Assembly (NCBI GenBank): GCA_002698995.1 | Contig: PAAX01000012.1 | Coordinates: 124,001 to 188,000 of the forward strand | Reading direction: 5' to 3' | From: Ignavibacteriota bacterium | GTDB taxonomy: Bacteria; Bacteroidota; Ignavibacteria; Ignavibacteriales; Melioribacteraceae | DNA length: 64,000 nt | Shown here: positions 1-64,000 of the stretch, piece after piece | Layout of the letters: every line of letters starts with the position of its first letter | Numbering within the stretch: the stretch's first letter is position 1 | Notes under the pieces: generated by a model | Database searches by the model: none | What the model was told of the DNA's origin: nothing | The model's input: the letters and a program-made list of their open reading frames with translations, nothing else | Translations under genes and position numbers: made by a program

Positions 1-1157
1 GTTCCACCACCTAAATAGTTTTGACGAATCCAAATCAAAGTATCAATAAGACCGCCGTAATTGTAATCAACATAATCCTTAAAGAAAACAGAAGGTCTTC
101 CTTCTGAAAAAATTATAAAAGCATAAGCCATATCTTTATCTGTTAAAACAGGATCGTGACCATTATCCACTGAACCGTCATAACCAATTCTGTCAAAATC
201 GTGGTTTTCAACAAAAGTGGAAATATTAAAAGTTGACATACCGCTGTTTATTAATCCGGCGCCGTCAAGCAGGTTCATATTGAACGATCCTGTAGTATTA
301 TTTGCCATATCTTTTAATGTATATCTAAGAGGAAAATCGAATAGACTTATATTTCCACCCAAGTTAGTAACTTCATTAAAGTAGCTTTGAATTTCACTTT
401 CCCCGCTCCAATGTTCTCCAACTATATAAAGATTAGGAAAAGCTTTAGCAAACTGAGCGGTAAATCCCGGCTCAATATGTTTTATTGCATCAATTCTAAA
501 ACCATCGAAGCCAAGATTATTTATAATATATTCTCCCCAGGCAATTAAACTGTCGCCGGTTCCACCTGAGAAATAGCAAAAATCTTCAAAAAATATTTTA
601 TTGTGATATGGAGAGTTGTTATCGCAGTGAACTGAATTTGGATGAAAATTTGCAGCCGTTTTGGGGAATCTTCCACTTGCCGGATTAAATATTACCCATC
701 CGTCAGCAGCAGTTCCGCATTCATAAGGAGCTTGAGCATCAGCATTACCGGCATGATTAAGAACAGCATCGTAATAAAGCTGCACGCCAACTGATTTATA
801 CATTTCAATCATTTGAAGCATTTCAGATTTACTTCCAAATCTAGTTTCCGTGCTTCCTTTTTGATTATACTCTCCAAAATCATAATTGTCGTAAATGTCA
901 TATCCCATTGAAAATCCTCCTCCACCTTTTGCCGCTGGAGGAATCCATACTGCACTGAATCCTGCTGAAGCTAATCTTGGAGCTAATGATTTTAATGAGT
1001 CCCACCATATACCGCCGGGATTTGAATTCCAATAAAATCCTTGCAGAAAGACATCAGATTTAGGAGTAGTTCTTAATTTTTCTAATTCATTTAATGATTG
1101 TGAATTTATGCTGAGAGTAAATAAAATAAGGACCGATACAGAAAATAGTTTTTTCAT
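1..1157 (-). CDS. Secreted alpha-amylase (GH13), C-terminus cut by window edge
   Basis: The reading frame starts at the ATG at 1155-1157 and stays open to base 1, giving about 385 residues of an unfinished protein. It begins with a signal peptide (MKKLFSVSVLILFTLSINSQ), so the enzyme is exported. A (beta/alpha)8 GH13 barrel follows. The three GH13 catalytic acids are visible: nucleophile Asp223 in GFRIDAIKH, acid/base Glu248 in GEHWSGE and Asp320 in VENHDF. The family hydrolyses alpha-1,4-glucans. The gene lies 59 bases after the GHL10 gene on the same strand and probably shares its transcript. The C-terminal domains cannot be seen. Confidence 0.9.
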   Translation of the reverse strand, partial: MKKLFSVSVLILFTLSINSQSLNELEKLRTTPKSDVFLQGFYWNSNPGGIWWDSLKSLAPRLASAGFSAVWIPPAAKGGGGFSMGYDIYDNYDFGEYNQKGSTETRFGSKSEMLQMIEMYKSVGVQLYYDAVLNHAGNADAQAPYECGTAADGWVIFNPASGRFPKTAANFHPNSVHCDNNSPYHNKIFFEDFCYFSGGTGDSLIAWGEYIINNLGFDGFRIDAIKHIEPGFTAQFAKAFPNLYIVGEHWSGESEIQSYFNEVTNLGGNISLFDFPLRYTLKDMANNTTGSFNMNLLDGAGLINSGMSTFNISTFVENHDFDRIGYDGSVDNGHDPVLTDKDMAYAFIIFSEGRPSVFFKDYVDYNYGGLIDTLIWIRQNYLGGG

Positions 1158-1216
1158 TTTCACCAATTTTTAGGAGCAAGATTGTAAAACTAAGGCTCAT
1201 TTTCAATAACAATCGA

Positions 1217-2857
1217 TCAATTAGAAAGTCTAATAGATTTGCCCGAATTGGTAAAATTAATAGTTAGATTGGATGGGTTTTTCAATCGATCGTTTAAGGA
1301 AATAATATTTTTTCCTTTATGAATTTTGTGCTCTGTTATTTTCGAATCATTTTGTGAAATTACAATTTGATCTTCCTTGCTTGAAATAAGCGAAATATAA
1401 AATTGATTGTTAAGCTTCAGCAATACTGGATTAGCTTCATCATCAATTATCATGCTGTAAAAAGAATTTAATATTGGATTTCTAACAGTAATTATGTTGG
1501 ATCTCTCTTTGCTTTCATTCCAAGCTTTATCAATAGAGCGTAAATACAAATCCATTACAAATTTATTGCTGCTTGATCTTAATCTAACTGAAGATACATT
1601 ATTCTCAAAAAGCTCTAATAGATTATTTTCATTGTACAAACCATAATAAAAAATAGAGGTTGTATTTGCCGGATTTCTCCAGCTTAGGTGAATAGAATTA
1701 TCAACAAAATTATAAGCTAAATTTTGAGGTGCAGTTGGTTCAGCTTGCTTTATCCAAGGATATTCAACCGGTAAAGCTTTTTCATTAAATAAAGGGAAAG
1801 AAGTATTTGCAATATTTTCGTATCTAAAAAATGAAACTCCATCAGCATTATTATCTCTAGAATATTGAATCATTTTATTAAGCTGAAGTTTTACATCCGG
1901 TTTGTAAGGAGCAAGACCAAGAATTACTTGTCTACCGTATTTATTTTTTAACCAGTCATCTGCAATTTTTTCAAAGGGAACTGATCCGCCGAAAGACCAA
2001 TAAATTTGAGGCACAATGTAATCTATAATTCCGGTTTTAAGCCAGTAGCGAGAATCTTGATAAACATCATTGTATCCTTCAAAACCTCTTAATCCACTAA
2101 TATTTTGATAAATGCCAATCGGTGCTGCACCCAGCTTTATTAAGGGATTAATTTTTTTTATCGAATTGTAAAGATCGGAAATGAAAGAGTTGATATTCAT
2201 CCTTCTCCAATCATCTTTATCTATTCCGCTACCGTATAAAGGATATGATTCGGAATCGTTGAAATTTCTGCCGGGGTAACGTATAAAATCTAAATGAAGA
2301 CCGTCAACATTGTACTTTTGAATTATCTCATTGAATAAATCTGTTAAATAATTTCTTACTTCCGGATAACCCATATCTAACCAGTAAGAAACAGAACCGT
2401 TCTCAACAAACTCTTTTACCCAATACGGAAATTTATTTTTAAGATGATTAGGATTTCTTAATATTGATGTTTCGGAACCGGAAAATAATCTAACTACATT
2501 AACCCAAGCGTGAATTTCCAGTCCCCGTTTGTGAGATTCTTCTATTGCAAATTGTAAAGGATCAAAATCACGTTGTGGAACCAAGTGAATAGCAAACGGC
2601 TCTATTTCAGAATTATAAAGAAGAGTTCCATTGCTTCTTACTTGAAAATAAACTGTGTTGAAGTTATTTCTTTTAAGATCATCAAGAATTTTAATTAGAG
2701 CATTTTTCTGCACTTGAGAATCATTTGATTTTGGAGGCCAATCAAGACGAAAATTAGTTGATATCCAAACTGCTCGAGTTTCTCTTAAAACTTGGGCATC
2801 AAGACATGCAATAAATAAAAAGAGAGCAAGACTAATTCTTAAAAAACTTGATCGCAT
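1217..2857 (-). CDS. GHL10 (YngK-like) family secreted glycoside hydrolase-like protein
   Basis: 546 residues with an N-terminal signal peptide (residues 1-21). The mature part begins with ETRAVWISTNFRLDWPP, the hallmark opening of the GHL10/DUF187 barrel, and carries VDGLHLDFIRYP, the conserved strand bearing acidic residues. The barrel spans about residues 23-345. The rest (about 365-546) looks like beta-sandwich, beginning with a fibronectin-III-like stretch (APQNLAYNF...). The family is related to glycoside hydrolases, but its substrate is not established in general. The start overlaps the end of aroB by 26 bases, so the two are translationally linked; an amylase follows. Specific substrate is unknown. 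Confidence 0.85.
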   Translation of the reverse strand: MRSSFLRISLALFLFIACLDAQVLRETRAVWISTNFRLDWPPKSNDSQVQKNALIKILDDLKRNNFNTVYFQVRSNGTLLYNSEIEPFAIHLVPQRDFDPLQFAIEESHKRGLEIHAWVNVVRLFSGSETSILRNPNHLKNKFPYWVKEFVENGSVSYWLDMGYPEVRNYLTDLFNEIIQKYNVDGLHLDFIRYPGRNFNDSESYPLYGSGIDKDDWRRMNINSFISDLYNSIKKINPLIKLGAAPIGIYQNISGLRGFEGYNDVYQDSRYWLKTGIIDYIVPQIYWSFGGSVPFEKIADDWLKNKYGRQVILGLAPYKPDVKLQLNKMIQYSRDNNADGVSFFRYENIANTSFPLFNEKALPVEYPWIKQAEPTAPQNLAYNFVDNSIHLSWRNPANTTSIFYYGLYNENNLLELFENNVSSVRLRSSSNKFVMDLYLRSIDKAWNESKERSNIITVRNPILNSFYSMIIDDEANPVLLKLNNQFYISLISSKEDQIVISQNDSKITEHKIHKGKNIISLNDRLKNPSNLTINFTNSGKSIRLSN

Positions 2858-3926
2858 TGTTCAGCGCATTATTTATTTGTTTCTTGTCGGCTTCAACATC
2901 AAGAATAAGATTTCCAATTTCTTTAATCAGAACAAACTTTATTTTTCCGTCTCTATTCTTCTTATCCTTTTTCATTGCGTTGATTATTTTTTTCTTATCC
3001 AGCCCTTTAATTTTTATTTTATCCTTTACTTCATCAAACAACTGCAAATAAGTTAACAAAAGAGATTCTTTTAATAAGCCTTTTTCATTAGATAAATAAA
3101 GTGCGGCAACCATACCAATAATTACTGCTTCGCCATGCAGTATTTGGTGCTTTTTCTCTATTTCAACTGCATGTGCAAAAGTATGACCAAAATTCAAAAT
3201 TTTTCTTAATCCGCTTTCTTTTTCATCGCTTGCAACAACACCGGCTTTAAATAAAACAGATTCATAAACTGCTTTGTTAATTTGTGCTGATGAAGACTTT
3301 AATAGTTTTTTAATATTTGCCTGAACAAAAAGGAAGAATTCATTATTAGATAAGAAAGCATACTTAATAACTTCTCCTAAGCCGCATAAAATTTCTCTTT
3401 CCTTAAGAGACGTAAAAAAGTTGAAATCGATTAAAACAAGTTCGGGCTGATAAAATGCCCCAACAATATTTTTAACGCTGCCGAAATTAATTCCGGTTTT
3501 ACCTCCGACAGAACTGTCAACAGCGGCTAATAGTGTAGTAGGCACTTGTACAAATTGAATTCCTCTGCTGTAAGTTGCAGCGGCATATCCGCAAATATCT
3601 CCAATAATTCCCCCGCCAACAGCTATTAGAAGTGAATCTCTGCCAAAGTTTTTCTTTATCAGTTTGTCATAAATCTTGTTTAATGTTTCGAAGGATTTTT
3701 TACTTTCGTTAATATCGAGAATAAGTTTTTCAATCTTTCCCTTATGTGATTTTACGAACTTTTCAATTTTAGTAGAATGAGTTTTATTTACGCTTTTATC
3801 AACGACAATAAGAATATTACCGTATAAGTTTCTTTCCTTTAACTCTTTGTTTAATGAAGAAAAGCTGTTCTTCTTTATAATTACATCATAACTGTTTTCT
3901 TTTAAGTCAACAAATACATTATTCAT
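2832..3926 (-). CDS. aroB: 3-dehydroquinate synthase
   Basis: 364 residues, the normal length for AroB. It converts DAHP to 3-dehydroquinate in the cytoplasmic shikimate pathway, using NAD and a divalent metal. The NAD-binding glycine run GGGIIGDICG (about 103-112), the conserved VPTTLLAAVDSSVGGKTGIN block (about 128-147), and the metal ligands in GLGEVIKYAF, FGHTFAHAVE and LHGEAVIIG are all present. The N-terminus overlaps the aroK stop by 8 bases and the C-terminus overlaps the GHL10 start by 26 bases, showing tight operon packing. Several AAA/Lys-rich stretches reflect the AT-rich genome. Nothing is missing from the active site. Confidence 0.97.
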   Translation of the reverse strand: MNNVFVDLKENSYDVIIKKNSFSSLNKELKERNLYGNILIVVDKSVNKTHSTKIEKFVKSHKGKIEKLILDINESKKSFETLNKIYDKLIKKNFGRDSLLIAVGGGIIGDICGYAAATYSRGIQFVQVPTTLLAAVDSSVGGKTGINFGSVKNIVGAFYQPELVLIDFNFFTSLKEREILCGLGEVIKYAFLSNNEFFLFVQANIKKLLKSSSAQINKAVYESVLFKAGVVASDEKESGLRKILNFGHTFAHAVEIEKKHQILHGEAVIIGMVAALYLSNEKGLLKESLLLTYLQLFDEVKDKIKIKGLDKKKIINAMKKDKKNRDGKIKFVLIKEIGNLILDVEADKKQINNALNNAIKFFKN

Positions 3927-4470
3927 TTACATACCTCAAGATTTTTTTATATAAAGCATCGGCTGTTAAACCAAGTCTTCTATCGTCGGCTTCAAAAACC
4001 AAATCAGCATTAAGATAATAAGGTTCGCGTTCATTTAAAAGTTTTTCTATCTTTTCTTTTAATTTGATTTCTTTGTTATCGGAAAGAACAATATCCCTGA
4101 GTAAAGGTCTGTCTGTTTTATTCTTTAATCTTTGAAACAAGATTTCGGATGAAACCCGAAGATAAACCAGCAAACCAGACTCTTTAACAAAATTAAGATT
4201 TTTATTGTTAATAATAGTTCCACCTCCAAGCGAAACTACAATTTTAGGTTCTTCAGAAATCTCTTTTAAAAGATTTGATTCAAAATTTCTAAAATATTCT
4301 TCTCCTTTTGTTTTAAATATTTCGACTACGGTAGCCTTTTCTCTTTCAACTATCTCTTTGTCTAAATCATAGAAATTCCAACCGAGCATATTGGCAAGTA
4401 TTGGTCCAAGCGTACTTTTACCGCACGTCATAAATCCGGTTAAAAATATTTTATTAGATTTTTCGAGCAT
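3919..4470 (-). CDS. aroK: Shikimate kinase
   Basis: 183 residues. Phosphorylates shikimate with ATP. The P-loop is GFMTCGKST (residues 12-20). It fits GxxxxGKS but has Thr-Cys where many family members have Gly-Ser or Gly-Ala. The shikimate-binding DLDKEIVE, the GGGTII block after beta-strand 3 and the lid RPLL motif are present. It precedes aroB with an 8-base overlap, an arrangement seen in many bacteria. A gene for an outer-membrane-like protein lies 43 bases upstream on the same strand, so the promoter may lie above that gene. Confidence 0.95.
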   Translation of the reverse strand: MLEKSNKIFLTGFMTCGKSTLGPILANMLGWNFYDLDKEIVEREKATVVEIFKTKGEEYFRNFESNLLKEISEEPKIVVSLGGGTIINNKNLNFVKESGLLVYLRVSSEILFQRLKNKTDRPLLRDIVLSDNKEIKLKEKIEKLLNEREPYYLNADLVFEADDRRLGLTADALYKKILRYVNE

Positions 4471-4513
4471 ATCTGTTATAATTAAAGAAAGGTAAAATTA
4501 ATGAAAAGATTTG

Positions 4514-5227
4514 TTAAAAATGAAATACTAATCCTAATGAAAAAGCAACACCATCAAGATTAAAGCGTGAATCAAAATTGTATAAAGGAAGCTGGTATTC
4601 TTTACCTTCAATTATAACAGAATCTTTATTGTATTTTGATTCTAATTTAAAATCGGGATCGCGGAATTTCATTTTTAATCTGGCAGATAAAAAATCAAGT
4701 ATCATATAATCCATTCCAATTGCGGCTTGAATTCCGTATGAAAAATCTCTTGAAACATTTTCTGCTTTTACATCTGCAAATTCTCTTACGTGATTTGCAT
4801 AATAAAAAGCAATTCCTCCCCCCATAAAAAACTTAAATGAGTCGGTAGAAAAAGGGAGAAAATAGTAAACCGAAAGATCGAAAGGAATAAGTTCAAATCC
4901 TTCTTTTGCAGTTAATCTGTAAACTCCGCTGTTATCTGAAATTGTAAAGACTCTCAAATCGTTTGTATGCTTTATATATTCTGTTCCCGCAGCAATTATC
5001 AGCGATTTGTTTATTCTGTATAAAAACTCTGTTGATATGCTGTAAAAACCGTTAAGCTGAATATTTTCATCTCTGAAAATCTGATTTGCAGAATTAGGAT
5101 AAGGATAAAGTCTGGCTGAAGTAGAATAATTATAACTGATTGAAAAACCAAACCGGTAATTGTTAAACTGCGCTAAAACGGAAGCAGTTAGTAAAATAAT
5201 TGTAAAAAGGATTTTGATTTTTATCAT
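4514..5227 (-). CDS. Predicted outer-membrane beta-barrel protein, unknown function
   Basis: 237 residues with a signal peptide (residues 1-19, ending VLAQ). The mature chain alternates aromatic and polar residues in short strands (NNYRFGFSISYNYS, FFMGGGIAFYYANH) and ends with a strand finishing LGLVFHF. A C-terminal aromatic is typical of outer-membrane barrels. It resembles the broad OmpA-like/PorT-like barrel class by pattern only; no named family was recognised. It is first in the run of minus-strand genes leading into aroK (43-base gap) and may be co-transcribed with it, although no functional link to aromatic synthesis is evident. Confidence 0.65.
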   Translation of the reverse strand: MIKIKILFTIILLTASVLAQFNNYRFGFSISYNYSTSARLYPYPNSANQIFRDENIQLNGFYSISTEFLYRINKSLIIAAGTEYIKHTNDLRVFTISDNSGVYRLTAKEGFELIPFDLSVYYFLPFSTDSFKFFMGGGIAFYYANHVREFADVKAENVSRDFSYGIQAAIGMDYMILDFLSARLKMKFRDPDFKLESKYNKDSVIIEGKEYQLPLYNFDSRFNLDGVAFSLGLVFHF

Positions 5228-5567
5228 GAAATAATTTATGAATTTAATTCTTCCTAAAAAGTGTAAAAATAAGGAGAAAGATTTTAAGGATAACTAAATC
5301 TAAACACAAGCAACTTTTAAACGATTATAAATAATTGACTTTAATGATTCGGAGATTTATTTTACTAATTGTATGAAGAATAAAGAAAATTATTAATATC
5401 TGGTAATACATTACATCAGTAAAATAATCTTTACAGTTAAATTAAGTTCGATATGAATTTTAATCTATCAAAAAATATTAAAGCACGTATTTAATTTGAA
5501 AGATATTGTTGATTTCCGTAACCAAAATAATGAAGGTTACTTTATAATCTTAATAAGGCTGATGTAA
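5228..5567. other. 340-base divergent intergenic region
   Basis: This gap separates the minus-strand aro operon from the plus-strand TonB receptor, so it must hold two promoters. A possible TTGACT (5335-5340)-N17-TATTTT (5358-5363) pair reads towards the receptor. A 6-base inverted repeat GTAACC/GGTTAC (5518-5523 and 5535-5540) sits 28 bases before the receptor ATG. No B12-riboswitch signature (GCCACTG-type box), tRNA or small ORF was found. All regulatory readings here are weak. Confidence 0.3.
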
Positions 5568-7553
5568 ATGGGAAGAGAGATAATCATAAAAAACTGTAAG
5601 TTTTTTCTGCCAATTTTACTTTTCCATATTTTTTTAATTTATGAAACAAAAGCGCAATCAGATACTAATTCAATATATGATTTAACACTTTCCCAATTAA
5701 CACAATTAAAAGTTACATCGGTAAATAAAGTAGAGCAAAGCGTAAATGAAATTCCTGCTACTGTTTTTGTTATAACCGCAGAGGAATTAAAAGAAAGAGG
5801 AATCTTTACACTTGAAGAAGCACTTTCAGATTTACCGGGATTTCAATTTAGAAATATACAAGGAATTAACAGTTACGTTTTTCAACGAGGGATTCCAAAT
5901 CAAAATAATCTTACTCTTTTGTTAATAGATGGAATTCAGATTAATGAATTAAACTCCGGCGGATTTTATGGTGGGGGTCAGTATAATATTTCTAATATTG
6001 AAAGAATAGAAGTGATTAATGGTCCAGCTTCTGCAGTTTACGGAACAAATGCTGTAAGCGGTGTAATTAATATCATTACAAAAAATCCATTATCAAATAG
6101 TGCTGATATTTCTGCTGCTTACGGTTCATTCAATTCATTAATGGGTAATTTTAATTACAGTTTTATTAATCCAAGCGAATCATTTAAAATACGTTTTTCC
6201 GGAATGTATAAATACAGTACCAAGGCGGAATTGGGAGGAGCGGAAGGTGATTATAACTGGACAGAGAATATTGAAAATTATGAAAGAGATTACTCATTCG
6301 ATCTCAAATTAATTTCAGGCGGATTAACTTTTGGTACAAGTTACATACAGAAACAAACACCAACCACAACTTCAAACAAAGCTGTAGGAACAATTTATTC
6401 CGATAGAGGGACTTTCTGGAATATCAGATTTATAAATAATTACTTGAAGTATAACTTTTATTCATCAAATGATTTTTCATTAACGGCAGTTTTATACAAT
6501 AGAAATGCCACTGTTTTAAGCAACTCAATTTACGAAGTTGTAGATACTGCTCAAGTAGGATATTTCCGTCCCAACAATTTAACGGGGATTGAAAGTATTG
6601 CCGATTTGAAAGTTTTAGAAAATCTATTTATTACTTCCGGCTTAACCTTTGAGTATGAAAGCTTAGCCGAATCAAACTCGTTTTCATACAGCAGCAGCCC
6701 AAATATTAAACCGCCAAAACCTGTAACTCCTAAAATGATATCAAATTATTTAACTAGTATTTTTATTGAACCAAGAATAAAGATAGAAGAAAAATTATTT
6801 TTCTCGGCTGGATTACGATTTGATAACAGCACTATTTATGACAATATATTAACTCCGAGGGCAGGGTTAAGTTATAATTATAATAATGTTCAATTCAGAA
6901 TTTCATACTCACAAGCTTTTAGAGCACCCAAACCGTGGGATTATACAGATGGAGTCGGAAACAATTCCTTAAACCCAGAAAGAATGAAGTCAATTGAAGG
7001 CGCGGTTAAAACCTTCTTTCATGAAAATTTTATTGCGGGAATTAATCTATACAGAAATCATTTAGAAAATGCATTAACAAGAGAATTAACTCCAAACGGT
7101 TTTAGATGGATAAACAGCGGCGGAGCTTATGTTAACGGAGCAGAGGTTTACTTTAATTACTTAATTGGAAAGCTGAAAACAAATTTCAATTATACTTTTA
7201 CAGAAAGCTACAATGAGAATGGAACTTATCTTACCGAAATAAGCAGACACACTTTTAACACAGGATTAACTTACTCGCTTTCAAAAAACTTTAAAATCAA
7301 TTTCAGAGCAAATTATTTCGGCAAAAGGGAAAATCCTAGAATAATTGCTTCAACAAATAATTCTCTTATTGATCCGGCTTTGATATTTCATGCAGCCGTT
7401 TCCTTATTAAATTATAAAGGAATTGATCTTCAGCTTTCTGTAAAAAATATTTTTGATACCGAATATTACCATACATCAAATAGACAGCCGGATAGATACA
7501 GACAATCACAAAGGACTTTTATTTTTACTGCAGGCTATTCATTGTTTAATTGA
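5568..7553 (+). CDS. TonB-dependent outer-membrane receptor
   Basis: 661 residues with a signal peptide (to about residue 30, ETKAQ). The plug domain runs from about residue 45 to 170. It contains NEIPATVFVITAEELKERG, FQRGIPNQNN, the NISNIERIEVINGPASAVYG block and SGVINIITK, all typical of TonB-dependent receptors. The rest is a 22-strand-type barrel ending in an aromatic-rich strand (TAGYSLFN). It lacks the N-terminal carboxypeptidase-like domain seen in the receptor at 31812-34028, and it is short, as in siderophore/cobalamin-type receptors. A YfiR-domain histidine kinase starts 24 bases downstream, suggesting ligand uptake coupled to sensing. Substrate cannot be told from sequence. Confidence 0.93.
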   Translation: MGREIIIKNCKFFLPILLFHIFLIYETKAQSDTNSIYDLTLSQLTQLKVTSVNKVEQSVNEIPATVFVITAEELKERGIFTLEEALSDLPGFQFRNIQGINSYVFQRGIPNQNNLTLLLIDGIQINELNSGGFYGGGQYNISNIERIEVINGPASAVYGTNAVSGVINIITKNPLSNSADISAAYGSFNSLMGNFNYSFINPSESFKIRFSGMYKYSTKAELGGAEGDYNWTENIENYERDYSFDLKLISGGLTFGTSYIQKQTPTTTSNKAVGTIYSDRGTFWNIRFINNYLKYNFYSSNDFSLTAVLYNRNATVLSNSIYEVVDTAQVGYFRPNNLTGIESIADLKVLENLFITSGLTFEYESLAESNSFSYSSSPNIKPPKPVTPKMISNYLTSIFIEPRIKIEEKLFFSAGLRFDNSTIYDNILTPRAGLSYNYNNVQFRISYSQAFRAPKPWDYTDGVGNNSLNPERMKSIEGAVKTFFHENFIAGINLYRNHLENALTRELTPNGFRWINSGGAYVNGAEVYFNYLIGKLKTNFNYTFTESYNENGTYLTEISRHTFNTGLTYSLSKNFKINFRANYFGKRENPRIIASTNNSLIDPALIFHAAVSLLNYKGIDLQLSVKNIFDTEYYHTSNRQPDRYRQSQRTFIFTAGYSLFN

Positions 7554-7577
7554 AAAACATTTACATGGAATGTTATA

Positions 7578-9908
7578 ATGACAAACATTAGAAATTCAGT
7601 AATTGTGTTCACATTAATTTCATTGTTGTTCAGGATAGAAATTAATTCGCAATCCTTAAAACACCACCAAGCAGTAGCCGCATATCTATACAACTTTGCT
7701 AAAAATGTACGATGGGAAAATGAGAATCGAATTTCGGAATTTAAATTCCACTATGTGGGAAATAACGAAAGAATTAAAGAAGAATTAGAATCACTTGCAA
7801 AATTAAGACGATTACGAGATAAACCAATTAAAATCACATACAACAATTCCGAACTAGAAAAAGCACATTTAGTATTTATCAGTAAAGATGCAAATCCACA
7901 ATTAGTGCAGTTGTATGACAGAATAGAAGGAAAAAATATTCTGCTTGTAAGTGAAGAATATTCAGATAAAAAACTAATCATGATAAACCTAACAAAGAAG
8001 AATGAATCCCTTCATTTTGAGATTAACAAAGCAAATATTATAAATCAGAATATAGAAATAACAGATGATCTAATTTTACTTGGGGGAACAGAGATTGATG
8101 TTGCATCACTTTATAGAGAAAGTCAGCAGACGTTAAGAACATTGCAAAAACATGCAGATAAATTAGAAGAAAATTTAATTAATCTGGAAAGAAGCATAAA
8201 TGCAAAATCCAAGGAGATTGAATTACAGAAAGAAAATTTGGAAAAGCAGTCAAACAAACTAAACGAACAGAATAAAACATTAAGTGAACAATCTTTGCTT
8301 TTAAAAAAGCGGGACAAGGAATTATCCGAACAGTTAAATAAGATAAATGAACAGAATGAAATCTATGAGAAGCAGTCAAAAAAACTTGAAGAGCAAAAGG
8401 AAGAATTAGCTGAAGGGAATAAACTTCTAAACGAATTAAAAGAAGATATAGAGAAGCAAAAAAATGATTTGGCTGAACAATCAAAAGCTTTAGAAGAGCA
8501 AAGCAAAACAATAGGGAAACAGCAGGAATATTTACATCTTTTAATAATTATAGTTGCACTTGTAATTTTGTTAAGTGCTGCGGTTTATATCGGGTATAAG
8601 AATAAAATTCGTTTAACAAAGGAACTTGAAATTAAAGTTCAGGAAAGAACAAATGAACTAAAAAAATTAAATGAAGAACTTGAAGAAAGAGTAAACAAAA
8701 GAACCGATGAGCTGCAGCGGACAAATAAAAATTTGGGTGAAGCAAAGAAAGAAATTGAAGAAGTAAACAAATATTTGCTAAATGAAATTGATGTTCGTAA
8801 AAAAGTTCAAACCGATCTTGCTGAAAGTGAAAAAAGATTAGAAGCGATTCTTAATTATGCCCCTATACTTGTTTATATAAATGATGTTAATGGTAAATAC
8901 ATTTTCGTCAATTATGAATTTGAAAAGGTAATGAAATTAAAATTTGAGGAAGTCGTAAATAAAAATGATCTTGAAATATTTCCAAAGCAAAGAGCCGAAA
9001 GGAATATTGCCCAAAACAAAAAAGTAATAGAAACCGGTAAAGCACTTACTTTTGAAAATCCGTCACAGAAGGAAGACGGACTTCATTATTTCTTTGATAT
9101 CATCTTTCCGATATTTGACAGTAATAATAAAATAACAGCAACATGCGGCTGGACTATCGACATTACTGATAGAAAGAAGAGAGAAGAAGTTCTTAAAGAA
9201 GCAAAAGATAAAGCTGAATCTGCAGATAAATTGAAATCGGCTTTTCTTGCTACAATGTCACACGAACTAAGAACTCCTCTTAACTCAATAATTGGTTTTA
9301 CCGGAATTTTATTAAAAGGGATTGCGGGACCATTAAACTCGGAACAGATAAAACAGTTAGGATTGGTAAAAGGAAGCGCTCAGCATCTTTTGGCGTTGAT
9401 AAATGATGTTTTAGATATTTCAAAAATTGAAGCGGGACAGTTGGTCGTATCAATTTCCAAGGTTGATTTTAGAAAAACATTAACAGGTGTGGTGGAAAGT
9501 ATTATACCTTCTGCAGAAAAAAAATCTCTTGAAGTTTACTTAAGCATTGCAGATGAAGTAAGCGAAATAGAAAGTGATGAACGGAGAGTAGGACAAATAT
9601 TTCTCAACTTAGTTAATAACGCAATTAAATTTACAAATGAAGGTTTTATTAAAATCGACAGTTTAATTCAAAACGGTAAATTAATTACAAAAGTAATGGA
9701 TAGCGGAATAGGGATAAAAGAAGAAGATAAAGAAAAACTCTTTAAACCATTTAGTCAAATTGACACCGGACTTTCGCGCAACCATGAGGGAACCGGTCTG
9801 GGCTTATCAATTACTAAAAAACTTGTAGAAAAATTGGGCGGCAAAATTTATGTTGAAAGTTCGGTTAATAAAGGAAGTACATTTATAGTTGAATTTCCTA
9901 ACAAATAA
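7578..9908 (+). CDS. YfiR-domain/coiled-coil/PAS sensor histidine kinase
   Basis: 776 residues. A signal sequence (1-25) leads to a periplasmic YfiR/DUF4154-like domain (about 27-175; starts LKHHQAVAAYLYNFAKNVRW, ends LLGGTEID). An unusually long periplasmic coiled coil of about 140 residues rich in EQ-S-LxKQ heptads follows, then a transmembrane helix (about 315-337). A short cytoplasmic coiled coil, one PAS domain (about 415-530), HisKA with His562 in ATMSHELRTP, and a complete HATPase (GTGLGLSITKK) follow. YfiR-type domains sense redox or surface conditions in characterised systems. The neighbouring TonB receptor upstream and receiver protein 20 bases downstream suggest a receptor-kinase-regulator chain. 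The input signal is unknown. Confidence 0.9.
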   Translation: MTNIRNSVIVFTLISLLFRIEINSQSLKHHQAVAAYLYNFAKNVRWENENRISEFKFHYVGNNERIKEELESLAKLRRLRDKPIKITYNNSELEKAHLVFISKDANPQLVQLYDRIEGKNILLVSEEYSDKKLIMINLTKKNESLHFEINKANIINQNIEITDDLILLGGTEIDVASLYRESQQTLRTLQKHADKLEENLINLERSINAKSKEIELQKENLEKQSNKLNEQNKTLSEQSLLLKKRDKELSEQLNKINEQNEIYEKQSKKLEEQKEELAEGNKLLNELKEDIEKQKNDLAEQSKALEEQSKTIGKQQEYLHLLIIIVALVILLSAAVYIGYKNKIRLTKELEIKVQERTNELKKLNEELEERVNKRTDELQRTNKNLGEAKKEIEEVNKYLLNEIDVRKKVQTDLAESEKRLEAILNYAPILVYINDVNGKYIFVNYEFEKVMKLKFEEVVNKNDLEIFPKQRAERNIAQNKKVIETGKALTFENPSQKEDGLHYFFDIIFPIFDSNNKITATCGWTIDITDRKKREEVLKEAKDKAESADKLKSAFLATMSHELRTPLNSIIGFTGILLKGIAGPLNSEQIKQLGLVKGSAQHLLALINDVLDISKIEAGQLVVSISKVDFRKTLTGVVESIIPSAEKKSLEVYLSIADEVSEIESDERRVGQIFLNLVNNAIKFTNEGFIKIDSLIQNGKLITKVMDSGIGIKEEDKEKLFKPFSQIDTGLSRNHEGTGLGLSITKKLVEKLGGKIYVESSVNKGSTFIVEFPNK

Positions 9909-9928
9909 AAGAAAGAGAAAAAGATATT

Positions 9929-10327
9929 ATGAAGACCAAAATACTTATTATTGAAGACAATGAACAAAATATGTATATGCTTTCTTTTCTTTTGGAAAGT
10001 GAAAATTATGAAGTAATAAAAGCATACAGCGGTGCAGAAGGAATTAAAGCAGTACAAAGATACGAACCTCACATAATTCTTCTTGATATCCAACTTCCTG
10101 AATTGGACGGATATGCGGTGGCTAAAAAATTAAGAGAAGAAGAAAAAAGTAAAGATATTCCCATTATAGTTGTTACTTCTTATGCAATGCCGGGGGATAA
10201 AGAAAAAGCTATGGAATCGGGGGCAACTGGATATATAGAAAAACCGATTAATCCTGACACATTTATTTCTGAAATGAATTCATTCTTACCAAAAGATTTT
10301 TTAGACAAAAGAGAAAGCAAATTATGA
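9929..10327 (+). CDS. Single-domain response regulator (REC only)
   Basis: 132 residues, essentially one receiver domain. Acidic pocket at IIEDNEQN, phosphoacceptor Asp53 in IILLDIQLP, Thr/Ser switch at VVTSYAM and Lys in IEKPI are all in place. There is no output domain, so it acts by protein contact or in a phosphorelay, like CheY or DivK. It lies between the YfiR kinase (20-base gap) and the REC-PAS kinase (4-base ATGA overlap), and is the likely phosphorylation target of one or both. Confidence 0.93.
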   Translation: MKTKILIIEDNEQNMYMLSFLLESENYEVIKAYSGAEGIKAVQRYEPHIILLDIQLPELDGYAVAKKLREEEKSKDIPIIVVTSYAMPGDKEKAMESGATGYIEKPINPDTFISEMNSFLPKDFLDKRESKL

Positions 10328-12006
10328 AAATTTTAATTGTAGATGATAAGAAAGAGAACCTCTATTTTCTCGAAACATTACTAAACGGAATTGGATACGA
10401 AACAATTTCGGCTAATAATGGAGCCGAAGCTATTGACTTGGCAAAAAAATCAGATATTCAGCTTATAATTTCTGATATACTTATGCCTGTTATGGATGGA
10501 TTTACATTCTGCAGAAATTGTAAGAAAAATGAAAATCTAAAAAACATTCCGTTCGTATTTTATACCGCAACATACACCGAACCAAAAGATAAGGAGTTTG
10601 CTCTTAGTCTTGGTGCCGTTAAATATATTTTAAAACCGCAGGAACCGGACGTTTTTATTGAAATAATTGAGGAAGTACTGAATGATGTGAATTCAGATAA
10701 AATCAAAAATATACCGAATGACGGAGTTTCTGAAGATGTAGTTCTTAGAGAATACAATTCTGTTCTAGTAAACAAGCTGGAAGATAAAATGAGGCAGGCG
10801 GAACAGAAAGAAATAGAACTAAAAGAATATGTTGTTAAACTTGAAAAAACAATTGAAGAAAGAGAAAAAGCCGAAAAAGAATTAGGTAGAAGTGAACTGA
10901 AATATAAAAAGCTTTATGACGGTATGATGGATGGATTTGTTATTACTACAATTGAAGGAAAAATACTTGAGTTTAATAACGCTTTTACCTCGATGCTTAT
11001 GTATGATGATGATGATGAATTGAAATCAAAAAATATAAATGATCTTACTCCCGCGAAATGGCATGATGAAGAAAAGAGGATTTTCGAAAATCAAGTTTTT
11101 GGTTCTGGATATTCTGAAACTTATGAAAAAGAGATGATAAAAAAAGATGGTTCAATTTTTCCGGTTGAATTAAGAACGTATTTAATAGTAAATGAAAAAA
11201 ATGAAAAAGAAGGAATGTGGGCAATAATAAAGGATATAACCGAACGAAAAAAAATAGAATTAATGACTCAAAAATTAAATGAAGAACTAGAACAGAGAGT
11301 TAAAGAAAGAACAAGTCAGCTTAAAATTTTGAATCAAGAATTGGAAGCCTTCAGTTATTCTGTTTCTCATGATCTTAGAACGCCATTAAGAATAATTTCG
11401 GGGTATTCAAAAATTTTATTTGAAGAATACGCGAATGAACTTTCTGATGATGCAAAAACTCTACTTGAAGGAATTACAAAAAACACAAACAATATGAGCT
11501 GTTTGATTGATGATCTTCTTGAATTTTCAAAACTAAACAGAAAAGAAGTGGCATTAACAGAAATTAATTTTGAGAAAATTTTCAAAGAGGTATTTAACGA
11601 AATTCCAGGTTCGGCAATCAAGGATAAAGTAAAAATAAACATCTCTAAACTACCCGTTGTTAAAGGGGATAAAGCACTTCTTAAACAAGTTGCAGCAAAT
11701 CTTATATCTAATGCGGTCAAGTTTTCAAGTAAAGTTGAAAATCCGGAAATTAATATTTCCGCGGTTACTGAAAATAGTATGGCGGTTTTCTGTATTAAAG
11801 ATAATGGCGTTGGGTTTGATATGAATTATTCCGGCAAACTATTCGGGGTCTTTCAGAGATTACATAAACAAAACGAATATGAAGGAACCGGAGTGGGACT
11901 TGCAATAGTTAAAAGAATAATAAACCGACACGGCGGCAAAGTATGGGCGGAGTCCGAACTTAATAATGGTTCTTCATTTTATTTTTCTTTACCCCTCTTT
12001 AAATAG
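10324..12006 (+). CDS. REC-PAS hybrid histidine kinase
   Basis: 560 residues, cytoplasmic with no membrane segment. The order is receiver (1-120, Asp51 in LIISDILMP), coiled coil (about 150-190), PAS (about 195-310), second coiled coil (EELEQRVKERTSQLK), HisKA with His349 in SYSVSHDLRTPLR, and HATPase ending at residue 560. The HisKA subtype (FSYSVSHDLRTPLR) is that found in bacteriophytochrome-like kinases, though no chromophore domain is present. It overlaps the preceding receiver gene by 4 bases. Having its receiver at the N-terminus suggests that it is itself controlled by phosphorylation from the upstream kinase. Confidence 0.92.
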   Translation: MKILIVDDKKENLYFLETLLNGIGYETISANNGAEAIDLAKKSDIQLIISDILMPVMDGFTFCRNCKKNENLKNIPFVFYTATYTEPKDKEFALSLGAVKYILKPQEPDVFIEIIEEVLNDVNSDKIKNIPNDGVSEDVVLREYNSVLVNKLEDKMRQAEQKEIELKEYVVKLEKTIEEREKAEKELGRSELKYKKLYDGMMDGFVITTIEGKILEFNNAFTSMLMYDDDDELKSKNINDLTPAKWHDEEKRIFENQVFGSGYSETYEKEMIKKDGSIFPVELRTYLIVNEKNEKEGMWAIIKDITERKKIELMTQKLNEELEQRVKERTSQLKILNQELEAFSYSVSHDLRTPLRIISGYSKILFEEYANELSDDAKTLLEGITKNTNNMSCLIDDLLEFSKLNRKEVALTEINFEKIFKEVFNEIPGSAIKDKVKINISKLPVVKGDKALLKQVAANLISNAVKFSSKVENPEINISAVTENSMAVFCIKDNGVGFDMNYSGKLFGVFQRLHKQNEYEGTGVGLAIVKRIINRHGGKVWAESELNNGSSFYFSLPLFK

Positions 12007-12122
12007 ATTTAGTAAATAATCATTAAAGAAGCAGTTAAGTTAAATAAACGGTTTATAAGTAATGTGTAAGACGGTGTATGTAGATTTTTTCCAGGATTAA
12101 AAAAATATTAAAAGGCAGAATA

Positions 12123-13184
12123 ATGGTTGAGATTTATAAAGAAACCGGCAGAATGATTAAGGATATAGATGATTCATTTTTTAATGCAATCTTACAAAAG
12201 CAGTTTGAATACCAGCCCGAGTTAAAAGAGAGGTACAATTCAAAGCAAATTCAAAAGTATATTGACGATACAAAATATCATTTGAGTTATTTATCTGAAG
12301 CGATAACTAACAACAGACAAGTTTTGTTTAATGAATATCTGGCATGGATCAAAATATATTTTAATGGACTACCGGTAACCGATGACGAAATTATATTAAA
12401 TTTTCTACTTGTTAGAGATGGACTTAAAGAAATACTTCCCAACGAAATGTCGAACATATCATCAAAATTTATCAATACGGGAATTGAATATTACAAATCA
12501 AAGCCGCCGTTACTACCCAGTTTTATAACGGATGAAAATCCATTTAAAGAGTTGGCACAAAACTATCTTAGTTTTCTGGTTAACGGCGATAAAAATTCTG
12601 CACATCAATTAATAATGAAAAGTGTTGAAAACAAAACTTCAATTAAGGACTTATATTTAAATGTTTTTCAAGTAACACAAAAAGAGACCGGAAGATTGTG
12701 GCAGTTAAGCAGAATTACAGTTGCACAAGAACATTTTATAACAGCAGCAACCCAGCTAATAATGGCTCAGCTGTATCCTTATCTTTTTACTACAGAACTA
12801 AAAAATTATAAAGTGATTGTAAGTTGTGTTGAAGGAGAACTTCATGAGATAGGAGCAAGAATGGTTGCAGATATTTTTGAAATGGAGGGCTGGAATTCAT
12901 ATTACTTCGGAGCTAATACATCAATAGATAATTTAATAGATAACATAAAAAAACATCAACCGAATATTGTTGCGATCTCTGCTACTATGATTTTCAATAT
13001 TTCTACAGTTTCAAAAATTATTCAAACTATTAGAAAATTTGATTCTTTAAAAAAAATAAAAATTCTTGTTGGGGGTTATCCTTTCTTAATTGCAGAAGAT
13101 TTATGGAAAGATATTGGTGCAGATGGATTTGCTTCCGATGCTCTTGCGGCAGTTGAAATTGCAGAAAGATTTTTAAATCAATAA
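12123..13184 (+). CDS. Cobalamin-binding protein, candidate B12-dependent photoreceptor (CarH-like sensor without DNA-binding domain)
   Basis: 353 residues. Residues 1-150 are helical and not assigned (perhaps RsbRD_N-like). Residues 155-225 form the helix-bundle cap of B12 proteins, and 225-353 the Rossmann-like B12-binding domain. Seen directly: E239-L-H241-E-I-G244, a variant of the DxHxxG motif that supplies the lower axial His; SATM for the SxL position; and VGGYPF. The cap carries Trp193, nine residues, then Glu203-His204. This exact Wx9EH spacing marks the adenosylcobalamin-binding cap of CarH-type light sensors. There is no MerR domain. The gene ends 9 bases before a histidine kinase, the probable output partner. 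Methionine-synthase-like or corrinoid methyltransferase roles are less likely, because no partner methyltransferase is nearby. Confidence 0.85.
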   Translation: MVEIYKETGRMIKDIDDSFFNAILQKQFEYQPELKERYNSKQIQKYIDDTKYHLSYLSEAITNNRQVLFNEYLAWIKIYFNGLPVTDDEIILNFLLVRDGLKEILPNEMSNISSKFINTGIEYYKSKPPLLPSFITDENPFKELAQNYLSFLVNGDKNSAHQLIMKSVENKTSIKDLYLNVFQVTQKETGRLWQLSRITVAQEHFITAATQLIMAQLYPYLFTTELKNYKVIVSCVEGELHEIGARMVADIFEMEGWNSYYFGANTSIDNLIDNIKKHQPNIVAISATMIFNISTVSKIIQTIRKFDSLKKIKILVGGYPFLIAEDLWKDIGADGFASDALAAVEIAERFLNQ

Positions 13185-13193
13185 GGCTGAGTT

Positions 13194-14384
13194 ATGATTT
13201 ATACAGATGAAGGAATTTTGGTTTCATGTTCAAATGAAGGAAGAATAACTAATGTTTATTTTAACAAAACCGAGATTAAAACCGAGGACGTAATTCAAAA
13301 ATTATTGCCGGAATTATTCAGAGAAGATTATATAACAAAAGCCTTAAACTTTTTTATGAAAGTTAAAGAAGATTCTGCATCGTTCGGCTGGGAGTTTTTT
13401 CTAAATCCAAATATTATTAATGAACCCTTTTATTTTAGCGGCGCCGTAGTTGATAAAGACATTTTAATATTTGGTTCTAAATCAAAGGTGGACTTTAATA
13501 AATTTATAACTGGAATGATGCTCTTAAATAATGAGCAAATCAATAAGATAAGAGAACTGGAAAAAGAGAGAAAAGAACTTTCCGTTAGTAATGAAATGCT
13601 TGATGTAAAACACTTTAATGAACTGAGCCGATTAAATAATGAACTTGTATCTATTCAAAGAGAACTTACCAAAAAGAATTTAGAACTTGCCGAACTGGAT
13701 AAAATTAAAAACCAGTTTATCGGAATGGCAGCACATGATTTGAGAAATCCCCTTGGAAGTATTTTTATTTATACAGAGTTTCTTGAAGAAGAAAAAGAAT
13801 CTTTTACCGAAGAACAATTGGAATTTCTAAATTCAATAAAAACTCAAAGTTCGTTTATGCTTAATCTTTTAAATGAATTGCTTGATGTCGTATCAATTGA
13901 ATCAGGTAAAGTTCAGCTTAATTTGGAAAGTGCTGATATAATAAAGTGTATTTCTCACAATTTGCACCTTAACAAAGCACTTGCCGATAAGAAACAAATT
14001 AAAATTGAATTTGAAACAAAAATTAATTCATGCTTCTTTAATTTTGATAAAGTTAAAATGGAGCAGGTACTTTCTAATCTTATTACTAATGCAATTAAAT
14101 ATTCAAACAGCAGCACAACAATTACCGTATCACTTTCTAAATTAAAAAACGATTTATTGATTGCTGTTAAAGATGAAGGACAAGGGATTGCTTCCAATGA
14201 GTTGGATAAACTATTTAAACCATTTCAGAGAACAAGCGCAAAAACTACTGCCGGAGAAAAAAGCACAGGACTGGGACTTTTTATTGTTAAAAGAATTGTA
14301 GAAGCTCACAATGGAAAAATTTGGGCAGAAAGTAAAGTCGGAGTTGGATCAACATTTAAATTTGCTTTACCGATAAACAATTAA
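13194..14384 (+). CDS. Soluble histidine kinase paired with the B12-binding protein
   Basis: 396 residues, no membrane segment. Residues 1-115 form an unassigned input region (possibly a degenerate PAS). A coiled coil covers about 118-172. HisKA has His181 in GMAAHDLRNPLGS. The HATPase is complete (SNLITNAIKYS, DEGQGI, STGLGLFIVKR). The start follows the cobalamin protein stop by 9 bases, and the same AAGGCTGA-type leader precedes this ATG as precedes the TonB receptor at 5568. The kinase has no receiver or DNA-binding domain, so a partner such as the receiver proteins at 9929 or 17217 would be needed. A role as output of light or cobalamin sensing is inferred from the pairing. Confidence 0.88.
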   Translation: MIYTDEGILVSCSNEGRITNVYFNKTEIKTEDVIQKLLPELFREDYITKALNFFMKVKEDSASFGWEFFLNPNIINEPFYFSGAVVDKDILIFGSKSKVDFNKFITGMMLLNNEQINKIRELEKERKELSVSNEMLDVKHFNELSRLNNELVSIQRELTKKNLELAELDKIKNQFIGMAAHDLRNPLGSIFIYTEFLEEEKESFTEEQLEFLNSIKTQSSFMLNLLNELLDVVSIESGKVQLNLESADIIKCISHNLHLNKALADKKQIKIEFETKINSCFFNFDKVKMEQVLSNLITNAIKYSNSSTTITVSLSKLKNDLLIAVKDEGQGIASNELDKLFKPFQRTSAKTTAGEKSTGLGLFIVKRIVEAHNGKIWAESKVGVGSTFKFALPINN

Positions 14385-14498
14385 TGATTAATTATGACGA
14401 ACTAAGGGATTTATAATCAATCAAGGAATATAAAAACTAAAAAATCAGCAGAAAAACTCGATAATAAAAGTCTAAAATACCTGCATAAAAATAAAACG

Positions 14499-14527
14499 CA
14501 AAAGTCTTTGATTTAATCGGACTTTTG
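14499..14527. repeat. 8-base inverted repeat between kinase genes
   Basis: CAAAAGTC (14499-14506) and GACTTTTG (14520-14527) can pair around a 13-base loop in the 221-base gap between two kinase genes. No U-tract follows, so it is not a convincing terminator; it could be an operator for the downstream gene. The rest of the gap shows nothing clear. Confidence 0.3.
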
Positions 14528-14605
14528 GTATAAATTAAAATTGTAATAATAGAATAAGAAGTGATTGACCGCAAACACTCATTATGCGGGGAAAAGAGGT
14601 AAAGA

Positions 14606-17203
14606 ATGAGTAATGAATTAAGAGTTCTTTTAGTTGAGGATAACGAAGATGATGAAAGATTATTAAGTTTTGAACTGAAAAAATCATATCAGCTTACACT
14701 TAAAAGAGTAGAAACAAAAGAAGATTACCTTACCCAAATTAAAGAGTTCAATCCAAAAATAATTATCTCAGATTATAACCTTCCGTCATTTAACGGAATT
14801 GAAGCATTAAATATCAGGCAAATGGAAGTCCCATTAACTCCATTCATTCTTGTTACAGGCTCAATTAATGAAACAACGGCTGTTGAATGTATGAAAGCGG
14901 GAGCAGATGATTATATTCTTAAAGAACATCTAAACAGATTAATTCCATCAATCGAATCTGCAATTGAAAAGAAAGAAAATCAAAAAACAAAAATTAGTGC
15001 GTTGGATGCATTAAAGAAAAGTGAAGAAACATTCTTAAATATTTTCAATAATTCTGTTGTTGCAATTTATGTAATAAATAAGGAAGGAAAATTTTTAGAT
15101 GTTAATCAAGCAGCATTGGATTTTTATCTATGTGAAAGAGAAGATTTAATAGGAAAGAATTTTTCAGTAGTCGATGCTGACGGAAAAAATAATTTGAATA
15201 AAATATCCGAATTGATGAAACTTTGCATGAGCGGTATTCCACAGCAATTTGAATTTTGGGCTAAAAAGAAAAATGGTGTAATCTTTCCTAAAACGGTAAA
15301 GGTAGAAAAAGGATCATACTTTGGCAAGACAGTAATATTTGCTTACGCTATTGATATAACCGAAAGAAAAAAGGCAGAAGAGACATTAAAGGAAAGTGAA
15401 GCATTTCAAAAAGCCTTAATTGAAAGCTCTCCCCTTCCTTTTATTAGTATTGACTTACAAGGAAATGTTGTTACATGGAATGAAGCAGCGGAAAAAGTAT
15501 TTGGCTGGACTGAAGAAGAAGTAATTGGAAAACCAAATCCAATTATTCCTCCCGATAAAAGTGAAGAGTTTAAAAGTTTATCAAAGTTTGTGCTTGAAGG
15601 AAATAGTTTCTCAGGTAAGGAATTAAAAAGAATAAGAAAAGACGGCGGATTAATTTCAATAAGTTTATCAACCGCACCGATTTATAATTCCGAAAACAAA
15701 ATTATTGGTGTAATGGCTTCCGCAGAAGATATTACGGAAAAGAAAAAGAATGATGAACAGTTACGGCTGCTAAGTACTTCCGTAGAACAAAGTCCCGTTG
15801 GAAAAGTAATTACCGATCCGCAAGGAATAATTTTGTATGTAAATAACAGCTTCTGCAAAATTTCCGGATACTCAAGAGAAGAAGTGATTGGAAAAAATCC
15901 AAGAATTCTTCAGTCCGGTTATCATCCAAAAGAATTTTATGAAAAGTTTTGGAACACAATTCTTTCAGGTAAAACTTGGGAAGGTGAATTTAGAAATAAA
16001 AGAAAAAACGGCGAGTTATATTGGGAATCAGCTGTTATCTCTCCGATAATAAACGAGGAAGGAGACATTACTCATTTTATAGAAGTTAAAGAGGATATTA
16101 CCGAAAAAAGAAGAATTGAAAAACTAATCAGATCTCAGAATGAACTATTGAATGTAATGTTTGAAAATATCCCTGTTATCCTTTGGAGATCCGATCCACA
16201 GATAAATACGGTTTGGTATAACAAAGAGTTTTCGAAAAAAATAGGGTGGGAAACAAAAGCAACATCCAACATAAATTACATGTTGGAAAAATGTTATCCC
16301 GATCCTGATTATAGAAAATCGGTTGTTGCCTTTATGGAAAAGGCAGATTCGAGCTGGAAAGAATTTGTATTAACTAACTGCGAGGGAAGAAGAGTTCCAT
16401 GTTTGTGGTCAAATATAAAACTAAAAGACGGCTCGTTGATAGGAATAGGAATTGATTTAACAGATAGAAAAGAATATGAAAGAGATTTGATTGAAGCGAA
16501 AGAGAAAGCAGAGTCTGCAGACAAATTAAAAACAGAATTTCTCGCTCAAATGTCGCATGAAATTAGAACCCCGATAAATGCCGTGATAGGAAATCATAAT
16601 TTATTAAGAGAATTAGTAGGAAAAGAATTCTTAGACGAATACATTGATATATTTACCGGAATTGAATCTGCTTCACGCAGAATAATTAGAACAATCGATT
16701 TAATACTTAATATGGCTGAAATCCAGTCAGGAAGCTACCTTCCCGACTTTTCAGAGATTAATTTAGAAAAAGGAGTATTTGATAGATTGATTAAGGAATT
16801 TAAAATTCCAGCCGAATTAAAAAAGTTAGATTTGGTATTTGAAAGCGAAATTGATAATCCGGTTATTGTTGGGGATGAATACAGCATTATTCAAATTTTT
16901 TCAAACGTTATTGATAATGCAGTTAAATATACCAACAAAGGAAAAGTTAAAATAAAAATTTGTTCAGATCTCAATAGAATTATAGTTGAAATTTCCGACA
17001 CCGGAATTGGAATAAGCAAAGAATTTATGGAAAATCTATTTGATGCCTTTGCACAAGAAGAAGCCGGTTATTCCAGATCTTATGATGGAAACGGTTTGGG
17101 ACTTGCGCTGGTTAAAAAATACTGCGAGCTTAACAGCGCACATATAGAAGCTGAAAGTGAAAAGAATGTTGGTTCAACATTCAGAGTTATATTTAATAAA
17201 TGA
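14606..17203 (+). CDS. REC-PAS(x4) hybrid histidine kinase
   Basis: 865 residues, soluble. A receiver (5-120, Asp56 in IIISDYNLP) is followed by four PAS domains (about 133-250, 262-380, 385-505 and 512-620). HisKA has His651 in AQMSHEIRTPINAV, and the HATPase (about 745-865) ends in GNGLGLALVKKY. The third PAS has GKNPRILQ where LOV domains have a flavin-binding Cys, so it is not a LOV photosensor. An AGAGG ribosome site precedes the ATG. The TGA stop is the first part of the TGAGGAG that serves as ribosome site for the next receiver gene, so the two are translationally coupled. Signals for the PAS domains are unknown. Confidence 0.92.
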   Translation: MSNELRVLLVEDNEDDERLLSFELKKSYQLTLKRVETKEDYLTQIKEFNPKIIISDYNLPSFNGIEALNIRQMEVPLTPFILVTGSINETTAVECMKAGADDYILKEHLNRLIPSIESAIEKKENQKTKISALDALKKSEETFLNIFNNSVVAIYVINKEGKFLDVNQAALDFYLCEREDLIGKNFSVVDADGKNNLNKISELMKLCMSGIPQQFEFWAKKKNGVIFPKTVKVEKGSYFGKTVIFAYAIDITERKKAEETLKESEAFQKALIESSPLPFISIDLQGNVVTWNEAAEKVFGWTEEEVIGKPNPIIPPDKSEEFKSLSKFVLEGNSFSGKELKRIRKDGGLISISLSTAPIYNSENKIIGVMASAEDITEKKKNDEQLRLLSTSVEQSPVGKVITDPQGIILYVNNSFCKISGYSREEVIGKNPRILQSGYHPKEFYEKFWNTILSGKTWEGEFRNKRKNGELYWESAVISPIINEEGDITHFIEVKEDITEKRRIEKLIRSQNELLNVMFENIPVILWRSDPQINTVWYNKEFSKKIGWETKATSNINYMLEKCYPDPDYRKSVVAFMEKADSSWKEFVLTNCEGRRVPCLWSNIKLKDGSLIGIGIDLTDRKEYERDLIEAKEKAESADKLKTEFLAQMSHEIRTPINAVIGNHNLLRELVGKEFLDEYIDIFTGIESASRRIIRTIDLILNMAEIQSGSYLPDFSEINLEKGVFDRLIKEFKIPAELKKLDLVFESEIDNPVIVGDEYSIIQIFSNVIDNAVKYTNKGKVKIKICSDLNRIIVEISDTGIGISKEFMENLFDAFAQEEAGYSRSYDGNGLGLALVKKYCELNSAHIEAESEKNVGSTFRVIFNK

Positions 17204-17216
17204 GGAGCAGATTAAT

Positions 17217-17591
17217 TTGTATAAAATGATAGTTATTGAAGATGATGAACTTTGGCTCGGCTCATTAAAAAGAATTTTTGAGAAAACTTATTATGTTGAT
17301 TTGTGTAAATCTGCCGAAGAATTTTTAGCGAAGTATTTTAATAATCATTATGATATAATAATTATGGATATTTCTCTAAGAGGGAGTATCGATGGGTTGG
17401 AGCTTACGAAAAAATTAAAACAAAACTCCCCGCATTCAAATACACCTATTATCTGTTTAACTGCACATGCTTTAACTAAGGATGCAAGAAATGCAAAAGA
17501 AGCCGGAGTTGATCTATATATAAGAAAACCAGTTCCTATTGAATATCTAAAAGAAACAGTTCATAATTTAATAATGGAAAAGACAGTTTGA
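17217..17591 (+). CDS. Single-domain response regulator (REC only), TTG start
   Basis: About 124 residues, one receiver domain: acidic pair in VIEDDE, phosphoacceptor Asp51 in DIIIMDISL, switch Thr in CLTAHA, Lys in IRKPV. The longer in-frame ATG at 17157 lies within the previous gene and would add 20 residues unlike a receiver. The TTG at 17217 sits 9 bases after GAGGAG (17202-17207), so it is the better start; an ATG at 17226 is the alternative. It is the presumed partner of the PAS kinase just upstream. The transcript ends at the hairpin at 17621-17647. Confidence 0.88.
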   Translation: MYKMIVIEDDELWLGSLKRIFEKTYYVDLCKSAEEFLAKYFNNHYDIIIMDISLRGSIDGLELTKKLKQNSPHSNTPIICLTAHALTKDARNAKEAGVDLYIRKPVPIEYLKETVHNLIMEKTV

Positions 17592-17620
17592 GGGGAACAA
17601 AGAGTTTTATAAAATAAAAA

Positions 17621-17647
17621 AGGCTGATTTCAAATCAGCCTTTTTTT
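17621..17647. terminator. Bidirectional terminator between convergent genes
   Basis: GGCTGAT (17621-17627) pairs with ATCAGCC (17633-17639), extendable to a nearly perfect palindrome. It is flanked by A6 on the left and T8 on the right, so it can terminate the receiver gene on the plus strand and the PpiD-like gene on the minus strand. Confidence 0.88.
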
Positions 17648-17669
17648 TAACTACTATCAAATAATTAAA

Positions 17670-19760
17670 TTATCTATAGAATTTATATCTTTCATCAACA
17701 ATATCAGCTTCTTTCTTTAGGTTTGCAACCCAATCAGTAAATACTCTGGATTTTTTCTGCTGGAAGATATTGTCTCTAATTGCCGGCTTTTGAGCATCAA
17801 AATTAGCTTGATCAAATTCATCTCTTTGGGTTACTTTTATTAAGAAAGTTCCTTTATTACCTACAACAGGTTCTGAAATTTGATTTAGCGGAGCATCAAT
17901 TGCATAATTAGAAAATGCATATTCATTTCCTAAACCTGGAATTCCGCCCCCTGTACCAAATCTTGTAGCAGTTGAAACTTTTGCTTTATCATAAAATTGA
18001 GCAGCTTGAGATAAATTGCCTGTACCTTTTATTTTACTGTAAACCTCTTCAGCAATTTTTTTGGTTTCGGCTAATTTCATTTCTTTTATAACTTCTCTTC
18101 TAACTTGTGCTTCAACTTCTTCCAATGGTTTAAAACCGGCTTTTATAATTTCGGAAACTGTAGCAACAACATAACCGGCATTTACTTTGAAAACTTCACT
18201 TATAGAACCCAAGCTGTTATCAAAAGCAAATCTTGTTAAACCTTTGTTTTGTCCAAGTCCGGGAATTGTAACGGCATCTTCTTTGAATCCCGGGGTTTCC
18301 AAAATGTTATAATTAAATTCTTGTGCAACAGGTTCAAATCCGTCTTTATCTGCTAAAAATACAAAATCTTCTGCACTGCTGTAAAGATTATCCATTGTAG
18401 TTGCAGATGGTTCAATTTTGTTGGCAATTTTTTCAATTACAAATTTCTCATTTGATTTGCCGGTAACTTTGATGATATGATAACCAAAGTTAGATTTGAT
18501 AGGTTTTTGGACTTCATTTAATTTTCCGTTAAAAGAAGCATCTTCAAATTCCTTAACCATCATTCCTTTTCCGAACCAACCTAAATCGCCTCCTTTAGAG
18601 CCGCTGCCCGGATCTTGAGAATGTTCCATTGCAAGCTTTGCAAAATCTGCACCGTTTGCTAAAAGAGCATATAAAGAATCAGCTTTAGCTTTTGCAGCAT
18701 CCGGATTAGTATTTGTAGAAACCAAAATGTGAGATGCTCTTACAAACTCATCACTTGATTTTACTTTATCAACAACTCTGTATACAACATAACCTTCAAA
18801 GGTTAAAACCGGACCAACAATACTTCCTTTAGGAGCTTCAGAAACCAAAGTACCGGATTCTCCCGGAAGTCTGTCTAAACCAACAGTATCTCTGGAATAA
18901 GGCTGATCCGAATAAATTTCTACATAAGTTTTAAATGAAGAAGTGTCGGCTTTAATTTTTTCTACGATAGCTTTAAGGTTATTTTTGATACCGCTTGAAT
19001 CTGCCGCAGAAGCTTCTCTTCTAAAGAGAACATATTTAATCTTTCTTTGAGGCTCAATTTTATACTTATCAAGATTCTTATCATAATATTTTTTGATATC
19101 GGAATCAGTAACAGTAACTTGAGTATCTAGAATAGTATTTACATCAATCAACGCATAATCGGCAGTCATTTTGATGTTTTGTTCGATATATCTTCTTTTA
19201 ACTTCATCATCAGAAACTACAATTGTAGAGTTAAGAAAACTTTCCAATTTTTCTTGAAGTTTTTGTTGTCTAACAGCATCTTCAACTTGAATCATAGCTT
19301 CTTTGTTAGCAGGATTTTGAATTGCCTGATCGTAAGCTGCTCTGTTGAAGTTACCTGTAGAATCGATAAAACTCTGCTTAATTATTTCCGGAGGATTTGG
19401 ACCGAGAATGGCTTCTTTAATTTCTTCATCGGTAACAAAAATTCCGTACTCTTCCATCTTATTCTGCATAAGTACTTGAGAAACATAAGCATCCCAAACT
19501 TGATCTCTAAATGCTTCCATTTGAGATTCATCAATATCTCTGCCTGTTTGCTGTACTTGCGCTTGTCTATATCTTTCCACTAAAGCTGAAAATTCTTGAT
19601 ATGTTACAGGTTCATCGTTAATATAGCCAACGTTATTGGTTCTGGCACCAAATACTTGACTTAAATTTGAATCCGAAATAACCATAAATAACACAAACAA
19701 ACCGCCAACTGTAATGATAAACCATGGAGCTAAACTCCTCATCTTAGCCATCATCGCCAT
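17670..19760 (-). CDS. PpiD/SurA-like peptidyl-prolyl isomerase, membrane-anchored periplasmic chaperone
   Basis: 696 residues. One N-terminal transmembrane helix (about 12-30) anchors the protein in the inner membrane. A SurA_N-like chaperone region (about 40-190) has GYINDEPVTYQEFSALVERY, followed by a parvulin rotamase domain (about 340-440) with VRASHILVST, GSGSKGGDLGWFG and FGYHIIKV. A second chaperone-like C-terminal half follows. This is the PpiD layout; such proteins help fold exported outer-membrane proteins. An AGGAGG ribosome site lies 11 bases before the ATG at 19760, and a TTG-N20-TAAATTTG promoter lies upstream (19808-19838). It follows phoU but has its own promoter. Confidence 0.9.
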   Translation of the reverse strand: MAMMAKMRSLAPWFIITVGGLFVLFMVISDSNLSQVFGARTNNVGYINDEPVTYQEFSALVERYRQAQVQQTGRDIDESQMEAFRDQVWDAYVSQVLMQNKMEEYGIFVTDEEIKEAILGPNPPEIIKQSFIDSTGNFNRAAYDQAIQNPANKEAMIQVEDAVRQQKLQEKLESFLNSTIVVSDDEVKRRYIEQNIKMTADYALIDVNTILDTQVTVTDSDIKKYYDKNLDKYKIEPQRKIKYVLFRREASAADSSGIKNNLKAIVEKIKADTSSFKTYVEIYSDQPYSRDTVGLDRLPGESGTLVSEAPKGSIVGPVLTFEGYVVYRVVDKVKSSDEFVRASHILVSTNTNPDAAKAKADSLYALLANGADFAKLAMEHSQDPGSGSKGGDLGWFGKGMMVKEFEDASFNGKLNEVQKPIKSNFGYHIIKVTGKSNEKFVIEKIANKIEPSATTMDNLYSSAEDFVFLADKDGFEPVAQEFNYNILETPGFKEDAVTIPGLGQNKGLTRFAFDNSLGSISEVFKVNAGYVVATVSEIIKAGFKPLEEVEAQVRREVIKEMKLAETKKIAEEVYSKIKGTGNLSQAAQFYDKAKVSTATRFGTGGGIPGLGNEYAFSNYAIDAPLNQISEPVVGNKGTFLIKVTQRDEFDQANFDAQKPAIRDNIFQQKKSRVFTDWVANLKKEADIVDERYKFYR

Positions 19761-19807
19761 TATAAACTAAACCTCCTAGTTTCTGATTACAAAAAAGTTT
19801 AAGATTC

Positions 19808-19838
19808 CAAATTTAGAGACACTAAGGGTGAAAAGCAA
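19808..19838 (-). promoter_or_regulatory. Bacteroidota-type promoter for the PpiD-like gene
   Basis: On the minus strand TTG (19836-19838), a 20-base spacer, and TAAATTTG (19808-19815) match the TTG/TAnnTTTG promoter described for Bacteroidota. The predicted start site would leave a leader of about 40 bases before the ATG at 19760. The same spacing recurs at 24323-24353. Confidence 0.55.
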
Positions 19839-19891
19839 TTGTTTTAATCGATATGAAAAATGACAAAAATTATTCCGTTTTCAGTGAAGTT

Positions 19892-20566
19892 TTAACTTTC
19901 TTGATCCGCCAAATCATTTCTATGCTTAATCAACTGTGCCTTTACTATAAAAAATACTTCCTCGGCTATATTTGTTGCATGATCTCCCAATCTTTCTAAT
20001 TCTTGAAAGACCTGATAAAATATAATTGCAGAATTAATGTTATTTTTTGATTCATGCATCAATTCTATTAAATATTTTGAATCTTCCTTTACAAGTTCGT
20101 CGAGCTTATCGTCACTTTTAATTACTACTCTTACTAATTCGGAATCGTTAGTTATAAAAGCATCAATTGCTTTTTTTATCATATCTCTAACTATAAATGT
20201 TATTTCGGAATAATGCAGCCTATTAAAATAGTTAGGAAGAAATTCAAAATCTTTGGATTGATGTGCAATGTTTTTTGCTAAATCTCCTATTCTTTCTAAA
20301 TTACTGTTAATCTTCAATGCTGACATAACAAGCCGAAGATCCATTGCTACAGGTTGATTTAAGGCAAATAATTTCTGGCAGATTCTTTCAATTTTAATGT
20401 CATACTTATCAACAATTTTATCTCTTGAAATCACTAAATCGGCAAGTTCTCTATTTTGTTCTTCAATAGATTTAATTGCGAAATCGACCTGCTCATCAAC
20501 CAAGCTGCACATTTTAATAAGTCTTGTTTTTAATTTTTCTATGTGAAAATCGAAAATTCTATCCAT
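19892..20566 (-). CDS. phoU: Phosphate transport/regulation protein PhoU
   Basis: 224 residues, two three-helix PhoU repeats. The metal-binding E/D motifs of each repeat are seen in IERICQKLFALNQP...DLRLVMSALKIN and VFQELERLGDHATNIAEEV. PhoU links the Pst transporter to the phosphate-sensing kinase and keeps the Pho response off when phosphate is ample. It is the last gene of pstSCAB-phoU, 36 bases after pstB. No PhoR/PhoB pair is adjacent, so the partner kinase must be elsewhere or be one of the PAS kinases of the genome. Confidence 0.96.
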   Translation of the reverse strand: MDRIFDFHIEKLKTRLIKMCSLVDEQVDFAIKSIEEQNRELADLVISRDKIVDKYDIKIERICQKLFALNQPVAMDLRLVMSALKINSNLERIGDLAKNIAHQSKDFEFLPNYFNRLHYSEITFIVRDMIKKAIDAFITNDSELVRVVIKSDDKLDELVKEDSKYLIELMHESKNNINSAIIFYQVFQELERLGDHATNIAEEVFFIVKAQLIKHRNDLADQES

Positions 20567-20602
20567 AATAATTAATCAATCCTTTTTCCAAATTTTAATA
20601 AA

Positions 20603-21361
20603 TTATCCGAATCTGCCGGTTATGTAGTCTTCAGTCTGCTGGTTAGTTGGATTAGTAAACATTTTAGTTGTCTTTTCATATTCAATCAAATGACCAAGAT
20701 AAAAGAATGCGGTATAATCACTAATTCTTGCTGCCTGCTGCATGTTATGAGTAACTAAAATAATACTATAATTTTTTTTCAATTCATAAATAAGCTCTTC
20801 AATTTTGGCAGTAGAAGTAGGATCAAGTGCACTTGCCGGTTCATCCATAAGTAAAATATCGGGTTTAACGGTTAATGCTCTTGCAATGCAAAGTCGCTGC
20901 TGCTGTCCGGCAGAAAGATTTAATGCATTCTCATTTAGTCGATCTTTTATCTCGTCCCATATTGCTGCTTTTCTGCATGTTTCTTCAATTATATCTTTAA
21001 GCTTATTATCTTCTTTAACGCCATGAAGCTTTGGAGCAAAAATTAAGTTATCCCAAATTGATTTTGGAAATAAGTTAGATTTTTGAAAAACCATTCCAAC
21101 CAGCTTACGAAGATTAACTACATCAATCTCTCTATCGTAAATATTAATTCCGTCAATTTTTATTTCACCGGTATATCTAAATCCACTTATAAGTTCATTC
21201 ATTCTATTTATTGATCTGAGGAAACTTGTTTTACCGCATCCGGAAGGACCAATAACTGCAGTAACTTTTTTAGAATAAATATCTATTGATACATCATTTA
21301 GCGCCTGTATGTAATTAAAATAGAGACTAAGATTTTTGATTTTTATTTTTACTTCTTTCAT
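20603..21361 (-). CDS. pstB: Phosphate ABC transporter ATP-binding protein
   Basis: 252 residues. Walker [11 protein letters not shown] (about 37-46), ABC signature LSAGQQQRL, Walker [10 protein letters not shown] and the switch His in LVTHNM are intact. The phosphate-specific subfamily is shown by INRMNELI after Walker A and by the closing [10 protein letters not shown]. It energises the PstCA channel from the cytoplasm. The start ATG follows the pstA stop directly, with no gap. Confidence 0.97.
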
Positions 21362-22357
21362 TTAGAAAGATCTCATTTCGTTTAATTGTTTTCTGAATTT
21401 ATATCTTAATAAAATAGCAGTTAAATTTAGCGCTAATGTTAAAAGCATCAAAACCAAAGTTGTTCCATACTGAATTGGAATTGTTAAAGTTGGATTTGAT
21501 GACTGAGTAGCAAGTATAAAAATATGATACGAAAGATACATAAATTGATCTGCCGGATTAATCATTGGAATAGAAAAAAATCCAAAATTCCACTTTACAA
21601 TTGGAAGATCGGGAAGGAAAAATGCACATCCTAAAAATAAAATTGGTGCAGTTTCTCCTGCTCCTCGGCTAATTGCTAAAATAATTCCTGTTAATATTCC
21701 GGGACGAGCTTGAGGAAAGATCACATTTTTTATAGTCTGCCATTTTGAAGCTCCCAATCCGTATGAAGCTTCTCTCTGTTCTTTAGGAACAGCTTCCAAA
21801 GCCTCGGTAGATGCAACAATAATTGTTGGAAGAACTAGAACCGCTAAAGTTGCAGAAGCCCAAAGCATTGCAGGTTTACCGAATAATAATCCGGTTTGTA
21901 AAATTTCATCTAAATTTTTACCGATGAAGAAAACGAAAAAACCCAATCCAAATAAACCGATTACAATAGATGGAACTCCAGCTAAATTATTAACGGAGAT
22001 TTTAACAATTCTGGTAAGCAGATTATCTTTAGCATATTCATTTATATAAATTGCCGCAAAAACACCAACTGGAACAGCAAACAAAATCATAAGAAAAACC
22101 ACTGAAAGAGTGCCAAAAATTGCAGGACCAATTCCACCGTCGGTCATATTATTTTTTGGTGATTCAGTAATAAATTCAAAATCGATTACATTTATACCTT
22201 CAACAAAAATTTTCAGAAAGAATAAGAGATAAAGGATAAAAACAAAGTAAGTAATAATTCTAATTGCAGATAAACCCAAAATTCCAGATTTAGCTTCGGA
22301 AAGAGCAATTCCTTTTATATCTGTAAAGAATGTTTTTTTTGTTTCTTTGCTATCCAT
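21362..22357 (-). CDS. pstA: Phosphate ABC transporter permease PstA
   Basis: 331 residues with six predicted membrane helices. The EAA loop that contacts PstB is seen in SYGLGASKWQTIKNVIFPQARPG (about 202-224), followed by the GAGETAPI signature of PstA. The N-terminal cytoplasmic extension of about 30 residues is slightly long. It begins immediately after the pstC stop and ends directly against pstB, which indicates one polycistronic message. Confidence 0.95.
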   Translation of the reverse strand: MDSKETKKTFFTDIKGIALSEAKSGILGLSAIRIITYFVFILYLLFFLKIFVEGINVIDFEFITESPKNNMTDGGIGPAIFGTLSVVFLMILFAVPVGVFAAIYINEYAKDNLLTRIVKISVNNLAGVPSIVIGLFGLGFFVFFIGKNLDEILQTGLLFGKPAMLWASATLAVLVLPTIIVASTEALEAVPKEQREASYGLGASKWQTIKNVIFPQARPGILTGIILAISRGAGETAPILFLGCAFFLPDLPIVKWNFGFFSIPMINPADQFMYLSYHIFILATQSSNPTLTIPIQYGTTLVLMLLTLALNLTAILLRYKFRKQLNEMRSF

Positions 22358-23308
22358 CTAATTACCTAGTTTCTTTCTCATTTTGCTTAAGAAAATTTCA
22401 GCAATTAGATTAAGAATAAAAGTAAGAGAAAAGAGAAAAAGTCCTATAAAGAAAAGAGCAAAATAATGAGGAGATGATTGAGAAACTTCTCCCAATTCAG
22501 CCGCAATTGTGGCGGTCATTGATCGTACACTTCTGAAAACATCGACCGTAATAACGGCAGCATTACCTGAAGCCATAAGAACAATCATAGTTTCACCGAT
22601 AGCTCTCCCAAATCCTAAAATTACAGCAGCAGAAATTCCTCTCACGGAAGCCGGAAGAACTACTTTTATAATTGTCTGCCATCTATTAGCACCCAGTGCA
22701 TAAGAAGCCATTCTAAGCTCTCTCGGAACCGCACTAATAGAATCTTCGGTTAAAGAAGCAATAATAGGAATAACAATAAATGATAAACCCAAAGAAGCAA
22801 GAAAAGCATTGAGTCTGTTAACGGGAAAAAAGAGATCATTTAAAATTGTTGCGCCGACTACAAGCATAAAAAATCCAATAACAACAGTTGGAACACCGGC
22901 AAATATTTCAATAATTGGTTTTAATAATTCTCTTGTTCTGGGGGATGCTGCTTCAGCAAGATAAATTCCAATTATTATTCCAATTAATGTAGAAATAAGA
23001 ACTGCGGGAATTGCAGTAAGGAGTGTTCCAGCAAGCAATGGTATAATAGAAAATCTGGAATTTTCGGAAGTTGGATACCATTCAAAATTATATTGTGAAA
23101 TTCCGTTTATATTGCTTTTACTGAAAAAATAATCGGAAAGATTAATGTGATTAAACCCTTCAAAGCCGGTATTAATTAAAAACCCAAAAATCAAAAGAAT
23201 AAAAAGAACCGCAACAAATCCGTTTAAGGCAAAGAAATACTTAATCAGTTTTTCTTTTAGAAGAAATTTGGCAGATAATTTTTTTGAATAATTTACGCTG
23301 TTATTCAT
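22358..23308 (-). CDS. pstC: Phosphate ABC transporter permease PstC
   Basis: 316 residues, about six membrane helices. The EAA loop is in SYALGANRWQTIIKVVLPASVRG and the PstC signature in GRAIGETMIVLMASGN. It forms the membrane channel with PstA. The start codon overlaps the pstS stop by 4 bases. A periplasmic loop of about 50 residues between helices 1 and 2 is typical of PstC. Confidence 0.95.
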   Translation of the reverse strand: MNNSVNYSKKLSAKFLLKEKLIKYFFALNGFVAVLFILLIFGFLINTGFEGFNHINLSDYFFSKSNINGISQYNFEWYPTSENSRFSIIPLLAGTLLTAIPAVLISTLIGIIIGIYLAEAASPRTRELLKPIIEIFAGVPTVVIGFFMLVVGATILNDLFFPVNRLNAFLASLGLSFIVIPIIASLTEDSISAVPRELRMASYALGANRWQTIIKVVLPASVRGISAAVILGFGRAIGETMIVLMASGNAAVITVDVFRSVRSMTATIAAELGEVSQSSPHYFALFFIGLFLFSLTFILNLIAEIFLSKMRKKLGN

Positions 23309-24219
23309 TCTTGTTTTCTATCTTTTTTGGGAAGCGGAATATATTCCATCTGCTTTACTATATTTTGTCCCGATTCCGAGCTTATAAAATCAATATAATT
23401 TTTTAGTTCTCCTTCAGGTTTTCCGTTAGTGTAACAGTATAAAAATCTGGAAAGTGAATATTCTCCACTCCAAATCACATCATAATTAATGGATTTATTT
23501 TTAATTGGTGAAATAGCTTTTTCTTCTTTCGATTTTTTTACTGCTAAAATTTTCAGATCATTTCTTAACGCAAAGTAACCAACGCCGCCGTATCCAATTC
23601 CGTTTTTATCTTTTGATACTGCCTCTGCTAAAGAAGCTGTTCCTTGCAGAACTTGAGTTCTTGAAATAAAATCAAATGGTTTTCCCTGTTCATCCTTCCC
23701 TAAAACGGTTTCCTTAAAATATTCATAAGTACCGCTGCTGTTTTCTCTTCCATAAAGAATAATTTTCGAATTTCTTCCGCCAATTTCTTGCCAATTGGTT
23801 ATTCTTCCTGTGTAAATATCTCTTATGTTTTCAATGGTTAAACTATCTATTTTATTAGAAGGATGGATAATAATTGCTATTCCATCTAATGCTGCTTTTA
23901 TTTTATATGGGGAAACATTATACTCAATTGCTTTTTGAATTTCCTTATCTTTTAATTCCCTGCTGATGTTTGCAATTGTTGCGGTTCCATTAAATAGAGA
24001 AACAATTCCGTTTCCCGATCCTCCGCCGGTTACTTGAATTGATACATTAGGATTTTTATTCATATAAACCTCTGCCCATTTTTGGGTAAGGTTTACCATC
24101 GTATCAGAACCTTTTATTATAATTGGCTTTTTCTCGTTATAAGATTCAATTTTGCATGAAGCGAAAAAGAAACTCACAAATAAAATTATAATTACTAAAC
24201 TAAATGCCGGTTTTTTCAT
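23305..24219 (-). CDS. pstS: Phosphate-binding lipoprotein PstS
   Basis: 304 residues. The signal peptide ends in a lipobox (FFASC, Cys about 22), so the protein is lipid-anchored facing the periplasm. Phosphate-binding family signatures are GSDTMVNL (about 38), GGGSGNGI (about 65-72), SRELKDKE, and ENSSGTYEYFKE in the second lobe. It captures phosphate and passes it to PstCA. It is the first gene of the operon, and a perfect 12-base direct repeat lies 24-62 bases upstream (24243-24281), a candidate phosphate-response operator. Confidence 0.95.
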   Translation of the reverse strand: MKKPAFSLVIIILFVSFFFASCKIESYNEKKPIIIKGSDTMVNLTQKWAEVYMNKNPNVSIQVTGGGSGNGIVSLFNGTATIANISRELKDKEIQKAIEYNVSPYKIKAALDGIAIIIHPSNKIDSLTIENIRDIYTGRITNWQEIGGRNSKIILYGRENSSGTYEYFKETVLGKDEQGKPFDFISRTQVLQGTASLAEAVSKDKNGIGYGGVGYFALRNDLKILAVKKSKEEKAISPIKNKSINYDVIWSGEYSLSRFLYCYTNGKPEGELKNYIDFISSESGQNIVKQMEYIPLPKKDRKQE

Positions 24220-24242
24220 TTTTGTTCAAGTTAAACCTGTAA

Positions 24243-24281
24243 TATTAAGAAAATACAGAGAATTTTCAGTATTAAGAAAAT
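24243..24281. promoter_or_regulatory. 12-base direct repeat upstream of pstS, candidate Pho operator
   Basis: TATTAAGAAAAT occurs at 24243-24254 and again at 24270-24281, a 27-base period, close to three helical turns of 9 bases or 2.5 of 10.5. It lies just upstream of the pstS start on the minus strand. Direct repeats are the usual operator form for PhoB/PhoP-type regulators, but the sequence does not match the E. coli Pho box. Confidence 0.4.
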
Positions 24282-24322
24282 GTTATCATTTATTATTGAC
24301 CAAGTTTGAACTTCGATTTCGG

Positions 24323-24353
24323 TTGCAACTGAAATTAGACTTGGGTAACTTTG
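24323..24353 (+). promoter_or_regulatory. Bacteroidota-type promoter for the symporter operon
   Basis: TTG (24323-24325), 20-base spacer, TAACTTTG (24346-24353). It fits TTG-N20-TAnnTTTG. The leader to the ATG at 24385 would be about 25 bases and lacks a strong purine-rich ribosome site, which is common in this group. Confidence 0.6.
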
Positions 24354-24384
24354 TGCCCAACCTTAACACAAAAAAAAGAATAAA

Positions 24385-24600
24385 ATGGACGTTCCTTTCA
24401 GTCATACTTGGCTTCCTTTTATCTATCTTTATGGAGTAGGAGGCTTTTTTTTTCTATTCGGTATGATAATTATAAAAAAAAGCGGTGCCATCAATTTGAA
24501 GAAGAAAATGCACAAATTTTGGTATAATACACTTCTTTACGGCTTCTTTTATTTTATGATTATGCATGCGTTTTTAATAATTTCAGCAACTTATTGGTAA
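24385..24600 (+). CDS. Small two-helix membrane protein, paralogue A, beside symporter
   Basis: 71 residues with two predicted membrane helices (about 11-29 and 47-69) separated by a basic loop (KKSGAINLKKKMHKFW). The N-terminal HTWLP-IYLYG motif and GFFYFMI-HA in helix 2 are shared with the 70-aa protein at 26861-27073; about 40 of 70 positions are identical by eye. The TAA stop is 3 bases from the symporter ATG, so the two are co-translated. An accessory subunit of the symporter is a reasonable inference; I do not recognise a named family. Confidence 0.8.
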   Translation: MDVPFSHTWLPFIYLYGVGGFFFLFGMIIIKKSGAINLKKKMHKFWYNTLLYGFFYFMIMHAFLIISATYW

Positions 24601-24603
24601 AAA

Positions 24604-26721
24604 ATGGAACATAAACCTGTTAATTTAGAAAGTTTTCACAATATCGGAACGTCTACCGATTGGGTTGTGATGCTTCTTTATTTTTTTATTGTTATAGCTT
24701 TCGGCAGTTATTTCGGAAGATATAACAGAAGCACCAAAGATTTCTTTTTTGGCGGCAGAAGATTTTCTTGGTGGTTAATTGCTTTTTCTATTGTAGCAAC
24801 CGGAGTAGGAAGTCATAGTTTTATTAAATATTCCGCTAAAGGATTTGAGCATGGGTTTTCATCAACCATGACGTATATAAATGATTGGTTTTTTGTCCCA
24901 TTTTTCCTTTTCGGCTGGCTTCCAATTATCATTTATACAAAAATCAGATCAATTCCAGAATATTTTGAAAGAAGATTTACCCCATCAGCCAGATTTTTAG
25001 CAACAGTTCTGCTTATGCTTTATATGGTTGGTTATATTGGAATCGGTTTTTTAACTTTGGGTAAAGCAGCAATGCCTCTCCTCCCTGAGCAATTTACTCT
25101 TTTTGGTACAACTTACGATATTACTTTAATGGGAGTAATTATTGTAATTGCAGTTATAACTGGTTTTTATATTACTTTTGGTGGACAAACAGCTGTTATT
25201 TTCACCGATCTTTTACAAGGATTTATTCTTCTTTTTGCCGGATTCTTCCTTTTCTTTCTTGGTGTTTCTTATGTTGGAGGTTGGGATATTTTTTGGAATC
25301 TTCTCCCCACTTCTTGGAAACTTCCTCTTGCAGATTTTAATCAGCCGAATAGTTTTAATTTCGTCGGAATTTTCTGGCAGGATGGTGTTGCCGGATCGAT
25401 TGGATTCCTGTTTATGAACATGGGATTGATAATGCGATTTATGGCTACAAAAAATGTTGATGAAGGGAGAAAAGCAGCAACATTTAATATTTTATTTATG
25501 CTTCCTCTTTCAGCAATTGTTGTGGGAAATGCCGGATGGATTGGCAAAGCGATTTCGGTTGCAGAACCAAATGTTGTACCGCCAAATACTAATCCCGATG
25601 AAATTTTTGTTGTTGTAGCAAGTCTGGTTGCACTTCCAGGTGTATTCGGCTTTATAATGGCGTCACTTACCGCCGCATTAATGTCAACAGTAGATACATT
25701 AATTAATGCTACATCGGCAATTTATATAAATGATATTTACAGACCGATTAAGAAATTCTTAAAATCAGATGACAGCGATAAAAAGAAAACAGATAAAAGA
25801 GAACTTACTGCTGCAAGAATTTCTTCAATTGCTATTACAATATTAGGAGTTCTTTCGGTTCTAGCTTTTCAAAGTTTTCCTACCGTTTACGAAGCACATG
25901 GATTTTTCCATTCAACTTTAACTCCACCTCTTGTTGTAGCTATTTTCTTGGGATTATTCTGGAGAAAATATACTGCCTCCGGCGTAATTACTACTTTTGT
26001 TGGTGGTGTTGCTTTTATGATTTTAGGTCTTCATGATCCAATAGTTATTTCTCCTTTTGATCATGGAATTATGATGGATCCGAATCATCCCTATTCTTAT
26101 ATAAGAGCTCTGTATAATATGCTTGTCTGTTTTGGTGTTGCAGTACTTATAACTTACTCAACAGATTATCAAAGAAAAGTTGTTGCTAAGATTAAAGCTC
26201 TGTCAAACGGCAGAACAATAATGTATGGCGTAATTTTCTTAACGATTGTTTTCTTTTTGATGGTCACTTTTAATGTTGGTTCAGTGCCGGTTCAATTTAT
26301 ATTGATAACATTAATCGTAATTTTTACGGCATTATCCGTTCACTTCTTTATTAAATACGATGATCAAGCAAATACAGAAGGATTAACAGTTTGGTCTGTT
26401 CAAAAAGCCAAAGAATACTTTAAGGGAAGTAAAGTTAACGAAGAAGAAGGTGAAGTTATTAAAGTTCATTGGAAACTTAAAGAAGGAGACGATGAAGAAA
26501 CAGTTAACTTCTCCGTAAATGATATGAAGAAAATGAAAGCTAACGTAGGTGATTTAGTTTACATCAGTGATGCAAGAAAATATTTGGGTGGATTAAAATC
26601 CGTACACGTTACATTTGGTGAACCACATAATGAAGATGGAATAGTATACATCACAAATGAAGAAAAACTAAACGGACAATTTATTGACGGCAGAATTCTT
26701 ACTGCTGAAAAAGAGATGTAA
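24604..26721 (+). CDS. Sodium/solute symporter (SSS) family transporter with C-terminal soluble extension
   Basis: 705 residues. About 13-14 membrane helices cover residues 15-600. SSS features are seen in FFFGGRRFSWWLIAFSIVATGVGSHS (short cytosolic helix and sodium-site region), SIPEYFERRF and ASLTAALMSTVDTLINATSAIYINDIY, the SSS signature region. The last ~95 residues (about 610-705) are soluble, acidic and not part of the usual transporter fold. Substrate is not predictable; sugar, carboxylate and amino-acid members share this core. It is flanked by two paralogous small membrane proteins, probably forming one functional unit. Confidence 0.9.
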   Translation: MEHKPVNLESFHNIGTSTDWVVMLLYFFIVIAFGSYFGRYNRSTKDFFFGGRRFSWWLIAFSIVATGVGSHSFIKYSAKGFEHGFSSTMTYINDWFFVPFFLFGWLPIIIYTKIRSIPEYFERRFTPSARFLATVLLMLYMVGYIGIGFLTLGKAAMPLLPEQFTLFGTTYDITLMGVIIVIAVITGFYITFGGQTAVIFTDLLQGFILLFAGFFLFFLGVSYVGGWDIFWNLLPTSWKLPLADFNQPNSFNFVGIFWQDGVAGSIGFLFMNMGLIMRFMATKNVDEGRKAATFNILFMLPLSAIVVGNAGWIGKAISVAEPNVVPPNTNPDEIFVVVASLVALPGVFGFIMASLTAALMSTVDTLINATSAIYINDIYRPIKKFLKSDDSDKKKTDKRELTAARISSIAITILGVLSVLAFQSFPTVYEAHGFFHSTLTPPLVVAIFLGLFWRKYTASGVITTFVGGVAFMILGLHDPIVISPFDHGIMMDPNHPYSYIRALYNMLVCFGVAVLITYSTDYQRKVVAKIKALSNGRTIMYGVIFLTIVFFLMVTFNVGSVPVQFILITLIVIFTALSVHFFIKYDDQANTEGLTVWSVQKAKEYFKGSKVNEEEGEVIKVHWKLKEGDDEETVNFSVNDMKKMKANVGDLVYISDARKYLGGLKSVHVTFGEPHNEDGIVYITNEEKLNGQFIDGRILTAEKEM

Positions 26722-26745
26722 TCTGTTAAACTATTTTTTTAATCT

Positions 26746-26775
26746 AAAAGCGAATCATTTGATTCGCTTTTTTAT
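26746..26775 (+). terminator. Rho-independent terminator after the symporter
   Basis: AAAAGCGAATCA (26746-26757) pairs with TGATTCGCTTTT (26760-26771) and is followed by further T residues. It separates the symporter from the second small membrane protein, so the latter needs read-through or its own promoter. Confidence 0.85.
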
Positions 26776-26860
26776 TTTTAAAGATGTTGATCAAAAATTG
26801 ATTTGCTAAATCTCATTTTCACAAGTACATTTTCACGCGATTAAAATTTGGAGTTTGTAA

Positions 26861-27073
26861 ATGCCGTCATTCACACATACATGGCTTCCTTATATTTATC
26901 TTTATGGTTTAGGCGGGATATTTTTTATCTCGGGAATGCTGCTTGTTAAAAAAGCCGGAGCAATTGATTTAACTAAGAAAAGACATCGTTATTGGTATAG
27001 AGTTTTAATTTTCGGATTTTTTTACTTTATGATTCTTCATGCGGTATGGATTTTGGCAGCAATGTATTTGTAA
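26861..27073 (+). CDS. Small two-helix membrane protein, paralogue B, beside symporter
   Basis: 70 residues, paralogue of the protein at 24385-24600 (about 40 identical positions). Same plan: HTWLPYIYLYG, helix 1, basic loop KKAGAIDLTKKRHRYWY, helix 2 with GFFYFMILHA. The start at 26861 is chosen because it aligns with the paralogue start. It lies behind the terminator at 26746-26775, so it can be expressed separately from the symporter. Function unknown; a stabilising or regulatory subunit is inferred. Confidence 0.78.
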   Translation: MPSFTHTWLPYIYLYGLGGIFFISGMLLVKKAGAIDLTKKRHRYWYRVLIFGFFYFMILHAVWILAAMYL

Positions 27074-27082
27074 TTTTATTGA

Positions 27083-27108
27083 AGAAGAGGGATTTAATTC
27101 CCTCTTCT
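27083..27108. terminator. Hairpin between convergent genes
   Basis: AGAAGAGGGA (27083-27092) pairs perfectly with TCCCTCTTCT (27099-27108) around a 6-base loop. It lies between the end of the small membrane protein gene and the end of the protease gene. U-tracts are poor on both sides, so termination is likely but not certain. Confidence 0.6.
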
Positions 27109-27121
27109 ATTATAGTTTTAC

Positions 27122-29194
27122 TTAACCAATTTTGGCTAGAATAAAATCAGCTAATATGTGCCCGCTTTCTTCAAGTAAAGGATCATCAACTTTTAAGTTT
27201 TCTTTCTTAACTTCTTCATCCCCTTTAATAGTAAGCTCGGTTGATTCTTGTCTTTCTTCATCTCTTAATTTTTTCTTCTGATCTGCAATTTCTTTTTCTT
27301 CTTTTCTAGTTTCAAGATTTAATGAATAAGAATTTTTTTCTCTTCTTTCATTCATTTCATTTATATCTTCAACTAAAAATTGAAATTCAATATTATTCTT
27401 TACTCTTCTTTGATGTTCCTTTTTGAGTTCCGGCAGAACAGAATCAATATCTCCATATGATTTGAATTTAGTAGGATTTATCTGATCCCAAGGTAAAGCA
27501 CTTGGTTTAGAGCTTTCACCATATTCATCTGCAGAAAAAGCTGAAGGAAATGCTATGTCCGGTTCAACTCCTTTATGCTGAGTGCTGCTTCCTGTAATTC
27601 GATAGAACTTTGCGATAGTTAATTTTACTTGACCAAATTTATCTCCTGAACTTGGCAGGAATCTATTTAGATCGATAAGATTTTGAACAGTACCTTTGCC
27701 GTAAGTTTGTTCTCCTAAAATTAAACCTCTATCATAATCTTGAATTGCTCCAGCAAAAATTTCAGATGCAGATGCACTGAATCTATTTATTATAACTGCT
27801 AAAGGTCCATCATAAACTATCTGTGGATCAGGATCATCGTCAACTTCTATTGCACCGTTTGCTTGTTTAACCTGCACAATTGGACCTTCTTCAATAAACA
27901 AACCGGTAAGTTCAATTGCTTCTTGAAGCGAACCTCCGCCGTTATTTCTTAAATCAATTATTACTCCATCAATATTTTCTGTTTTTAGTGAATCGAGAAT
28001 TTTTCTAACATCTTTTGTAGTACTCTTAAAGTTTTGATCTCCGGTACGTCTTCCGCTGAAATCATTATAAAATGAAGGAATGGAAATAACACCAAGTTTA
28101 ACTGTTGTTCCGTTTTCTTCAATATTAATTATTTCTGCTTTTGCAGCTTGATCTTCTATTTTAACTTTATCTCTTACCAATTTAATTACTTCATAAGGAT
28201 CTCCTTCAGCGGCATTGGCTTTAAGGATATGAAGCTTTACAGTAGTCCCTTTTTTACCTCTTATAAGCTGAACAACATCATCTATTCTCCATCCAATAAC
28301 ATCAATCATTTCCCCATCTTCACCTTGACCAACAGCAATAATTCTATCTTCTGGATTTAAAAGCTTGCTCTTGTCCGCAGGTCCGCCGGGAATTATCTCA
28401 ACAATAGTAGTGTAATCATTTTTTATTGTTAATCTAGCACCAATACCCTCTAGAGCAAGACTCATTCCAATATTAAAGTTATCAGATGTAATTGGTGATA
28501 AATAATTGGTATGCGGATCAACAACATCTGCAAAGGCATTCATGTATAACTCAAAAACATCTTCTTCGTCATATTGTAAAACAGTTTTGTGGTATCTTTG
28601 ATATCTTTTGGTTAAAGACTCAGAAATATCTTTCCAATCATCGCCGTTTATAATTCTTCCGATAGATTCATTTTTTAATCTCTTTCTCCAAAGATCATTT
28701 AGCTCTTCTTCAGAAGATGCATATTCCATCTCAGTTCTATCGGGTTCATAATATTCATCAATTGTAAAATCAAATTCGGACTTCAATCGATTTACTATAT
28801 AATCAATTCTGGTATTTAATCTTTGCTTAAAAGTGTTGAAAATTTCGAAAGCAGGATTGAGATCACCTCTAATCAAATATTCGTCAAAATTATTTCTGTA
28901 TTTTTGAAAACTATCTATATCGGATTTTAGAAAATACATTTTGTTGTAATCTAGAACCTTCAGGTAATTATCTAAAACTAAAGCTGATAAAGAATCATTT
29001 AATGGAGTTTTTCTATAATGATAACGGGAGAAAATTCTTGTTACCATTTTGTTTATATCGGAATGAAGTGCATCCGGAGTTAAAACTTTGTTTGTATCTA
29101 TTACACTATTTTTTTCTGTTAACTCATCAATATTTTGTGCATTGCATGCTGCCGAAATAATAATTATTGAGAGTAATAAAAAAAGTTTTTTCAT
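27122..29194 (-). CDS. C-terminal (tail-specific) processing protease, S41 family
   Basis: About 690 residues from the ATG at 29194, which opens a signal peptide (MKKLFLLLSIIIISAACNAQ; Cys suggests a lipoprotein). A frame-open upstream ATG at 29272 would put 26 odd residues before the signal and is rejected. Order: N-terminal helical domain (about 30-215), PDZ domain (about 225-330, GPADKSKLLNPEDRIIAVG), S41 core with catalytic Ser in FSASASEIF and Lys in TYGKGTVQ, and a C-terminal Glu/Lys-rich DUF3340-like tail. Such Prc proteases trim or degrade periplasmic proteins from the C-terminus. It stands alone on the minus strand. Confidence 0.93.
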   Translation of the reverse strand: MKKLFLLLSIIIISAACNAQNIDELTEKNSVIDTNKVLTPDALHSDINKMVTRIFSRYHYRKTPLNDSLSALVLDNYLKVLDYNKMYFLKSDIDSFQKYRNNFDEYLIRGDLNPAFEIFNTFKQRLNTRIDYIVNRLKSEFDFTIDEYYEPDRTEMEYASSEEELNDLWRKRLKNESIGRIINGDDWKDISESLTKRYQRYHKTVLQYDEEDVFELYMNAFADVVDPHTNYLSPITSDNFNIGMSLALEGIGARLTIKNDYTTIVEIIPGGPADKSKLLNPEDRIIAVGQGEDGEMIDVIGWRIDDVVQLIRGKKGTTVKLHILKANAAEGDPYEVIKLVRDKVKIEDQAAKAEIINIEENGTTVKLGVISIPSFYNDFSGRRTGDQNFKSTTKDVRKILDSLKTENIDGVIIDLRNNGGGSLQEAIELTGLFIEEGPIVQVKQANGAIEVDDDPDPQIVYDGPLAVIINRFSASASEIFAGAIQDYDRGLILGEQTYGKGTVQNLIDLNRFLPSSGDKFGQVKLTIAKFYRITGSSTQHKGVEPDIAFPSAFSADEYGESSKPSALPWDQINPTKFKSYGDIDSVLPELKKEHQRRVKNNIEFQFLVEDINEMNERREKNSYSLNLETRKEEKEIADQKKKLRDEERQESTELTIKGDEEVKKENLKVDDPLLEESGHILADFILAKIG

Positions 29195-29356
29195 AATATT
29201 AACCAGTTGTGTTATGGAGTTATTCTTACAAGTAAACAAGTTATAAGTTTCCCTATTATTAAAATTGTACAATTACAATGAAAATTTATCTAAATTATTT
29301 AGTTAGTTCCACACTCTTTTTATGCATTACATTTTATAAGGACTTAAGGTTCCAAA

Positions 29357-29710
29357 ATGGATTTTGAAATAATACGAAACTATTGTCTGCAGAAACCGGG
29401 TACAAGCGAAGATCTTCCTTTTGACCAAGACACACTAGTTATTCGTGTTGGCACTAAAATATTTATATTACTTCCGCTTGATACGCCGGATAGAATTAAT
29501 TTAAAGTGCGATCCTGAACTTGTAATAGAATTAAGGGAAAAATATTCTGCTGTTCAGCCGGGTTATCATATGAATAAAAAACATTGGAACACAGTTTTTA
29601 TTAATGAGGATGTAAATAAAAAAGAATTATTCAAAATGATTGATCACTCATATGATTTGGTTTACGATAAACTGACCAAGAAAGAAAAAGAATCAATCAA
29701 AGGTAAGTAA
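29357..29710 (+). CDS. MmcQ/YjbR family protein
   Basis: 117 residues, single domain. Family features are the N-terminal YCLQKPGTSEDLPFDQDTLVIRVG, the LKCDPELVIELREKY strand-helix and PGYHMNKKHWNTVFI. YjbR proteins fold like a CyaY/phosphopantetheine-like alpha/beta sandwich and are called DNA-binding, but their role is poorly defined. The gene faces away from the protease gene and opens the plus-strand set with the outer-membrane protein and peptide deformylase. Confidence 0.88.
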   Translation: MDFEIIRNYCLQKPGTSEDLPFDQDTLVIRVGTKIFILLPLDTPDRINLKCDPELVIELREKYSAVQPGYHMNKKHWNTVFINEDVNKKELFKMIDHSYDLVYDKLTKKEKESIKGK

Positions 29711-29755
29711 CATTAAAGTTGGAAAAATTATTTTAAAATAATAGTTGAGGATAAG

Positions 29756-30430
29756 ATGAAAAGAATAATATTCTTTTCGGTTATTGCAGCGTTAGTTTCA
29801 ATTAATGCACAGCCAAAAAACTTCTCACTTATGCGCGGAAACTGGACAGGCGGAGTTTCGGGAAATTTTTATTGGGACAGTTTTGACCAAAACATAAAAG
29901 AAGTAAACGGCGAAGTTAAATCAAAAATTTATGAAAACGGTTCTTTGATGAATTTTAAAAGCGGCTATTTTGCAGCTGATAATTTTCTGCTTGGGGCATT
30001 ATACTATCAAGCAATTGATGAATTAGAGGTTGAACCGGATCCAAATCCAAATAATAATTTTGATAAAAATAGAAGTAATACTTGGTTTGCCGGAATTTGG
30101 TCTCGATATTATTTTCCCATTTCTGCTGTTAATATGTCATTGTTCGGCGAACTTTCTTTAGGTTATTTAGCCTACGAACAGCAGTATCAAAATTTGCAGA
30201 GTAATATTTATTCAAGAAGTTTTACCAGAGCAGACGGATTTGCGTATATTTTTGGCGGAGGAATATCCTACTTTTTAACCGATGAAATCAGCTTTGAGCT
30301 GGCTCTTAATTTTCAAGGATCAAGTACATCAGGAAATGTTGAGTATAATAACGGTGTTTCTGATCCTGTTGATATTTCATTTTTTAACACAAAAATTCTT
30401 TTAGGAATACAAATTTATTTACAGAATTAA
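29756..30430 (+). CDS. Predicted outer-membrane beta-barrel protein
   Basis: 224 residues with signal peptide (residues 1-18, ending NAQ). Repeated short amphipathic strands (FSLMRGNWTGGVSGNFYWD, FAYIFGGGISYFLTD, LLGIQIYLQN) suggest an eight-stranded barrel like the OmpX/PorT-like class. No named family is certain. A purine-rich leader precedes the ATG, and the def start lies 2 bases after its stop, so the two are co-transcribed. Confidence 0.65.
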   Translation: MKRIIFFSVIAALVSINAQPKNFSLMRGNWTGGVSGNFYWDSFDQNIKEVNGEVKSKIYENGSLMNFKSGYFAADNFLLGALYYQAIDELEVEPDPNPNNNFDKNRSNTWFAGIWSRYYFPISAVNMSLFGELSLGYLAYEQQYQNLQSNIYSRSFTRADGFAYIFGGGISYFLTDEISFELALNFQGSSTSGNVEYNNGVSDPVDISFFNTKILLGIQIYLQN

Positions 30431-30432
30431 TT

Positions 30433-30957
30433 ATGAATAGAATTTTACAAATAGCGCAGTTGGGAAATCCGATTTTATATCAGCGTGCAAAAGAGATTAA
30501 CGATATTGAGATTGAATCGGATTTTATAAGTGATATGAAAATAACGGTTGCAGATGCCAACGGTGTTGGTTTAGCTGCTCCGCAAGTTTATGAACCGAAA
30601 CGAATATTTATCATTGCATCTAAACCGAACATAAGATATCCAAATGCACCGGAGATGAAACCGACTGCAATTATTAACCCGGAAATCATTTGGACATCGG
30701 AAGAAATTGTTAATGACTGGGAAGGCTGCTTAAGCATTCCCGGTTTAAGAGGTTTTGTTCCGAGATTCAAATCAATAAAAGCAGAATACTATGACGAGAA
30801 CGGTGAAAGACAACAATCGATCTTTGATGATTTTATAGCAAGAATTTTTCAGCATGAGTATGATCATCTAAATGGAATTTTGTTTTTGGATAGAATCGAA
30901 AATACGAAAGATTTACTGAGTGAAAAGGAATTTCAAAAACAGATTTTAACTAAATAA
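30433..30957 (+). CDS. def: Peptide deformylase
   Basis: 174 residues. Removes the formyl group from nascent N-termini using a bound metal. All three motifs are present: GVGLAAPQ (44-51), EGCLS with metal ligand Cys99, and QHEYDH (140-145) with His141, His145 and catalytic Glu142. The position after a barrel protein is unusual, since def is most often beside fmt; here no fmt is visible. Confidence 0.97.
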   Translation: MNRILQIAQLGNPILYQRAKEINDIEIESDFISDMKITVADANGVGLAAPQVYEPKRIFIIASKPNIRYPNAPEMKPTAIINPEIIWTSEEIVNDWEGCLSIPGLRGFVPRFKSIKAEYYDENGERQQSIFDDFIARIFQHEYDHLNGILFLDRIENTKDLLSEKEFQKQILTK

Positions 30958-31007
30958 AAAGCAAAGAAAAGAAGTCTTTTTTATTATTAAAAAATTTAGG
31001 AAATAGT

Positions 31008-31775
31008 ATGACGGAACTGGAATTGCTTGTTGATTTACACAAAGATGGAGTAAGACAAGGACCTGGAAGTGTAGAAGAAACCTTGAAGGCATTCAGTTTT
31101 ATTGAATCGGAGCATTTTGAAAAATTAAAAATAGTCGACATTGGATGTGGAACAGGTGGACAAACTATCACTTTAGCTAAACATACTGGTGCGCAAATTA
31201 CTGCAGTTGACCTTTTTCCGGAATTCTTAAATGTTTTAAATAACAAAGCAAATGAATTAGAGCTGCTAAAAAATATTAAAACTGTGGAAGCATCAATGGA
31301 TAATTTAGCCTTCCATGATGAAGAGTTTGATGTAATTTGGTCTGAAGGAGCAATTTACAATATTGGTTTTGAAAGAGGTTTACAAGAATGGAAAAAATAC
31401 TTAAAAAGAGGCGGTTATATTGCAGTAAGTGAAGCTACTTGGCTGACAAAATCAAGACCAAAGGAGATTGAAGAATATTGGAATAGAGAATACGCCGACA
31501 TAAATATGGCAGCAAATAGAATAAAACTAATTGAAGATAATGGATATTCATTAGTCGGTTATTTTGTTCTTAAGCAAAGCAGTTGGATGAAGAACTATTA
31601 TGAACCAATTAAAAACAGATTACAAAAATTTCTTGAAAGACATAATAATTCTGAATCAGCTAAACAGCTTTATGAAAGCAGTGTTGAAGAGATTGAAATT
31701 TATGAAAAGTATAAAGATTATTACAGTTACGGTTTTTATGTGGCAAAAAAAAATATAATTTTTAGTTTATTATGA
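31008..31775 (+). CDS. Class I SAM-dependent methyltransferase
   Basis: 255 residues. The SAM-binding motif I is VDIGCGTGGQT (about 42-52), followed by TAVDLFPEF (motif post-I) and FDVIWSEGAIYNIGF (motif II region). No closer family can be named. Small-molecule methyltransferases such as UbiE-like or arsenic-like enzymes share this core, but no distinguishing Cys triad is seen. The gene follows def by 50 bases and ends at the hairpin at 31777-31804. Confidence 0.88.
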   Translation: MTELELLVDLHKDGVRQGPGSVEETLKAFSFIESEHFEKLKIVDIGCGTGGQTITLAKHTGAQITAVDLFPEFLNVLNNKANELELLKNIKTVEASMDNLAFHDEEFDVIWSEGAIYNIGFERGLQEWKKYLKRGGYIAVSEATWLTKSRPKEIEEYWNREYADINMAANRIKLIEDNGYSLVGYFVLKQSSWMKNYYEPIKNRLQKFLERHNNSESAKQLYESSVEEIEIYEKYKDYYSYGFYVAKKNIIFSLL

Positions 31776-31776
31776 A

Positions 31777-31804
31777 AGCCGCAAACCAATTATGATTTGC
31801 GGCT
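31777..31804. terminator. Hairpin between convergent genes
   Basis: AGCCGCAAA (31777-31785) and TTTGCGGCT (31796-31804) form a 9-base stem with a 10-base loop. It lies between the methyltransferase stop and the end of the TonB receptor gene. No strong U-tract follows, so it is a moderate terminator. Confidence 0.6.
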
Positions 31805-31811
31805 GGAAATT

Positions 31812-34028
31812 TTACAAATCGTATCTCATACCAAGATAAACCATTCTTCCGTTTACGGGTCCCCAGATTAATGAAGCATCAAAGTAATTTCCATTAGGAT
31901 TCTGCGGATCGATAATTAAATCTGTCTGTCTGAAATCAAATAAATTTTCTACACCAAGATAAATATCGAAGTTGGCAAAAAATGATCTGGTAATTTGAGC
32001 ATTAACAACAGCAAAAGCTGGAGATGTTTCAGCCATTCTGTATTCAGCTGGATTTGCAGATGTATTTGGGATTCTTTTTTTGTTGAACCAGTTAATCGTT
32101 AAATCATATACCATTTTGGGATCATCTTCATTGTAAGAATCTGTTTCATAAGAAAGATTTAATAAGAATCTATGATTAGAGGTAAAAGGTTTTTCAACCC
32201 AAGAGTTGTTAATTTTTTGTTTTACATCCAAGAATCTATATGCTAATCTAAAATCAAAATTTTCAAAAGGTTTTGTATTTAACTCAGCTTGAAAGCTGTT
32301 TGAATAAGAACCATTTGTAACCGATTGAAAAACAATCTTCTGTGGACTAGAATCAAAATCTGCTATAACCAGGTTTTCAAAATCGGTTCTATAAAAATCA
32401 ACAGTTATCGAACTTTCTCTATAATTAAACATGAAATAATGAGTTAGTGATACTCCATAATTCCAAGCCGATTCTTGATTTAAGCCGTAACCAAAATTAT
32501 GATTTTTATTAATTTCGATATTTCTTGAACTGGCAAAAGAAGAATAATAATCGGCAAAAATATTAGAAGTTCTGTAACCTCTTCCCGAAGTAAGACGAAA
32601 AACCCAATCTATATTTGGAGCATATCTGACATGAAATCTTGGAGTTATCATAGTTCCGTAAAAATTATGATAATCTGTTCTTATACCGGCATTGACTGAT
32701 AAAATTTCATTAGGCGAAAAATTATATTCAGCAAACAAACCCGGAATCTTTTCCGATCTCCAATAATCTGAATTAATGAAAGTCTCGTCAAGTTCATTTA
32801 ACACAAAACTAGCACCGGTTTTTAAAGTATGATAATGATCTAATATTTCGGTCTGATAAATTAAGTTAAGATATAATGTTTTCTCTTTTCCTTGATAATT
32901 CCTATTTCCAAAGTTTGCACTGCTGTTAAATCTATTAAAAGACCATTGCAAACCAATCGAATTGGAATGATCGCTTTCAAATATATAACCCATTTTACCG
33001 AATAAGTATAATTGATCTGAATCGGTGGAAAAGTTATAACTATTATTGTTATAAGTTCCTCCAATTTTTTTATCCTTAACTACCTGGACTCCAAGCTGAG
33101 TTTCAAATCCGTTTTCTGATTGATATTTAATTCTCTGTAAATAATTTAGCACAGAAAACTTGGGCATATCAATAAAGTTATCGGAATTCATATCAAATTT
33201 ATTTTGACGAGAACTTGCATGAAGCAAAGCAACAGAAGAAATACTTTCATTTAATCTGAATCGATAATTCATATTTCCTTCTATTCTTTGATCGCTGTCT
33301 CCATAAAAATTAAGATGAAGCGGAGTATCTTCTGCAAAAGGTTCTTTTAGATCGATATCGATCATACCGGTAACGGATTCAAATCCGTTAACAACAGAAC
33401 CAATTCCTTTTGAAACATTAATTGCATCAATCCATGGACCTGGGATGTAGTTTAGTCCTTGTGATGCTGTTAAGCCTCTTAAATAAGGAAGACTTTCGGT
33501 TGTTGTCTGTGTATAAATTCCAGATAGACCGAGCATTTCAATTTGTCTAGAACCGGTAATTGCATCAGTAAAAGTTGCATCTACGGAAGCATTGGTTTCA
33601 AAGCTTTCTGCTAAAGTACAGCAAGCAGCTTGCTTCAGTTCTTTGGAAGTAATTATTGATTTGTTTTCAATACTGCTGAAATCAGCTATTGTAGAAGCAG
33701 TTTCACCAACTACATAAACTTCTTCCGTTTGAAACTCTTCTAAAGTTAGATTTACAATTATATTATTTTGAGATCCAACAGAAATGGTATCGGAATTATA
33801 ACCAATGAATGATACAATTAGTTTATCGGTTTCATCAACTCTTTTTATTCTGAAACTTCCGTTATCATCTGAAGTTGTACCAACAGTAGTTCCAAGCCAG
33901 TGAATATTTGCTCCGACAAGAGGAATCTCTTTTCCATTATTTAGTTCGTTAATTTTTCCGTTTAGAAAGTCTTGTGCAGAAATTCCCACAGAAAATATTA
34001 TAAGCAATAAGAATATTTTTAATTTCAT
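31812..34028 (-). CDS. TonB-dependent receptor with carboxypeptidase-like N-domain, metal-associated type
   Basis: 738 residues with a signal peptide (1-18). Residues 20-100 form a CarboxypepD_reg-like domain (NGKINELNNGKEIPLVGANIHW). The plug (about 105-230) carries the unusual AACCTLAESFETN stretch with a Cys-Cys pair and GSRQIEMLGLSGIYTQ. The barrel ends in RMVYLGMRYDL. This CC-containing plug type recurs in Bacteroidota next to HMA-domain proteins, which is the case here (HMA gene 18 bases upstream). Copper or another soft metal is the likely cargo by that association, not by direct evidence. Confidence 0.9.
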   Translation of the reverse strand: MKLKIFLLLIIFSVGISAQDFLNGKINELNNGKEIPLVGANIHWLGTTVGTTSDDNGSFRIKRVDETDKLIVSFIGYNSDTISVGSQNNIIVNLTLEEFQTEEVYVVGETASTIADFSSIENKSIITSKELKQAACCTLAESFETNASVDATFTDAITGSRQIEMLGLSGIYTQTTTESLPYLRGLTASQGLNYIPGPWIDAINVSKGIGSVVNGFESVTGMIDIDLKEPFAEDTPLHLNFYGDSDQRIEGNMNYRFRLNESISSVALLHASSRQNKFDMNSDNFIDMPKFSVLNYLQRIKYQSENGFETQLGVQVVKDKKIGGTYNNNSYNFSTDSDQLYLFGKMGYIFESDHSNSIGLQWSFNRFNSSANFGNRNYQGKEKTLYLNLIYQTEILDHYHTLKTGASFVLNELDETFINSDYWRSEKIPGLFAEYNFSPNEILSVNAGIRTDYHNFYGTMITPRFHVRYAPNIDWVFRLTSGRGYRTSNIFADYYSSFASSRNIEINKNHNFGYGLNQESAWNYGVSLTHYFMFNYRESSITVDFYRTDFENLVIADFDSSPQKIVFQSVTNGSYSNSFQAELNTKPFENFDFRLAYRFLDVKQKINNSWVEKPFTSNHRFLLNLSYETDSYNEDDPKMVYDLTINWFNKKRIPNTSANPAEYRMAETSPAFAVVNAQITRSFFANFDIYLGVENLFDFRQTDLIIDPQNPNGNYFDASLIWGPVNGRMVYLGMRYDL

Positions 34029-34046
34029 TTTAATTCTCCAAATCGA

Positions 34047-34388
34047 TTAATGAGTTTTTACACCGTCTCTGTATAGACAGCACCCGGGTAAATTTTTGTA
34101 TACATCTTTTGGAGCTTTGTGATTTTCGGTATCATGACCAACAGCAGCAATTCTTTTTTGTAAAGAATCTGCTGTAACAGCAGGATAAAGAAAAGCAGTT
34201 TTTAATATTTTAGAATGTTTATCCCACTTAGCATATCTTACTTCGTCAATCTTTAATGCGTTTTCAATTCTTGATTTGCACATGTTGCAAATCCCTTCAA
34301 CTGTAAATTCTGCTTGAACTACTTTGTTGTCTTGTGCAAAAGCAACGGTAGTTAATGTTATAAAAATGAATGCAATTATAGCTTTCAT
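34047..34388 (-). CDS. Periplasmic heavy-metal-associated (HMA) domain protein
   Basis: 113 residues. A signal peptide (1-18, AFAQ) shows export. The HMA fold carries CNMC (about 34-37), a CxxC metal-binding pair following FTVEGI. A C-terminal tail adds GCCLY and a final HisX, possible extra ligands. The start has a clear AAGGAG site 9 bases upstream. Together with the TonB receptor downstream and the HYC_CC_PP gene upstream it forms a metal-handling module common in Bacteroidota. Confidence 0.9.
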   Translation of the reverse strand: MKAIIAFIFITLTTVAFAQDNKVVQAEFTVEGICNMCKSRIENALKIDEVRYAKWDKHSKILKTAFLYPAVTADSLQKRIAAVGHDTENHKAPKDVYKNLPGCCLYRDGVKTH

Positions 34389-34456
34389 AATAAAATCTCC
34401 TTGAGAAATTTTTAATAAAATTTAAGTAAATGAAAAAGTATAAAAGGAGATTAATT

Positions 34457-34835
34457 CTAAATAAGCCAGCTGCAGTTTTTGATAGAAATATCTAATGGTG
34501 GTATTTTGATTGCATTAACAGCCAAAGTGTTAAAAAAAGTTTTTTCTGAGGTTGATAAATCAGGATAATCAATTTCTTTTTGATTGATTACATTTTTATC
34601 TAAGGAGATAAATTTAGATTCTTTTTGAGCATCTTCAATTTGAATCTTCACATCTTCATTCTGGCAGCATTCGCTTTCTTCCTCACTTTCACAACAATTG
34701 GCTGGTTCAGAAGGAGAGGATTATGTTTACATCTACTGAAACTAAATAATCACCGCAAAAGTGGGAAGAAATGTGAACTCCCACAACGGAAAAGATGTAA
34801 ACTGCCAAAAATGATATTTGAAAAAATTTTTTCAC
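34457..34835 (-). pseudogene. HYC_CC_PP family protein gene with a one-base frameshift
   Basis: Frame 1 runs from a GTG at 34833-34835: signal-like VKKFFQISFLAVYIFSVVG, then HISSHFCGDYLVSVDVN, and stops at TGA 34707-34709. Frame 2 opens after a TAA at 34721-34723 and runs to the stop at 34457: SEPANCCESEEESECC, then a linker, and IPPLDISI near the end. Joined, they give the family order H-F-C, Cys-Cys and Pro-Pro with a signal peptide, about 125 residues. The frames differ by one base somewhere in 34707-34723. Neither half is a sensible protein alone. A true mutation, a programmed shift or a sequencing error cannot be separated here. The family is associated with HMA and TonB metal genes. Confidence 0.75.
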
Positions 34836-34894
34836 ATCCAAATCTATAAAAAATTAGATTAATGCAAAAGGGATTTTATAGTCTACATATTCGT

Positions 34895-35209
34895 TTATTT
34901 CGGTTCCCATTCAATTCCATCGCAGGGAATAGTTTCTCTGGTTGGGTGAACATCAAGTTTGGTGCATAAAACAGCGGTTTCTTCAAAATATTTACATGAA
35001 GAACAAAGTGTATCTAAAATTACTTCTTTATTCTGCTCAATAAATCTTTGATACTGAATAATTGCCGGATGAATTATTACGCCGTAAACCGCCATTGTAA
35101 TTAACAGCCACCAATATTGAAATTCCAAATAATTTACACCAAGCCATAAAATTGGAATCAATACTGCTGTTCTTATTATTCCCCAAAAAATTATTGAGCC
35201 CATTAACAC
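34895..35209 (-). CDS. Two-helix membrane protein with Cys-containing tail, unknown
   Basis: 104 residues. Two membrane helices cover about 4-24 and 30-50. The hydrophilic tail contains CSSCKYFEE (CxxC), a third Cys in VLCTKLD, and a fourth in IPCDGIEW, a pattern like small zinc- or iron-binding tails. Not a recognised family. It lies 59 bases upstream of the HYC_CC_PP gene on the same strand and could be part of the metal module; that is inference. Confidence 0.7.
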   Translation of the reverse strand: MLMGSIIFWGIIRTAVLIPILWLGVNYLEFQYWWLLITMAVYGVIIHPAIIQYQRFIEQNKEVILDTLCSSCKYFEETAVLCTKLDVHPTRETIPCDGIEWEPK

Positions 35210-35282
35210 TTATTAAGTTTAATTTTATTTTGTATCTTTACTGAATATTAATAACCATTTTTATAACATTATTTAAACTACT

Positions 35283-36356
35283 GTGGCAGATCAACAACAA
35301 CAACCGAAAAAGAAAGATAATTCTTCTTATAATAAAAAAAACTACAGAAGAAGATATTATAGAAAACCTAAACCTCAGCAAAATAATTTGCCCGAGGAAA
35401 TAAATATCAACAATAAAATAAAAACAATTTTCAGAAAAGTAACGATTTTAATTCCTCTTTATAATGAAGATGAATCGCTGCATCCTTTATATAAAGCAAT
35501 AAAAGAAACGCTAAATAAAATAGAAACAGAACATGAAATACTTTTTATTGATGACGGAAGTACCGATAAATCTCTTAATATTTTAAGAGAACTTGCCGGC
35601 AGAGACAATAGAGTTAAATATATAAGTTTTAGAAAAAATAACGGCAAAAGTGCTGCTCTTAATGTTGGATTTGCTGCAGCAACAGGAAATGCAGTAATTA
35701 CAATGGATGCCGATTTACAAGATGACCCCGCAGAAATTCCGAATCTGATTGCTAAATTAGAAGAGGGGCATGATTTAGTTTCCGGCTGGAAAAAGAAAAG
35801 ATTTGATCCTTTTATTAAAAGACAATCTTCAAAGTTTTTTAATTATGTTACTAGAGTTTTAACTGGAATTAAAATTCATGATTTTAATTGCGGATTAAAA
35901 GCTTATAAAAAAGATGTTGTGAAAAATGTTGATATTTATGGCGAGCTGCACAGATATATTCCCGTGCTTGCAAGTCATCAAGGATTTAGGGTTACCGAAC
36001 TTCCCGTAAAACATCATCCCCGTAGATATGGAAAAACGAAGTTTGGAATTTCTAGATTCTTTAAAGGATTTGTCGATTTAATTACAGTCCTTTTTAATAC
36101 AAGATATATTACCAGACCAATGCACTTATTCGGATTTTTGGGTGCTGCCTCTTTCTTTGTTGGATTTATTGTAAATGCTTATCTAACTTATGAAAAACTA
36201 TTTCTTGATAAAGCAATAGGAAACAGACCAATGCTTTTACTCGGAATGCTTTTAATAATTGTTGGAGCTCAGTTCTTTTCCGTTGGTTTATTAGGTGAAA
36301 TTATGGTTCATAATTTTAACAAGAACAGAGAATATTCAATTAAAGAAAAGAAATAA
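35283..36356 (+). CDS. Polyprenyl-phosphate glycosyltransferase (DPM1/GtrB-type GT2)
   Basis: 357 residues from a GTG start. Residues 1-45 are a very basic, Gln/Lys/Tyr-rich disordered leader not found in most family members. The GT2 domain (about 55-270) has ILIPLYNEDESLH, FIDDGSTDKS and TMDADLQDDP, the DxD region typical of DPM1. Two C-terminal membrane helices (about 280-340) mark the GtrB/ArnC type, which loads sugars onto undecaprenyl phosphate. It opens the polysaccharide locus. Sugar unknown. Confidence 0.92.
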   Translation: MADQQQQPKKKDNSSYNKKNYRRRYYRKPKPQQNNLPEEININNKIKTIFRKVTILIPLYNEDESLHPLYKAIKETLNKIETEHEILFIDDGSTDKSLNILRELAGRDNRVKYISFRKNNGKSAALNVGFAAATGNAVITMDADLQDDPAEIPNLIAKLEEGHDLVSGWKKKRFDPFIKRQSSKFFNYVTRVLTGIKIHDFNCGLKAYKKDVVKNVDIYGELHRYIPVLASHQGFRVTELPVKHHPRRYGKTKFGISRFFKGFVDLITVLFNTRYITRPMHLFGFLGAASFFVGFIVNAYLTYEKLFLDKAIGNRPMLLLGMLLIIVGAQFFSVGLLGEIMVHNFNKNREYSIKEKK

Positions 36357-36374
36357 TTCACTTTTCTGAATCCT

Positions 36375-37406
36375 ATGGATAACTATAAATTTATATTCAG
36401 CGTGATTGTTCCTACATACAATCGCGCTGATGAAATTATTGAACTTCTAGATTCACTAGAAAAACAGACAATCAACAAAAATGATTTTCAAGCAATAATT
36501 GTTGATGATGGTTCCACAGATAACACCAATGAAGTAATCCGGAAATTTACAGGCAATAATAAAATTAATATTTCGTTTCTTAAGCAGGATCATAAAGGTC
36601 CCGGAGAAGCAAGAAATTTAGGAATGGAAAATGCCGAAGGGAAATATTTTCTTTTTATTGACAGCGATTGTATTGCTGATGAAAATTGGCTGAAAGCCTA
36701 TAAAAATGCTGTAAAGGAAATTAATCCAGCGGGATTTGGCGGACCGGATAAAGTTCTTCCAAATTTTTCTCCTGTTCAAAAAGCTATTGACTATTCGATG
36801 ACGTCATTCATTACAACAGGGGGAATTAGAGGAAGCAGTAAAAAGAAAATTTCTAAATACTATCCCCGCAGTTTTAATATGGGAGTTAGATCAGATATAG
36901 TTGCTAAAATTGGAGGAATGGGAAAACTTCGGCATGGGCAGGATATTGAATTTAGTCACAGAATTCTGCAAACCGGAGAGCCAGTTATTAAAGTTGATGA
37001 TGCTGTAGTCTATCATAAAAGAAGAATGTCTATTAAGAAATTTTTTAAGCAGGTTTTCAATTGGGGAGTTGCAAGAATAAATCTTTATAAAATTGATAAA
37101 GGAATGCTTGAATTTGTTCATTTCTTTCCAGCAATAGGAACTTTAATTTCTTTATCAGTATTAATTCTTACTTTTCTTCTCCCATCAATTTTTGGATGGT
37201 TTATAATAGTTGGTTTATCTGTTTTGCTGTTAATGGCTCTGCATGGTGTTAATAAATACAAGGATGTAAGAGTATTTCCTTTTATTCCTATTATTGTTCC
37301 GACACAAATATTTGGCTATGGATTGGGATTTATTCTGGCTTTTACGAAAAGAATTATTTTAAGACAAAGTGAATTCACAGGGTTTGTAAAAAAATATTAT
37401 AAGTAA
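36375..37406 (+). CDS. Glycosyltransferase family 2 with C-terminal membrane helices
   Basis: 343 residues. GT-A features: FSVIVPTYNRADEI at the start, IIVDDGSTDNT, FIDSDCIADENWL (metal-binding acidic cluster), and RHGQDIEFSHRI, the catalytic-base region. Two or three membrane helices near residues 250-320 place it at the inner membrane. It follows the polyprenyl-phosphate transferase by 18 bases. Acceptor and sugar are not predictable. Confidence 0.9.
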   Translation: MDNYKFIFSVIVPTYNRADEIIELLDSLEKQTINKNDFQAIIVDDGSTDNTNEVIRKFTGNNKINISFLKQDHKGPGEARNLGMENAEGKYFLFIDSDCIADENWLKAYKNAVKEINPAGFGGPDKVLPNFSPVQKAIDYSMTSFITTGGIRGSSKKKISKYYPRSFNMGVRSDIVAKIGGMGKLRHGQDIEFSHRILQTGEPVIKVDDAVVYHKRRMSIKKFFKQVFNWGVARINLYKIDKGMLEFVHFFPAIGTLISLSVLILTFLLPSIFGWFIIVGLSVLLLMALHGVNKYKDVRVFPFIPIIVPTQIFGYGLGFILAFTKRIILRQSEFTGFVKKYYK

Positions 37407-37425
37407 CTTATAATTTCTAATGAAC

Positions 37426-37476
37426 AATGTATAATGGAGAGAATCATTATACATTATAAATTTTACATTATACATT
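37426..37476. repeat. Three 11-base repeat copies (one inverted) before a glycosyltransferase gene
   Basis: AATGTATAATG at 37426-37436 is the reverse complement of CATTATACATT, which occurs at 37445-37455 and again at 37466-37476. The first two copies can form an 11-base-pair hairpin with an 8-base loop. The last copy overlaps the TTG start codon at 37475. Confidence 0.75.
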
Positions 37477-38737
37477 GAAGAAAGTTTTATTCATAACATA
37501 TTACTGGCCTCCATCGGGAAAAGCATCTCTACATTTCCCACTTGGATTAATTAAGCATCTTCCGAAATTTGGCTGGGAACCGATGGTGCTTACTGTTCAA
37601 GAGGAATCATTTACAAAGAAGGATGAAAGTTTATTAGCTGAGATTGATCCGAATCTGAAAGTTCATAAATCAAAAAATTTTGAAGTCTTTGATTTTTATA
37701 AAAGATTTATCGGAAAGAAGAAAAATGAAACTCTATCAGTTTCAGAGGTTATGTCAAAAGAAGGGAATTGGAAACATAAGCTTTCACTTTGGATAAGAAT
37801 GAACTTGTTTATTCCAGATGCTAGAGTGACTTGGTATTTTAACGGAGTTAAAGAGGGAATAGATTTTATAAAATATAATGGAAGTGAAATTGATGCTGTA
37901 ATATCGATTGGAACTCCGCACAGTACGCATCTTATTGGAAGAAAAATTGCTCAGCATTACCAATCTAAACACATTCCGCTTTTTACCGATCCTTGGACTT
38001 CAATTTCATATTACAAACAATTTAAGAGAAACTGGATTTCGGAAAGTTTAGATAATTATTTGGAAAGAAAAATTCTTAAGGAATGCAGTCATTCAATTTT
38101 TGTTACCGAAAATACAAAAGAAGAATACATAGAAAAATTTCCTTTTCTAAAAGGGAAAAGCAGTGTTCTTTATTGGGGATTTAATGAAGAGAAATTTGCA
38201 AATGTTACTTTTAAGAATACTGATTCTGACGAAGAAGTTTTGGTTCATACCGGCAATTTATTTGATTATCAAAATCCGGTAAAATTATGGGAAACAATTA
38301 GAGAAAGAAAAGAAAAGGGTAAAAGGATTAAATTAATTTTTACCGGAACAGTAGGACCAAAAATTATTCAATCAATAAAAGATAATAATCTTGAAGAAAG
38401 TTTTGATTACAAAGGTTTCTTGAAGTATGATGAACTTCTGGAAGTTTTAGCTGAAGCAGATTATTTACTTATGTGTTCTTATGACAACAGACATGTACCC
38501 GGCAAATTATTTGAGTATCTTAGAATTGGCAAGCCAATATTGGCATTCGGCAATAATGATGAAATAGATAGAATTCTATCTGAAGCAAATGCCGGAAAAC
38601 AGTTTGCTTATACTGAAAGCGGAAGTGAATTTTTTGAAAGCATTAATGAGTACAAAACGGATCAAGAAGTAGTAAAGAAATTTGACAGATCACAAATCAC
38701 AAAACAACTCAGTCTAATTTTGAATAATTTAGTATAA
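37475..38737 (+). CDS. Glycosyltransferase family 4-like protein
   Basis: 420 residues from a TTG at 37475; no in-frame ATG lies upstream. The start KKVLFITYYWPPSGKAS and the C-terminal domain with VHTGNLFDYQNP and HVPGKLFEYLRIGKPILAFG fit GT-B retaining transferases with Glu in the PGKLFEY motif. It lacks membrane helices. It sits between the GT2 genes and the YfhO-like gene in the same transcript. Sugar donor unknown. Confidence 0.88.
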   Translation: MKKVLFITYYWPPSGKASLHFPLGLIKHLPKFGWEPMVLTVQEESFTKKDESLLAEIDPNLKVHKSKNFEVFDFYKRFIGKKKNETLSVSEVMSKEGNWKHKLSLWIRMNLFIPDARVTWYFNGVKEGIDFIKYNGSEIDAVISIGTPHSTHLIGRKIAQHYQSKHIPLFTDPWTSISYYKQFKRNWISESLDNYLERKILKECSHSIFVTENTKEEYIEKFPFLKGKSSVLYWGFNEEKFANVTFKNTDSDEEVLVHTGNLFDYQNPVKLWETIRERKEKGKRIKLIFTGTVGPKIIQSIKDNNLEESFDYKGFLKYDELLEVLAEADYLLMCSYDNRHVPGKLFEYLRIGKPILAFGNNDEIDRILSEANAGKQFAYTESGSEFFESINEYKTDQEVVKKFDRSQITKQLSLILNNLV

Positions 38738-38770
38738 TCTAAAAGAAGAAAAATTTTTAAGGAGATTTCT

Positions 38771-41257
38771 TTGGCTAAGAAAAAGAATATTCAGAGCGAA
38801 AAAACAAATTCAGTTTTCAACACATTTGATATAGAAAAATTTATTCCTTCAAAATATCATGCCTTATCAGCTTTTGTAATTATGATTTTGCTGATAGTAA
38901 TCTTTTTTGCACCAACTTACTTTGATGGAAAAGTGTTTCAATCGGGAGATATTGTTACACAAAAAAGTTATCAGACATTATTAGAAAAAAATGAAACCGT
39001 TCATTGGAATCCATACATTTTTACCGGAATGCCCTTCTTTGGCGGAGCCGGCTGGAATGATATAATTGGAAACACAATAAGGCATATAAGAATTGGTTTT
39101 ACATCAATGCTGAGTAATCCTTATGCTGGATTTTCATTCTATATTTTTATTCTCGGGTTTGCTGCTTTTTATCTTGCTAGATATTTTAAAGCAAATGCCG
39201 GAATTAGTTTGTTTGTCTCCTTATCAACTATTTTTAGTATTGGATTAATATCGCTATTGTTTGAAGGACATGTTAATAAACTTTCAACTGCCGCTATAAT
39301 TCCCTTGATTTTACTGATGGTGTTAAGACTTACAGATAAGATCAAACTTCTTGATACAATTATTTTGATTTTAGCAATTAAATATCTTTTCAGTCAATGG
39401 CATGTTCAAATTATTTTCTACACATATTCTCTTCTTGTAATTTACTTTGTCTATTATATAGTAAGAGTACTAGCTAAAAAGCAGAATTCGTTTGTACCCC
39501 AATATTTAAAGGTTGGCGGTATTCTTACAATTGCAACAGTTATCTCATTCTCTATGCATTATTACAGAATGGGACAGATGTACGAATATACTCCATACTC
39601 AACCAGAGGAGAAAAGAGTGTATTAGATTTAGAAACTCAGAGCAAAGAAAAATCAGAAGAAGATTATTATCAGTATTCAACTAACTGGTCATTCTCTCCG
39701 GGGGAAGTATTAACATTTATTGTTCCTTCTTATTACGGATTTGGTAACTCAGTCTATAAAGGACCTTTAACACAAGGAAGAGAAGTTGAAGTTTCTACAT
39801 ACTTTGGACAAATGCCTTTTACTCACGCCCCAATGTATATGGGAATAATTATTCTTGCATTAGCTCTCTTTGCAATATTTATGAGATGGAAGGAACCGTT
39901 TGTGCAGTTTTTAACTATCTCTTCTATTCTAATTATCATTGTTTCATTCGGAAGAAATTTTCCGTTATTGTTTGATATTCTTTTCTTTAATATGCCTTTC
40001 TTTGACAAGTTCAGAGCTCCGGTTATGGTTCTTCATGTAATCCAAATTACAACTCCTCTTTTAGCCGGATTAGGATTAATGAAATTGATTGAGCTTGGTA
40101 ACTCTAAAGATGAGAAAATCAAAAAGATAATTCTTTTTTCTTTAATTGGATTTGGAGCATTTTTATTTTTATCGGTTGCCGTAAGTTCCGGAATATCATC
40201 TTGGTTCATTGAAAGAATTAAAGAAGTGGGACAAAAAGGAACTCGTCTTCAACCTTTATTTGATTATATGGCAGATATGTTTACAACCGATCTACAAATT
40301 GCTTTTTTATTTTTAACTCTTCTTTCGGTAACTGCATACGCTTATATAAATGAAAAAATTAATTCGCAGATTTTAATTGCGACTATTCTTCTTCTCTCTA
40401 TGATTGACATTTGGAGAATTAACGACAGAGCTCTTAACTATGAAGATGGAACGGCAATAGAACAGCAGTTTGAAAAACCCACTTACATAAAAGTAATTGA
40501 AGAACAAAAAGATAAAGATCCATACAGATTATTTAATATCAAACAGGATCAATCATTAGGTTCGCTTAATTATAACTCTAATTTTCATGTTCATTTTCTT
40601 CAAGAAGATTTTTATGGCTACTCAGCGTTAAAGCCTAGATCCTATCAAGACTATATCGATGTGGTTGGTGTTGCCAACTTAACAATGTGGAGAATGCTGA
40701 ATGTAAAATACCTTATCTCGGAAAAACCTTTAGAGTTTCCGGGATTAAAACCGATTTATCAAGATGATAAAACAGTTGTTAGTCTAAATGAATTAGCTTT
40801 ACCAAGAGCATATTTTGTTGATTCTTTAGCTGTATCAAAAGGATTGGAAATGTTAAACAAAGTAAAACAAAATTCTTTTGATCCGAAAAACGTGGCTTTT
40901 GTTGATGAGTCAACTGAAATCAGAATTGAAAAGCCGGACAGTACCGCATCAATTAAAACAACATTATACTCGGAAGAAAATATTGAAATGACTGTAAATG
41001 CTTCGGGAAATAATTTAATGTTTGTTGGAAACACTTATTATCCTTTAGGCTGGAAAGCCTTTATCGACGGCACAAAAACAGAAATACTGAAATTAAATCA
41101 TGGTTATATGGGGATTGTAGTTCCCAAAGGTAAACATACCGTAACTCTTGATTATAAACCGGGCACATATGAAATAGGAAAGATCCTGGCTCTTGCCTTA
41201 AACTTATTATTGATAGCCGGAATTGGATTAGTAATAATTAAAAGCAGAAGAAAATAG
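38771..41257 (+). CDS. YfhO-like multi-spanning membrane protein
   Basis: 828 residues from a TTG at 38771, seven bases after the clear AAGGAG site at 38759-38764. About 12-13 membrane helices (about 33-560) carry the GT-C-like core, followed by a soluble periplasmic domain (about 570-795) and a last helix. The SGDIVTQ, FTGMPFFGG and WHVQIIFYTYS pieces are typical of YfhO family proteins in Bacteroidota, which are thought to act as lipid-linked sugar transferases. Role in this locus is inferred from context. Confidence 0.88.
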   Translation: MAKKKNIQSEKTNSVFNTFDIEKFIPSKYHALSAFVIMILLIVIFFAPTYFDGKVFQSGDIVTQKSYQTLLEKNETVHWNPYIFTGMPFFGGAGWNDIIGNTIRHIRIGFTSMLSNPYAGFSFYIFILGFAAFYLARYFKANAGISLFVSLSTIFSIGLISLLFEGHVNKLSTAAIIPLILLMVLRLTDKIKLLDTIILILAIKYLFSQWHVQIIFYTYSLLVIYFVYYIVRVLAKKQNSFVPQYLKVGGILTIATVISFSMHYYRMGQMYEYTPYSTRGEKSVLDLETQSKEKSEEDYYQYSTNWSFSPGEVLTFIVPSYYGFGNSVYKGPLTQGREVEVSTYFGQMPFTHAPMYMGIIILALALFAIFMRWKEPFVQFLTISSILIIIVSFGRNFPLLFDILFFNMPFFDKFRAPVMVLHVIQITTPLLAGLGLMKLIELGNSKDEKIKKIILFSLIGFGAFLFLSVAVSSGISSWFIERIKEVGQKGTRLQPLFDYMADMFTTDLQIAFLFLTLLSVTAYAYINEKINSQILIATILLLSMIDIWRINDRALNYEDGTAIEQQFEKPTYIKVIEEQKDKDPYRLFNIKQDQSLGSLNYNSNFHVHFLQEDFYGYSALKPRSYQDYIDVVGVANLTMWRMLNVKYLISEKPLEFPGLKPIYQDDKTVVSLNELALPRAYFVDSLAVSKGLEMLNKVKQNSFDPKNVAFVDESTEIRIEKPDSTASIKTTLYSEENIEMTVNASGNNLMFVGNTYYPLGWKAFIDGTKTEILKLNHGYMGIVVPKGKHTVTLDYKPGTYEIGKILALALNLLLIAGIGLVIIKSRRK

Positions 41258-41260
41258 AAA

Positions 41261-42580
41261 TTGTCTTCGGAATCACATAACACAAAAATTGATATTAAAG
41301 GCTCTGCTTTTAAGAAATATTTTTTTAATACTTCCTGGCTTTTTACAGAAAAGGCAGTAAGACTTGTAGTAAATTTTTTAGTAGGAATTTTTGTTGTAAG
41401 ATATTTGGGAGCAGAATTAAACGGCATTTTTGCTTATGCTACAAGTCTTATTGGAATATTAACTGCAGTTGCCGGTCTTGGTTTAACAAACATAATTACA
41501 AGAGAATTTGTTAAAAAGGAAAATGAATCTGAATCAATTTTAGGAACCGCATTTGTTCTTAAAACTGCTTCGTCTGTATTGTTGTTTTTGTTGATCATTG
41601 TTTTCTATTTGTTTGCAGATACTTATGAAAATTTAATTCTATTGATTGTCAGTTCGTCATTGGTTCTTAGTATTTTTGATCAAATTGAATTTTACTTTAA
41701 TGCTAAGGTAGAAGCTAAATTTCCGGTAATAGTTAAGTTCTTATCGTTTATTGTAGTTGATGTTTTAAAGATTCTGGCAATAATATTAAACTTAGATTTA
41801 GTTTATTTCGCCGCAATATTCAGTCTGGAAAAATTGATTTTAAGTGCGGGCTTATGGTATCTGTATCAAAGAAGAAAAGGGACAATATTTAATTGGTCTT
41901 TTAATAAAGTCAGAGCAAAGCAGTTGTTAACAGATTCGTGGCCGTTAATGTTTTCTACAATTGCAGTAACAATTTATATGCGTATAGATAAAGTAATACT
42001 GAAGGAATTAATGAATTCAGAGGCAGTTGGAATTTATGATGCGGCAGTTAGACTTTGTGAAGGGTGGTATTTTATTCCAATGGCAATTTCGTCATCATTA
42101 TTTCCCGCAATTGTTAATGCAAAAAAGAAGAGTGAAAAACTATATAACAATAGACTGCAGAAGCTTTATGATCTTATGGTCTTTATTTCACTTGGTATTG
42201 CAATTCCAATTACAATTTTTTCTGAAGAAATTATTACAATTGCATATGGCTCAGATTTTATAGATGCAGCATCGGTATTAACTATATATATTTGGGCTGG
42301 AATTCCGGTTTTTTTGGGAACGGCTAATAGTCAATATTTGATAAATGAAAATTTCACAAAAATATCATTAGCAAGAACGGTAATCGGTATGATATTGAAT
42401 ATTGCACTAAATTTTCTTTTAATTCCCAAATATGGATTAGCCGGTTCAGCCTGGGCAACGTTGATTTCGTATTTTATATCGGTATTCTTTATAATAATAA
42501 TTCCTAAATCAAGAAGAGAAGGAATCAGATTATTTTCATCACTATTACTAATTAAACCGTTGTTGAGAATTTTAAAATGA
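41261..42580 (+). CDS. Wzx-type polysaccharide flippase (MATE-like)
   Basis: 439 residues from a TTG at 41261. About 12 membrane helices. The N-terminal region (SWLFTEKAVRLVVNFLVGIFVVRYLGAELNGIFAYATS) is the hallmark of oligosaccharide flippases. It would move undecaprenyl-linked repeat units across the inner membrane. It ends with a 4-base overlap to the FkbM gene. No Wzy polymerase is recognised nearby, so it may serve a short glycan. Confidence 0.9.
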   Translation: MSSESHNTKIDIKGSAFKKYFFNTSWLFTEKAVRLVVNFLVGIFVVRYLGAELNGIFAYATSLIGILTAVAGLGLTNIITREFVKKENESESILGTAFVLKTASSVLLFLLIIVFYLFADTYENLILLIVSSSLVLSIFDQIEFYFNAKVEAKFPVIVKFLSFIVVDVLKILAIILNLDLVYFAAIFSLEKLILSAGLWYLYQRRKGTIFNWSFNKVRAKQLLTDSWPLMFSTIAVTIYMRIDKVILKELMNSEAVGIYDAAVRLCEGWYFIPMAISSSLFPAIVNAKKKSEKLYNNRLQKLYDLMVFISLGIAIPITIFSEEIITIAYGSDFIDAASVLTIYIWAGIPVFLGTANSQYLINENFTKISLARTVIGMILNIALNFLLIPKYGLAGSAWATLISYFISVFFIIIIPKSRREGIRLFSSLLLIKPLLRILK

Positions 42581-43242
42581 TCAATAATATCAAGAAAAGC
42601 ATAAAAAATAACTTAAGACTTTATAAGAATAATTCATATTCTCAAGAAGGGGAAGATCTAATACTTCATAAAATATTTCCTGATAAAAAAAATGGTTTTT
42701 ATGTTGATATTGGAGCACACCACCCTTTCAGATTTTCTAATACGTATTATTTCTATAGAAAGGGATGGCGAGGAGTAAATATAGACGCGGCTCCGGGTTC
42801 AATGAAGCTATTTAATAAATATAGATCTCGCGATATAAATATTGAAGCTGCAATTTCAAATAAAATCGAAACATTGACGTATTATAAATTTAATGATCCT
42901 GCTTTAAATACTTTTGATAAGGATTTGGCACAAACTCGTATTGGGAATAAATATAAAATTATTTCAGAAGAAAAAATTGCTGCGATCCCACTTAAAGAAA
43001 TTCTGAGCAAGCAAAAAATTGGTGATATTGATTTTATGAGTATTGATGTTGAAGGATTAGAAATGAAAGTCCTGGAATCAAACGATTGGAATGTTTACCA
43101 ACCAAAAATTTTGCTTGTAGAATCAATTGCATCGGATTTGGTGGCTATTTATAATACAGAACTTTATAAATTCATAAATAATATGAAATACACACTCTTT
43201 GCAAAAACCTTTAATACTCTTTTCTTTAAAAAAGATGTATAA
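42577..43242 (+). CDS. FkbM family methyltransferase
   Basis: 221 residues. YVDIGAHHPFRFSNT and GWRGVNIDAAPGSM are the SAM-binding opening of FkbM enzymes; DFMSIDVEGLEMKVLES is their conserved second block with the catalytic-site acid. These enzymes O-methylate sugars or secondary metabolites. It overlaps the flippase stop by 4 bases and the next glycosyltransferase by 8 bases. Here it probably caps or decorates the glycan. Confidence 0.93.
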   Translation: MINNIKKSIKNNLRLYKNNSYSQEGEDLILHKIFPDKKNGFYVDIGAHHPFRFSNTYYFYRKGWRGVNIDAAPGSMKLFNKYRSRDINIEAAISNKIETLTYYKFNDPALNTFDKDLAQTRIGNKYKIISEEKIAAIPLKEILSKQKIGDIDFMSIDVEGLEMKVLESNDWNVYQPKILLVESIASDLVAIYNTELYKFINNMKYTLFAKTFNTLFFKKDV

Positions 43243-44134
43243 TTTATCTCCAATAATACTTTTTGTATACAATAGACCAGAGCATACGAAGCAGACGGTT
43301 GAATCATTATTACAGTGTAAATTAGCCAACGAATCAGTGTTATATATTTTTTCCGATGCCCCAAAAACCGACGAACAGAAAAGCAAAGTTGATCAAGTTA
43401 GAAAATATATCCATTGTATAAATGGATTTAAGGAAATTATAATTGAAGAGAGCAGCGTTAACAAGGGATTAGCAAACTCAGTTATTTACGGAGTTTCTAA
43501 AATATTTGAATCGCATGAATCAGTTATAGTACTTGAAGATGACTTAATTTTTTCCTCTAAATTTTTGGAGTTTATGAACGAAGCTCTAAAGAAATACAAA
43601 GATGATAAAAACATTTACACAATTTCAGGATATTCATTTCCTATACAGATGCTAAAGGAATACCGTAAAGATGTCTATTTAAGTTGCCGATCGTCTTCAT
43701 GGGGCTGGGGAACTTGGAAAGACAAGTGGGGAAAAGCAGAGTGGGATAATAGTTTTTTTAGTGAAATATTGAACAACAAAAAATTACAAAACAAATTTAA
43801 TAGAGCGGGTAATGATTATTCTCCAATGTTGATAAAGCAATTAAAGGGAGTGATTGACTCTTGGGCAATCAGATGGGCTTATATTCAAATGAAAAATGAA
43901 GCACATACATTGTTTCCTATAAAATCATTAGTTAGAAATATTGGTCTTGATGGTTCGGGAACACACTCAAAAAAAAGAAAAAGATATGTAGTTAATTTGG
44001 AAGACTTTAATCCGGATCTTAGTTTTTCTGATGAACTAAAAATAAATGAAGATATTAATAAAAAAATAAGAAAGCTTAATTCTCTCAGTATTTATAGACG
44101 TTTTCGTAATTTTATTTCTTATGGAATTTTTTAA
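43235..44134 (+). CDS. Glycosyltransferase (GT2-like)
   Basis: About 299 residues from the ATG at 43235, which overlaps the FkbM stop by 8 bases; a longer TTG start at 43199 adds residues unlike the family. Features are SPIILFVYNRPEHTKQT at the N-terminus, VIVLEDDLIFSSKFLEFM (DDx metal motif) and SCRSSSWGWGTWKDKW, characteristic of a capsule-associated GT family. Its last 23 bases run into the end of the opposite-strand GT4 gene. Sugar unknown. Confidence 0.85.
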   Translation: MYNLSPIILFVYNRPEHTKQTVESLLQCKLANESVLYIFSDAPKTDEQKSKVDQVRKYIHCINGFKEIIIEESSVNKGLANSVIYGVSKIFESHESVIVLEDDLIFSSKFLEFMNEALKKYKDDKNIYTISGYSFPIQMLKEYRKDVYLSCRSSSWGWGTWKDKWGKAEWDNSFFSEILNNKKLQNKFNRAGNDYSPMLIKQLKGVIDSWAIRWAYIQMKNEAHTLFPIKSLVRNIGLDGSGTHSKKRKRYVVNLEDFNPDLSFSDELKINEDINKKIRKLNSLSIYRRFRNFISYGIF

Positions 44135-45359
44135 TTGCAACGTCATAAGCTTCGGTAAAGTCTTTTATTGTATCCAAGCTCTTGAAATACTCCATTCTAG
44201 ATTCTGAATTTTTCAAATTAGTTTCTCTGTAGTTCTCATCTGTTAATCCGAGTAATATTTTGTTTGCAATATCTTCATGGTCAAATGGATCAAAAATAAA
44301 ATCATTGTTCATAATTGTTTCCGGGAGAGAGGTTACATTAGAGCATATTACTGGAGCATTATAACGCATTGCCTCAAATAAAGGACCACTGCCAGCTTCA
44401 TATAAAGTTGGAATTACACATAACTTAGTTGAACTATAAAGTCCAATTAAATCTTCTTCAGATACAATTCCTAAAAACTTTACTATGTTTTCTAGATTGT
44501 TTTCTATAATAAAATTTTCCAAATAAGTATAATGTTCCGTTTTATTACCGGTGCATATTAATTGAAAATCAATATTCTTATCAGCTAATATTTTAACTGC
44601 TTCTAATAATTTGATATGGTTTTTATGCTGCCATGTTGCAGCCGGATACAATAAAAAATTTTCTTTAAGCTGATATTTATTCTTTAGTTCATTAAACGAA
44701 GTAATATTTTCATTTGCAAACCAGCTTTGCTTTAGCGGGAGTCTGCATACACTTACTTTTTCATTATCGGTATTAAAATATTTTATCAAATCTTTCTTAA
44801 CATGATTAAATGAAACAACAATATGATCTGATTGGTCAATTGCTATCTTGTACGCTAGAGCTCTATCAAGTCTTTGCTGACTAGTAAAGAATTCGGGAAA
44901 ATGAAGCTCTTGAACATCGTGTAAAGTAACAAAAACAGGTTTATCTATTTCATAAATCGGAGAAATCTTAAATGGTACATGCAGAACTTCGATGTTTTGT
45001 TTCTCTATAATTTTCTTTAATGGATTTAACCATGTGGCAATTTTTCTAACTGTATTAGGAAATTCAGCTTTGGGAAAATATTTATCAAGATAGGTTTTGT
45101 ATACAAACACAGAATTGTAAAGGAAAAAGGAAATGATTGATAAGTATTTAAATGACGGCTTATTTCTATTTACCTCCACAGGTAAAACTTTCTTATGATT
45201 TATAAACTCAGATAATTTTTCCTTCTGTTCTGTCTGAAAGAATAAAACTACATTCTCAATTTCATCGGATTTTAGCAATTCCTTAAGCAGTCCAACAGAA
45301 TATGTAAAAATTCCGCCCGCTTTCATATTTGCATAATCTAAGTAAAAACCAATTCTCAT
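44112..45359 (-). CDS. Glycosyltransferase family 4 (GT-B)
   Basis: 415 residues. N-terminal acceptor half starts MRIGFYLDYANMKAGGIFTY. The C-terminal donor half holds KFLGIVSEEDLIGLYSS and EAGSGPLFEAMRYNAPVICS, the EX7E-type motif of retaining GT4 enzymes. It is the last gene of a four-gene minus-strand set (methyltransferase, aminotransferase, acetyltransferase, this gene) and overlaps the acetyltransferase by 4 bases. Confidence 0.93.
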   Translation of the reverse strand: MRIGFYLDYANMKAGGIFTYSVGLLKELLKSDEIENVVLFFQTEQKEKLSEFINHKKVLPVEVNRNKPSFKYLSIISFFLYNSVFVYKTYLDKYFPKAEFPNTVRKIATWLNPLKKIIEKQNIEVLHVPFKISPIYEIDKPVFVTLHDVQELHFPEFFTSQQRLDRALAYKIAIDQSDHIVVSFNHVKKDLIKYFNTDNEKVSVCRLPLKQSWFANENITSFNELKNKYQLKENFLLYPAATWQHKNHIKLLEAVKILADKNIDFQLICTGNKTEHYTYLENFIIENNLENIVKFLGIVSEEDLIGLYSSTKLCVIPTLYEAGSGPLFEAMRYNAPVICSNVTSLPETIMNNDFIFDPFDHEDIANKILLGLTDENYRETNLKNSESRMEYFKSLDTIKDFTEAYDVAIKKFHKK

Positions 45360-45817
45360 TTAAGATCCTTAAACATAATCAGATTAGAATTCTTTGGATC
45401 GATTCCTTCTTCCTTAAAGCCGTACTTGATATAAAGACTTTTTGCGTTAACATTATCCGGGTGGACTTTAAGCATCAATCTTTTTTTATCTAAAATTTTA
45501 CACAGCGAAATTGCATGATCCAAAGTTAGTTTTCCTAAACCTTTGTTTGAATATGATTCCTTTATAAATACTCCGTATGATGGTATTTCATATCCTTCAT
45601 CAAATCCGCGCAGCATATAAAATCCAATTAAAGCATTGTTAAAAAAAATGCCAAAGAAGTAATCTTTCTTAATTTTATTAAACATAGCTTTCACAGAATC
45701 AAGATCAAATTGAAACGGAATGAAATGCCTATTATAATCTTTTGAGGAACTGGAAAGCATCTCGCTTACTTCTTTAGCAAGAGAAATATCAATTTTACGT
45801 ATTTCTAAATCATGCAT
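45356..45817 (-). CDS. GNAT family N-acetyltransferase
   Basis: 153 residues, one GNAT domain. The acetyl-CoA-binding motif A is SYSNKGLGKLTLDHA (a Q/RxxGxG/A variant), preceded by a beta strand GVFIKES and followed by KVHPDNVNAKSLYIKYGF. It overlaps the aminotransferase by 8 bases. Acetylation of the amino sugar made by that enzyme is the natural inference, as in other amino-deoxysugar pathways. Confidence 0.88.
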   Translation of the reverse strand: MHDLEIRKIDISLAKEVSEMLSSSSKDYNRHFIPFQFDLDSVKAMFNKIKKDYFFGIFFNNALIGFYMLRGFDEGYEIPSYGVFIKESYSNKGLGKLTLDHAISLCKILDKKRLMLKVHPDNVNAKSLYIKYGFKEEGIDPKNSNLIMFKDLK

Positions 45818-46916
45818 TTTGAGAAAAATAATCTTTTATTTTATTGCAGATAAATTTAACATCCTCAAGTTGAAGATCTGGATAGCTTGGAAGATTAATA
45901 CCTCTCCACCCCAAATATTCTGCAACGGGCAGTTTGTGATATTTTTGTGAATACATTGGCATTGTATGAATGGGATAAAAAGTAGGTCTGGTTTCAATAC
46001 CAAAAGAACGAAGATGATCTCTTAAATTATCTCTTGTTGATGGTTCGTCTACTAAAATATTAATCATCCAAAAAGTGTGTAATGAATTGTTGGCTTCTTT
46101 GTGTAATTCTAAAGGAGAATCCTTTAATTCGTTTTTGTACCAATCAAATATTTCTCTCTTCTTATTGATTATTTCATCTGCCTGCTCTAATTGTGCAAGA
46201 CCTATAGCTGCAACAATGTTTGTCATTCTATAATTATAACCGATTATATCATGCCAATATTCTCTATACTTAGCAAGACCCTGTCCCTTTAAATGTACTG
46301 CTCTTTCATATAAAGTTTTATCATTAGTTACAACCATTCCCCCTTCGCCTGTAGTAATAGTTTTGTTTCCAAAAAAGCTAAAGCATGAAATATCACCAAA
46401 TGATCCTGCGTATTTATTATTAAATTTACTTCCGAATGATTCGGCACAATCTTCAATTATAAACAAATTGTGCTCTCTTGCAATTTTTGTAAGTTCATCC
46501 ATATTGCACATTTGTCCGTATAAATGAACCGGCATTATTGCTCTGGTTTTTTCAGTAATTTTTCTTTTCACATCTTCACTATCCATTTGCCAAGTATCTC
46601 GCATAGAATCAACAAAAACGGGGATCGCTCCGGTGTAAGCAATAGCATTAACAGAAGCTATATATGTGAAAGATGGAACAATCACTTCATCTCCCTTTCC
46701 TATTCCTAAAGCTAAAAGGGCAAGATGAAGAGCAATAGTTCCGTTTGAAACTCCCGTAGCAAATTTTACGTCAATATAATCTGCAAATTTTTCTTCAAAC
46801 TCTTTAATGAACTTTCCTTTTGAAGAAATCCACGTAGAGTCTAAACATTCATTAACATATTTCTTTTCATTGCCATGAAGGTAAGGCTGATAAACAGGGT
46901 ATTTAATTTCACTCAT
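45810..46916 (-). CDS. DegT/DnrJ/EryC1/StrS-type sugar aminotransferase
   Basis: 368 residues. PLP-dependent fold: GVSNGTIALHLAL (phosphate-binding), VDSMRDTWQMD, EDCAESFGSK (Asp contacting the PLP ring nitrogen) and SFFGNKTITTGEGG with the Schiff-base Lys185. Members aminate keto-deoxysugar nucleotides. The gene order with GNAT and GT4 genes fits synthesis and transfer of an N-acylated amino sugar. No dehydratase (RmlB/FlmA-like) is seen in the window, so the keto-sugar must come from elsewhere. Confidence 0.95.
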   Translation of the reverse strand: MSEIKYPVYQPYLHGNEKKYVNECLDSTWISSKGKFIKEFEEKFADYIDVKFATGVSNGTIALHLALLALGIGKGDEVIVPSFTYIASVNAIAYTGAIPVFVDSMRDTWQMDSEDVKRKITEKTRAIMPVHLYGQMCNMDELTKIAREHNLFIIEDCAESFGSKFNNKYAGSFGDISCFSFFGNKTITTGEGGMVVTNDKTLYERAVHLKGQGLAKYREYWHDIIGYNYRMTNIVAAIGLAQLEQADEIINKKREIFDWYKNELKDSPLELHKEANNSLHTFWMINILVDEPSTRDNLRDHLRSFGIETRPTFYPIHTMPMYSQKYHKLPVAEYLGWRGINLPSYPDLQLEDVKFICNKIKDYFSQNA

Positions 46917-46920
46917 TTTA

Positions 46921-47826
46921 TTATTCCAAGTAAGGATTTTTTTCTAAATCAATAACCTCAAAATTATGCTTTTTTAAGGTTTGTTTCAGGTGATCATCAA
47001 CATTTTCTTTAAAAATTACAGCAATTAAAATCGATGGTTTTAATAAACCAAAACTGCATAAAATATCCTGAAGTTTAATGACAGCTTTAAGTTTAGAGAA
47101 ACCTTTGCTTGGCTTATCAATTTTTGTGGTCCCAATTCCTGGTATAAAGTAATCGTTCATTCCATAAAAAGCTATTGTTTTTAGTGAGAGTCCATAAGCA
47201 AGTTTTTCAATTTCTCTTTTTGATAATCGATAAACATAATTACCAGAAGTTTCAAAATCATTTCTAATGCTTCTATTTTTAAGTTTTTTTCTTAAATAAT
47301 TTTTAAGATTTCGAAAGGGAATTTGCAGAATTGTGCTATCAACATATTGATCTGCCGGTTCAATTAATACAATTCCTTTTTTTACAACACGAAGCATTTC
47401 ATATACTGCAATATAAGGGCGTGGAAAATGATGATAAGACTCCTTGCACAGAGCATAATCAAATTCTTCATCATTAAAAGAAAGATGCTCGGCATTTTCC
47501 TTTTTGAATTTTTTGATAAATCCAAGCTGATGTGCTTGAGAAAGAATAGTATCAGAAATATCAGTTGCTATAACATCAACATTTTTAGATTCAAGATAAT
47601 GTGCATCACTTCCCATTCTGCCATCGCCAACAGTAAGCCATTTGGGGTTTGTTATTGAACTAATCAATGGATTAAGTTTAACATACATTCTTTTGTGACG
47701 CCAATCGTCAATTGTTCCTTCTAAAAGCCAAGTTTTTGCGTGTTCAGAAAGTTCACCATTTACAATTAAATCATCATAGTGGTTCTCTTGTGCAGAATAG
47801 CTCTTATTGATTGAATTTTTTATCAT
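46921..47826 (-). CDS. Class I SAM-dependent methyltransferase of the glycan locus
   Basis: 301 residues. The SAM site is LTVGDGRMGSDAHYL (an altered motif I) with VIATDISDTIL as motif post-I, and a FDYALCKESYHHFPRP motif II region. C-terminal ~100 residues are additional. It lies 4 bases upstream of the aminotransferase, as first gene in that set, so methylation of the same sugar or its precursor is likely. The upstream gap (47827-48023) holds its promoter, but no clear boxes were seen on the minus strand. Confidence 0.85.
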   Translation of the reverse strand: MIKNSINKSYSAQENHYDDLIVNGELSEHAKTWLLEGTIDDWRHKRMYVKLNPLISSITNPKWLTVGDGRMGSDAHYLESKNVDVIATDISDTILSQAHQLGFIKKFKKENAEHLSFNDEEFDYALCKESYHHFPRPYIAVYEMLRVVKKGIVLIEPADQYVDSTILQIPFRNLKNYLRKKLKNRSIRNDFETSGNYVYRLSKREIEKLAYGLSLKTIAFYGMNDYFIPGIGTTKIDKPSKGFSKLKAVIKLQDILCSFGLLKPSILIAVIFKENVDDHLKQTLKKHNFEVIDLEKNPYLE

Positions 47827-47939
47827 AAAAATTTATTTGACTGTTAATTATATCTTTTTTATTTTCTAAATAAAATAGTAAAGTTTGTTCGGCTAACATG
47901 TTATTTTCAAAATTTTCCTAAAAGATTTGCATTTTGAAG

Positions 47940-47947
47940 TATATTTG
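47940..47947 (+). promoter_or_regulatory. Possible -7 element for the lipoprotein gene
   Basis: TATATTTG fits TAnnTTTG, 76 bases before the ATG at 48024. No good TTG box stands 20 bases upstream, so this is weak. Confidence 0.25.
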
Positions 47948-48023
47948 CTTGATAAAAACAATTTCAATAGCAATATAGTATTTTTTAAAAGAAAGAATAA
48001 ATCAAAATACTTTGAGTTATAAA

Positions 48024-49373
48024 ATGAAAAAAAAAGGAAAGGACATAATAATAGCGTTTTTGTTGTTATTAGTCTTTTTCAGTTGTTCAGACGAGAAGAT
48101 TACAAATCCAGGACAAAAATCAGCCGGCGGCATACAGTTTGCGATAAAGAAGGAAAATATTCCGAGTAATATTTTTCTAATCGAAGTTAGTTTGTCTCGC
48201 GAAGGTTTTGGTTCAATTATCAAGAATGTAGTTGTAGATGATTCATTTGAGGATCTAATTTCAATTAATTCAATACCAGTTGGATTATGGGATATAGTAA
48301 TTAATGCAAAAGATGAGTTGGGAGTTGTAAAATATACCGGTGAATCATCTGTAGAAATTTTAGAGAATCAAACAATGCTTTTATCAATCACTCTACAACC
48401 TGTGCAGGGAACTACAAGTGTCGGTTCGCTAATTATTACAATTAATTGGGGCAGCGAGGGATTACCAGATAATTGGGAATATTTTGAGAACAATCCAATT
48501 GTTACTAATTTCGGTTCAGTTTTTGACGCTAGAGGGGTAACAATTCCATTTGTCTTAAAGGATAACAATGGTTTTAAAATGTGGTATGCGGCGTTTCCAT
48601 CAGAAACCGGTGGAAAAATGTACATTTTTTATGCGCATTCACAAGATGGTTTAAATTGGCAAAGACATTCATATTTACCAGTTCTATTTCCAGGAGAACC
48701 AGGATCTTGGGATGACGGGCATATTGGTGAACCTGTAGTTATTAAAATTCAAGACCAATATGTAATGTATTATGGTGGATTTAGAGCATATGAAAATAAT
48801 AACTGGAATATTGGAAGAGCAGTATCTAACGATGGAATTAATTGGCAAAAGGATAATGAACCGGTATTTTATGGGTCACAAGATGAATGGGATCAAATAA
48901 TTTCTCCACAATCTGTTATAGCTGTAAACAATAAATATTATATGTACTATTCGGGTAGAAATGGAAATCAAAGTACATATAGTATTGGCCTAGCAATTTC
49001 TAATGATGGAATAAATTGGAATAGATCAACCCAAAATCCAATATTAATACCGAGTCATACTTGGGAAGGATCTGGAGTTTACTATCCGGATGTTCATAAA
49101 AATACAGACGGTACATTTACTATGTACTATATGAATGCATTTACCAATCAGACTTCTTTTGGGAGAGCATACTCTCAAGATGGAATTGTTTGGAATAAGG
49201 ACCCGGCTAATCCCTATATGACGACCCAAAGCTTCCTCAATGTAAATTTAGAAAAGGTAGCTTATCCCCGTTATTTAAAACTAAGCAATAATTCTGAGCT
49301 ATTTTATTTTACCGAGTTTGATATTAATGCAAATAAAACGATTAATGTTCTGATAAAGAATAATAATAATTAG
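48024..49373 (+). CDS. Lipoprotein with five-bladed-propeller glycosidase-like domain
   Basis: About 449 residues. The ATG at 48024 starts a lipoprotein signal (lipobox VFFSCSDEK); an in-frame TTG 12 bases earlier is less likely. Residues about 35-140 form an Ig-like domain. Residues 150-445 hold repeating units with a Trp-Tyr-Asp pattern (FKMWYAAFPSE, SQDGLNWQRH, YVMYYGGFRAY, AVSNDGINWQK, YYMYYSGRNG, AISNDGINWNRS), a five-bladed propeller as in GH43/GH130-type enzymes. The catalytic acids cannot be assigned by eye, so it may be an enzyme or a glycan-binding protein. It borders the polysaccharide locus. Confidence 0.8.
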   Translation: MKKKGKDIIIAFLLLLVFFSCSDEKITNPGQKSAGGIQFAIKKENIPSNIFLIEVSLSREGFGSIIKNVVVDDSFEDLISINSIPVGLWDIVINAKDELGVVKYTGESSVEILENQTMLLSITLQPVQGTTSVGSLIITINWGSEGLPDNWEYFENNPIVTNFGSVFDARGVTIPFVLKDNNGFKMWYAAFPSETGGKMYIFYAHSQDGLNWQRHSYLPVLFPGEPGSWDDGHIGEPVVIKIQDQYVMYYGGFRAYENNNWNIGRAVSNDGINWQKDNEPVFYGSQDEWDQIISPQSVIAVNNKYYMYYSGRNGNQSTYSIGLAISNDGINWNRSTQNPILIPSHTWEGSGVYYPDVHKNTDGTFTMYYMNAFTNQTSFGRAYSQDGIVWNKDPANPYMTTQSFLNVNLEKVAYPRYLKLSNNSELFYFTEFDINANKTINVLIKNNNN

Positions 49374-49377
49374 CAGC

Positions 49378-51207
49378 TTACTTCACCAAAATCATTTTAC
49401 GAGCATCCCATTTATTTCCTACTTGAATCTTATACAAATACATTCCCGACGCTAAACTTGATGCAACAAAATTAATTTCATGTGTTCCGCTTGATAGATA
49501 ATCATTAACTAAAACAGCAACTTCTTTTCCTAATACATCATAGATTTTCAATGTAGTGTTTCCCGGTGTATTCAACTCAAATTTTATTTTTGTAGTTGGA
49601 TTAAAGGGATTAGGATAATTTTGATAAAGAACAAAATCATTTGGAAGATATTTTTCTTTAACTGATGTAACATCACCGCTTTTAATTATTCTAAATGCGT
49701 CAGCAACAATATTACCGGATGCATTGTCATTTAGTGTTATTGAAATATTGCTTTCTTCCTTTAGCGAAACTGAAGCAAGGTAGTTCCATTGCCCGCCATT
49801 TTCCTTTAAAGTTTTTGTGAGTTCAATTTCTTCGTTTCCGGCATTAATCTTAAACTTTGCATCAAAAGCGTTGCCGCTGTTTGAGGGCCACATTGAATAA
49901 ATGTTATATACCCCGGTATCTAAAATTTGAGTAGAAAAAGTTACGCTTGAATTTCCGTCACCCGGAATTTTGAAGAGAAAATCATCGCCAAAAAATTCTA
50001 ATGAGTTTTGATTAATGCTTGTCCAATTACCATTTACAACAGCATTTTTGTTGTCTAGAATAATATGTTCTGGGTGACTTAATTCTAAGTATTCTGCTGT
50101 GGCATAAACTATTCTTTCACCAATCTCCTTTAGGTTGTCATTATTAACCCAATCATCATTCGAATATTGATCATAAGGAGTTTCGTAGGTTAATGCCATT
50201 ACTTTATCGCCGTATAAATTCCAAAGCCATCCTTCGGGAAACCACGGTTTTAATGTAGATTCGCTATAATCATTATCGCTGAAATAGGGATTATCTGAAG
50301 TATGAAGATTAGCAAATTGATATTCTTTTCTGTAAAAATAATCTGAAGTAGTTGTCCATTCATGAATCCAAAAAGTACAGAAAGATGCTGCCTGCGAATG
50401 AAGATTTAAAAATACATCAAATGTATCAATAACCAATAACTCAAGCATTCTTTGTTTAAGTATTTTTACTTCTGTTGTAGTTTCATCATCTGACTTATTC
50501 CAATTTGATTCAACATCTACTCCGTCAAAGTTTGTTCGTGATCTTCCGTAATAAACTCCTTCCGGATTTGTAAACGGAATTAAATAGAAAACAATATTTT
50601 TTCTATAATAATCAATTACCGGATCATCTTTTAAAAGAGTTTCAACAATACCTTCAAACTGCCAGGAAGAAGGGGTTTCACTAGGATGGGTTCTGGCATG
50701 AATCCAAACTTTATACTTTTCATTGTCCGGTACAAATGGATCGGTGATTTTTAACTCCTGAATTGGAAAATCCCTATCTGTTCTTCCAAGCTCAGAATAG
50801 ACTACCAATGAATTGTTTTTCCATTCATCAATTCTTTCTTGTAGATAACTGTAATTATAAGGGGTATAGTATGAAACATAAACTGTATCTTTTTCAAAGG
50901 TTTTTTGGAATGATGCATAAGAGGGGGTTTCCTCTGCCGTAAATCTATGATAATCTTTATTGTTGTAAGAATACATAGCTCTTGAAAAATCTGTAGTGGG
51001 AATAGAGACTTTAATAAATTTATCTTCAACTCCGGTAATTCTAAAATAAAACCACCTTCCTCCAATATCCGAAATTGTGGTAACAGAATAATTAACTGAA
51101 TCTGTAGTAGAAACGGATTTAATATTACCGCTTTCAAAATCTGCATCAAATTTGATTTGAGAATTCAAAGTAACGATAAGAGCGAAAAGTAGAAGTGAAT
51201 ATTTCAT
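49378..51207 (-). CDS. Secreted M14-family zinc carboxypeptidase with C-terminal sorting domain
   Basis: 609 residues with signal peptide (1-16). An N-terminal beta domain (about 18-120) precedes the peptidase: His174-x-x-Glu177 in ARTHPSE and His270 in FLNLHSQ bind zinc, and LTYETP supplies the catalytic Glu. The proportions resemble the cytosolic carboxypeptidase/AGBL branch. A golvesin-like beta domain (about 395-520) and a C-terminal sorting domain (YQNYPNPFNPTTKIKF, then SGMYLYKI) follow. The last domain directs secretion through the type IX system in this group. Substrate unknown. It runs tail to tail with the lipoprotein gene. Confidence 0.9.
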   Translation of the reverse strand: MKYSLLLFALIVTLNSQIKFDADFESGNIKSVSTTDSVNYSVTTISDIGGRWFYFRITGVEDKFIKVSIPTTDFSRAMYSYNNKDYHRFTAEETPSYASFQKTFEKDTVYVSYYTPYNYSYLQERIDEWKNNSLVVYSELGRTDRDFPIQELKITDPFVPDNEKYKVWIHARTHPSETPSSWQFEGIVETLLKDDPVIDYYRKNIVFYLIPFTNPEGVYYGRSRTNFDGVDVESNWNKSDDETTTEVKILKQRMLELLVIDTFDVFLNLHSQAASFCTFWIHEWTTTSDYFYRKEYQFANLHTSDNPYFSDNDYSESTLKPWFPEGWLWNLYGDKVMALTYETPYDQYSNDDWVNNDNLKEIGERIVYATAEYLELSHPEHIILDNKNAVVNGNWTSINQNSLEFFGDDFLFKIPGDGNSSVTFSTQILDTGVYNIYSMWPSNSGNAFDAKFKINAGNEEIELTKTLKENGGQWNYLASVSLKEESNISITLNDNASGNIVADAFRIIKSGDVTSVKEKYLPNDFVLYQNYPNPFNPTTKIKFELNTPGNTTLKIYDVLGKEVAVLVNDYLSSGTHEINFVASSLASGMYLYKIQVGNKWDARKMILVK

Positions 51208-51393
51208 GTTAAATTTAGATTAAATTGATAAAAAATATAGTTAAAAGTAATTGAAATTAATTCCATAATTAGTATATTAGGAATCACAAATTAGCCCTCG
51301 ATTTTTAATTTTCCAAATGTTATGCGTATCACAGAAGTTTAAAAAAATTTGTAACATATTTTAATTGATTAAAATCGGAAAGAGGGTAAAGTA

Positions 51394-51675
51394 ATGAGGT
51401 CATCTTACGCCACAGAGGGTATCAACGGTAAGAAAAGTAAAGCAAAGGAATTAATAAACAAATTTGCCTGGCAGCCGTTAAAATCCGGGTTAATTGGTTT
51501 TATAGCTTTCTTTGTTGTTCTTGTTGTAACAAAACTACTTAGTTTTTTAATAGGAACAAGAGATATTTTTCACATTGAAGTTGAAGATTTAACAGTTTCT
51601 TTTATAGGATTTATTTTGCTTTACTTGTTCACTTTTGTTGAGCAGTTTAAGGATAGCAGGGAAAACAAGAGCTAA
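51394..51675 (+). CDS. Small membrane protein, unknown function
   Basis: 93 residues. A basic soluble start (NGKKSKAKELINKF), then two membrane helices (about 32-52 and 67-84) separated by an acidic loop (GTRDIFHIEVEDL). A purine-rich GGAAAGAGGG site lies shortly before the ATG. No family is recognised. It sits opposite prfA and overlaps its stop by 4 bases. Its terminator hairpin lies over the stop codons (51667-51692). Confidence 0.75.
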   Translation: MRSSYATEGINGKKSKAKELINKFAWQPLKSGLIGFIAFFVVLVVTKLLSFLIGTRDIFHIEVEDLTVSFIGFILLYLFTFVEQFKDSRENKS

Positions 51676-51692
51676 GAAGCTCTTAGTTTTTC
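51667..51692 (+). terminator. Terminator hairpin overlapping two stop codons
   Basis: AAGAGCT (51667-51673), tetraloop AAGA, AGCTCTT (51678-51684), then AGTTTTT. A 7-base perfect stem with a T5 run ends the small membrane protein gene. It lies within the last codons of the opposite-strand prfA. Confidence 0.55.
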
Positions 51693-52742
51693 CGTTCTGT
51701 CCCAAATTTTTAATTTACTAATAAGATCATCAATCTCCCCCTCCATTGCTTCGGAAAGATTATAAAGTGTAAGCCCCATTCTATGGTCGGTAATTCTATT
51801 TTGCGGATAATTATATGTTCTAATCTTATCGCTTCTATCACCGCTTTTAACCATCGATTTTCTCTGTGCAGCAATTTCACTGCTCTGCTCGTTAAGTTTC
51901 ATGTCATATAATCTAGCTTTCAAAACCTTCATAGCTTTCTGTCTGTTTTTAAGCTGAGATCTTTCATCCTGACATTGAACTACCAGTCCGGTTGGAATAT
52001 GCGTTAATCTGATAGCGGTTTCAACCTTGTTAACATTTTGGCCTCCCGCACCGCCGCTTCGGTATACATCAACTCTAATTTCGTTTGGATCAATATCAAT
52101 TTCAACATCTTCAACTTCGGGAAGAACAACAACAGATGCAGCCGAAGTATGTACTCTTCCGCTTGCTTCAGTAGCGGGAACTCTTTGAACCCTATGAACT
52201 CCGCTTTCAAATTTCAAACTGCCGAATACAGAATTTCCGCTGATATTTAAAACGGCTTCTTTAACACCACCAACACCTGTTTCACTCAGATCAATTAATT
52301 CAGCTTTCCACCCTTTTATTTCTGCATAACGAGTATACATTCGAAGCAAATCACCTGCAAATAGTCCGGCTTCTTCACCTCCGGTTCCGGCGCGGATTTC
52401 CATAATAATACTTTTGTCATCATTTGGATCTTTAGGAACAAGTAGAAATTTTATCGATTCTTCTAATTCATTTTTCTTTTCTTTTAATTCTTCTAATTCT
52501 TCTTCGGCAATTGCCGTTAACTCTTCATCATCTGATTGTTCAATAATTTCGGTGTTTCCCTTAATGTTGTTAATTACTTCTACGTATTTATCATATTCTT
52601 TAACTATTTCTTCGAGTTCGCTTCTTTCTTTACTGATCTGCACAACTCTCTTTTGGTCAGATAATATTTCCGGATCACTTAAAAGGTTATTAAAATTCTC
52701 AAACTTTTCTTTTATTTCTTTTAGCTTATCTAAAAAATCCAT
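51672..52742 (-). CDS. prfA: Peptide chain release factor 1
   Basis: 356 residues. The stop-codon reading tripeptide P189-A-T191 (the PxT of RF1, versus SPF of RF2) and the catalytic GGQ at 233-235 in RSGGAGGQNVNKV are present. It releases the chain at UAA and UAG. It is downstream of a glycosyltransferase (62-base gap) in the miaA transcript. In many bacteria prfA is next to prmC, but no prmC is visible here. Confidence 0.98.
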   Translation of the reverse strand: MDFLDKLKEIKEKFENFNNLLSDPEILSDQKRVVQISKERSELEEIVKEYDKYVEVINNIKGNTEIIEQSDDEELTAIAEEELEELKEKKNELEESIKFLLVPKDPNDDKSIIMEIRAGTGGEEAGLFAGDLLRMYTRYAEIKGWKAELIDLSETGVGGVKEAVLNISGNSVFGSLKFESGVHRVQRVPATEASGRVHTSAASVVVLPEVEDVEIDIDPNEIRVDVYRSGGAGGQNVNKVETAIRLTHIPTGLVVQCQDERSQLKNRQKAMKVLKARLYDMKLNEQSSEIAAQRKSMVKSGDRSDKIRTYNYPQNRITDHRMGLTLYNLSEAMEGEIDDLISKLKIWDRTEKLRAS

Positions 52743-52804
52743 CTATTCCTCATAATTTCGAACATTTAAAATAGCAAAAGATTGAGTGAAAAACTAAAAC
52801 TGGA

Positions 52805-54103
52805 TTAGGCTAATTCGCGTAAGATTGATAAATATTCCTGTTGCAGACTGATTGAGGGAACTTCTTCTTTTCTCTTAGGAATATCTTTATATCTGCATTT
52901 TAATAGTAATTGATCAACTGCATCAAAAATATTAATTAAACCAAACTGATTATCTCTTAAGTAATGTATTAGCTTCAAAGTTCTAAAACCATCAAACCAT
53001 AATTTTTTTTGGTTGTTGATTATTTCAGTCGATTTGGAATTTTCTTTAATTCTGTCCCAAGCTGTTTCAAAATTATTCTGTATTAAAAAATCATATAAAG
53101 AAATTGAAATCTCTTTAGCTTTCATCAAATAATAATTACTAGATTCTATTTCTTTGTTGTGAAAAACTTTCGACCATTCTTTGAGGACATCAAAAATTTG
53201 CGGTGAATATATTTGATATTCATTCTGTGTTTTGCTTAAGTATCTGTTTACTCTTTGTCCTGTTCCAAACGGCACACGCCAAGAGGGACGCGAAGATGGA
53301 TAAACAGCAGCATTTTTAATCTCATAAATAGAAGTAGCTTTTGATAGTTTCTCCATGAAATAAAAATCCTCTGCCGCTTTTCTTTTATTCATTCCCTCAA
53401 TTTTTATATATGATTCATAATCACAAAACATGGTAGAGCCGATTGTATGAAAAGCATAAGGAGAATTAGCGTACTTTAATCCAAGCACATAATATCTAAG
53501 AAAAATCTCGTAAACAATTATTGCTTTATTAATTTCCAAATCTTCAGTTAACTGATGATGATATTTTACATAACCGGCTTTCAACTTATTATGGTTTATA
53601 CATGAGAATAATTCATCCAAGTAATTTTCAGATACCGTACAATCGGCATCTAAACAGACAAGAAATTTTACATGGTTCACATCATAATTAAAGTATTGTA
53701 AAGCAGAATCCATCCCGATTTTTCTAGCCAAACCAACACCGGCAATTTTATCCGGAAGTGATTTCCCAACCGAAGCTGCATCAATAACAGAAATATTAAT
53801 TTCCTTTAGCTCGGCAGTATTTTTCAAATATTCTATACTATTAAGATTATTTTGAATCAGCTCCTCTCCACTTTTATCACTGTTATTAACAACAAACAAG
53901 AAGAGAGTTTTTTTAAGGTAAATGTTGTTCTGTTTTTTTAATGATATAATTAATTTCGGTAAATTATCAAATTCATCTAAAACCGGAATTACAACAATGC
54001 ATTCGAATAATTTAGTGATTTCTAATTTCTCAATTCTGTAAGCATATTTTGTAAGATATGTTTTTACGGTATTCGGAAGGTTATTGTTAATATAATTCTG
54101 CAT
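52805..54103 (-). CDS. Glycosyltransferase-like protein (GT2-type fold)
   Basis: 432 residues, no membrane helices. The GT-A core is recognised by ECIVVIPVLDEFDNLPKLI (about 33-51), a nucleotide-sugar binding loop with FVVNNSDKSGEEL, and FLVCLDADCTVSENYL, the DxD. A long helical C-terminal region (about 330-432) is unassigned. It overlaps miaA by 17 bases, so the two are coupled in translation. Substrate and function unknown. Confidence 0.82.
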   Translation of the reverse strand: MQNYINNNLPNTVKTYLTKYAYRIEKLEITKLFECIVVIPVLDEFDNLPKLIISLKKQNNIYLKKTLFLFVVNNSDKSGEELIQNNLNSIEYLKNTAELKEINISVIDAASVGKSLPDKIAGVGLARKIGMDSALQYFNYDVNHVKFLVCLDADCTVSENYLDELFSCINHNKLKAGYVKYHHQLTEDLEINKAIIVYEIFLRYYVLGLKYANSPYAFHTIGSTMFCDYESYIKIEGMNKRKAAEDFYFMEKLSKATSIYEIKNAAVYPSSRPSWRVPFGTGQRVNRYLSKTQNEYQIYSPQIFDVLKEWSKVFHNKEIESSNYYLMKAKEISISLYDFLIQNNFETAWDRIKENSKSTEIINNQKKLWFDGFRTLKLIHYLRDNQFGLINIFDAVDQLLLKCRYKDIPKRKEEVPSISLQQEYLSILRELA

Positions 54104-54989
54104 CTATAATTTCTTTAGCTTTATTGAAATCATTACCGTTTATTTTATGTAGAAGCAATCCTTCTCGTTCCATTTTTCTAATCCATGTAACTTGCTTTTT
54201 TGCAAATTGATGAATTGCCGAATTCAACTTTTGATACATATCGTTGTAATTTAATTTCCCTTCTAAGTATAAGCCGATAAATTTATATTCCAACCCAAAA
54301 TAAGCAAGTCTTTCATAAGAAATATTTTTGTTAGCAATCAGATTCTTGACTTCATCTATCATACCATTTGCTAAACGTTCTTTTAGTCTCTTTGTTATTC
54401 TTTTTTTGATTTCATTTCTCGGAAGATCAATACAAATATTTAATGAATTAATTTTTGGGCGGATAATTTCTCTTGACTTACTTCTTGATATTATAATTGC
54501 TTTGGCTATTCTTATCTTATCATTCAAGTCGGTTGTATTGTGCAGATTTTCATTCTCTCTTAAAAGAATATCTTTCAATTCATCTTCGTTTTGCTCCATT
54601 AAAAACTGAAACTCATCGGAATCAAAATTGACTTCGCCTAATTGATAGGATTTCAAAACGGAATGAATATATAAGTTTGTTCCACCGCATAAAATAGGAA
54701 GTTTTCTCAAGTTCTTAATCTGTGAGATCTTTTCATAGAATTGAGTTTGAAAATCATAAACACTGTAATCTTTATCGGGCTCAATAATATCAATTAAATG
54801 ATAAGGAATTTGTTTGCCATTAATTGTATAATCGGAAATATCCTTTCCTGTCCCGATATCCATTCCTTTGTAAACTTGTCTTGAATCGGCTGAGATAATT
54901 TCACCGTTGTAATGATATGCGATTTCGGCAGCAAGTTTTGTTTTACCGGTTGCAGTAGGACCAAGAATTGTAATTAAATTGAATTTCAT
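54087..54989 (-). CDS. miaA: tRNA dimethylallyltransferase
   Basis: 300 residues from the ATG at 54989. P-loop GPTATGKT is at about residue 9-16, followed by ISADSRQVYKGMDIGTGK (the family signature) and PYHLIDI. It transfers a dimethylallyl group to A37 of tRNAs reading UNN codons. A longer start at 55040 lies within the upstream kinase gene and precedes no family sequence. The ATG starts one base after that gene ends, and the downstream glycosyltransferase overlaps it by 17 bases. Confidence 0.95.
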   Translation of the reverse strand: MKFNLITILGPTATGKTKLAAEIAYHYNGEIISADSRQVYKGMDIGTGKDISDYTINGKQIPYHLIDIIEPDKDYSVYDFQTQFYEKISQIKNLRKLPILCGGTNLYIHSVLKSYQLGEVNFDSDEFQFLMEQNEDELKDILLRENENLHNTTDLNDKIRIAKAIIISRSKSREIIRPKINSLNICIDLPRNEIKKRITKRLKERLANGMIDEVKNLIANKNISYERLAYFGLEYKFIGLYLEGKLNYNDMYQKLNSAIHQFAKKQVTWIRKMEREGLLLHKINGNDFNKAKEIIDAELY

Positions 54990-54990
54990 T

Positions 54991-57285
54991 TTAGAATGAT
55001 GAAACAATCGGCAGAGAAACAACAAAGGTTGTCCCTTCACCTAAATCACTATGTACTGAAATTGATCCCGAATGATCTTCAATAATTTTTTTCGTAATAG
55101 ATAATCCTAAACCGGTTCCTTCTTTCTTGCCGTGTGTCATAAATGGATCAAATATTTTATCAATTATTGTATCTGGAATTCCCAATCCATTATCTTTGAT
55201 TGAAATATTAACAACATTCTCTTTTCTTTCGGTAGAAATTAAAATTGAACCGCCATCCGGCATTGCTTCACATGCATTTTTAACAATATGATTAAAGCAC
55301 TGAAAGAACTCTTTTAAGTCAATCTTTACATTTACATCCAGATCAAATTGAGTAGTTATGGTGCAGTTTTTATTTCTTAAGTATGTGTCAATTCTGTTGA
55401 TGTAGTCATCCAGAACTTCATTAAGACTTGTATTAACAGCCCTCAGAACACTTTTTCCTTCAGAATAACTTGATGTAGTTTGAACAATATCTGCAACATG
55501 ATTTAACTGTTCCAGCATCATTTCCAAAACTTGCTTTGCATCTTTAGGAAGTTCTTTTGCAATTAAATGTTCTGCATATCGTTTACTTACTAAAACCGGT
55601 TTTTTGATATCCTGAATTAAGAAGTTTGCCATTTTACCCAAAGAAGTAACTCTTTCGGATTTCAATAATTTTTCAACAAGTTCGGCATTAATTAATGCAG
55701 CGGAAGCATGTGCAGAAAGTGCTCCAAGAAATTGTTCATCTAAGTTAGAGAAAAATCCGTTTGCACTGTTTAATAATTGAATTACTCCAACAATTTTTTC
55801 TTCTTTATTCTTTAAGGGGAAACATAACATTGATTTAGTTTTATATCCGCTCGATCTATCGTAATCCCTTTTAAATCTATGATCTTCTTCTGCATTTTTA
55901 ATGTTAACAATCTCGCCGCTTTTGGCAACCCATCCGGCAATTCCTTCTCCAATTCCCAAACGAATTTCTTTAACTTCACTTTCGGTAACAATTTTTGACC
56001 AAAGTTCATTGCTCTCTTTATCAACTAAATAAAGTGTTCCGCGATCGGCATTTGTCAATTCACATGCAGCCTCTACAATATTATTTAGTACTTCTTCTAT
56101 TTTAACATTGGATGTAATGGATTGTGCGGCTTTGTTTATCATCCTTAACTGATCGGATGAAAGCTCTTTGTTAATCACTGGTTTGTCTTCACCTTTAGAA
56201 ACATTTTCTTCAGTAGATTGACTTGCTTCTTCGCTTGGCAACGTCTCTTCAGATAATTCAGATTTTTCTTCATCAAAAAAATCTTCTTCTAAAACTTCCT
56301 CTTTAATAATTTCGGTTGGATATTCATCATCAAGAGAGAATCTGCTGTCTAAGTTTAAATCTATTTCATCATCTATCTTTTTATCTTCCTTTGATTCCTC
56401 ACTAGGAACAAACTCATCGCCTGTTATTTGCTGTGTTGGATCATTTTCCAAACCGGCAAAAAAGGCTTCATCTTCTTCAGAAAAATTATGTTCATCGTTC
56501 TGTTCTTCATTGGGTTTATAATTTTTATTTGCATTACCATTATAAACTTCTTTCGGAATTTCATCACTGGCATCGGCAATCTTACCAACTTCCGAATTGT
56601 CTTTAGGTTCATCATGATGAAAATGATCTTCATCATCATCTAAATCTTCAGTAATTTCAAATTCTCCCGGACCGGTTTGTCTAATCTTCATTCCTTCTAG
56701 TTCTTCATCAACAAAATCAAAATTTTCCGGAGAAATTTTTTCTTCATTTGTCTGTTCATCTTCTAAACTATTTAATTGTTCAGTTTCAAAATCAATTTCT
56801 TCGTTAAGTTTAGTCCAATTTTCGTCTTCAATCGATTTATTATTTTCTTGATCTTTAGGCTTGTCCTCAGAAGGTTTATTTGCGGTTAAATCTTTTTCAA
56901 CTGATTGAAGATTGATTCCAATTTGATTTGATTGACTCATTAAACTTCCTATTTCTTCGAGAGTCAATTCAATTAGGTAAGCATCTCGCAGGGCAACAGC
57001 TGTGGAGGTTCTGATTCCTCCATCGCTAATTTCTTTGTATCCAAAATAGTCTGCATCATTAAAAATAAATGATTGAGTTTTACCAAAAAGATTTTTTTTG
57101 ATAATGTTGATTTCACCGCTGATTATTAAAAAAACAGAATCGGCTTTATAACCTTCTCTAAATAAAATTGCACCTTGATTTAGAGTTTTTAATCTTCCTT
57201 TAATTTTGCTGAAATCAATCAGAGAATCGTCAACATTTCTTAAAAGTTTATTTTGTTTAATGGCTAGAAGCGACTGTTTTTCCAT
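54991..57285 (-). CDS. cNMP-GAF-histidine kinase with missing phosphoacceptor histidine
   Basis: 764 residues, soluble. A cyclic-nucleotide-binding-type fold covers about 17-115 (INIIKKNLFGKTQSFIF). Residues 125-375 are very acidic and low-complexity. GAF spans about 385-525 (ADRGTLYLVD, GIGEGIAGWVA). The dimerisation helix reads SLGKMANFLIQDIKKP: the position of the usual His is Gln558. The HATPase is complete (N box NHIVKNACEAM, DNGLGIP, GTGLGLSITKK). It may bind ATP but is not expected to autophosphorylate on the normal residue; sensing or scaffold functions are possible. It leads the miaA operon. Confidence 0.88.
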   Translation of the reverse strand: MEKQSLLAIKQNKLLRNVDDSLIDFSKIKGRLKTLNQGAILFREGYKADSVFLIISGEINIIKKNLFGKTQSFIFNDADYFGYKEISDGGIRTSTAVALRDAYLIELTLEEIGSLMSQSNQIGINLQSVEKDLTANKPSEDKPKDQENNKSIEDENWTKLNEEIDFETEQLNSLEDEQTNEEKISPENFDFVDEELEGMKIRQTGPGEFEITEDLDDDEDHFHHDEPKDNSEVGKIADASDEIPKEVYNGNANKNYKPNEEQNDEHNFSEEDEAFFAGLENDPTQQITGDEFVPSEESKEDKKIDDEIDLNLDSRFSLDDEYPTEIIKEEVLEEDFFDEEKSELSEETLPSEEASQSTEENVSKGEDKPVINKELSSDQLRMINKAAQSITSNVKIEEVLNNIVEAACELTNADRGTLYLVDKESNELWSKIVTESEVKEIRLGIGEGIAGWVAKSGEIVNIKNAEEDHRFKRDYDRSSGYKTKSMLCFPLKNKEEKIVGVIQLLNSANGFFSNLDEQFLGALSAHASAALINAELVEKLLKSERVTSLGKMANFLIQDIKKPVLVSKRYAEHLIAKELPKDAKQVLEMMLEQLNHVADIVQTTSSYSEGKSVLRAVNTSLNEVLDDYINRIDTYLRNKNCTITTQFDLDVNVKIDLKEFFQCFNHIVKNACEAMPDGGSILISTERKENVVNISIKDNGLGIPDTIIDKIFDPFMTHGKKEGTGLGLSITKKIIEDHSGSISVHSDLGEGTTFVVSLPIVSSF

Positions 57286-57542
57286 TTGATCATCTTCTTT
57301 ATTATTTCTTTATTAACCTACTTAATTTGAAACATTAATAAAAATGTTTTCAATTATCAATTTAATTCTTTCTTTTATAAAAAAATTCAGATAAATAAAT
57401 TTTCAAAACAGTTCACTTTGGAATAACTTCCGGTAAAGTGTTAAATTTAATTTCTGTGTTTTATGATTTTGGACGAATGCAATTTATTGAATTTTTATTT
57501 CCCATGCATTGTTGAATCCTTATAAAATGGAAAGCATCAAAT

Positions 57543-58115
57543 ATGAACGAACTTGAGTTAATTGAAAAAGCGCAGCTTGGCGATAAAAAAGCGTTAAGTG
57601 AACTTGTGAAAAATTATGAGCAGACAGTTTATAATTTTTCCTTTAAAATATGCAGAGATAAAGATAAAGCCGAACATACTATGCAGGAAACTTTTATGAG
57701 CATGGTAAAAAATATTAAACAGTTCAGCGGAAAATCTAAACTTTCTACATGGCTTTATACTGTTGTTTCTAATCATTGTTTAATGCTTGCTAGATCAAGC
57801 AGAAAGCATGACTATGCAGCATCTCTAGATGACGATGATGTTTTAATTGATGAAAAAAGTGTTGCCGATTGGAGCGTTACTCCGGATAAAGTTACCGAAA
57901 ATAATGAATTAAAAATTATACTAGATGAAGCAATTCAAAAACTTCCTGCTGATTATAGAATTGTTTTTTTGTTAAGAGATGTTGAGGGGTTATCAACAGA
58001 AGAGACCGGAAAAATTGTTGAACTTTCTATTCCGGCTGTAAAATCAAGGCTTCATAGAGCAAGAGCCTTTTTAAGAAACGAATTAAATCAAAAGTTGAAA
58101 TATGAAACAGCATAA
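57543..58115 (+). CDS. ECF-type RNA polymerase sigma factor
   Basis: 190 residues. Region 2 (about 10-80) has YNFSFKICRDKDKAEHTMQETFM, and region 4 (about 130-185) has LPADYRIVFLLRDVEGLSTEETG and VKSRLHRARAFLRNEL, the helix-turn-helix for -35 recognition. A ~50-residue acidic linker between them is normal. It overlaps the zinc-finger anti-sigma gene by 14 bases. The preceding 257-base gap holds no clear promoter boxes. OsmC, HAD and peroxiredoxin genes follow, which hints at an oxidative-stress regulon. Confidence 0.95.
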   Translation: MNELELIEKAQLGDKKALSELVKNYEQTVYNFSFKICRDKDKAEHTMQETFMSMVKNIKQFSGKSKLSTWLYTVVSNHCLMLARSSRKHDYAASLDDDDVLIDEKSVADWSVTPDKVTENNELKIILDEAIQKLPADYRIVFLLRDVEGLSTEETGKIVELSIPAVKSRLHRARAFLRNELNQKLKYETA

Positions 58116-58344
58116 AACTATAAACTGCAAAGAGGTAATGAGTCACATTTGTGACAATTTGGGAGAAGATTTGGACTCTCCAAGATGTGTGGCAATAAAA
58201 TCGCATTTAGATGAATGCGAAAGCTGCCAGACGTACTTTAAATCTGTTGATAATACAATTCAATTCTACAAAAAATACAATGTAAAGCTATCCGATGAAG
58301 CTCACACCAGATTGATTGATTATCTTGGGCTTAATGATGAATAG
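58102..58344 (+). CDS. Zinc-finger anti-sigma factor (zf-HC2)
   Basis: 80 residues, no membrane helix. His35, Cys39 and Cys42 form H-x3-C-x2-C (HLDECESC); Cys9, His15, Cys17 and Cys29 lie nearby as other possible ligands. This ZAS layout binds a cognate ECF sigma and is typically opened by oxidation of its cysteines. It overlaps the sigma gene by 14 bases, so the two are translated together. Being soluble, it is likely a redox-type cytoplasmic switch. Confidence 0.9.
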   Translation: MKQHKTINCKEVMSHICDNLGEDLDSPRCVAIKSHLDECESCQTYFKSVDNTIQFYKKYNVKLSDEAHTRLIDYLGLNDE

Positions 58345-58373
58345 TTTTATTTGAAACTTATCATGCGTATGTT

Positions 58374-58400
58374 CATCCTATCTAAAAACTAAATAGGATG
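58374..58400. promoter_or_regulatory. Hairpin covering the OsmC ribosome site
   Basis: CATCCTAT (58374-58381) pairs with ATAGGATG (58393-58400) around an 11-base loop. The right arm contains the AGGA that would serve as ribosome site for the ATG at 58405. It may also be a dimeric repressor site. Confidence 0.4.
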
Positions 58401-58404
58401 ACTT

Positions 58405-58839
58405 ATGGAAAACATATTTTACTACAATACCACTGTTGAATGGACAGAAGGAAGAAAAGGAAATCTTACCGAAATAAATTTTCCGGAAATTGAAGTTGCA
58501 ACACCACCCGATTTTCCCAAAGGTGTTCCGAATGTTTGGTCGCCGGAGCATTTATTTGTAGCCTCTGTTAATGTTTGTTTAATGACTACATTTCTTGCGA
58601 TAGCGGAAAATTCTAATCTAAAATTCAATTCATATAAAAGTGGAAGTAAAGGAAAACTTGAAAAAGTTGATGGAAGATTTATGATTAGCGAAATTGTATT
58701 GAAACCTGAAATTATTGTAGAAGATGTAAAAGATATTGAAAGAGCAGAAAGAATAATCCATAAATCAGAAAATCATTGTTTAATTTCCAATTCAATAAAA
58801 ACAAAAGTAATTTTAGAGCCGATAATTAAAACGGCTTAG
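58405..58839 (+). CDS. OsmC-family protein
   Basis: 144 residues. OsmC fold: FYYNTTVEWTEGRKGNL at the start, GVPNVWSPEHLFVASVNVCLMTTFLAIAE with the second-position Cys, and a late Cys in SENHCLISNSIK. The two cysteines match the peroxidatic pair of OsmC-type peroxidases. It degrades organic hydroperoxides or related stressors. It follows the anti-sigma factor by 60 bases, behind a small hairpin that covers its ribosome site. Confidence 0.9.
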   Translation: MENIFYYNTTVEWTEGRKGNLTEINFPEIEVATPPDFPKGVPNVWSPEHLFVASVNVCLMTTFLAIAENSNLKFNSYKSGSKGKLEKVDGRFMISEIVLKPEIIVEDVKDIERAERIIHKSENHCLISNSIKTKVILEPIIKTA

Positions 58840-58841
58840 CA

Positions 58842-59453
58842 ATGAAAAATAATATTTCTACTGTAGTTTTTGATCTTGGAATGGTTTTGATTCCTTTTGA
58901 CTATAATATTATGCTTAATAAGCTGGATAAAATTGAGCATGGACTTGGTGCAAGATATTTCAAACTTTATCAAGAAAATATTGATGTTTATAAAAAATAT
59001 GAGAAATGGGATTTGACTGACGAGGAGTTCTGCAGAATAAATCTTAATTGGCTTGATAATAAAATATCCGAAGAAAAATTTAAAATAATTTGGAGTGATA
59101 TATTTCTCAAAGAAACAAAATTAACTTCTCTTCTACCTGAACTAAAAGAAAACTATAAATTAGTTTTGATGTCAAACACTTGTCATATTCATCAGAAGTA
59201 TGGCTGGGAAAAATATGGTTTTCTTAAATATTTTGATAAGCTCATTTTATCCCATGAAGTTGCAGCATATAAACCGATGAAAGAAATTTATAAATCGGTA
59301 GAGAATTACACTAACGAAAAACCGGAAAGTCATTTATATATTGATGATGTTAAAGAATATGTAGATGCTGCAGTAAAATTAGGATGGAATGTAATTCATT
59401 TTATTGATGAGGATGATGCATACAAAAAAGTAAAAGATTTTCTTGAGATTTAA
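58842..59453 (+). CDS. HAD-superfamily hydrolase (YihX-like)
   Basis: 203 residues. Motif I is VVFDLGMVLIPFD, with Gly at the third position rather than the second Asp, as in YihX-type enzymes. Motif II is LVLMSNT, motif III the Lys in AYKPMKEIY, and motif IV is LYIDDVKEYV. Cap helices cover about 20-85. It starts 2 bases after the OsmC stop and ends at the hairpin 59458-59491. A phosphatase of small sugar phosphates is the nearest guess. Confidence 0.88.
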   Translation: MKNNISTVVFDLGMVLIPFDYNIMLNKLDKIEHGLGARYFKLYQENIDVYKKYEKWDLTDEEFCRINLNWLDNKISEEKFKIIWSDIFLKETKLTSLLPELKENYKLVLMSNTCHIHQKYGWEKYGFLKYFDKLILSHEVAAYKPMKEIYKSVENYTNEKPESHLYIDDVKEYVDAAVKLGWNVIHFIDEDDAYKKVKDFLEI

Positions 59454-59457
59454 TACA

Positions 59458-59491
59458 AAGACACAGTAAGCAAAAATGCTTACCGTGTCTT
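59458..59491. terminator. Terminator-like hairpin between convergent genes
   Basis: AAGACAC-A-GTAAGCA (59458-59472) pairs with TGCTTAC-C-GTGTCTT (59477-59491) with one mismatch and a four-base AAAA loop. It lies between the HAD gene and the peroxiredoxin gene end. U-tracts are short. Confidence 0.65.
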
Positions 59492-59500
59492 GATAATTAT

Positions 59501-60157
59501 CTAATCCAAATTTTTATAAGTAAACCACCAATCAAAACCTTCTGCATTTTTCATTCTTTCTTCAGCGGTTGCTACATCTTTTGGAGGGGGAATAATAACT
59601 TTATCTTTTATTATTTCATTGTTAGGCCAATTTTCGGGCATAGCAACTTTTTTATCATCTGAGATTTGTAATGCCCTTAATGATCTTAATACTTCGTCAA
59701 TCTGTCTTCCTATTTCCTGCGGGTAATAAATCATTAATCTAATTATTCCTTTGGGATCGATTATAAATACGGCACGTACGGTATTTGTTCCTTTTCCTGG
59801 ATGAACCATTCCTAAAGCTGAAGCTGCTCTTCCCATATCGTCGGCTATTACCGGGAAAGGAATTTCAACGCCAATTTTTTCTTTAATCCATTCCACCCAT
59901 TTAATATGAGAGAAAACTTGATCAATAGATAATCCTACTAATTCTGCGTTAAGTTTCTTAAACTCATTGTTTCTATTTGCAAAAGCAACAAATTCAGTAG
60001 TGCAGACAGGAGTAAAATCAGCTGGATGACTGAATAATACAAGCCATTTACCTTCATAATCTTTAGGAATATTTTTCAAACCGTGAGTAGTCTGAACTTC
60101 AAGATCGGGCATTTTTTCACCGATCAATGGAATTCCGGCTTTAATTTCATTTGACAT
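59501..60157 (-). CDS. 1-Cys peroxiredoxin (Prx6-like)
   Basis: 218 residues. The peroxidatic Cys52 sits in [13 protein letters not shown], and it is the only Cys in the protein, so no internal resolving Cys exists. The C-terminal extension ([19 protein letters not shown], then WWFTYK) is that of Prx6-type enzymes. It reduces peroxides in the cytoplasm using an external thiol. The upstream gap carries a CTTATC-N7-GATAAG inverted repeat (60269-60287), a possible regulator site. It converges on the HAD gene. Confidence 0.95.
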
Positions 60158-60268
60158 TTTTAGCTCCTTAATTTTTATGACTAATTGAATATATGATGCT
60201 GATAAACTTCATTTCGTTTCAAAAATTAATCAATAGACCATCAATAAAAAAACAAGATGAAAATGATT

Positions 60269-60287
60269 CTTATCCTTTATTGATAAG
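60269..60287. promoter_or_regulatory. Inverted repeat in the peroxiredoxin upstream region
   Basis: CTTATC (60269-60274) and GATAAG (60282-60287), 7-base spacer, between divergent genes. It is loosely like a Fur/PerR-type AT-rich palindrome, but does not match either closely. Confidence 0.3.
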
Positions 60288-60363
60288 TATTCTAAAATAT
60301 TTTTATTCCCATTAATAGATTGGATTATTAATTTTCTGAACAAATCATTTAAGCGGAGAAGAA

Positions 60364-61242
60364 ATGAAGCTGTTTATTATATATATGATTTTATCGACCT
60401 CCATTTTAGCGCAGATTGAATTGACACAAAATACTTTACAGGCAGATTCCGGTTTTAGTCATGATAAAACTTCACTTACCCAATTTTCAATGCTTTCGGG
60501 TGAATGGATAGGTGAAGCCTTCGGTGGAATTGTAGAAGAATATTGGACTAAACCATTTGGTAATTCTGTGGTCGGCTTATTTAAATTAACAAGCAGCGAT
60601 TCTACAGTCTTTACTGAATTTTTTCAGTTGGCACTTCATAATGAAAATTATCAACTGCGGTTAAAACATTTTTGGTATGATTTAACCGGCTGGGAAGAGA
60701 AAGAAGAATTTGTAACTTTTCAGTTCATCAAAAAAGAAAACAATCGTCTTTATTTTAACGGGTTAACCTACGAAAGAAATGATGATAATAACATGACGGT
60801 CTATTTGGCAATGCATAATAAAGAAAAGAAATCGGTTAATGAAATTGTTATCAAATTAAAGAGAAAAGGAATGGAATTAAATGAAGAATTATTAAATGCA
60901 GATAAAGCATTCGCAAAATTATCATTGGAAAGTGGAGCAGCCGAAGCTTTCAGAGTTTATCTTTCTGAAGATGCAAAGCAATTTCCAAACAAGAGGGACA
61001 TAATTTCGGGCAATCAAAATATTTACGAAGCAATGAAACCCAATAATGATTCACATACTTTGGAATGGTTTCCACAAGAAGCAGAAGTTTCATCAAGCGG
61101 TGATTTTGGATACAGCTGGGGATTTTATAAATCATACTCAAAGTCAAATCCTAGCATAATTAATGAAGGAAAATATGTAAATGTATGGAAAAAGATAAAT
61201 GGTGAATGGAAAGTTATAATTGATATAGGAAATCCTAGTTAA
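60364..61242 (+). CDS. Secreted two-domain protein, DUF6265-like plus SnoaL/DUF4440-like
   Basis: 292 residues with a signal peptide (1-17, LAQ). Residues 38-165 (MLSGEWIGEAFGGIVEEYWTKP, FHLALHNENYQL-like strands) resemble DUF6265. Residues 175-290 (ADKAFAKLSLESGAAEAFRVYLSEDA, WKKINGEWKVIIDIG) are a SnoaL/DUF4440-type cone barrel. The two are usually separate. No enzyme activity can be inferred. A GGAG ribosome site lies 6 bases before the ATG. Confidence 0.75.
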   Translation: MKLFIIYMILSTSILAQIELTQNTLQADSGFSHDKTSLTQFSMLSGEWIGEAFGGIVEEYWTKPFGNSVVGLFKLTSSDSTVFTEFFQLALHNENYQLRLKHFWYDLTGWEEKEEFVTFQFIKKENNRLYFNGLTYERNDDNNMTVYLAMHNKEKKSVNEIVIKLKRKGMELNEELLNADKAFAKLSLESGAAEAFRVYLSEDAKQFPNKRDIISGNQNIYEAMKPNNDSHTLEWFPQEAEVSSSGDFGYSWGFYKSYSKSNPSIINEGKYVNVWKKINGEWKVIIDIGNPS

Positions 61243-61392
61243 AATCCGGATTGTTAAATAAATCACAATGTCCGATTTGGAGTCGGAATGATTTCAATTT
61301 GAATTTCTTTTTAAATAAAAATGGTTTATAATTAGAAATGAATTTTATACGAAATAGTAAAATTGAGTTTTGTATAAAAGAAAAAACAAAAA

Positions 61393-61680
61393 ATGAAAAA
61401 GTTATTTAACATATCGTTCATAATTATTTTATTGAGTTTTGCATCGGCCCAAATGGAAAGCAATAACGAATTGCAGTCTGTTTCTAAAGATGTAATATCA
61501 ATAACTAATTTGGAGGAAACCGAAACGCAAAATGGTGTAAACAAAGACGGACAATATTATTTAATGTCCAGAACAAATGTAATGTTAAACATTGCAAAAT
61601 CAACAACTCATAAATTTACAACCCCTACGGAAATAAAATTGTCAGTCAGTAAAATGGCTGAAACAATCTTCTCAGTATAG
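61393..61680 (+). CDS. Small secreted protein, unknown
   Basis: 95 residues. A signal peptide (1-19, ASAQ) is followed by a short, polar mature chain without Cys or repeats (EETETQNGVNKDGQYYLMSRTNVMLNIAKS). No family is recognised. It stands in a 475-base stretch between the DUF6265 and RlpA-like genes, with the latter 39 bases downstream. Confidence 0.6.
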   Translation: MKKLFNISFIIILLSFASAQMESNNELQSVSKDVISITNLEETETQNGVNKDGQYYLMSRTNVMLNIAKSTTHKFTTPTEIKLSVSKMAETIFSV

Positions 61681-61719
61681 TTTATAACTCAATTCCTTTT
61701 TATTCCTTATTTAATTGTT

Positions 61720-62205
61720 ATGTTAAACAAATTAGAGGTATTATTGAAGAAAGTAAGTATAATAGCATTGTTTTTATTATTTGTGATGACAGTAGGCTTT
61801 TTCGATTTCAAAGATTCGGTAGCTGTTAATTTGGATATGCCTATTGATGAAACATACTTAGACGAAATAGTAGAAAATAAAATTGATATTAATTTCGATG
61901 AATTGGGAACCATGAAAGCTTCGTGGTATGGTCCTAAATTTCACGGAAAAAATACGGCAAATGGTGAAGTTTACGATCAATATTCTTTTACTGCGGCTCA
62001 TAAAAAATTACCATTTGGAACAATGCTTAAAGTTACAAACCCGGAAAACGGAAAATTTGTTGTTGTTAGAATTAACGACAGAGGTCCGTACATAAAGGGA
62101 AGACAACTCGATTTATCCAAAAGAGCTGCCTTAGCTCTTGGTATGATGGATGAAGGAGTTATTAAAGTGAATGTTGAAAAGGTGGTTTTACCAACTTACT
62201 TATAA
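61720..62205 (+). CDS. RlpA-like septal/peptidoglycan double-psi barrel protein
   Basis: 161 residues. A membrane anchor or signal (about 8-28), then the RlpA double-psi beta-barrel at about 62-158: [33 protein letters not shown] and [18 protein letters not shown] with the catalytic Asp region. RlpA proteins cleave or bind denuded peptidoglycan. No SPOR domain is present. The transcript ends at the terminator at 62233-62268. Confidence 0.9.
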
Positions 62206-62232
62206 AATATTGATTGAGTATTGACAATACTT

Positions 62233-62268
62233 AAAGCCGGAAGCTATTTTTAGTTTCCGGCTTTTTTA
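62233..62268 (+). terminator. Rho-independent terminator after the RlpA-like gene
   Basis: AAAGCCGGAA (62233-62242) pairs with TTCCGGCTTT (62255-62264), followed by further T residues (62265-62267). Confidence 0.88.
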
Positions 62269-62277
62269 TTGTTTGTA

Positions 62278-62310
62278 TTGCGGTTTTAAGTATTATTAAC
62301 CATAAATTTG
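62278..62310 (+). promoter_or_regulatory. Bacteroidota-type promoter for the FG-GAP lipoprotein
   Basis: TTG (62278-62280), 22-base spacer, TAAATTTG (62303-62310), 32 bases before the ATG at 62343. The -7 element is perfect and the spacing is 2 bases longer than in the other two promoters. Confidence 0.5.
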
Positions 62311-62342
62311 TATCTTAAAACAAAAAGAGAATTTCTTCATTA

Positions 62343-64000
62343 ATGAACTCTAGAAAAATCCTTTATTATAAAATTACAGCCGTCCTGCTTATAATTCTCC
62401 TTTTTACTTCATGTGGAAAAGAAATTCAAAACAATCAACTGCTCGAAGAAGAAAATACTGGAGTTTGGTATATCCAATCCGAGGTTGATTTGGGTTCTAG
62501 AATTACGATGAAAAATGCCGACTTCGGTTTTGCAATTTCAAGAGGAAGAGGAGAAGATGTTAAAGGAAAAGCCTATACTTTTAATGAAGGAAAATGGGAA
62601 GAATTCGTTTCTTTTAACTATTCGGATTTCCCCTTAGTTGCCGAATATAAAGAAGGAATTTATTGGTATCTAATTCATGAAGTTCATTACAACAATTATA
62701 AACCGCGCTTATATCAATTCAATTCTATAAATAATGAAATTACCGAAATTCCTCTTCCTATAATTAAGTGGGATGAAAAAGATTATGCGATGTGGAAAGA
62801 TTTGCAGATTATGGAAGACGGTACTGCTTGGCTTGTCGGTCAACAAGGACATATAGCATTCTTCAACGGTTCTGTTTGGGAGGAATATGAAAGTCCCGTT
62901 AAAAAGTATGAACCGGAAAAATTATGGGCTGGTGATCTTAATTCCATTTTTATGATTGATAATAATAATGGCTGGGCAGTCGGCAGAAACGGAATAATTC
63001 TAAATTATAAAGATGGTATTTGGTCAATCTATCAAGAGGGAATTGAAGTAGAATATTTTGATGTCTTAATGATTGATAACGAAGGCTGGATTGTAGGTTC
63101 CAATTCAAAAATTCTAAAATATGAAAACGGTAAATGGATTGATGCATCAATAAAAAGCAGAGCTGCTTTAAAATCAATAGCGGCATTAAATAAAAATGAT
63201 GTTTGGGTATGTGGAGAAAGATCAACACTTCTTCACTATGACGGTAAAAATTGGAAACAAGTTAAAGATGTTCAGATATTTGAAGATGGATTTAATGATA
63301 TATCAGTAATTCTTGATGAAAATAATAATAAGCAGATCTGGATTATGGGATCGAATGCAATTTATTCAATTTCGCAGTCATTCGGATTTTCTTTCACGCA
63401 GATTACAAGTCAAGTTGGTTTGAGAAGAGAAGGCACAATTGCAATTCCCATTGAATTGAATAACGATGATTTTACAGACCTAATAATAATGATGGAAGAT
63501 ACATCTCCACTATTTTATGAAAATTTAGGAAATGGTGATTTTAGAGAAATAGCTTTATCCTCAACCGGAATTGAGAATCCAATGATTGCAAACACCGCTT
63601 CTGTTGGTGATATAAACAATGACGGACATGATGATTTAATTCTTATTTCGATGGAAGGAGATTTCTCTATTTATATAGGAAAGGGGGGAATTTCATTCAA
63701 AGATATTACGGAATATTCGGAAATTGAAATTAATCTTGCTAATGGAAACGCAGATTCTCAAGCAAAATTTGTTGATCTGAATAATGATGGAAACCTTGAT
63801 TTGTATCTCTCGTTTGGTAATGATAATGATTTGATTTTTCAAAATGACGGAACAGGCAAATTCACAAACGTTTATGAGAGCTCGGGAATTAATAAAGTAC
63901 TTAATAGAAGAGGTTTTGGAGTAGTATTTACAGACCTCAACAACGATAATTTGATAGATCTGTTTATGGGATATAGATTTCCGCTTGGAGAAAGTTTTTA
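62343..64000 (+). CDS. VCBS/FG-GAP-repeat lipoprotein, C-terminus cut by window edge
   Basis: Open from the ATG at 62343 to the edge, about 552 residues. A lipoprotein signal (lipobox LLFTSCGKE) is followed by about 340 residues of propeller-like repeats with Trp-containing motifs (NGWAVGRNG, EGWIVGSNS, NDVWVCGERS). FG-GAP/VCBS-type repeats then follow with calcium-like DxNxDG loops (GDINNDGHDDLI, DLNNDGNLDLYL, DLNNDNLIDLFM). These repeats usually mediate adhesion or carbohydrate binding at the surface. The promoter at 62278-62310 lies just upstream. Its end cannot be assessed. Confidence 0.88.
   Translation, partial: MNSRKILYYKITAVLLIILLFTSCGKEIQNNQLLEEENTGVWYIQSEVDLGSRITMKNADFGFAISRGRGEDVKGKAYTFNEGKWEEFVSFNYSDFPLVAEYKEGIYWYLIHEVHYNNYKPRLYQFNSINNEITEIPLPIIKWDEKDYAMWKDLQIMEDGTAWLVGQQGHIAFFNGSVWEEYESPVKKYEPEKLWAGDLNSIFMIDNNNGWAVGRNGIILNYKDGIWSIYQEGIEVEYFDVLMIDNEGWIVGSNSKILKYENGKWIDASIKSRAALKSIAALNKNDVWVCGERSTLLHYDGKNWKQVKDVQIFEDGFNDISVILDENNNKQIWIMGSNAIYSISQSFGFSFTQITSQVGLRREGTIAIPIELNNDDFTDLIIMMEDTSPLFYENLGNGDFREIALSSTGIENPMIANTASVGDINNDGHDDLILISMEGDFSIYIGKGGISFKDITEYSEIEINLANGNADSQAKFVDLNNDGNLDLYLSFGNDNDLIFQNDGTGKFTNVYESSGINKVLNRRGFGVVFTDLNNDNLIDLFMGYRFPLGESF

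Follow-up and report, generated by a model that had tools for sequence, protein, structure and literature searches.

The gene at positions 12123..13184 (+ strand, start codon ATG) of the window, by which the whole analysed stretch of 64,000 nucleotides from an Ignavibacteriota bacterium is meant, encodes a protein of 353 aa (open reading frame and translation, Pfam, AlphaFold2 model) that, according to its sequence and predicted structure, most likely has the photocobilin architecture in the globin-first order. Both the globin-type and the cobalamin-binding domains are present in it, the chromophore residues are conserved, a histidine kinase gene is paired with the gene, and in one relative sensor and kinase are fused. 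In our opinion, it is quite probable that this protein is a photocobilin-type light sensor, with the globin preceding the cobalamin module, acting on the co-encoded histidine kinase. The sequence-only reading of this DNA overlooked the photocobilin family, described in 2022–2024, and the likely output, the adjacent kinase.

The N-terminal part had earlier been described as an unassigned helical domain of ~150 residues standing in place of the usual MerR DNA-binding domain. The helical domain is real and the MerR domain is indeed absent, but the domain can be assigned. Neither Pfam nor NCBIfam gave a name to residues 1–140, and when residues 1–145 were searched as a single sequence against PDB, the first four matches were allophycocyanins with E of 0.03 to 1.4. 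With the full 353-aa protein as query, a second and weak match was to the globin of SasPcob (PDB 8J2W, 8J2X), which is the stand-alone photocobilin from Saccharothrix syringae. A profile of the N-terminal domain based on 18 relatives recognised the globins of SasPcob (E 4.3e-7) and AbPcob (E 3.1e-5), followed by allophycocyanins from E 9e-5. The Pfam Phycobilisome family matched 12 of the 18 family members individually (best E 1.7e-7), the 353-aa protein itself giving E 0.16.

Since the B12 half dominated the Foldseek matches of the full model, a separate AlphaFold2 model was made for the N-terminal domain and used in a search of its own. This model reached a pLDDT of 90.6, and phycobiliproteins were found across the best 50 Foldseek matches listed. 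A second structural aligner returned phycobiliproteins, their engineered and designed relatives and SasPcob, with Z 16–18 and rmsd 1.6–2.7 Å over 121–131 residues; residues 1–127 of the full model gave the same phycobiliprotein-type fold matches. By profile and modelled fold, residues 1–131 (12123..12515, + strand, as all features of this gene) are thus a phycobiliprotein/photoglobin-type globin. The same evidence ruled out a MerR-type regulator, and a domain missed by Pfam in this protein has been assigned, which is useful for genome annotation.

The residues lining the pocket of this globin deserve particular consideration. In SasPcob, Asp270 is the main biliverdin contact, and Trp296 packs on ring D of biliverdin and on the corrin (PMC10979010). 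These residues align with D49 (12267..12269) and W75 (12345..12347), kept in 17 and 19, respectively, of the 20 aligned sequences, the 353-aa protein being counted in; the numbering of 8J2W was verified through Trp61, Glu71, His72 and His108, the numbers in the paper being six above the chain index. The position of the bilin-attachment Cys in the C-x-R-D motif of phycobiliproteins is occupied by Y46 (12258..12260, from alignment columns), so the covalent-attachment Cys is missing. Eight relatives from Bacteroidota and Polyangia have Cys at this position, and the Ignavibacteria clade has Tyr. SasPcob also has no attachment Cys and holds biliverdin non-covalently (PMC10979010).

Another question is the supply of cofactors. 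The genome encodes a cobalamin adenosyltransferase and has one cobalamin riboswitch (Rfam) elsewhere, which together indicate, as far as gene content allows, that the host is able to convert cobalamin into AdoCbl. Heme oxygenase (PF01126) was found neither in the own genome, which is 99.99% complete, nor in 21 of the 22 genomes in which the protein or one of its close relatives is encoded (completeness of 90% or more in 16 of them), and a phytochrome PHY domain was found in none of the 22. The sole carrier with a heme oxygenase (L055) is the genome from Polyangia in which the kinase is fused (L036). Across the phylum, heme oxygenase occurs in 30 of 292 sampled genomes (~10%), and chance alone would give 0 of about 15 in roughly one case out of five. 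At such a low rate, its absence is not a significant depletion and is weak evidence against bilin binding: the genome offers no evident bilin source, but this is not a sign of loss by selection. An own heme oxygenase is also not a published requirement for membership in the photocobilins.

These data bear on the strongest of the competing explanations, namely that the protein is a green-light sensor using AdoCbl only, in which the globin, while retaining its fold and the shape of its pocket, carries no bilin and has an allosteric or docking role. This explanation is plausible, even if we do not expect it to hold. It agrees with the missing heme oxygenases and phytochromes, with Y46 in place of the attachment Cys, and with the weak binding of biliverdin by AbPcob, at about 20% occupancy (PMC10979010). 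However, the conservation of D49 and W75 would be hard to explain without a ligand, the scarcity of heme oxygenase in the phylum takes much force from its absence, and the chromophore could come from a non-canonical route of heme breakdown or from biliverdin taken up by the cell.

The C-terminal part of the protein is a cobalamin module, in which Pfam recognised B12-binding_2 at residues 146–217 (E 2e-11) and B12-binding at residues 229–344 (E 2.6e-21). In the full-length AlphaFold2 model (pLDDT 91.2, pTM 0.85), these correspond to a four-helix cap (residues 142–217, 12546..12773) and a Rossmann-type domain (residues 228–346, 12804..13160). The cobalamin-binding core noticed by the sequence-only reading, E239-L-H241-E-I-G244 with SATM and VGG, was found in the translation at the positions given there, and H241 (12843..12845), which is invariant and aligns with His108 of SasPcob, is the predicted lower axial ligand of cobalt. 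When the full protein was searched against PDB sequences, SasPcob came first with E 5e-22. The best structural matches of model residues 139–353 were photocobilins (Z 25–26, rmsd about 2 Å), ahead of MetH, MtmC-type proteins, CtMerR, AerR and CarH. The B12 half was also matched by the NCBIfam models for CarH and for corrinoid proteins, with every score far below the respective cut-off.

The W193-x9-E203-H204 motif (W193 at 12699..12701, E203-H204 at 12729..12734), previously linked with CarH/LitR light sensors, stood up to comparison: GxxW-x9-EH is aligned in 20 of 20 relatives carrying the B12 module and in none of the eight MetH and corrinoid methyltransferase controls. Even the looser pattern W-x(8-11)-EH was absent from these same-phylum controls (six carriers of corrinoid methyltransferase, two MetH). 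Across the 353-aa protein and its 20 relatives, up to Myxococcota and Planctomycetota, there is no variation in GxxW, EH or the lower-ligand His. Of the SignatureFinder signature of light-responsive cobalamin domains, three motifs are present: GxxW (G190-R-L-W193), EH and GxxH (G238-E-L-H241). GxxxP, which is also one of the four signature motifs of such domains (PMC11796333), is broken (G263-A-N-T-S267; S267 at 12921..12923), Pro being present in 20 of 20 relatives; even the nearest relative, 64% identical over the protein, keeps it. The position of the second His of CarH/LitR (H132 in TtCarH), which serves in the bis-His light state, is taken by Q194. As Gln is found there in SasPcob too, the light state of the 353-aa protein is, by analogy, more likely aquo-cobalamin than the bis-His form of CarH (PMC11796333).

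Cobalamin or redox sensing has been proposed for some AerR-like regulators, and the protein could similarly report the presence or form of B12, but not light, to the kinase. This appears unlikely. The structure matches show the same fold in AerR and AppA, S267 weakens the light signature, and many carriers probably belong to sediment or anaerobe-rich lineages, all of which would suit such a function. On the other hand, there is no variation in GxxW-x9-EH, the motif packing against the adenosyl group, and the B12 half is closer in Z to photocobilins than to AerR or AppA.

The phylogenetic position of the module was established with a family tree, which had been proposed earlier as a check, built on 53 cobalamin modules including eight rows of MetH and corrinoid methyltransferases. 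Light-type modules, with the module of the 353-aa protein among them, split from these eight rows with a support of 100/99. Both this grouping and the structural nearness to photocobilins support the earlier view of an AdoCbl light-sensor module of the CarH type that has no DNA-binding domain. The tree position also ruled out the identity of a corrinoid methyltransferase, and a role as corrinoid carrier of a methyltransferase is very improbable for the protein, because, although NCBIfam corrinoid models score on its Rossmann half (far below cut-offs), the tree sets it apart and its neighbours are signalling genes, with no methyltransferase gene adjoining.

Within the light-type modules, the 353-aa protein belongs to a globin-first clade of 19 rows (99/93), and SasPcob and AbPcob form a separate pair (97/97) apart from it. 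B12 proteins lacking a globin are the closest neighbours of the globin-first clade. The branches connecting globin-first and globin-last photocobilins have supports of 94/90 and 85/89, under the star threshold, and at this sub-threshold support the tree offers only a suggestion that the two types may be separate fusions.

A second B12 protein is encoded in the same genome (L054:7107-7751, - strand, contig C7, also L002). This globin-less protein of 214 aa has GHLW-x9-EH, EFHEIG and an intact GxxxP, its best PDB match is SasPcob, no kinase adjoins its gene, and in the tree it is placed with stand-alone proteins, whose clade is the sister group of the globin-first one. A globin-B12 protein was also noticed on a contig filed under a Methanomethylophilaceae archaeon (L035:2279-3376), which is either a true archaeal gene or a mis-binned contig. 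In viral contigs, no relatives were found by the family-alignment scan.

The gene of a 396-aa histidine kinase (13194..14384, + strand; HisKA 172–238, HATPase 285–394 by Pfam) starts 9 bp downstream of the globin-B12 gene on the same strand. A kinase lies directly downstream on the same strand in 14 of the 19 loci with a globin-B12 relative, with gaps of -8 to 14 bp and one exception at 99 bp. A kinase-like gene adjoins the globin-B12 gene in the putative archaeal locus, probably representing the same pairing, and the genes of two globin-less B12 relatives overlap kinase genes. At L037, L051 and L053 a kinase gene was not seen; D49 and W75 are also missing at L051. In Polyangia (L036:5974-7923), the globin-B12 module is fused to HisKA-HATPase, and the linker of this fusion is near-identical to that in the separate kinase 13194..14384. 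The fusion protein has Cys at the bilin-attachment position.

The synteny in relatives and the Polyangia fusion are the grounds for naming the kinase as the output, and the globin-B12 protein probably signals, as gene order suggests, through a phosphorelay via this kinase. Control in trans is plausible because a stand-alone photocobilin regulates an enzyme in trans (PMC10979010). The kinase begins with a conserved domain of ~105 aa (window 13194-13520), for which Pfam and PDB sequences gave no match; a PAS-like identity considered for it finds no support in these searches. A REC-PAS(3)-HisKA-HATPase hybrid kinase (14606..17203, + strand; Pfam, neighbourhood) is a possible further relay partner, and a hybrid-kinase-like gene also follows the sensor–kinase pair in several relatives.

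The mechanism that we propose for the photocobilin-type sensor follows the solved photocobilins, for which a dark AdoCbl dimer, photolysis of the Co–C bond, movement of the Glu-His helix and loss of the dimer contact have been established, together with red-light coupling when biliverdin is present (PMC10979010). By analogy, AdoCbl would be bound in the dark between the Rossmann domain, with H241 as the lower ligand, and the cap, with W193, E203 and H204 around the adenosyl group, probably in a head-to-tail dimer. Green light would break the Co–C bond and the adenosyl group would leave, whereupon the helix carrying E203 and H204 would move and the dimer interface would be lost. Should the globin pocket hold a bilin on D49 and W75, the reaction might be driven by red light as well. 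The light state may then change the contact with the kinase and thereby its autophosphorylation and the phosphorelay of the signalling cluster; both this control and its direction are presumptive, and light sensing itself is expected by likeness to solved photocobilins. Three points count against the mechanism: S267, since it breaks a signature motif (PMC11796333); the missing canonical heme oxygenase, owing to which a bilin may never be present; and the position of the globin-first clade apart from the solved photocobilins.

A comparison with known systems shows to what extent these data are new. The protein has three features of photocobilins: a CarH-type module with W-x9-EH and E/DxH, a fused bilin-type globin and the equivalents of Asp270 and Trp296. 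It resembles SasPcob in both domains, W-x9-EH, the ExH-type lower ligand, Gln after Trp, the aligned biliverdin contacts and the lack of both an attachment Cys and a fused output. In contrast to SasPcob, which belongs to a separate clade and has a C-terminal globin, it has an N-terminal globin, a co-encoded kinase and Ser in place of Pro, and there is no heme oxygenase in its genome. AbDPcob, a photocobilin–diguanylate cyclase from Acidimicrobiaceae (PDB 8J2Y), likewise combines a cobalamin module and a globin controlling a signalling output, but its diguanylate cyclase is fused, its globin follows the cobalamin module, and His replaces the bilin-binding Asp.

Photoglobins, as a family and in their link to B12 domains, have been known since 2022 (Schneider et al., cited in PMC10151467). 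Photoglobins and BBAG-2 globins are similar to the N-terminal domain in being non-heme phycobiliprotein-like globins tied to B12-binding proteins; photoglobins are reported with a CXQD motif, whereas the 353-aa protein has Y-I-D-D49. CarH/LitR and CtMerR share the AdoCbl cap and Rossmann module with GxxW-x9-EH, but the 353-aa protein has a globin and neither a MerR domain nor a second His by the Trp. Allophycocyanin and other phycobiliproteins have the fold of the N-terminal domain and the Asp of C-x-R-D; the differences are the Tyr in place of the attachment Cys and the role of a sensor part, not an antenna.

Photocobilins have already been sorted by the N- or C-terminal position of the AdoCbl domain (PMC10979010), and cobalamin domains fused to biliverdin-binding domains have been reported widely (PMC11796333). 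As both domain orders are in the literature, the architecture of the 353-aa protein is not new; the conserved kinase pair in the globin-first clade and the missing bilin source may be additional to what is known. The architecture is thereby extended to a non-photosynthetic lineage and linked to a specific output candidate, a kinase adjoining in many genomes and fused in one. Since the output partners of stand-alone photocobilins have been described as unclear (PMC10979010), the gene pair is a direct test case. The absence of heme oxygenase in carriers also raises the question of what the phycobiliprotein-type pocket contains. Quite tentatively, and with doubt prevailing, the globin-first branch of Ignavibacteria, other Bacteroidota, Myxococcota and Planctomycetota could be regarded as a detachable two-component sensor, whose kinase has an undescribed sensor-side domain and most of whose hosts have no bilin supply of their own, so that the pocket would be empty or would hold a borrowed bilin or another ligand.

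As for the wider neighbourhood, no Rfam families were found within the 64-kb window, and hence there is no cobalamin riboswitch near the globin-B12 gene; scans for promoters and terminators gave fewer sites than in shuffled sequence. The globin-B12 gene is preceded by a response regulator and a hybrid kinase, and further upstream there are a TonB-dependent receptor gene and then a kinase whose sensor domain is YfiR/HmsC-like (DUF4154; window 5568-9908). In another genome (G180; L048:85-5612 and 6839-7902), the globin-B12 gene comes after putative HemE, HemN, HemH and HemG genes, recognised by motifs, and its frame is broken between the globin and B12 parts, which fits a single frameshift or an assembly error.
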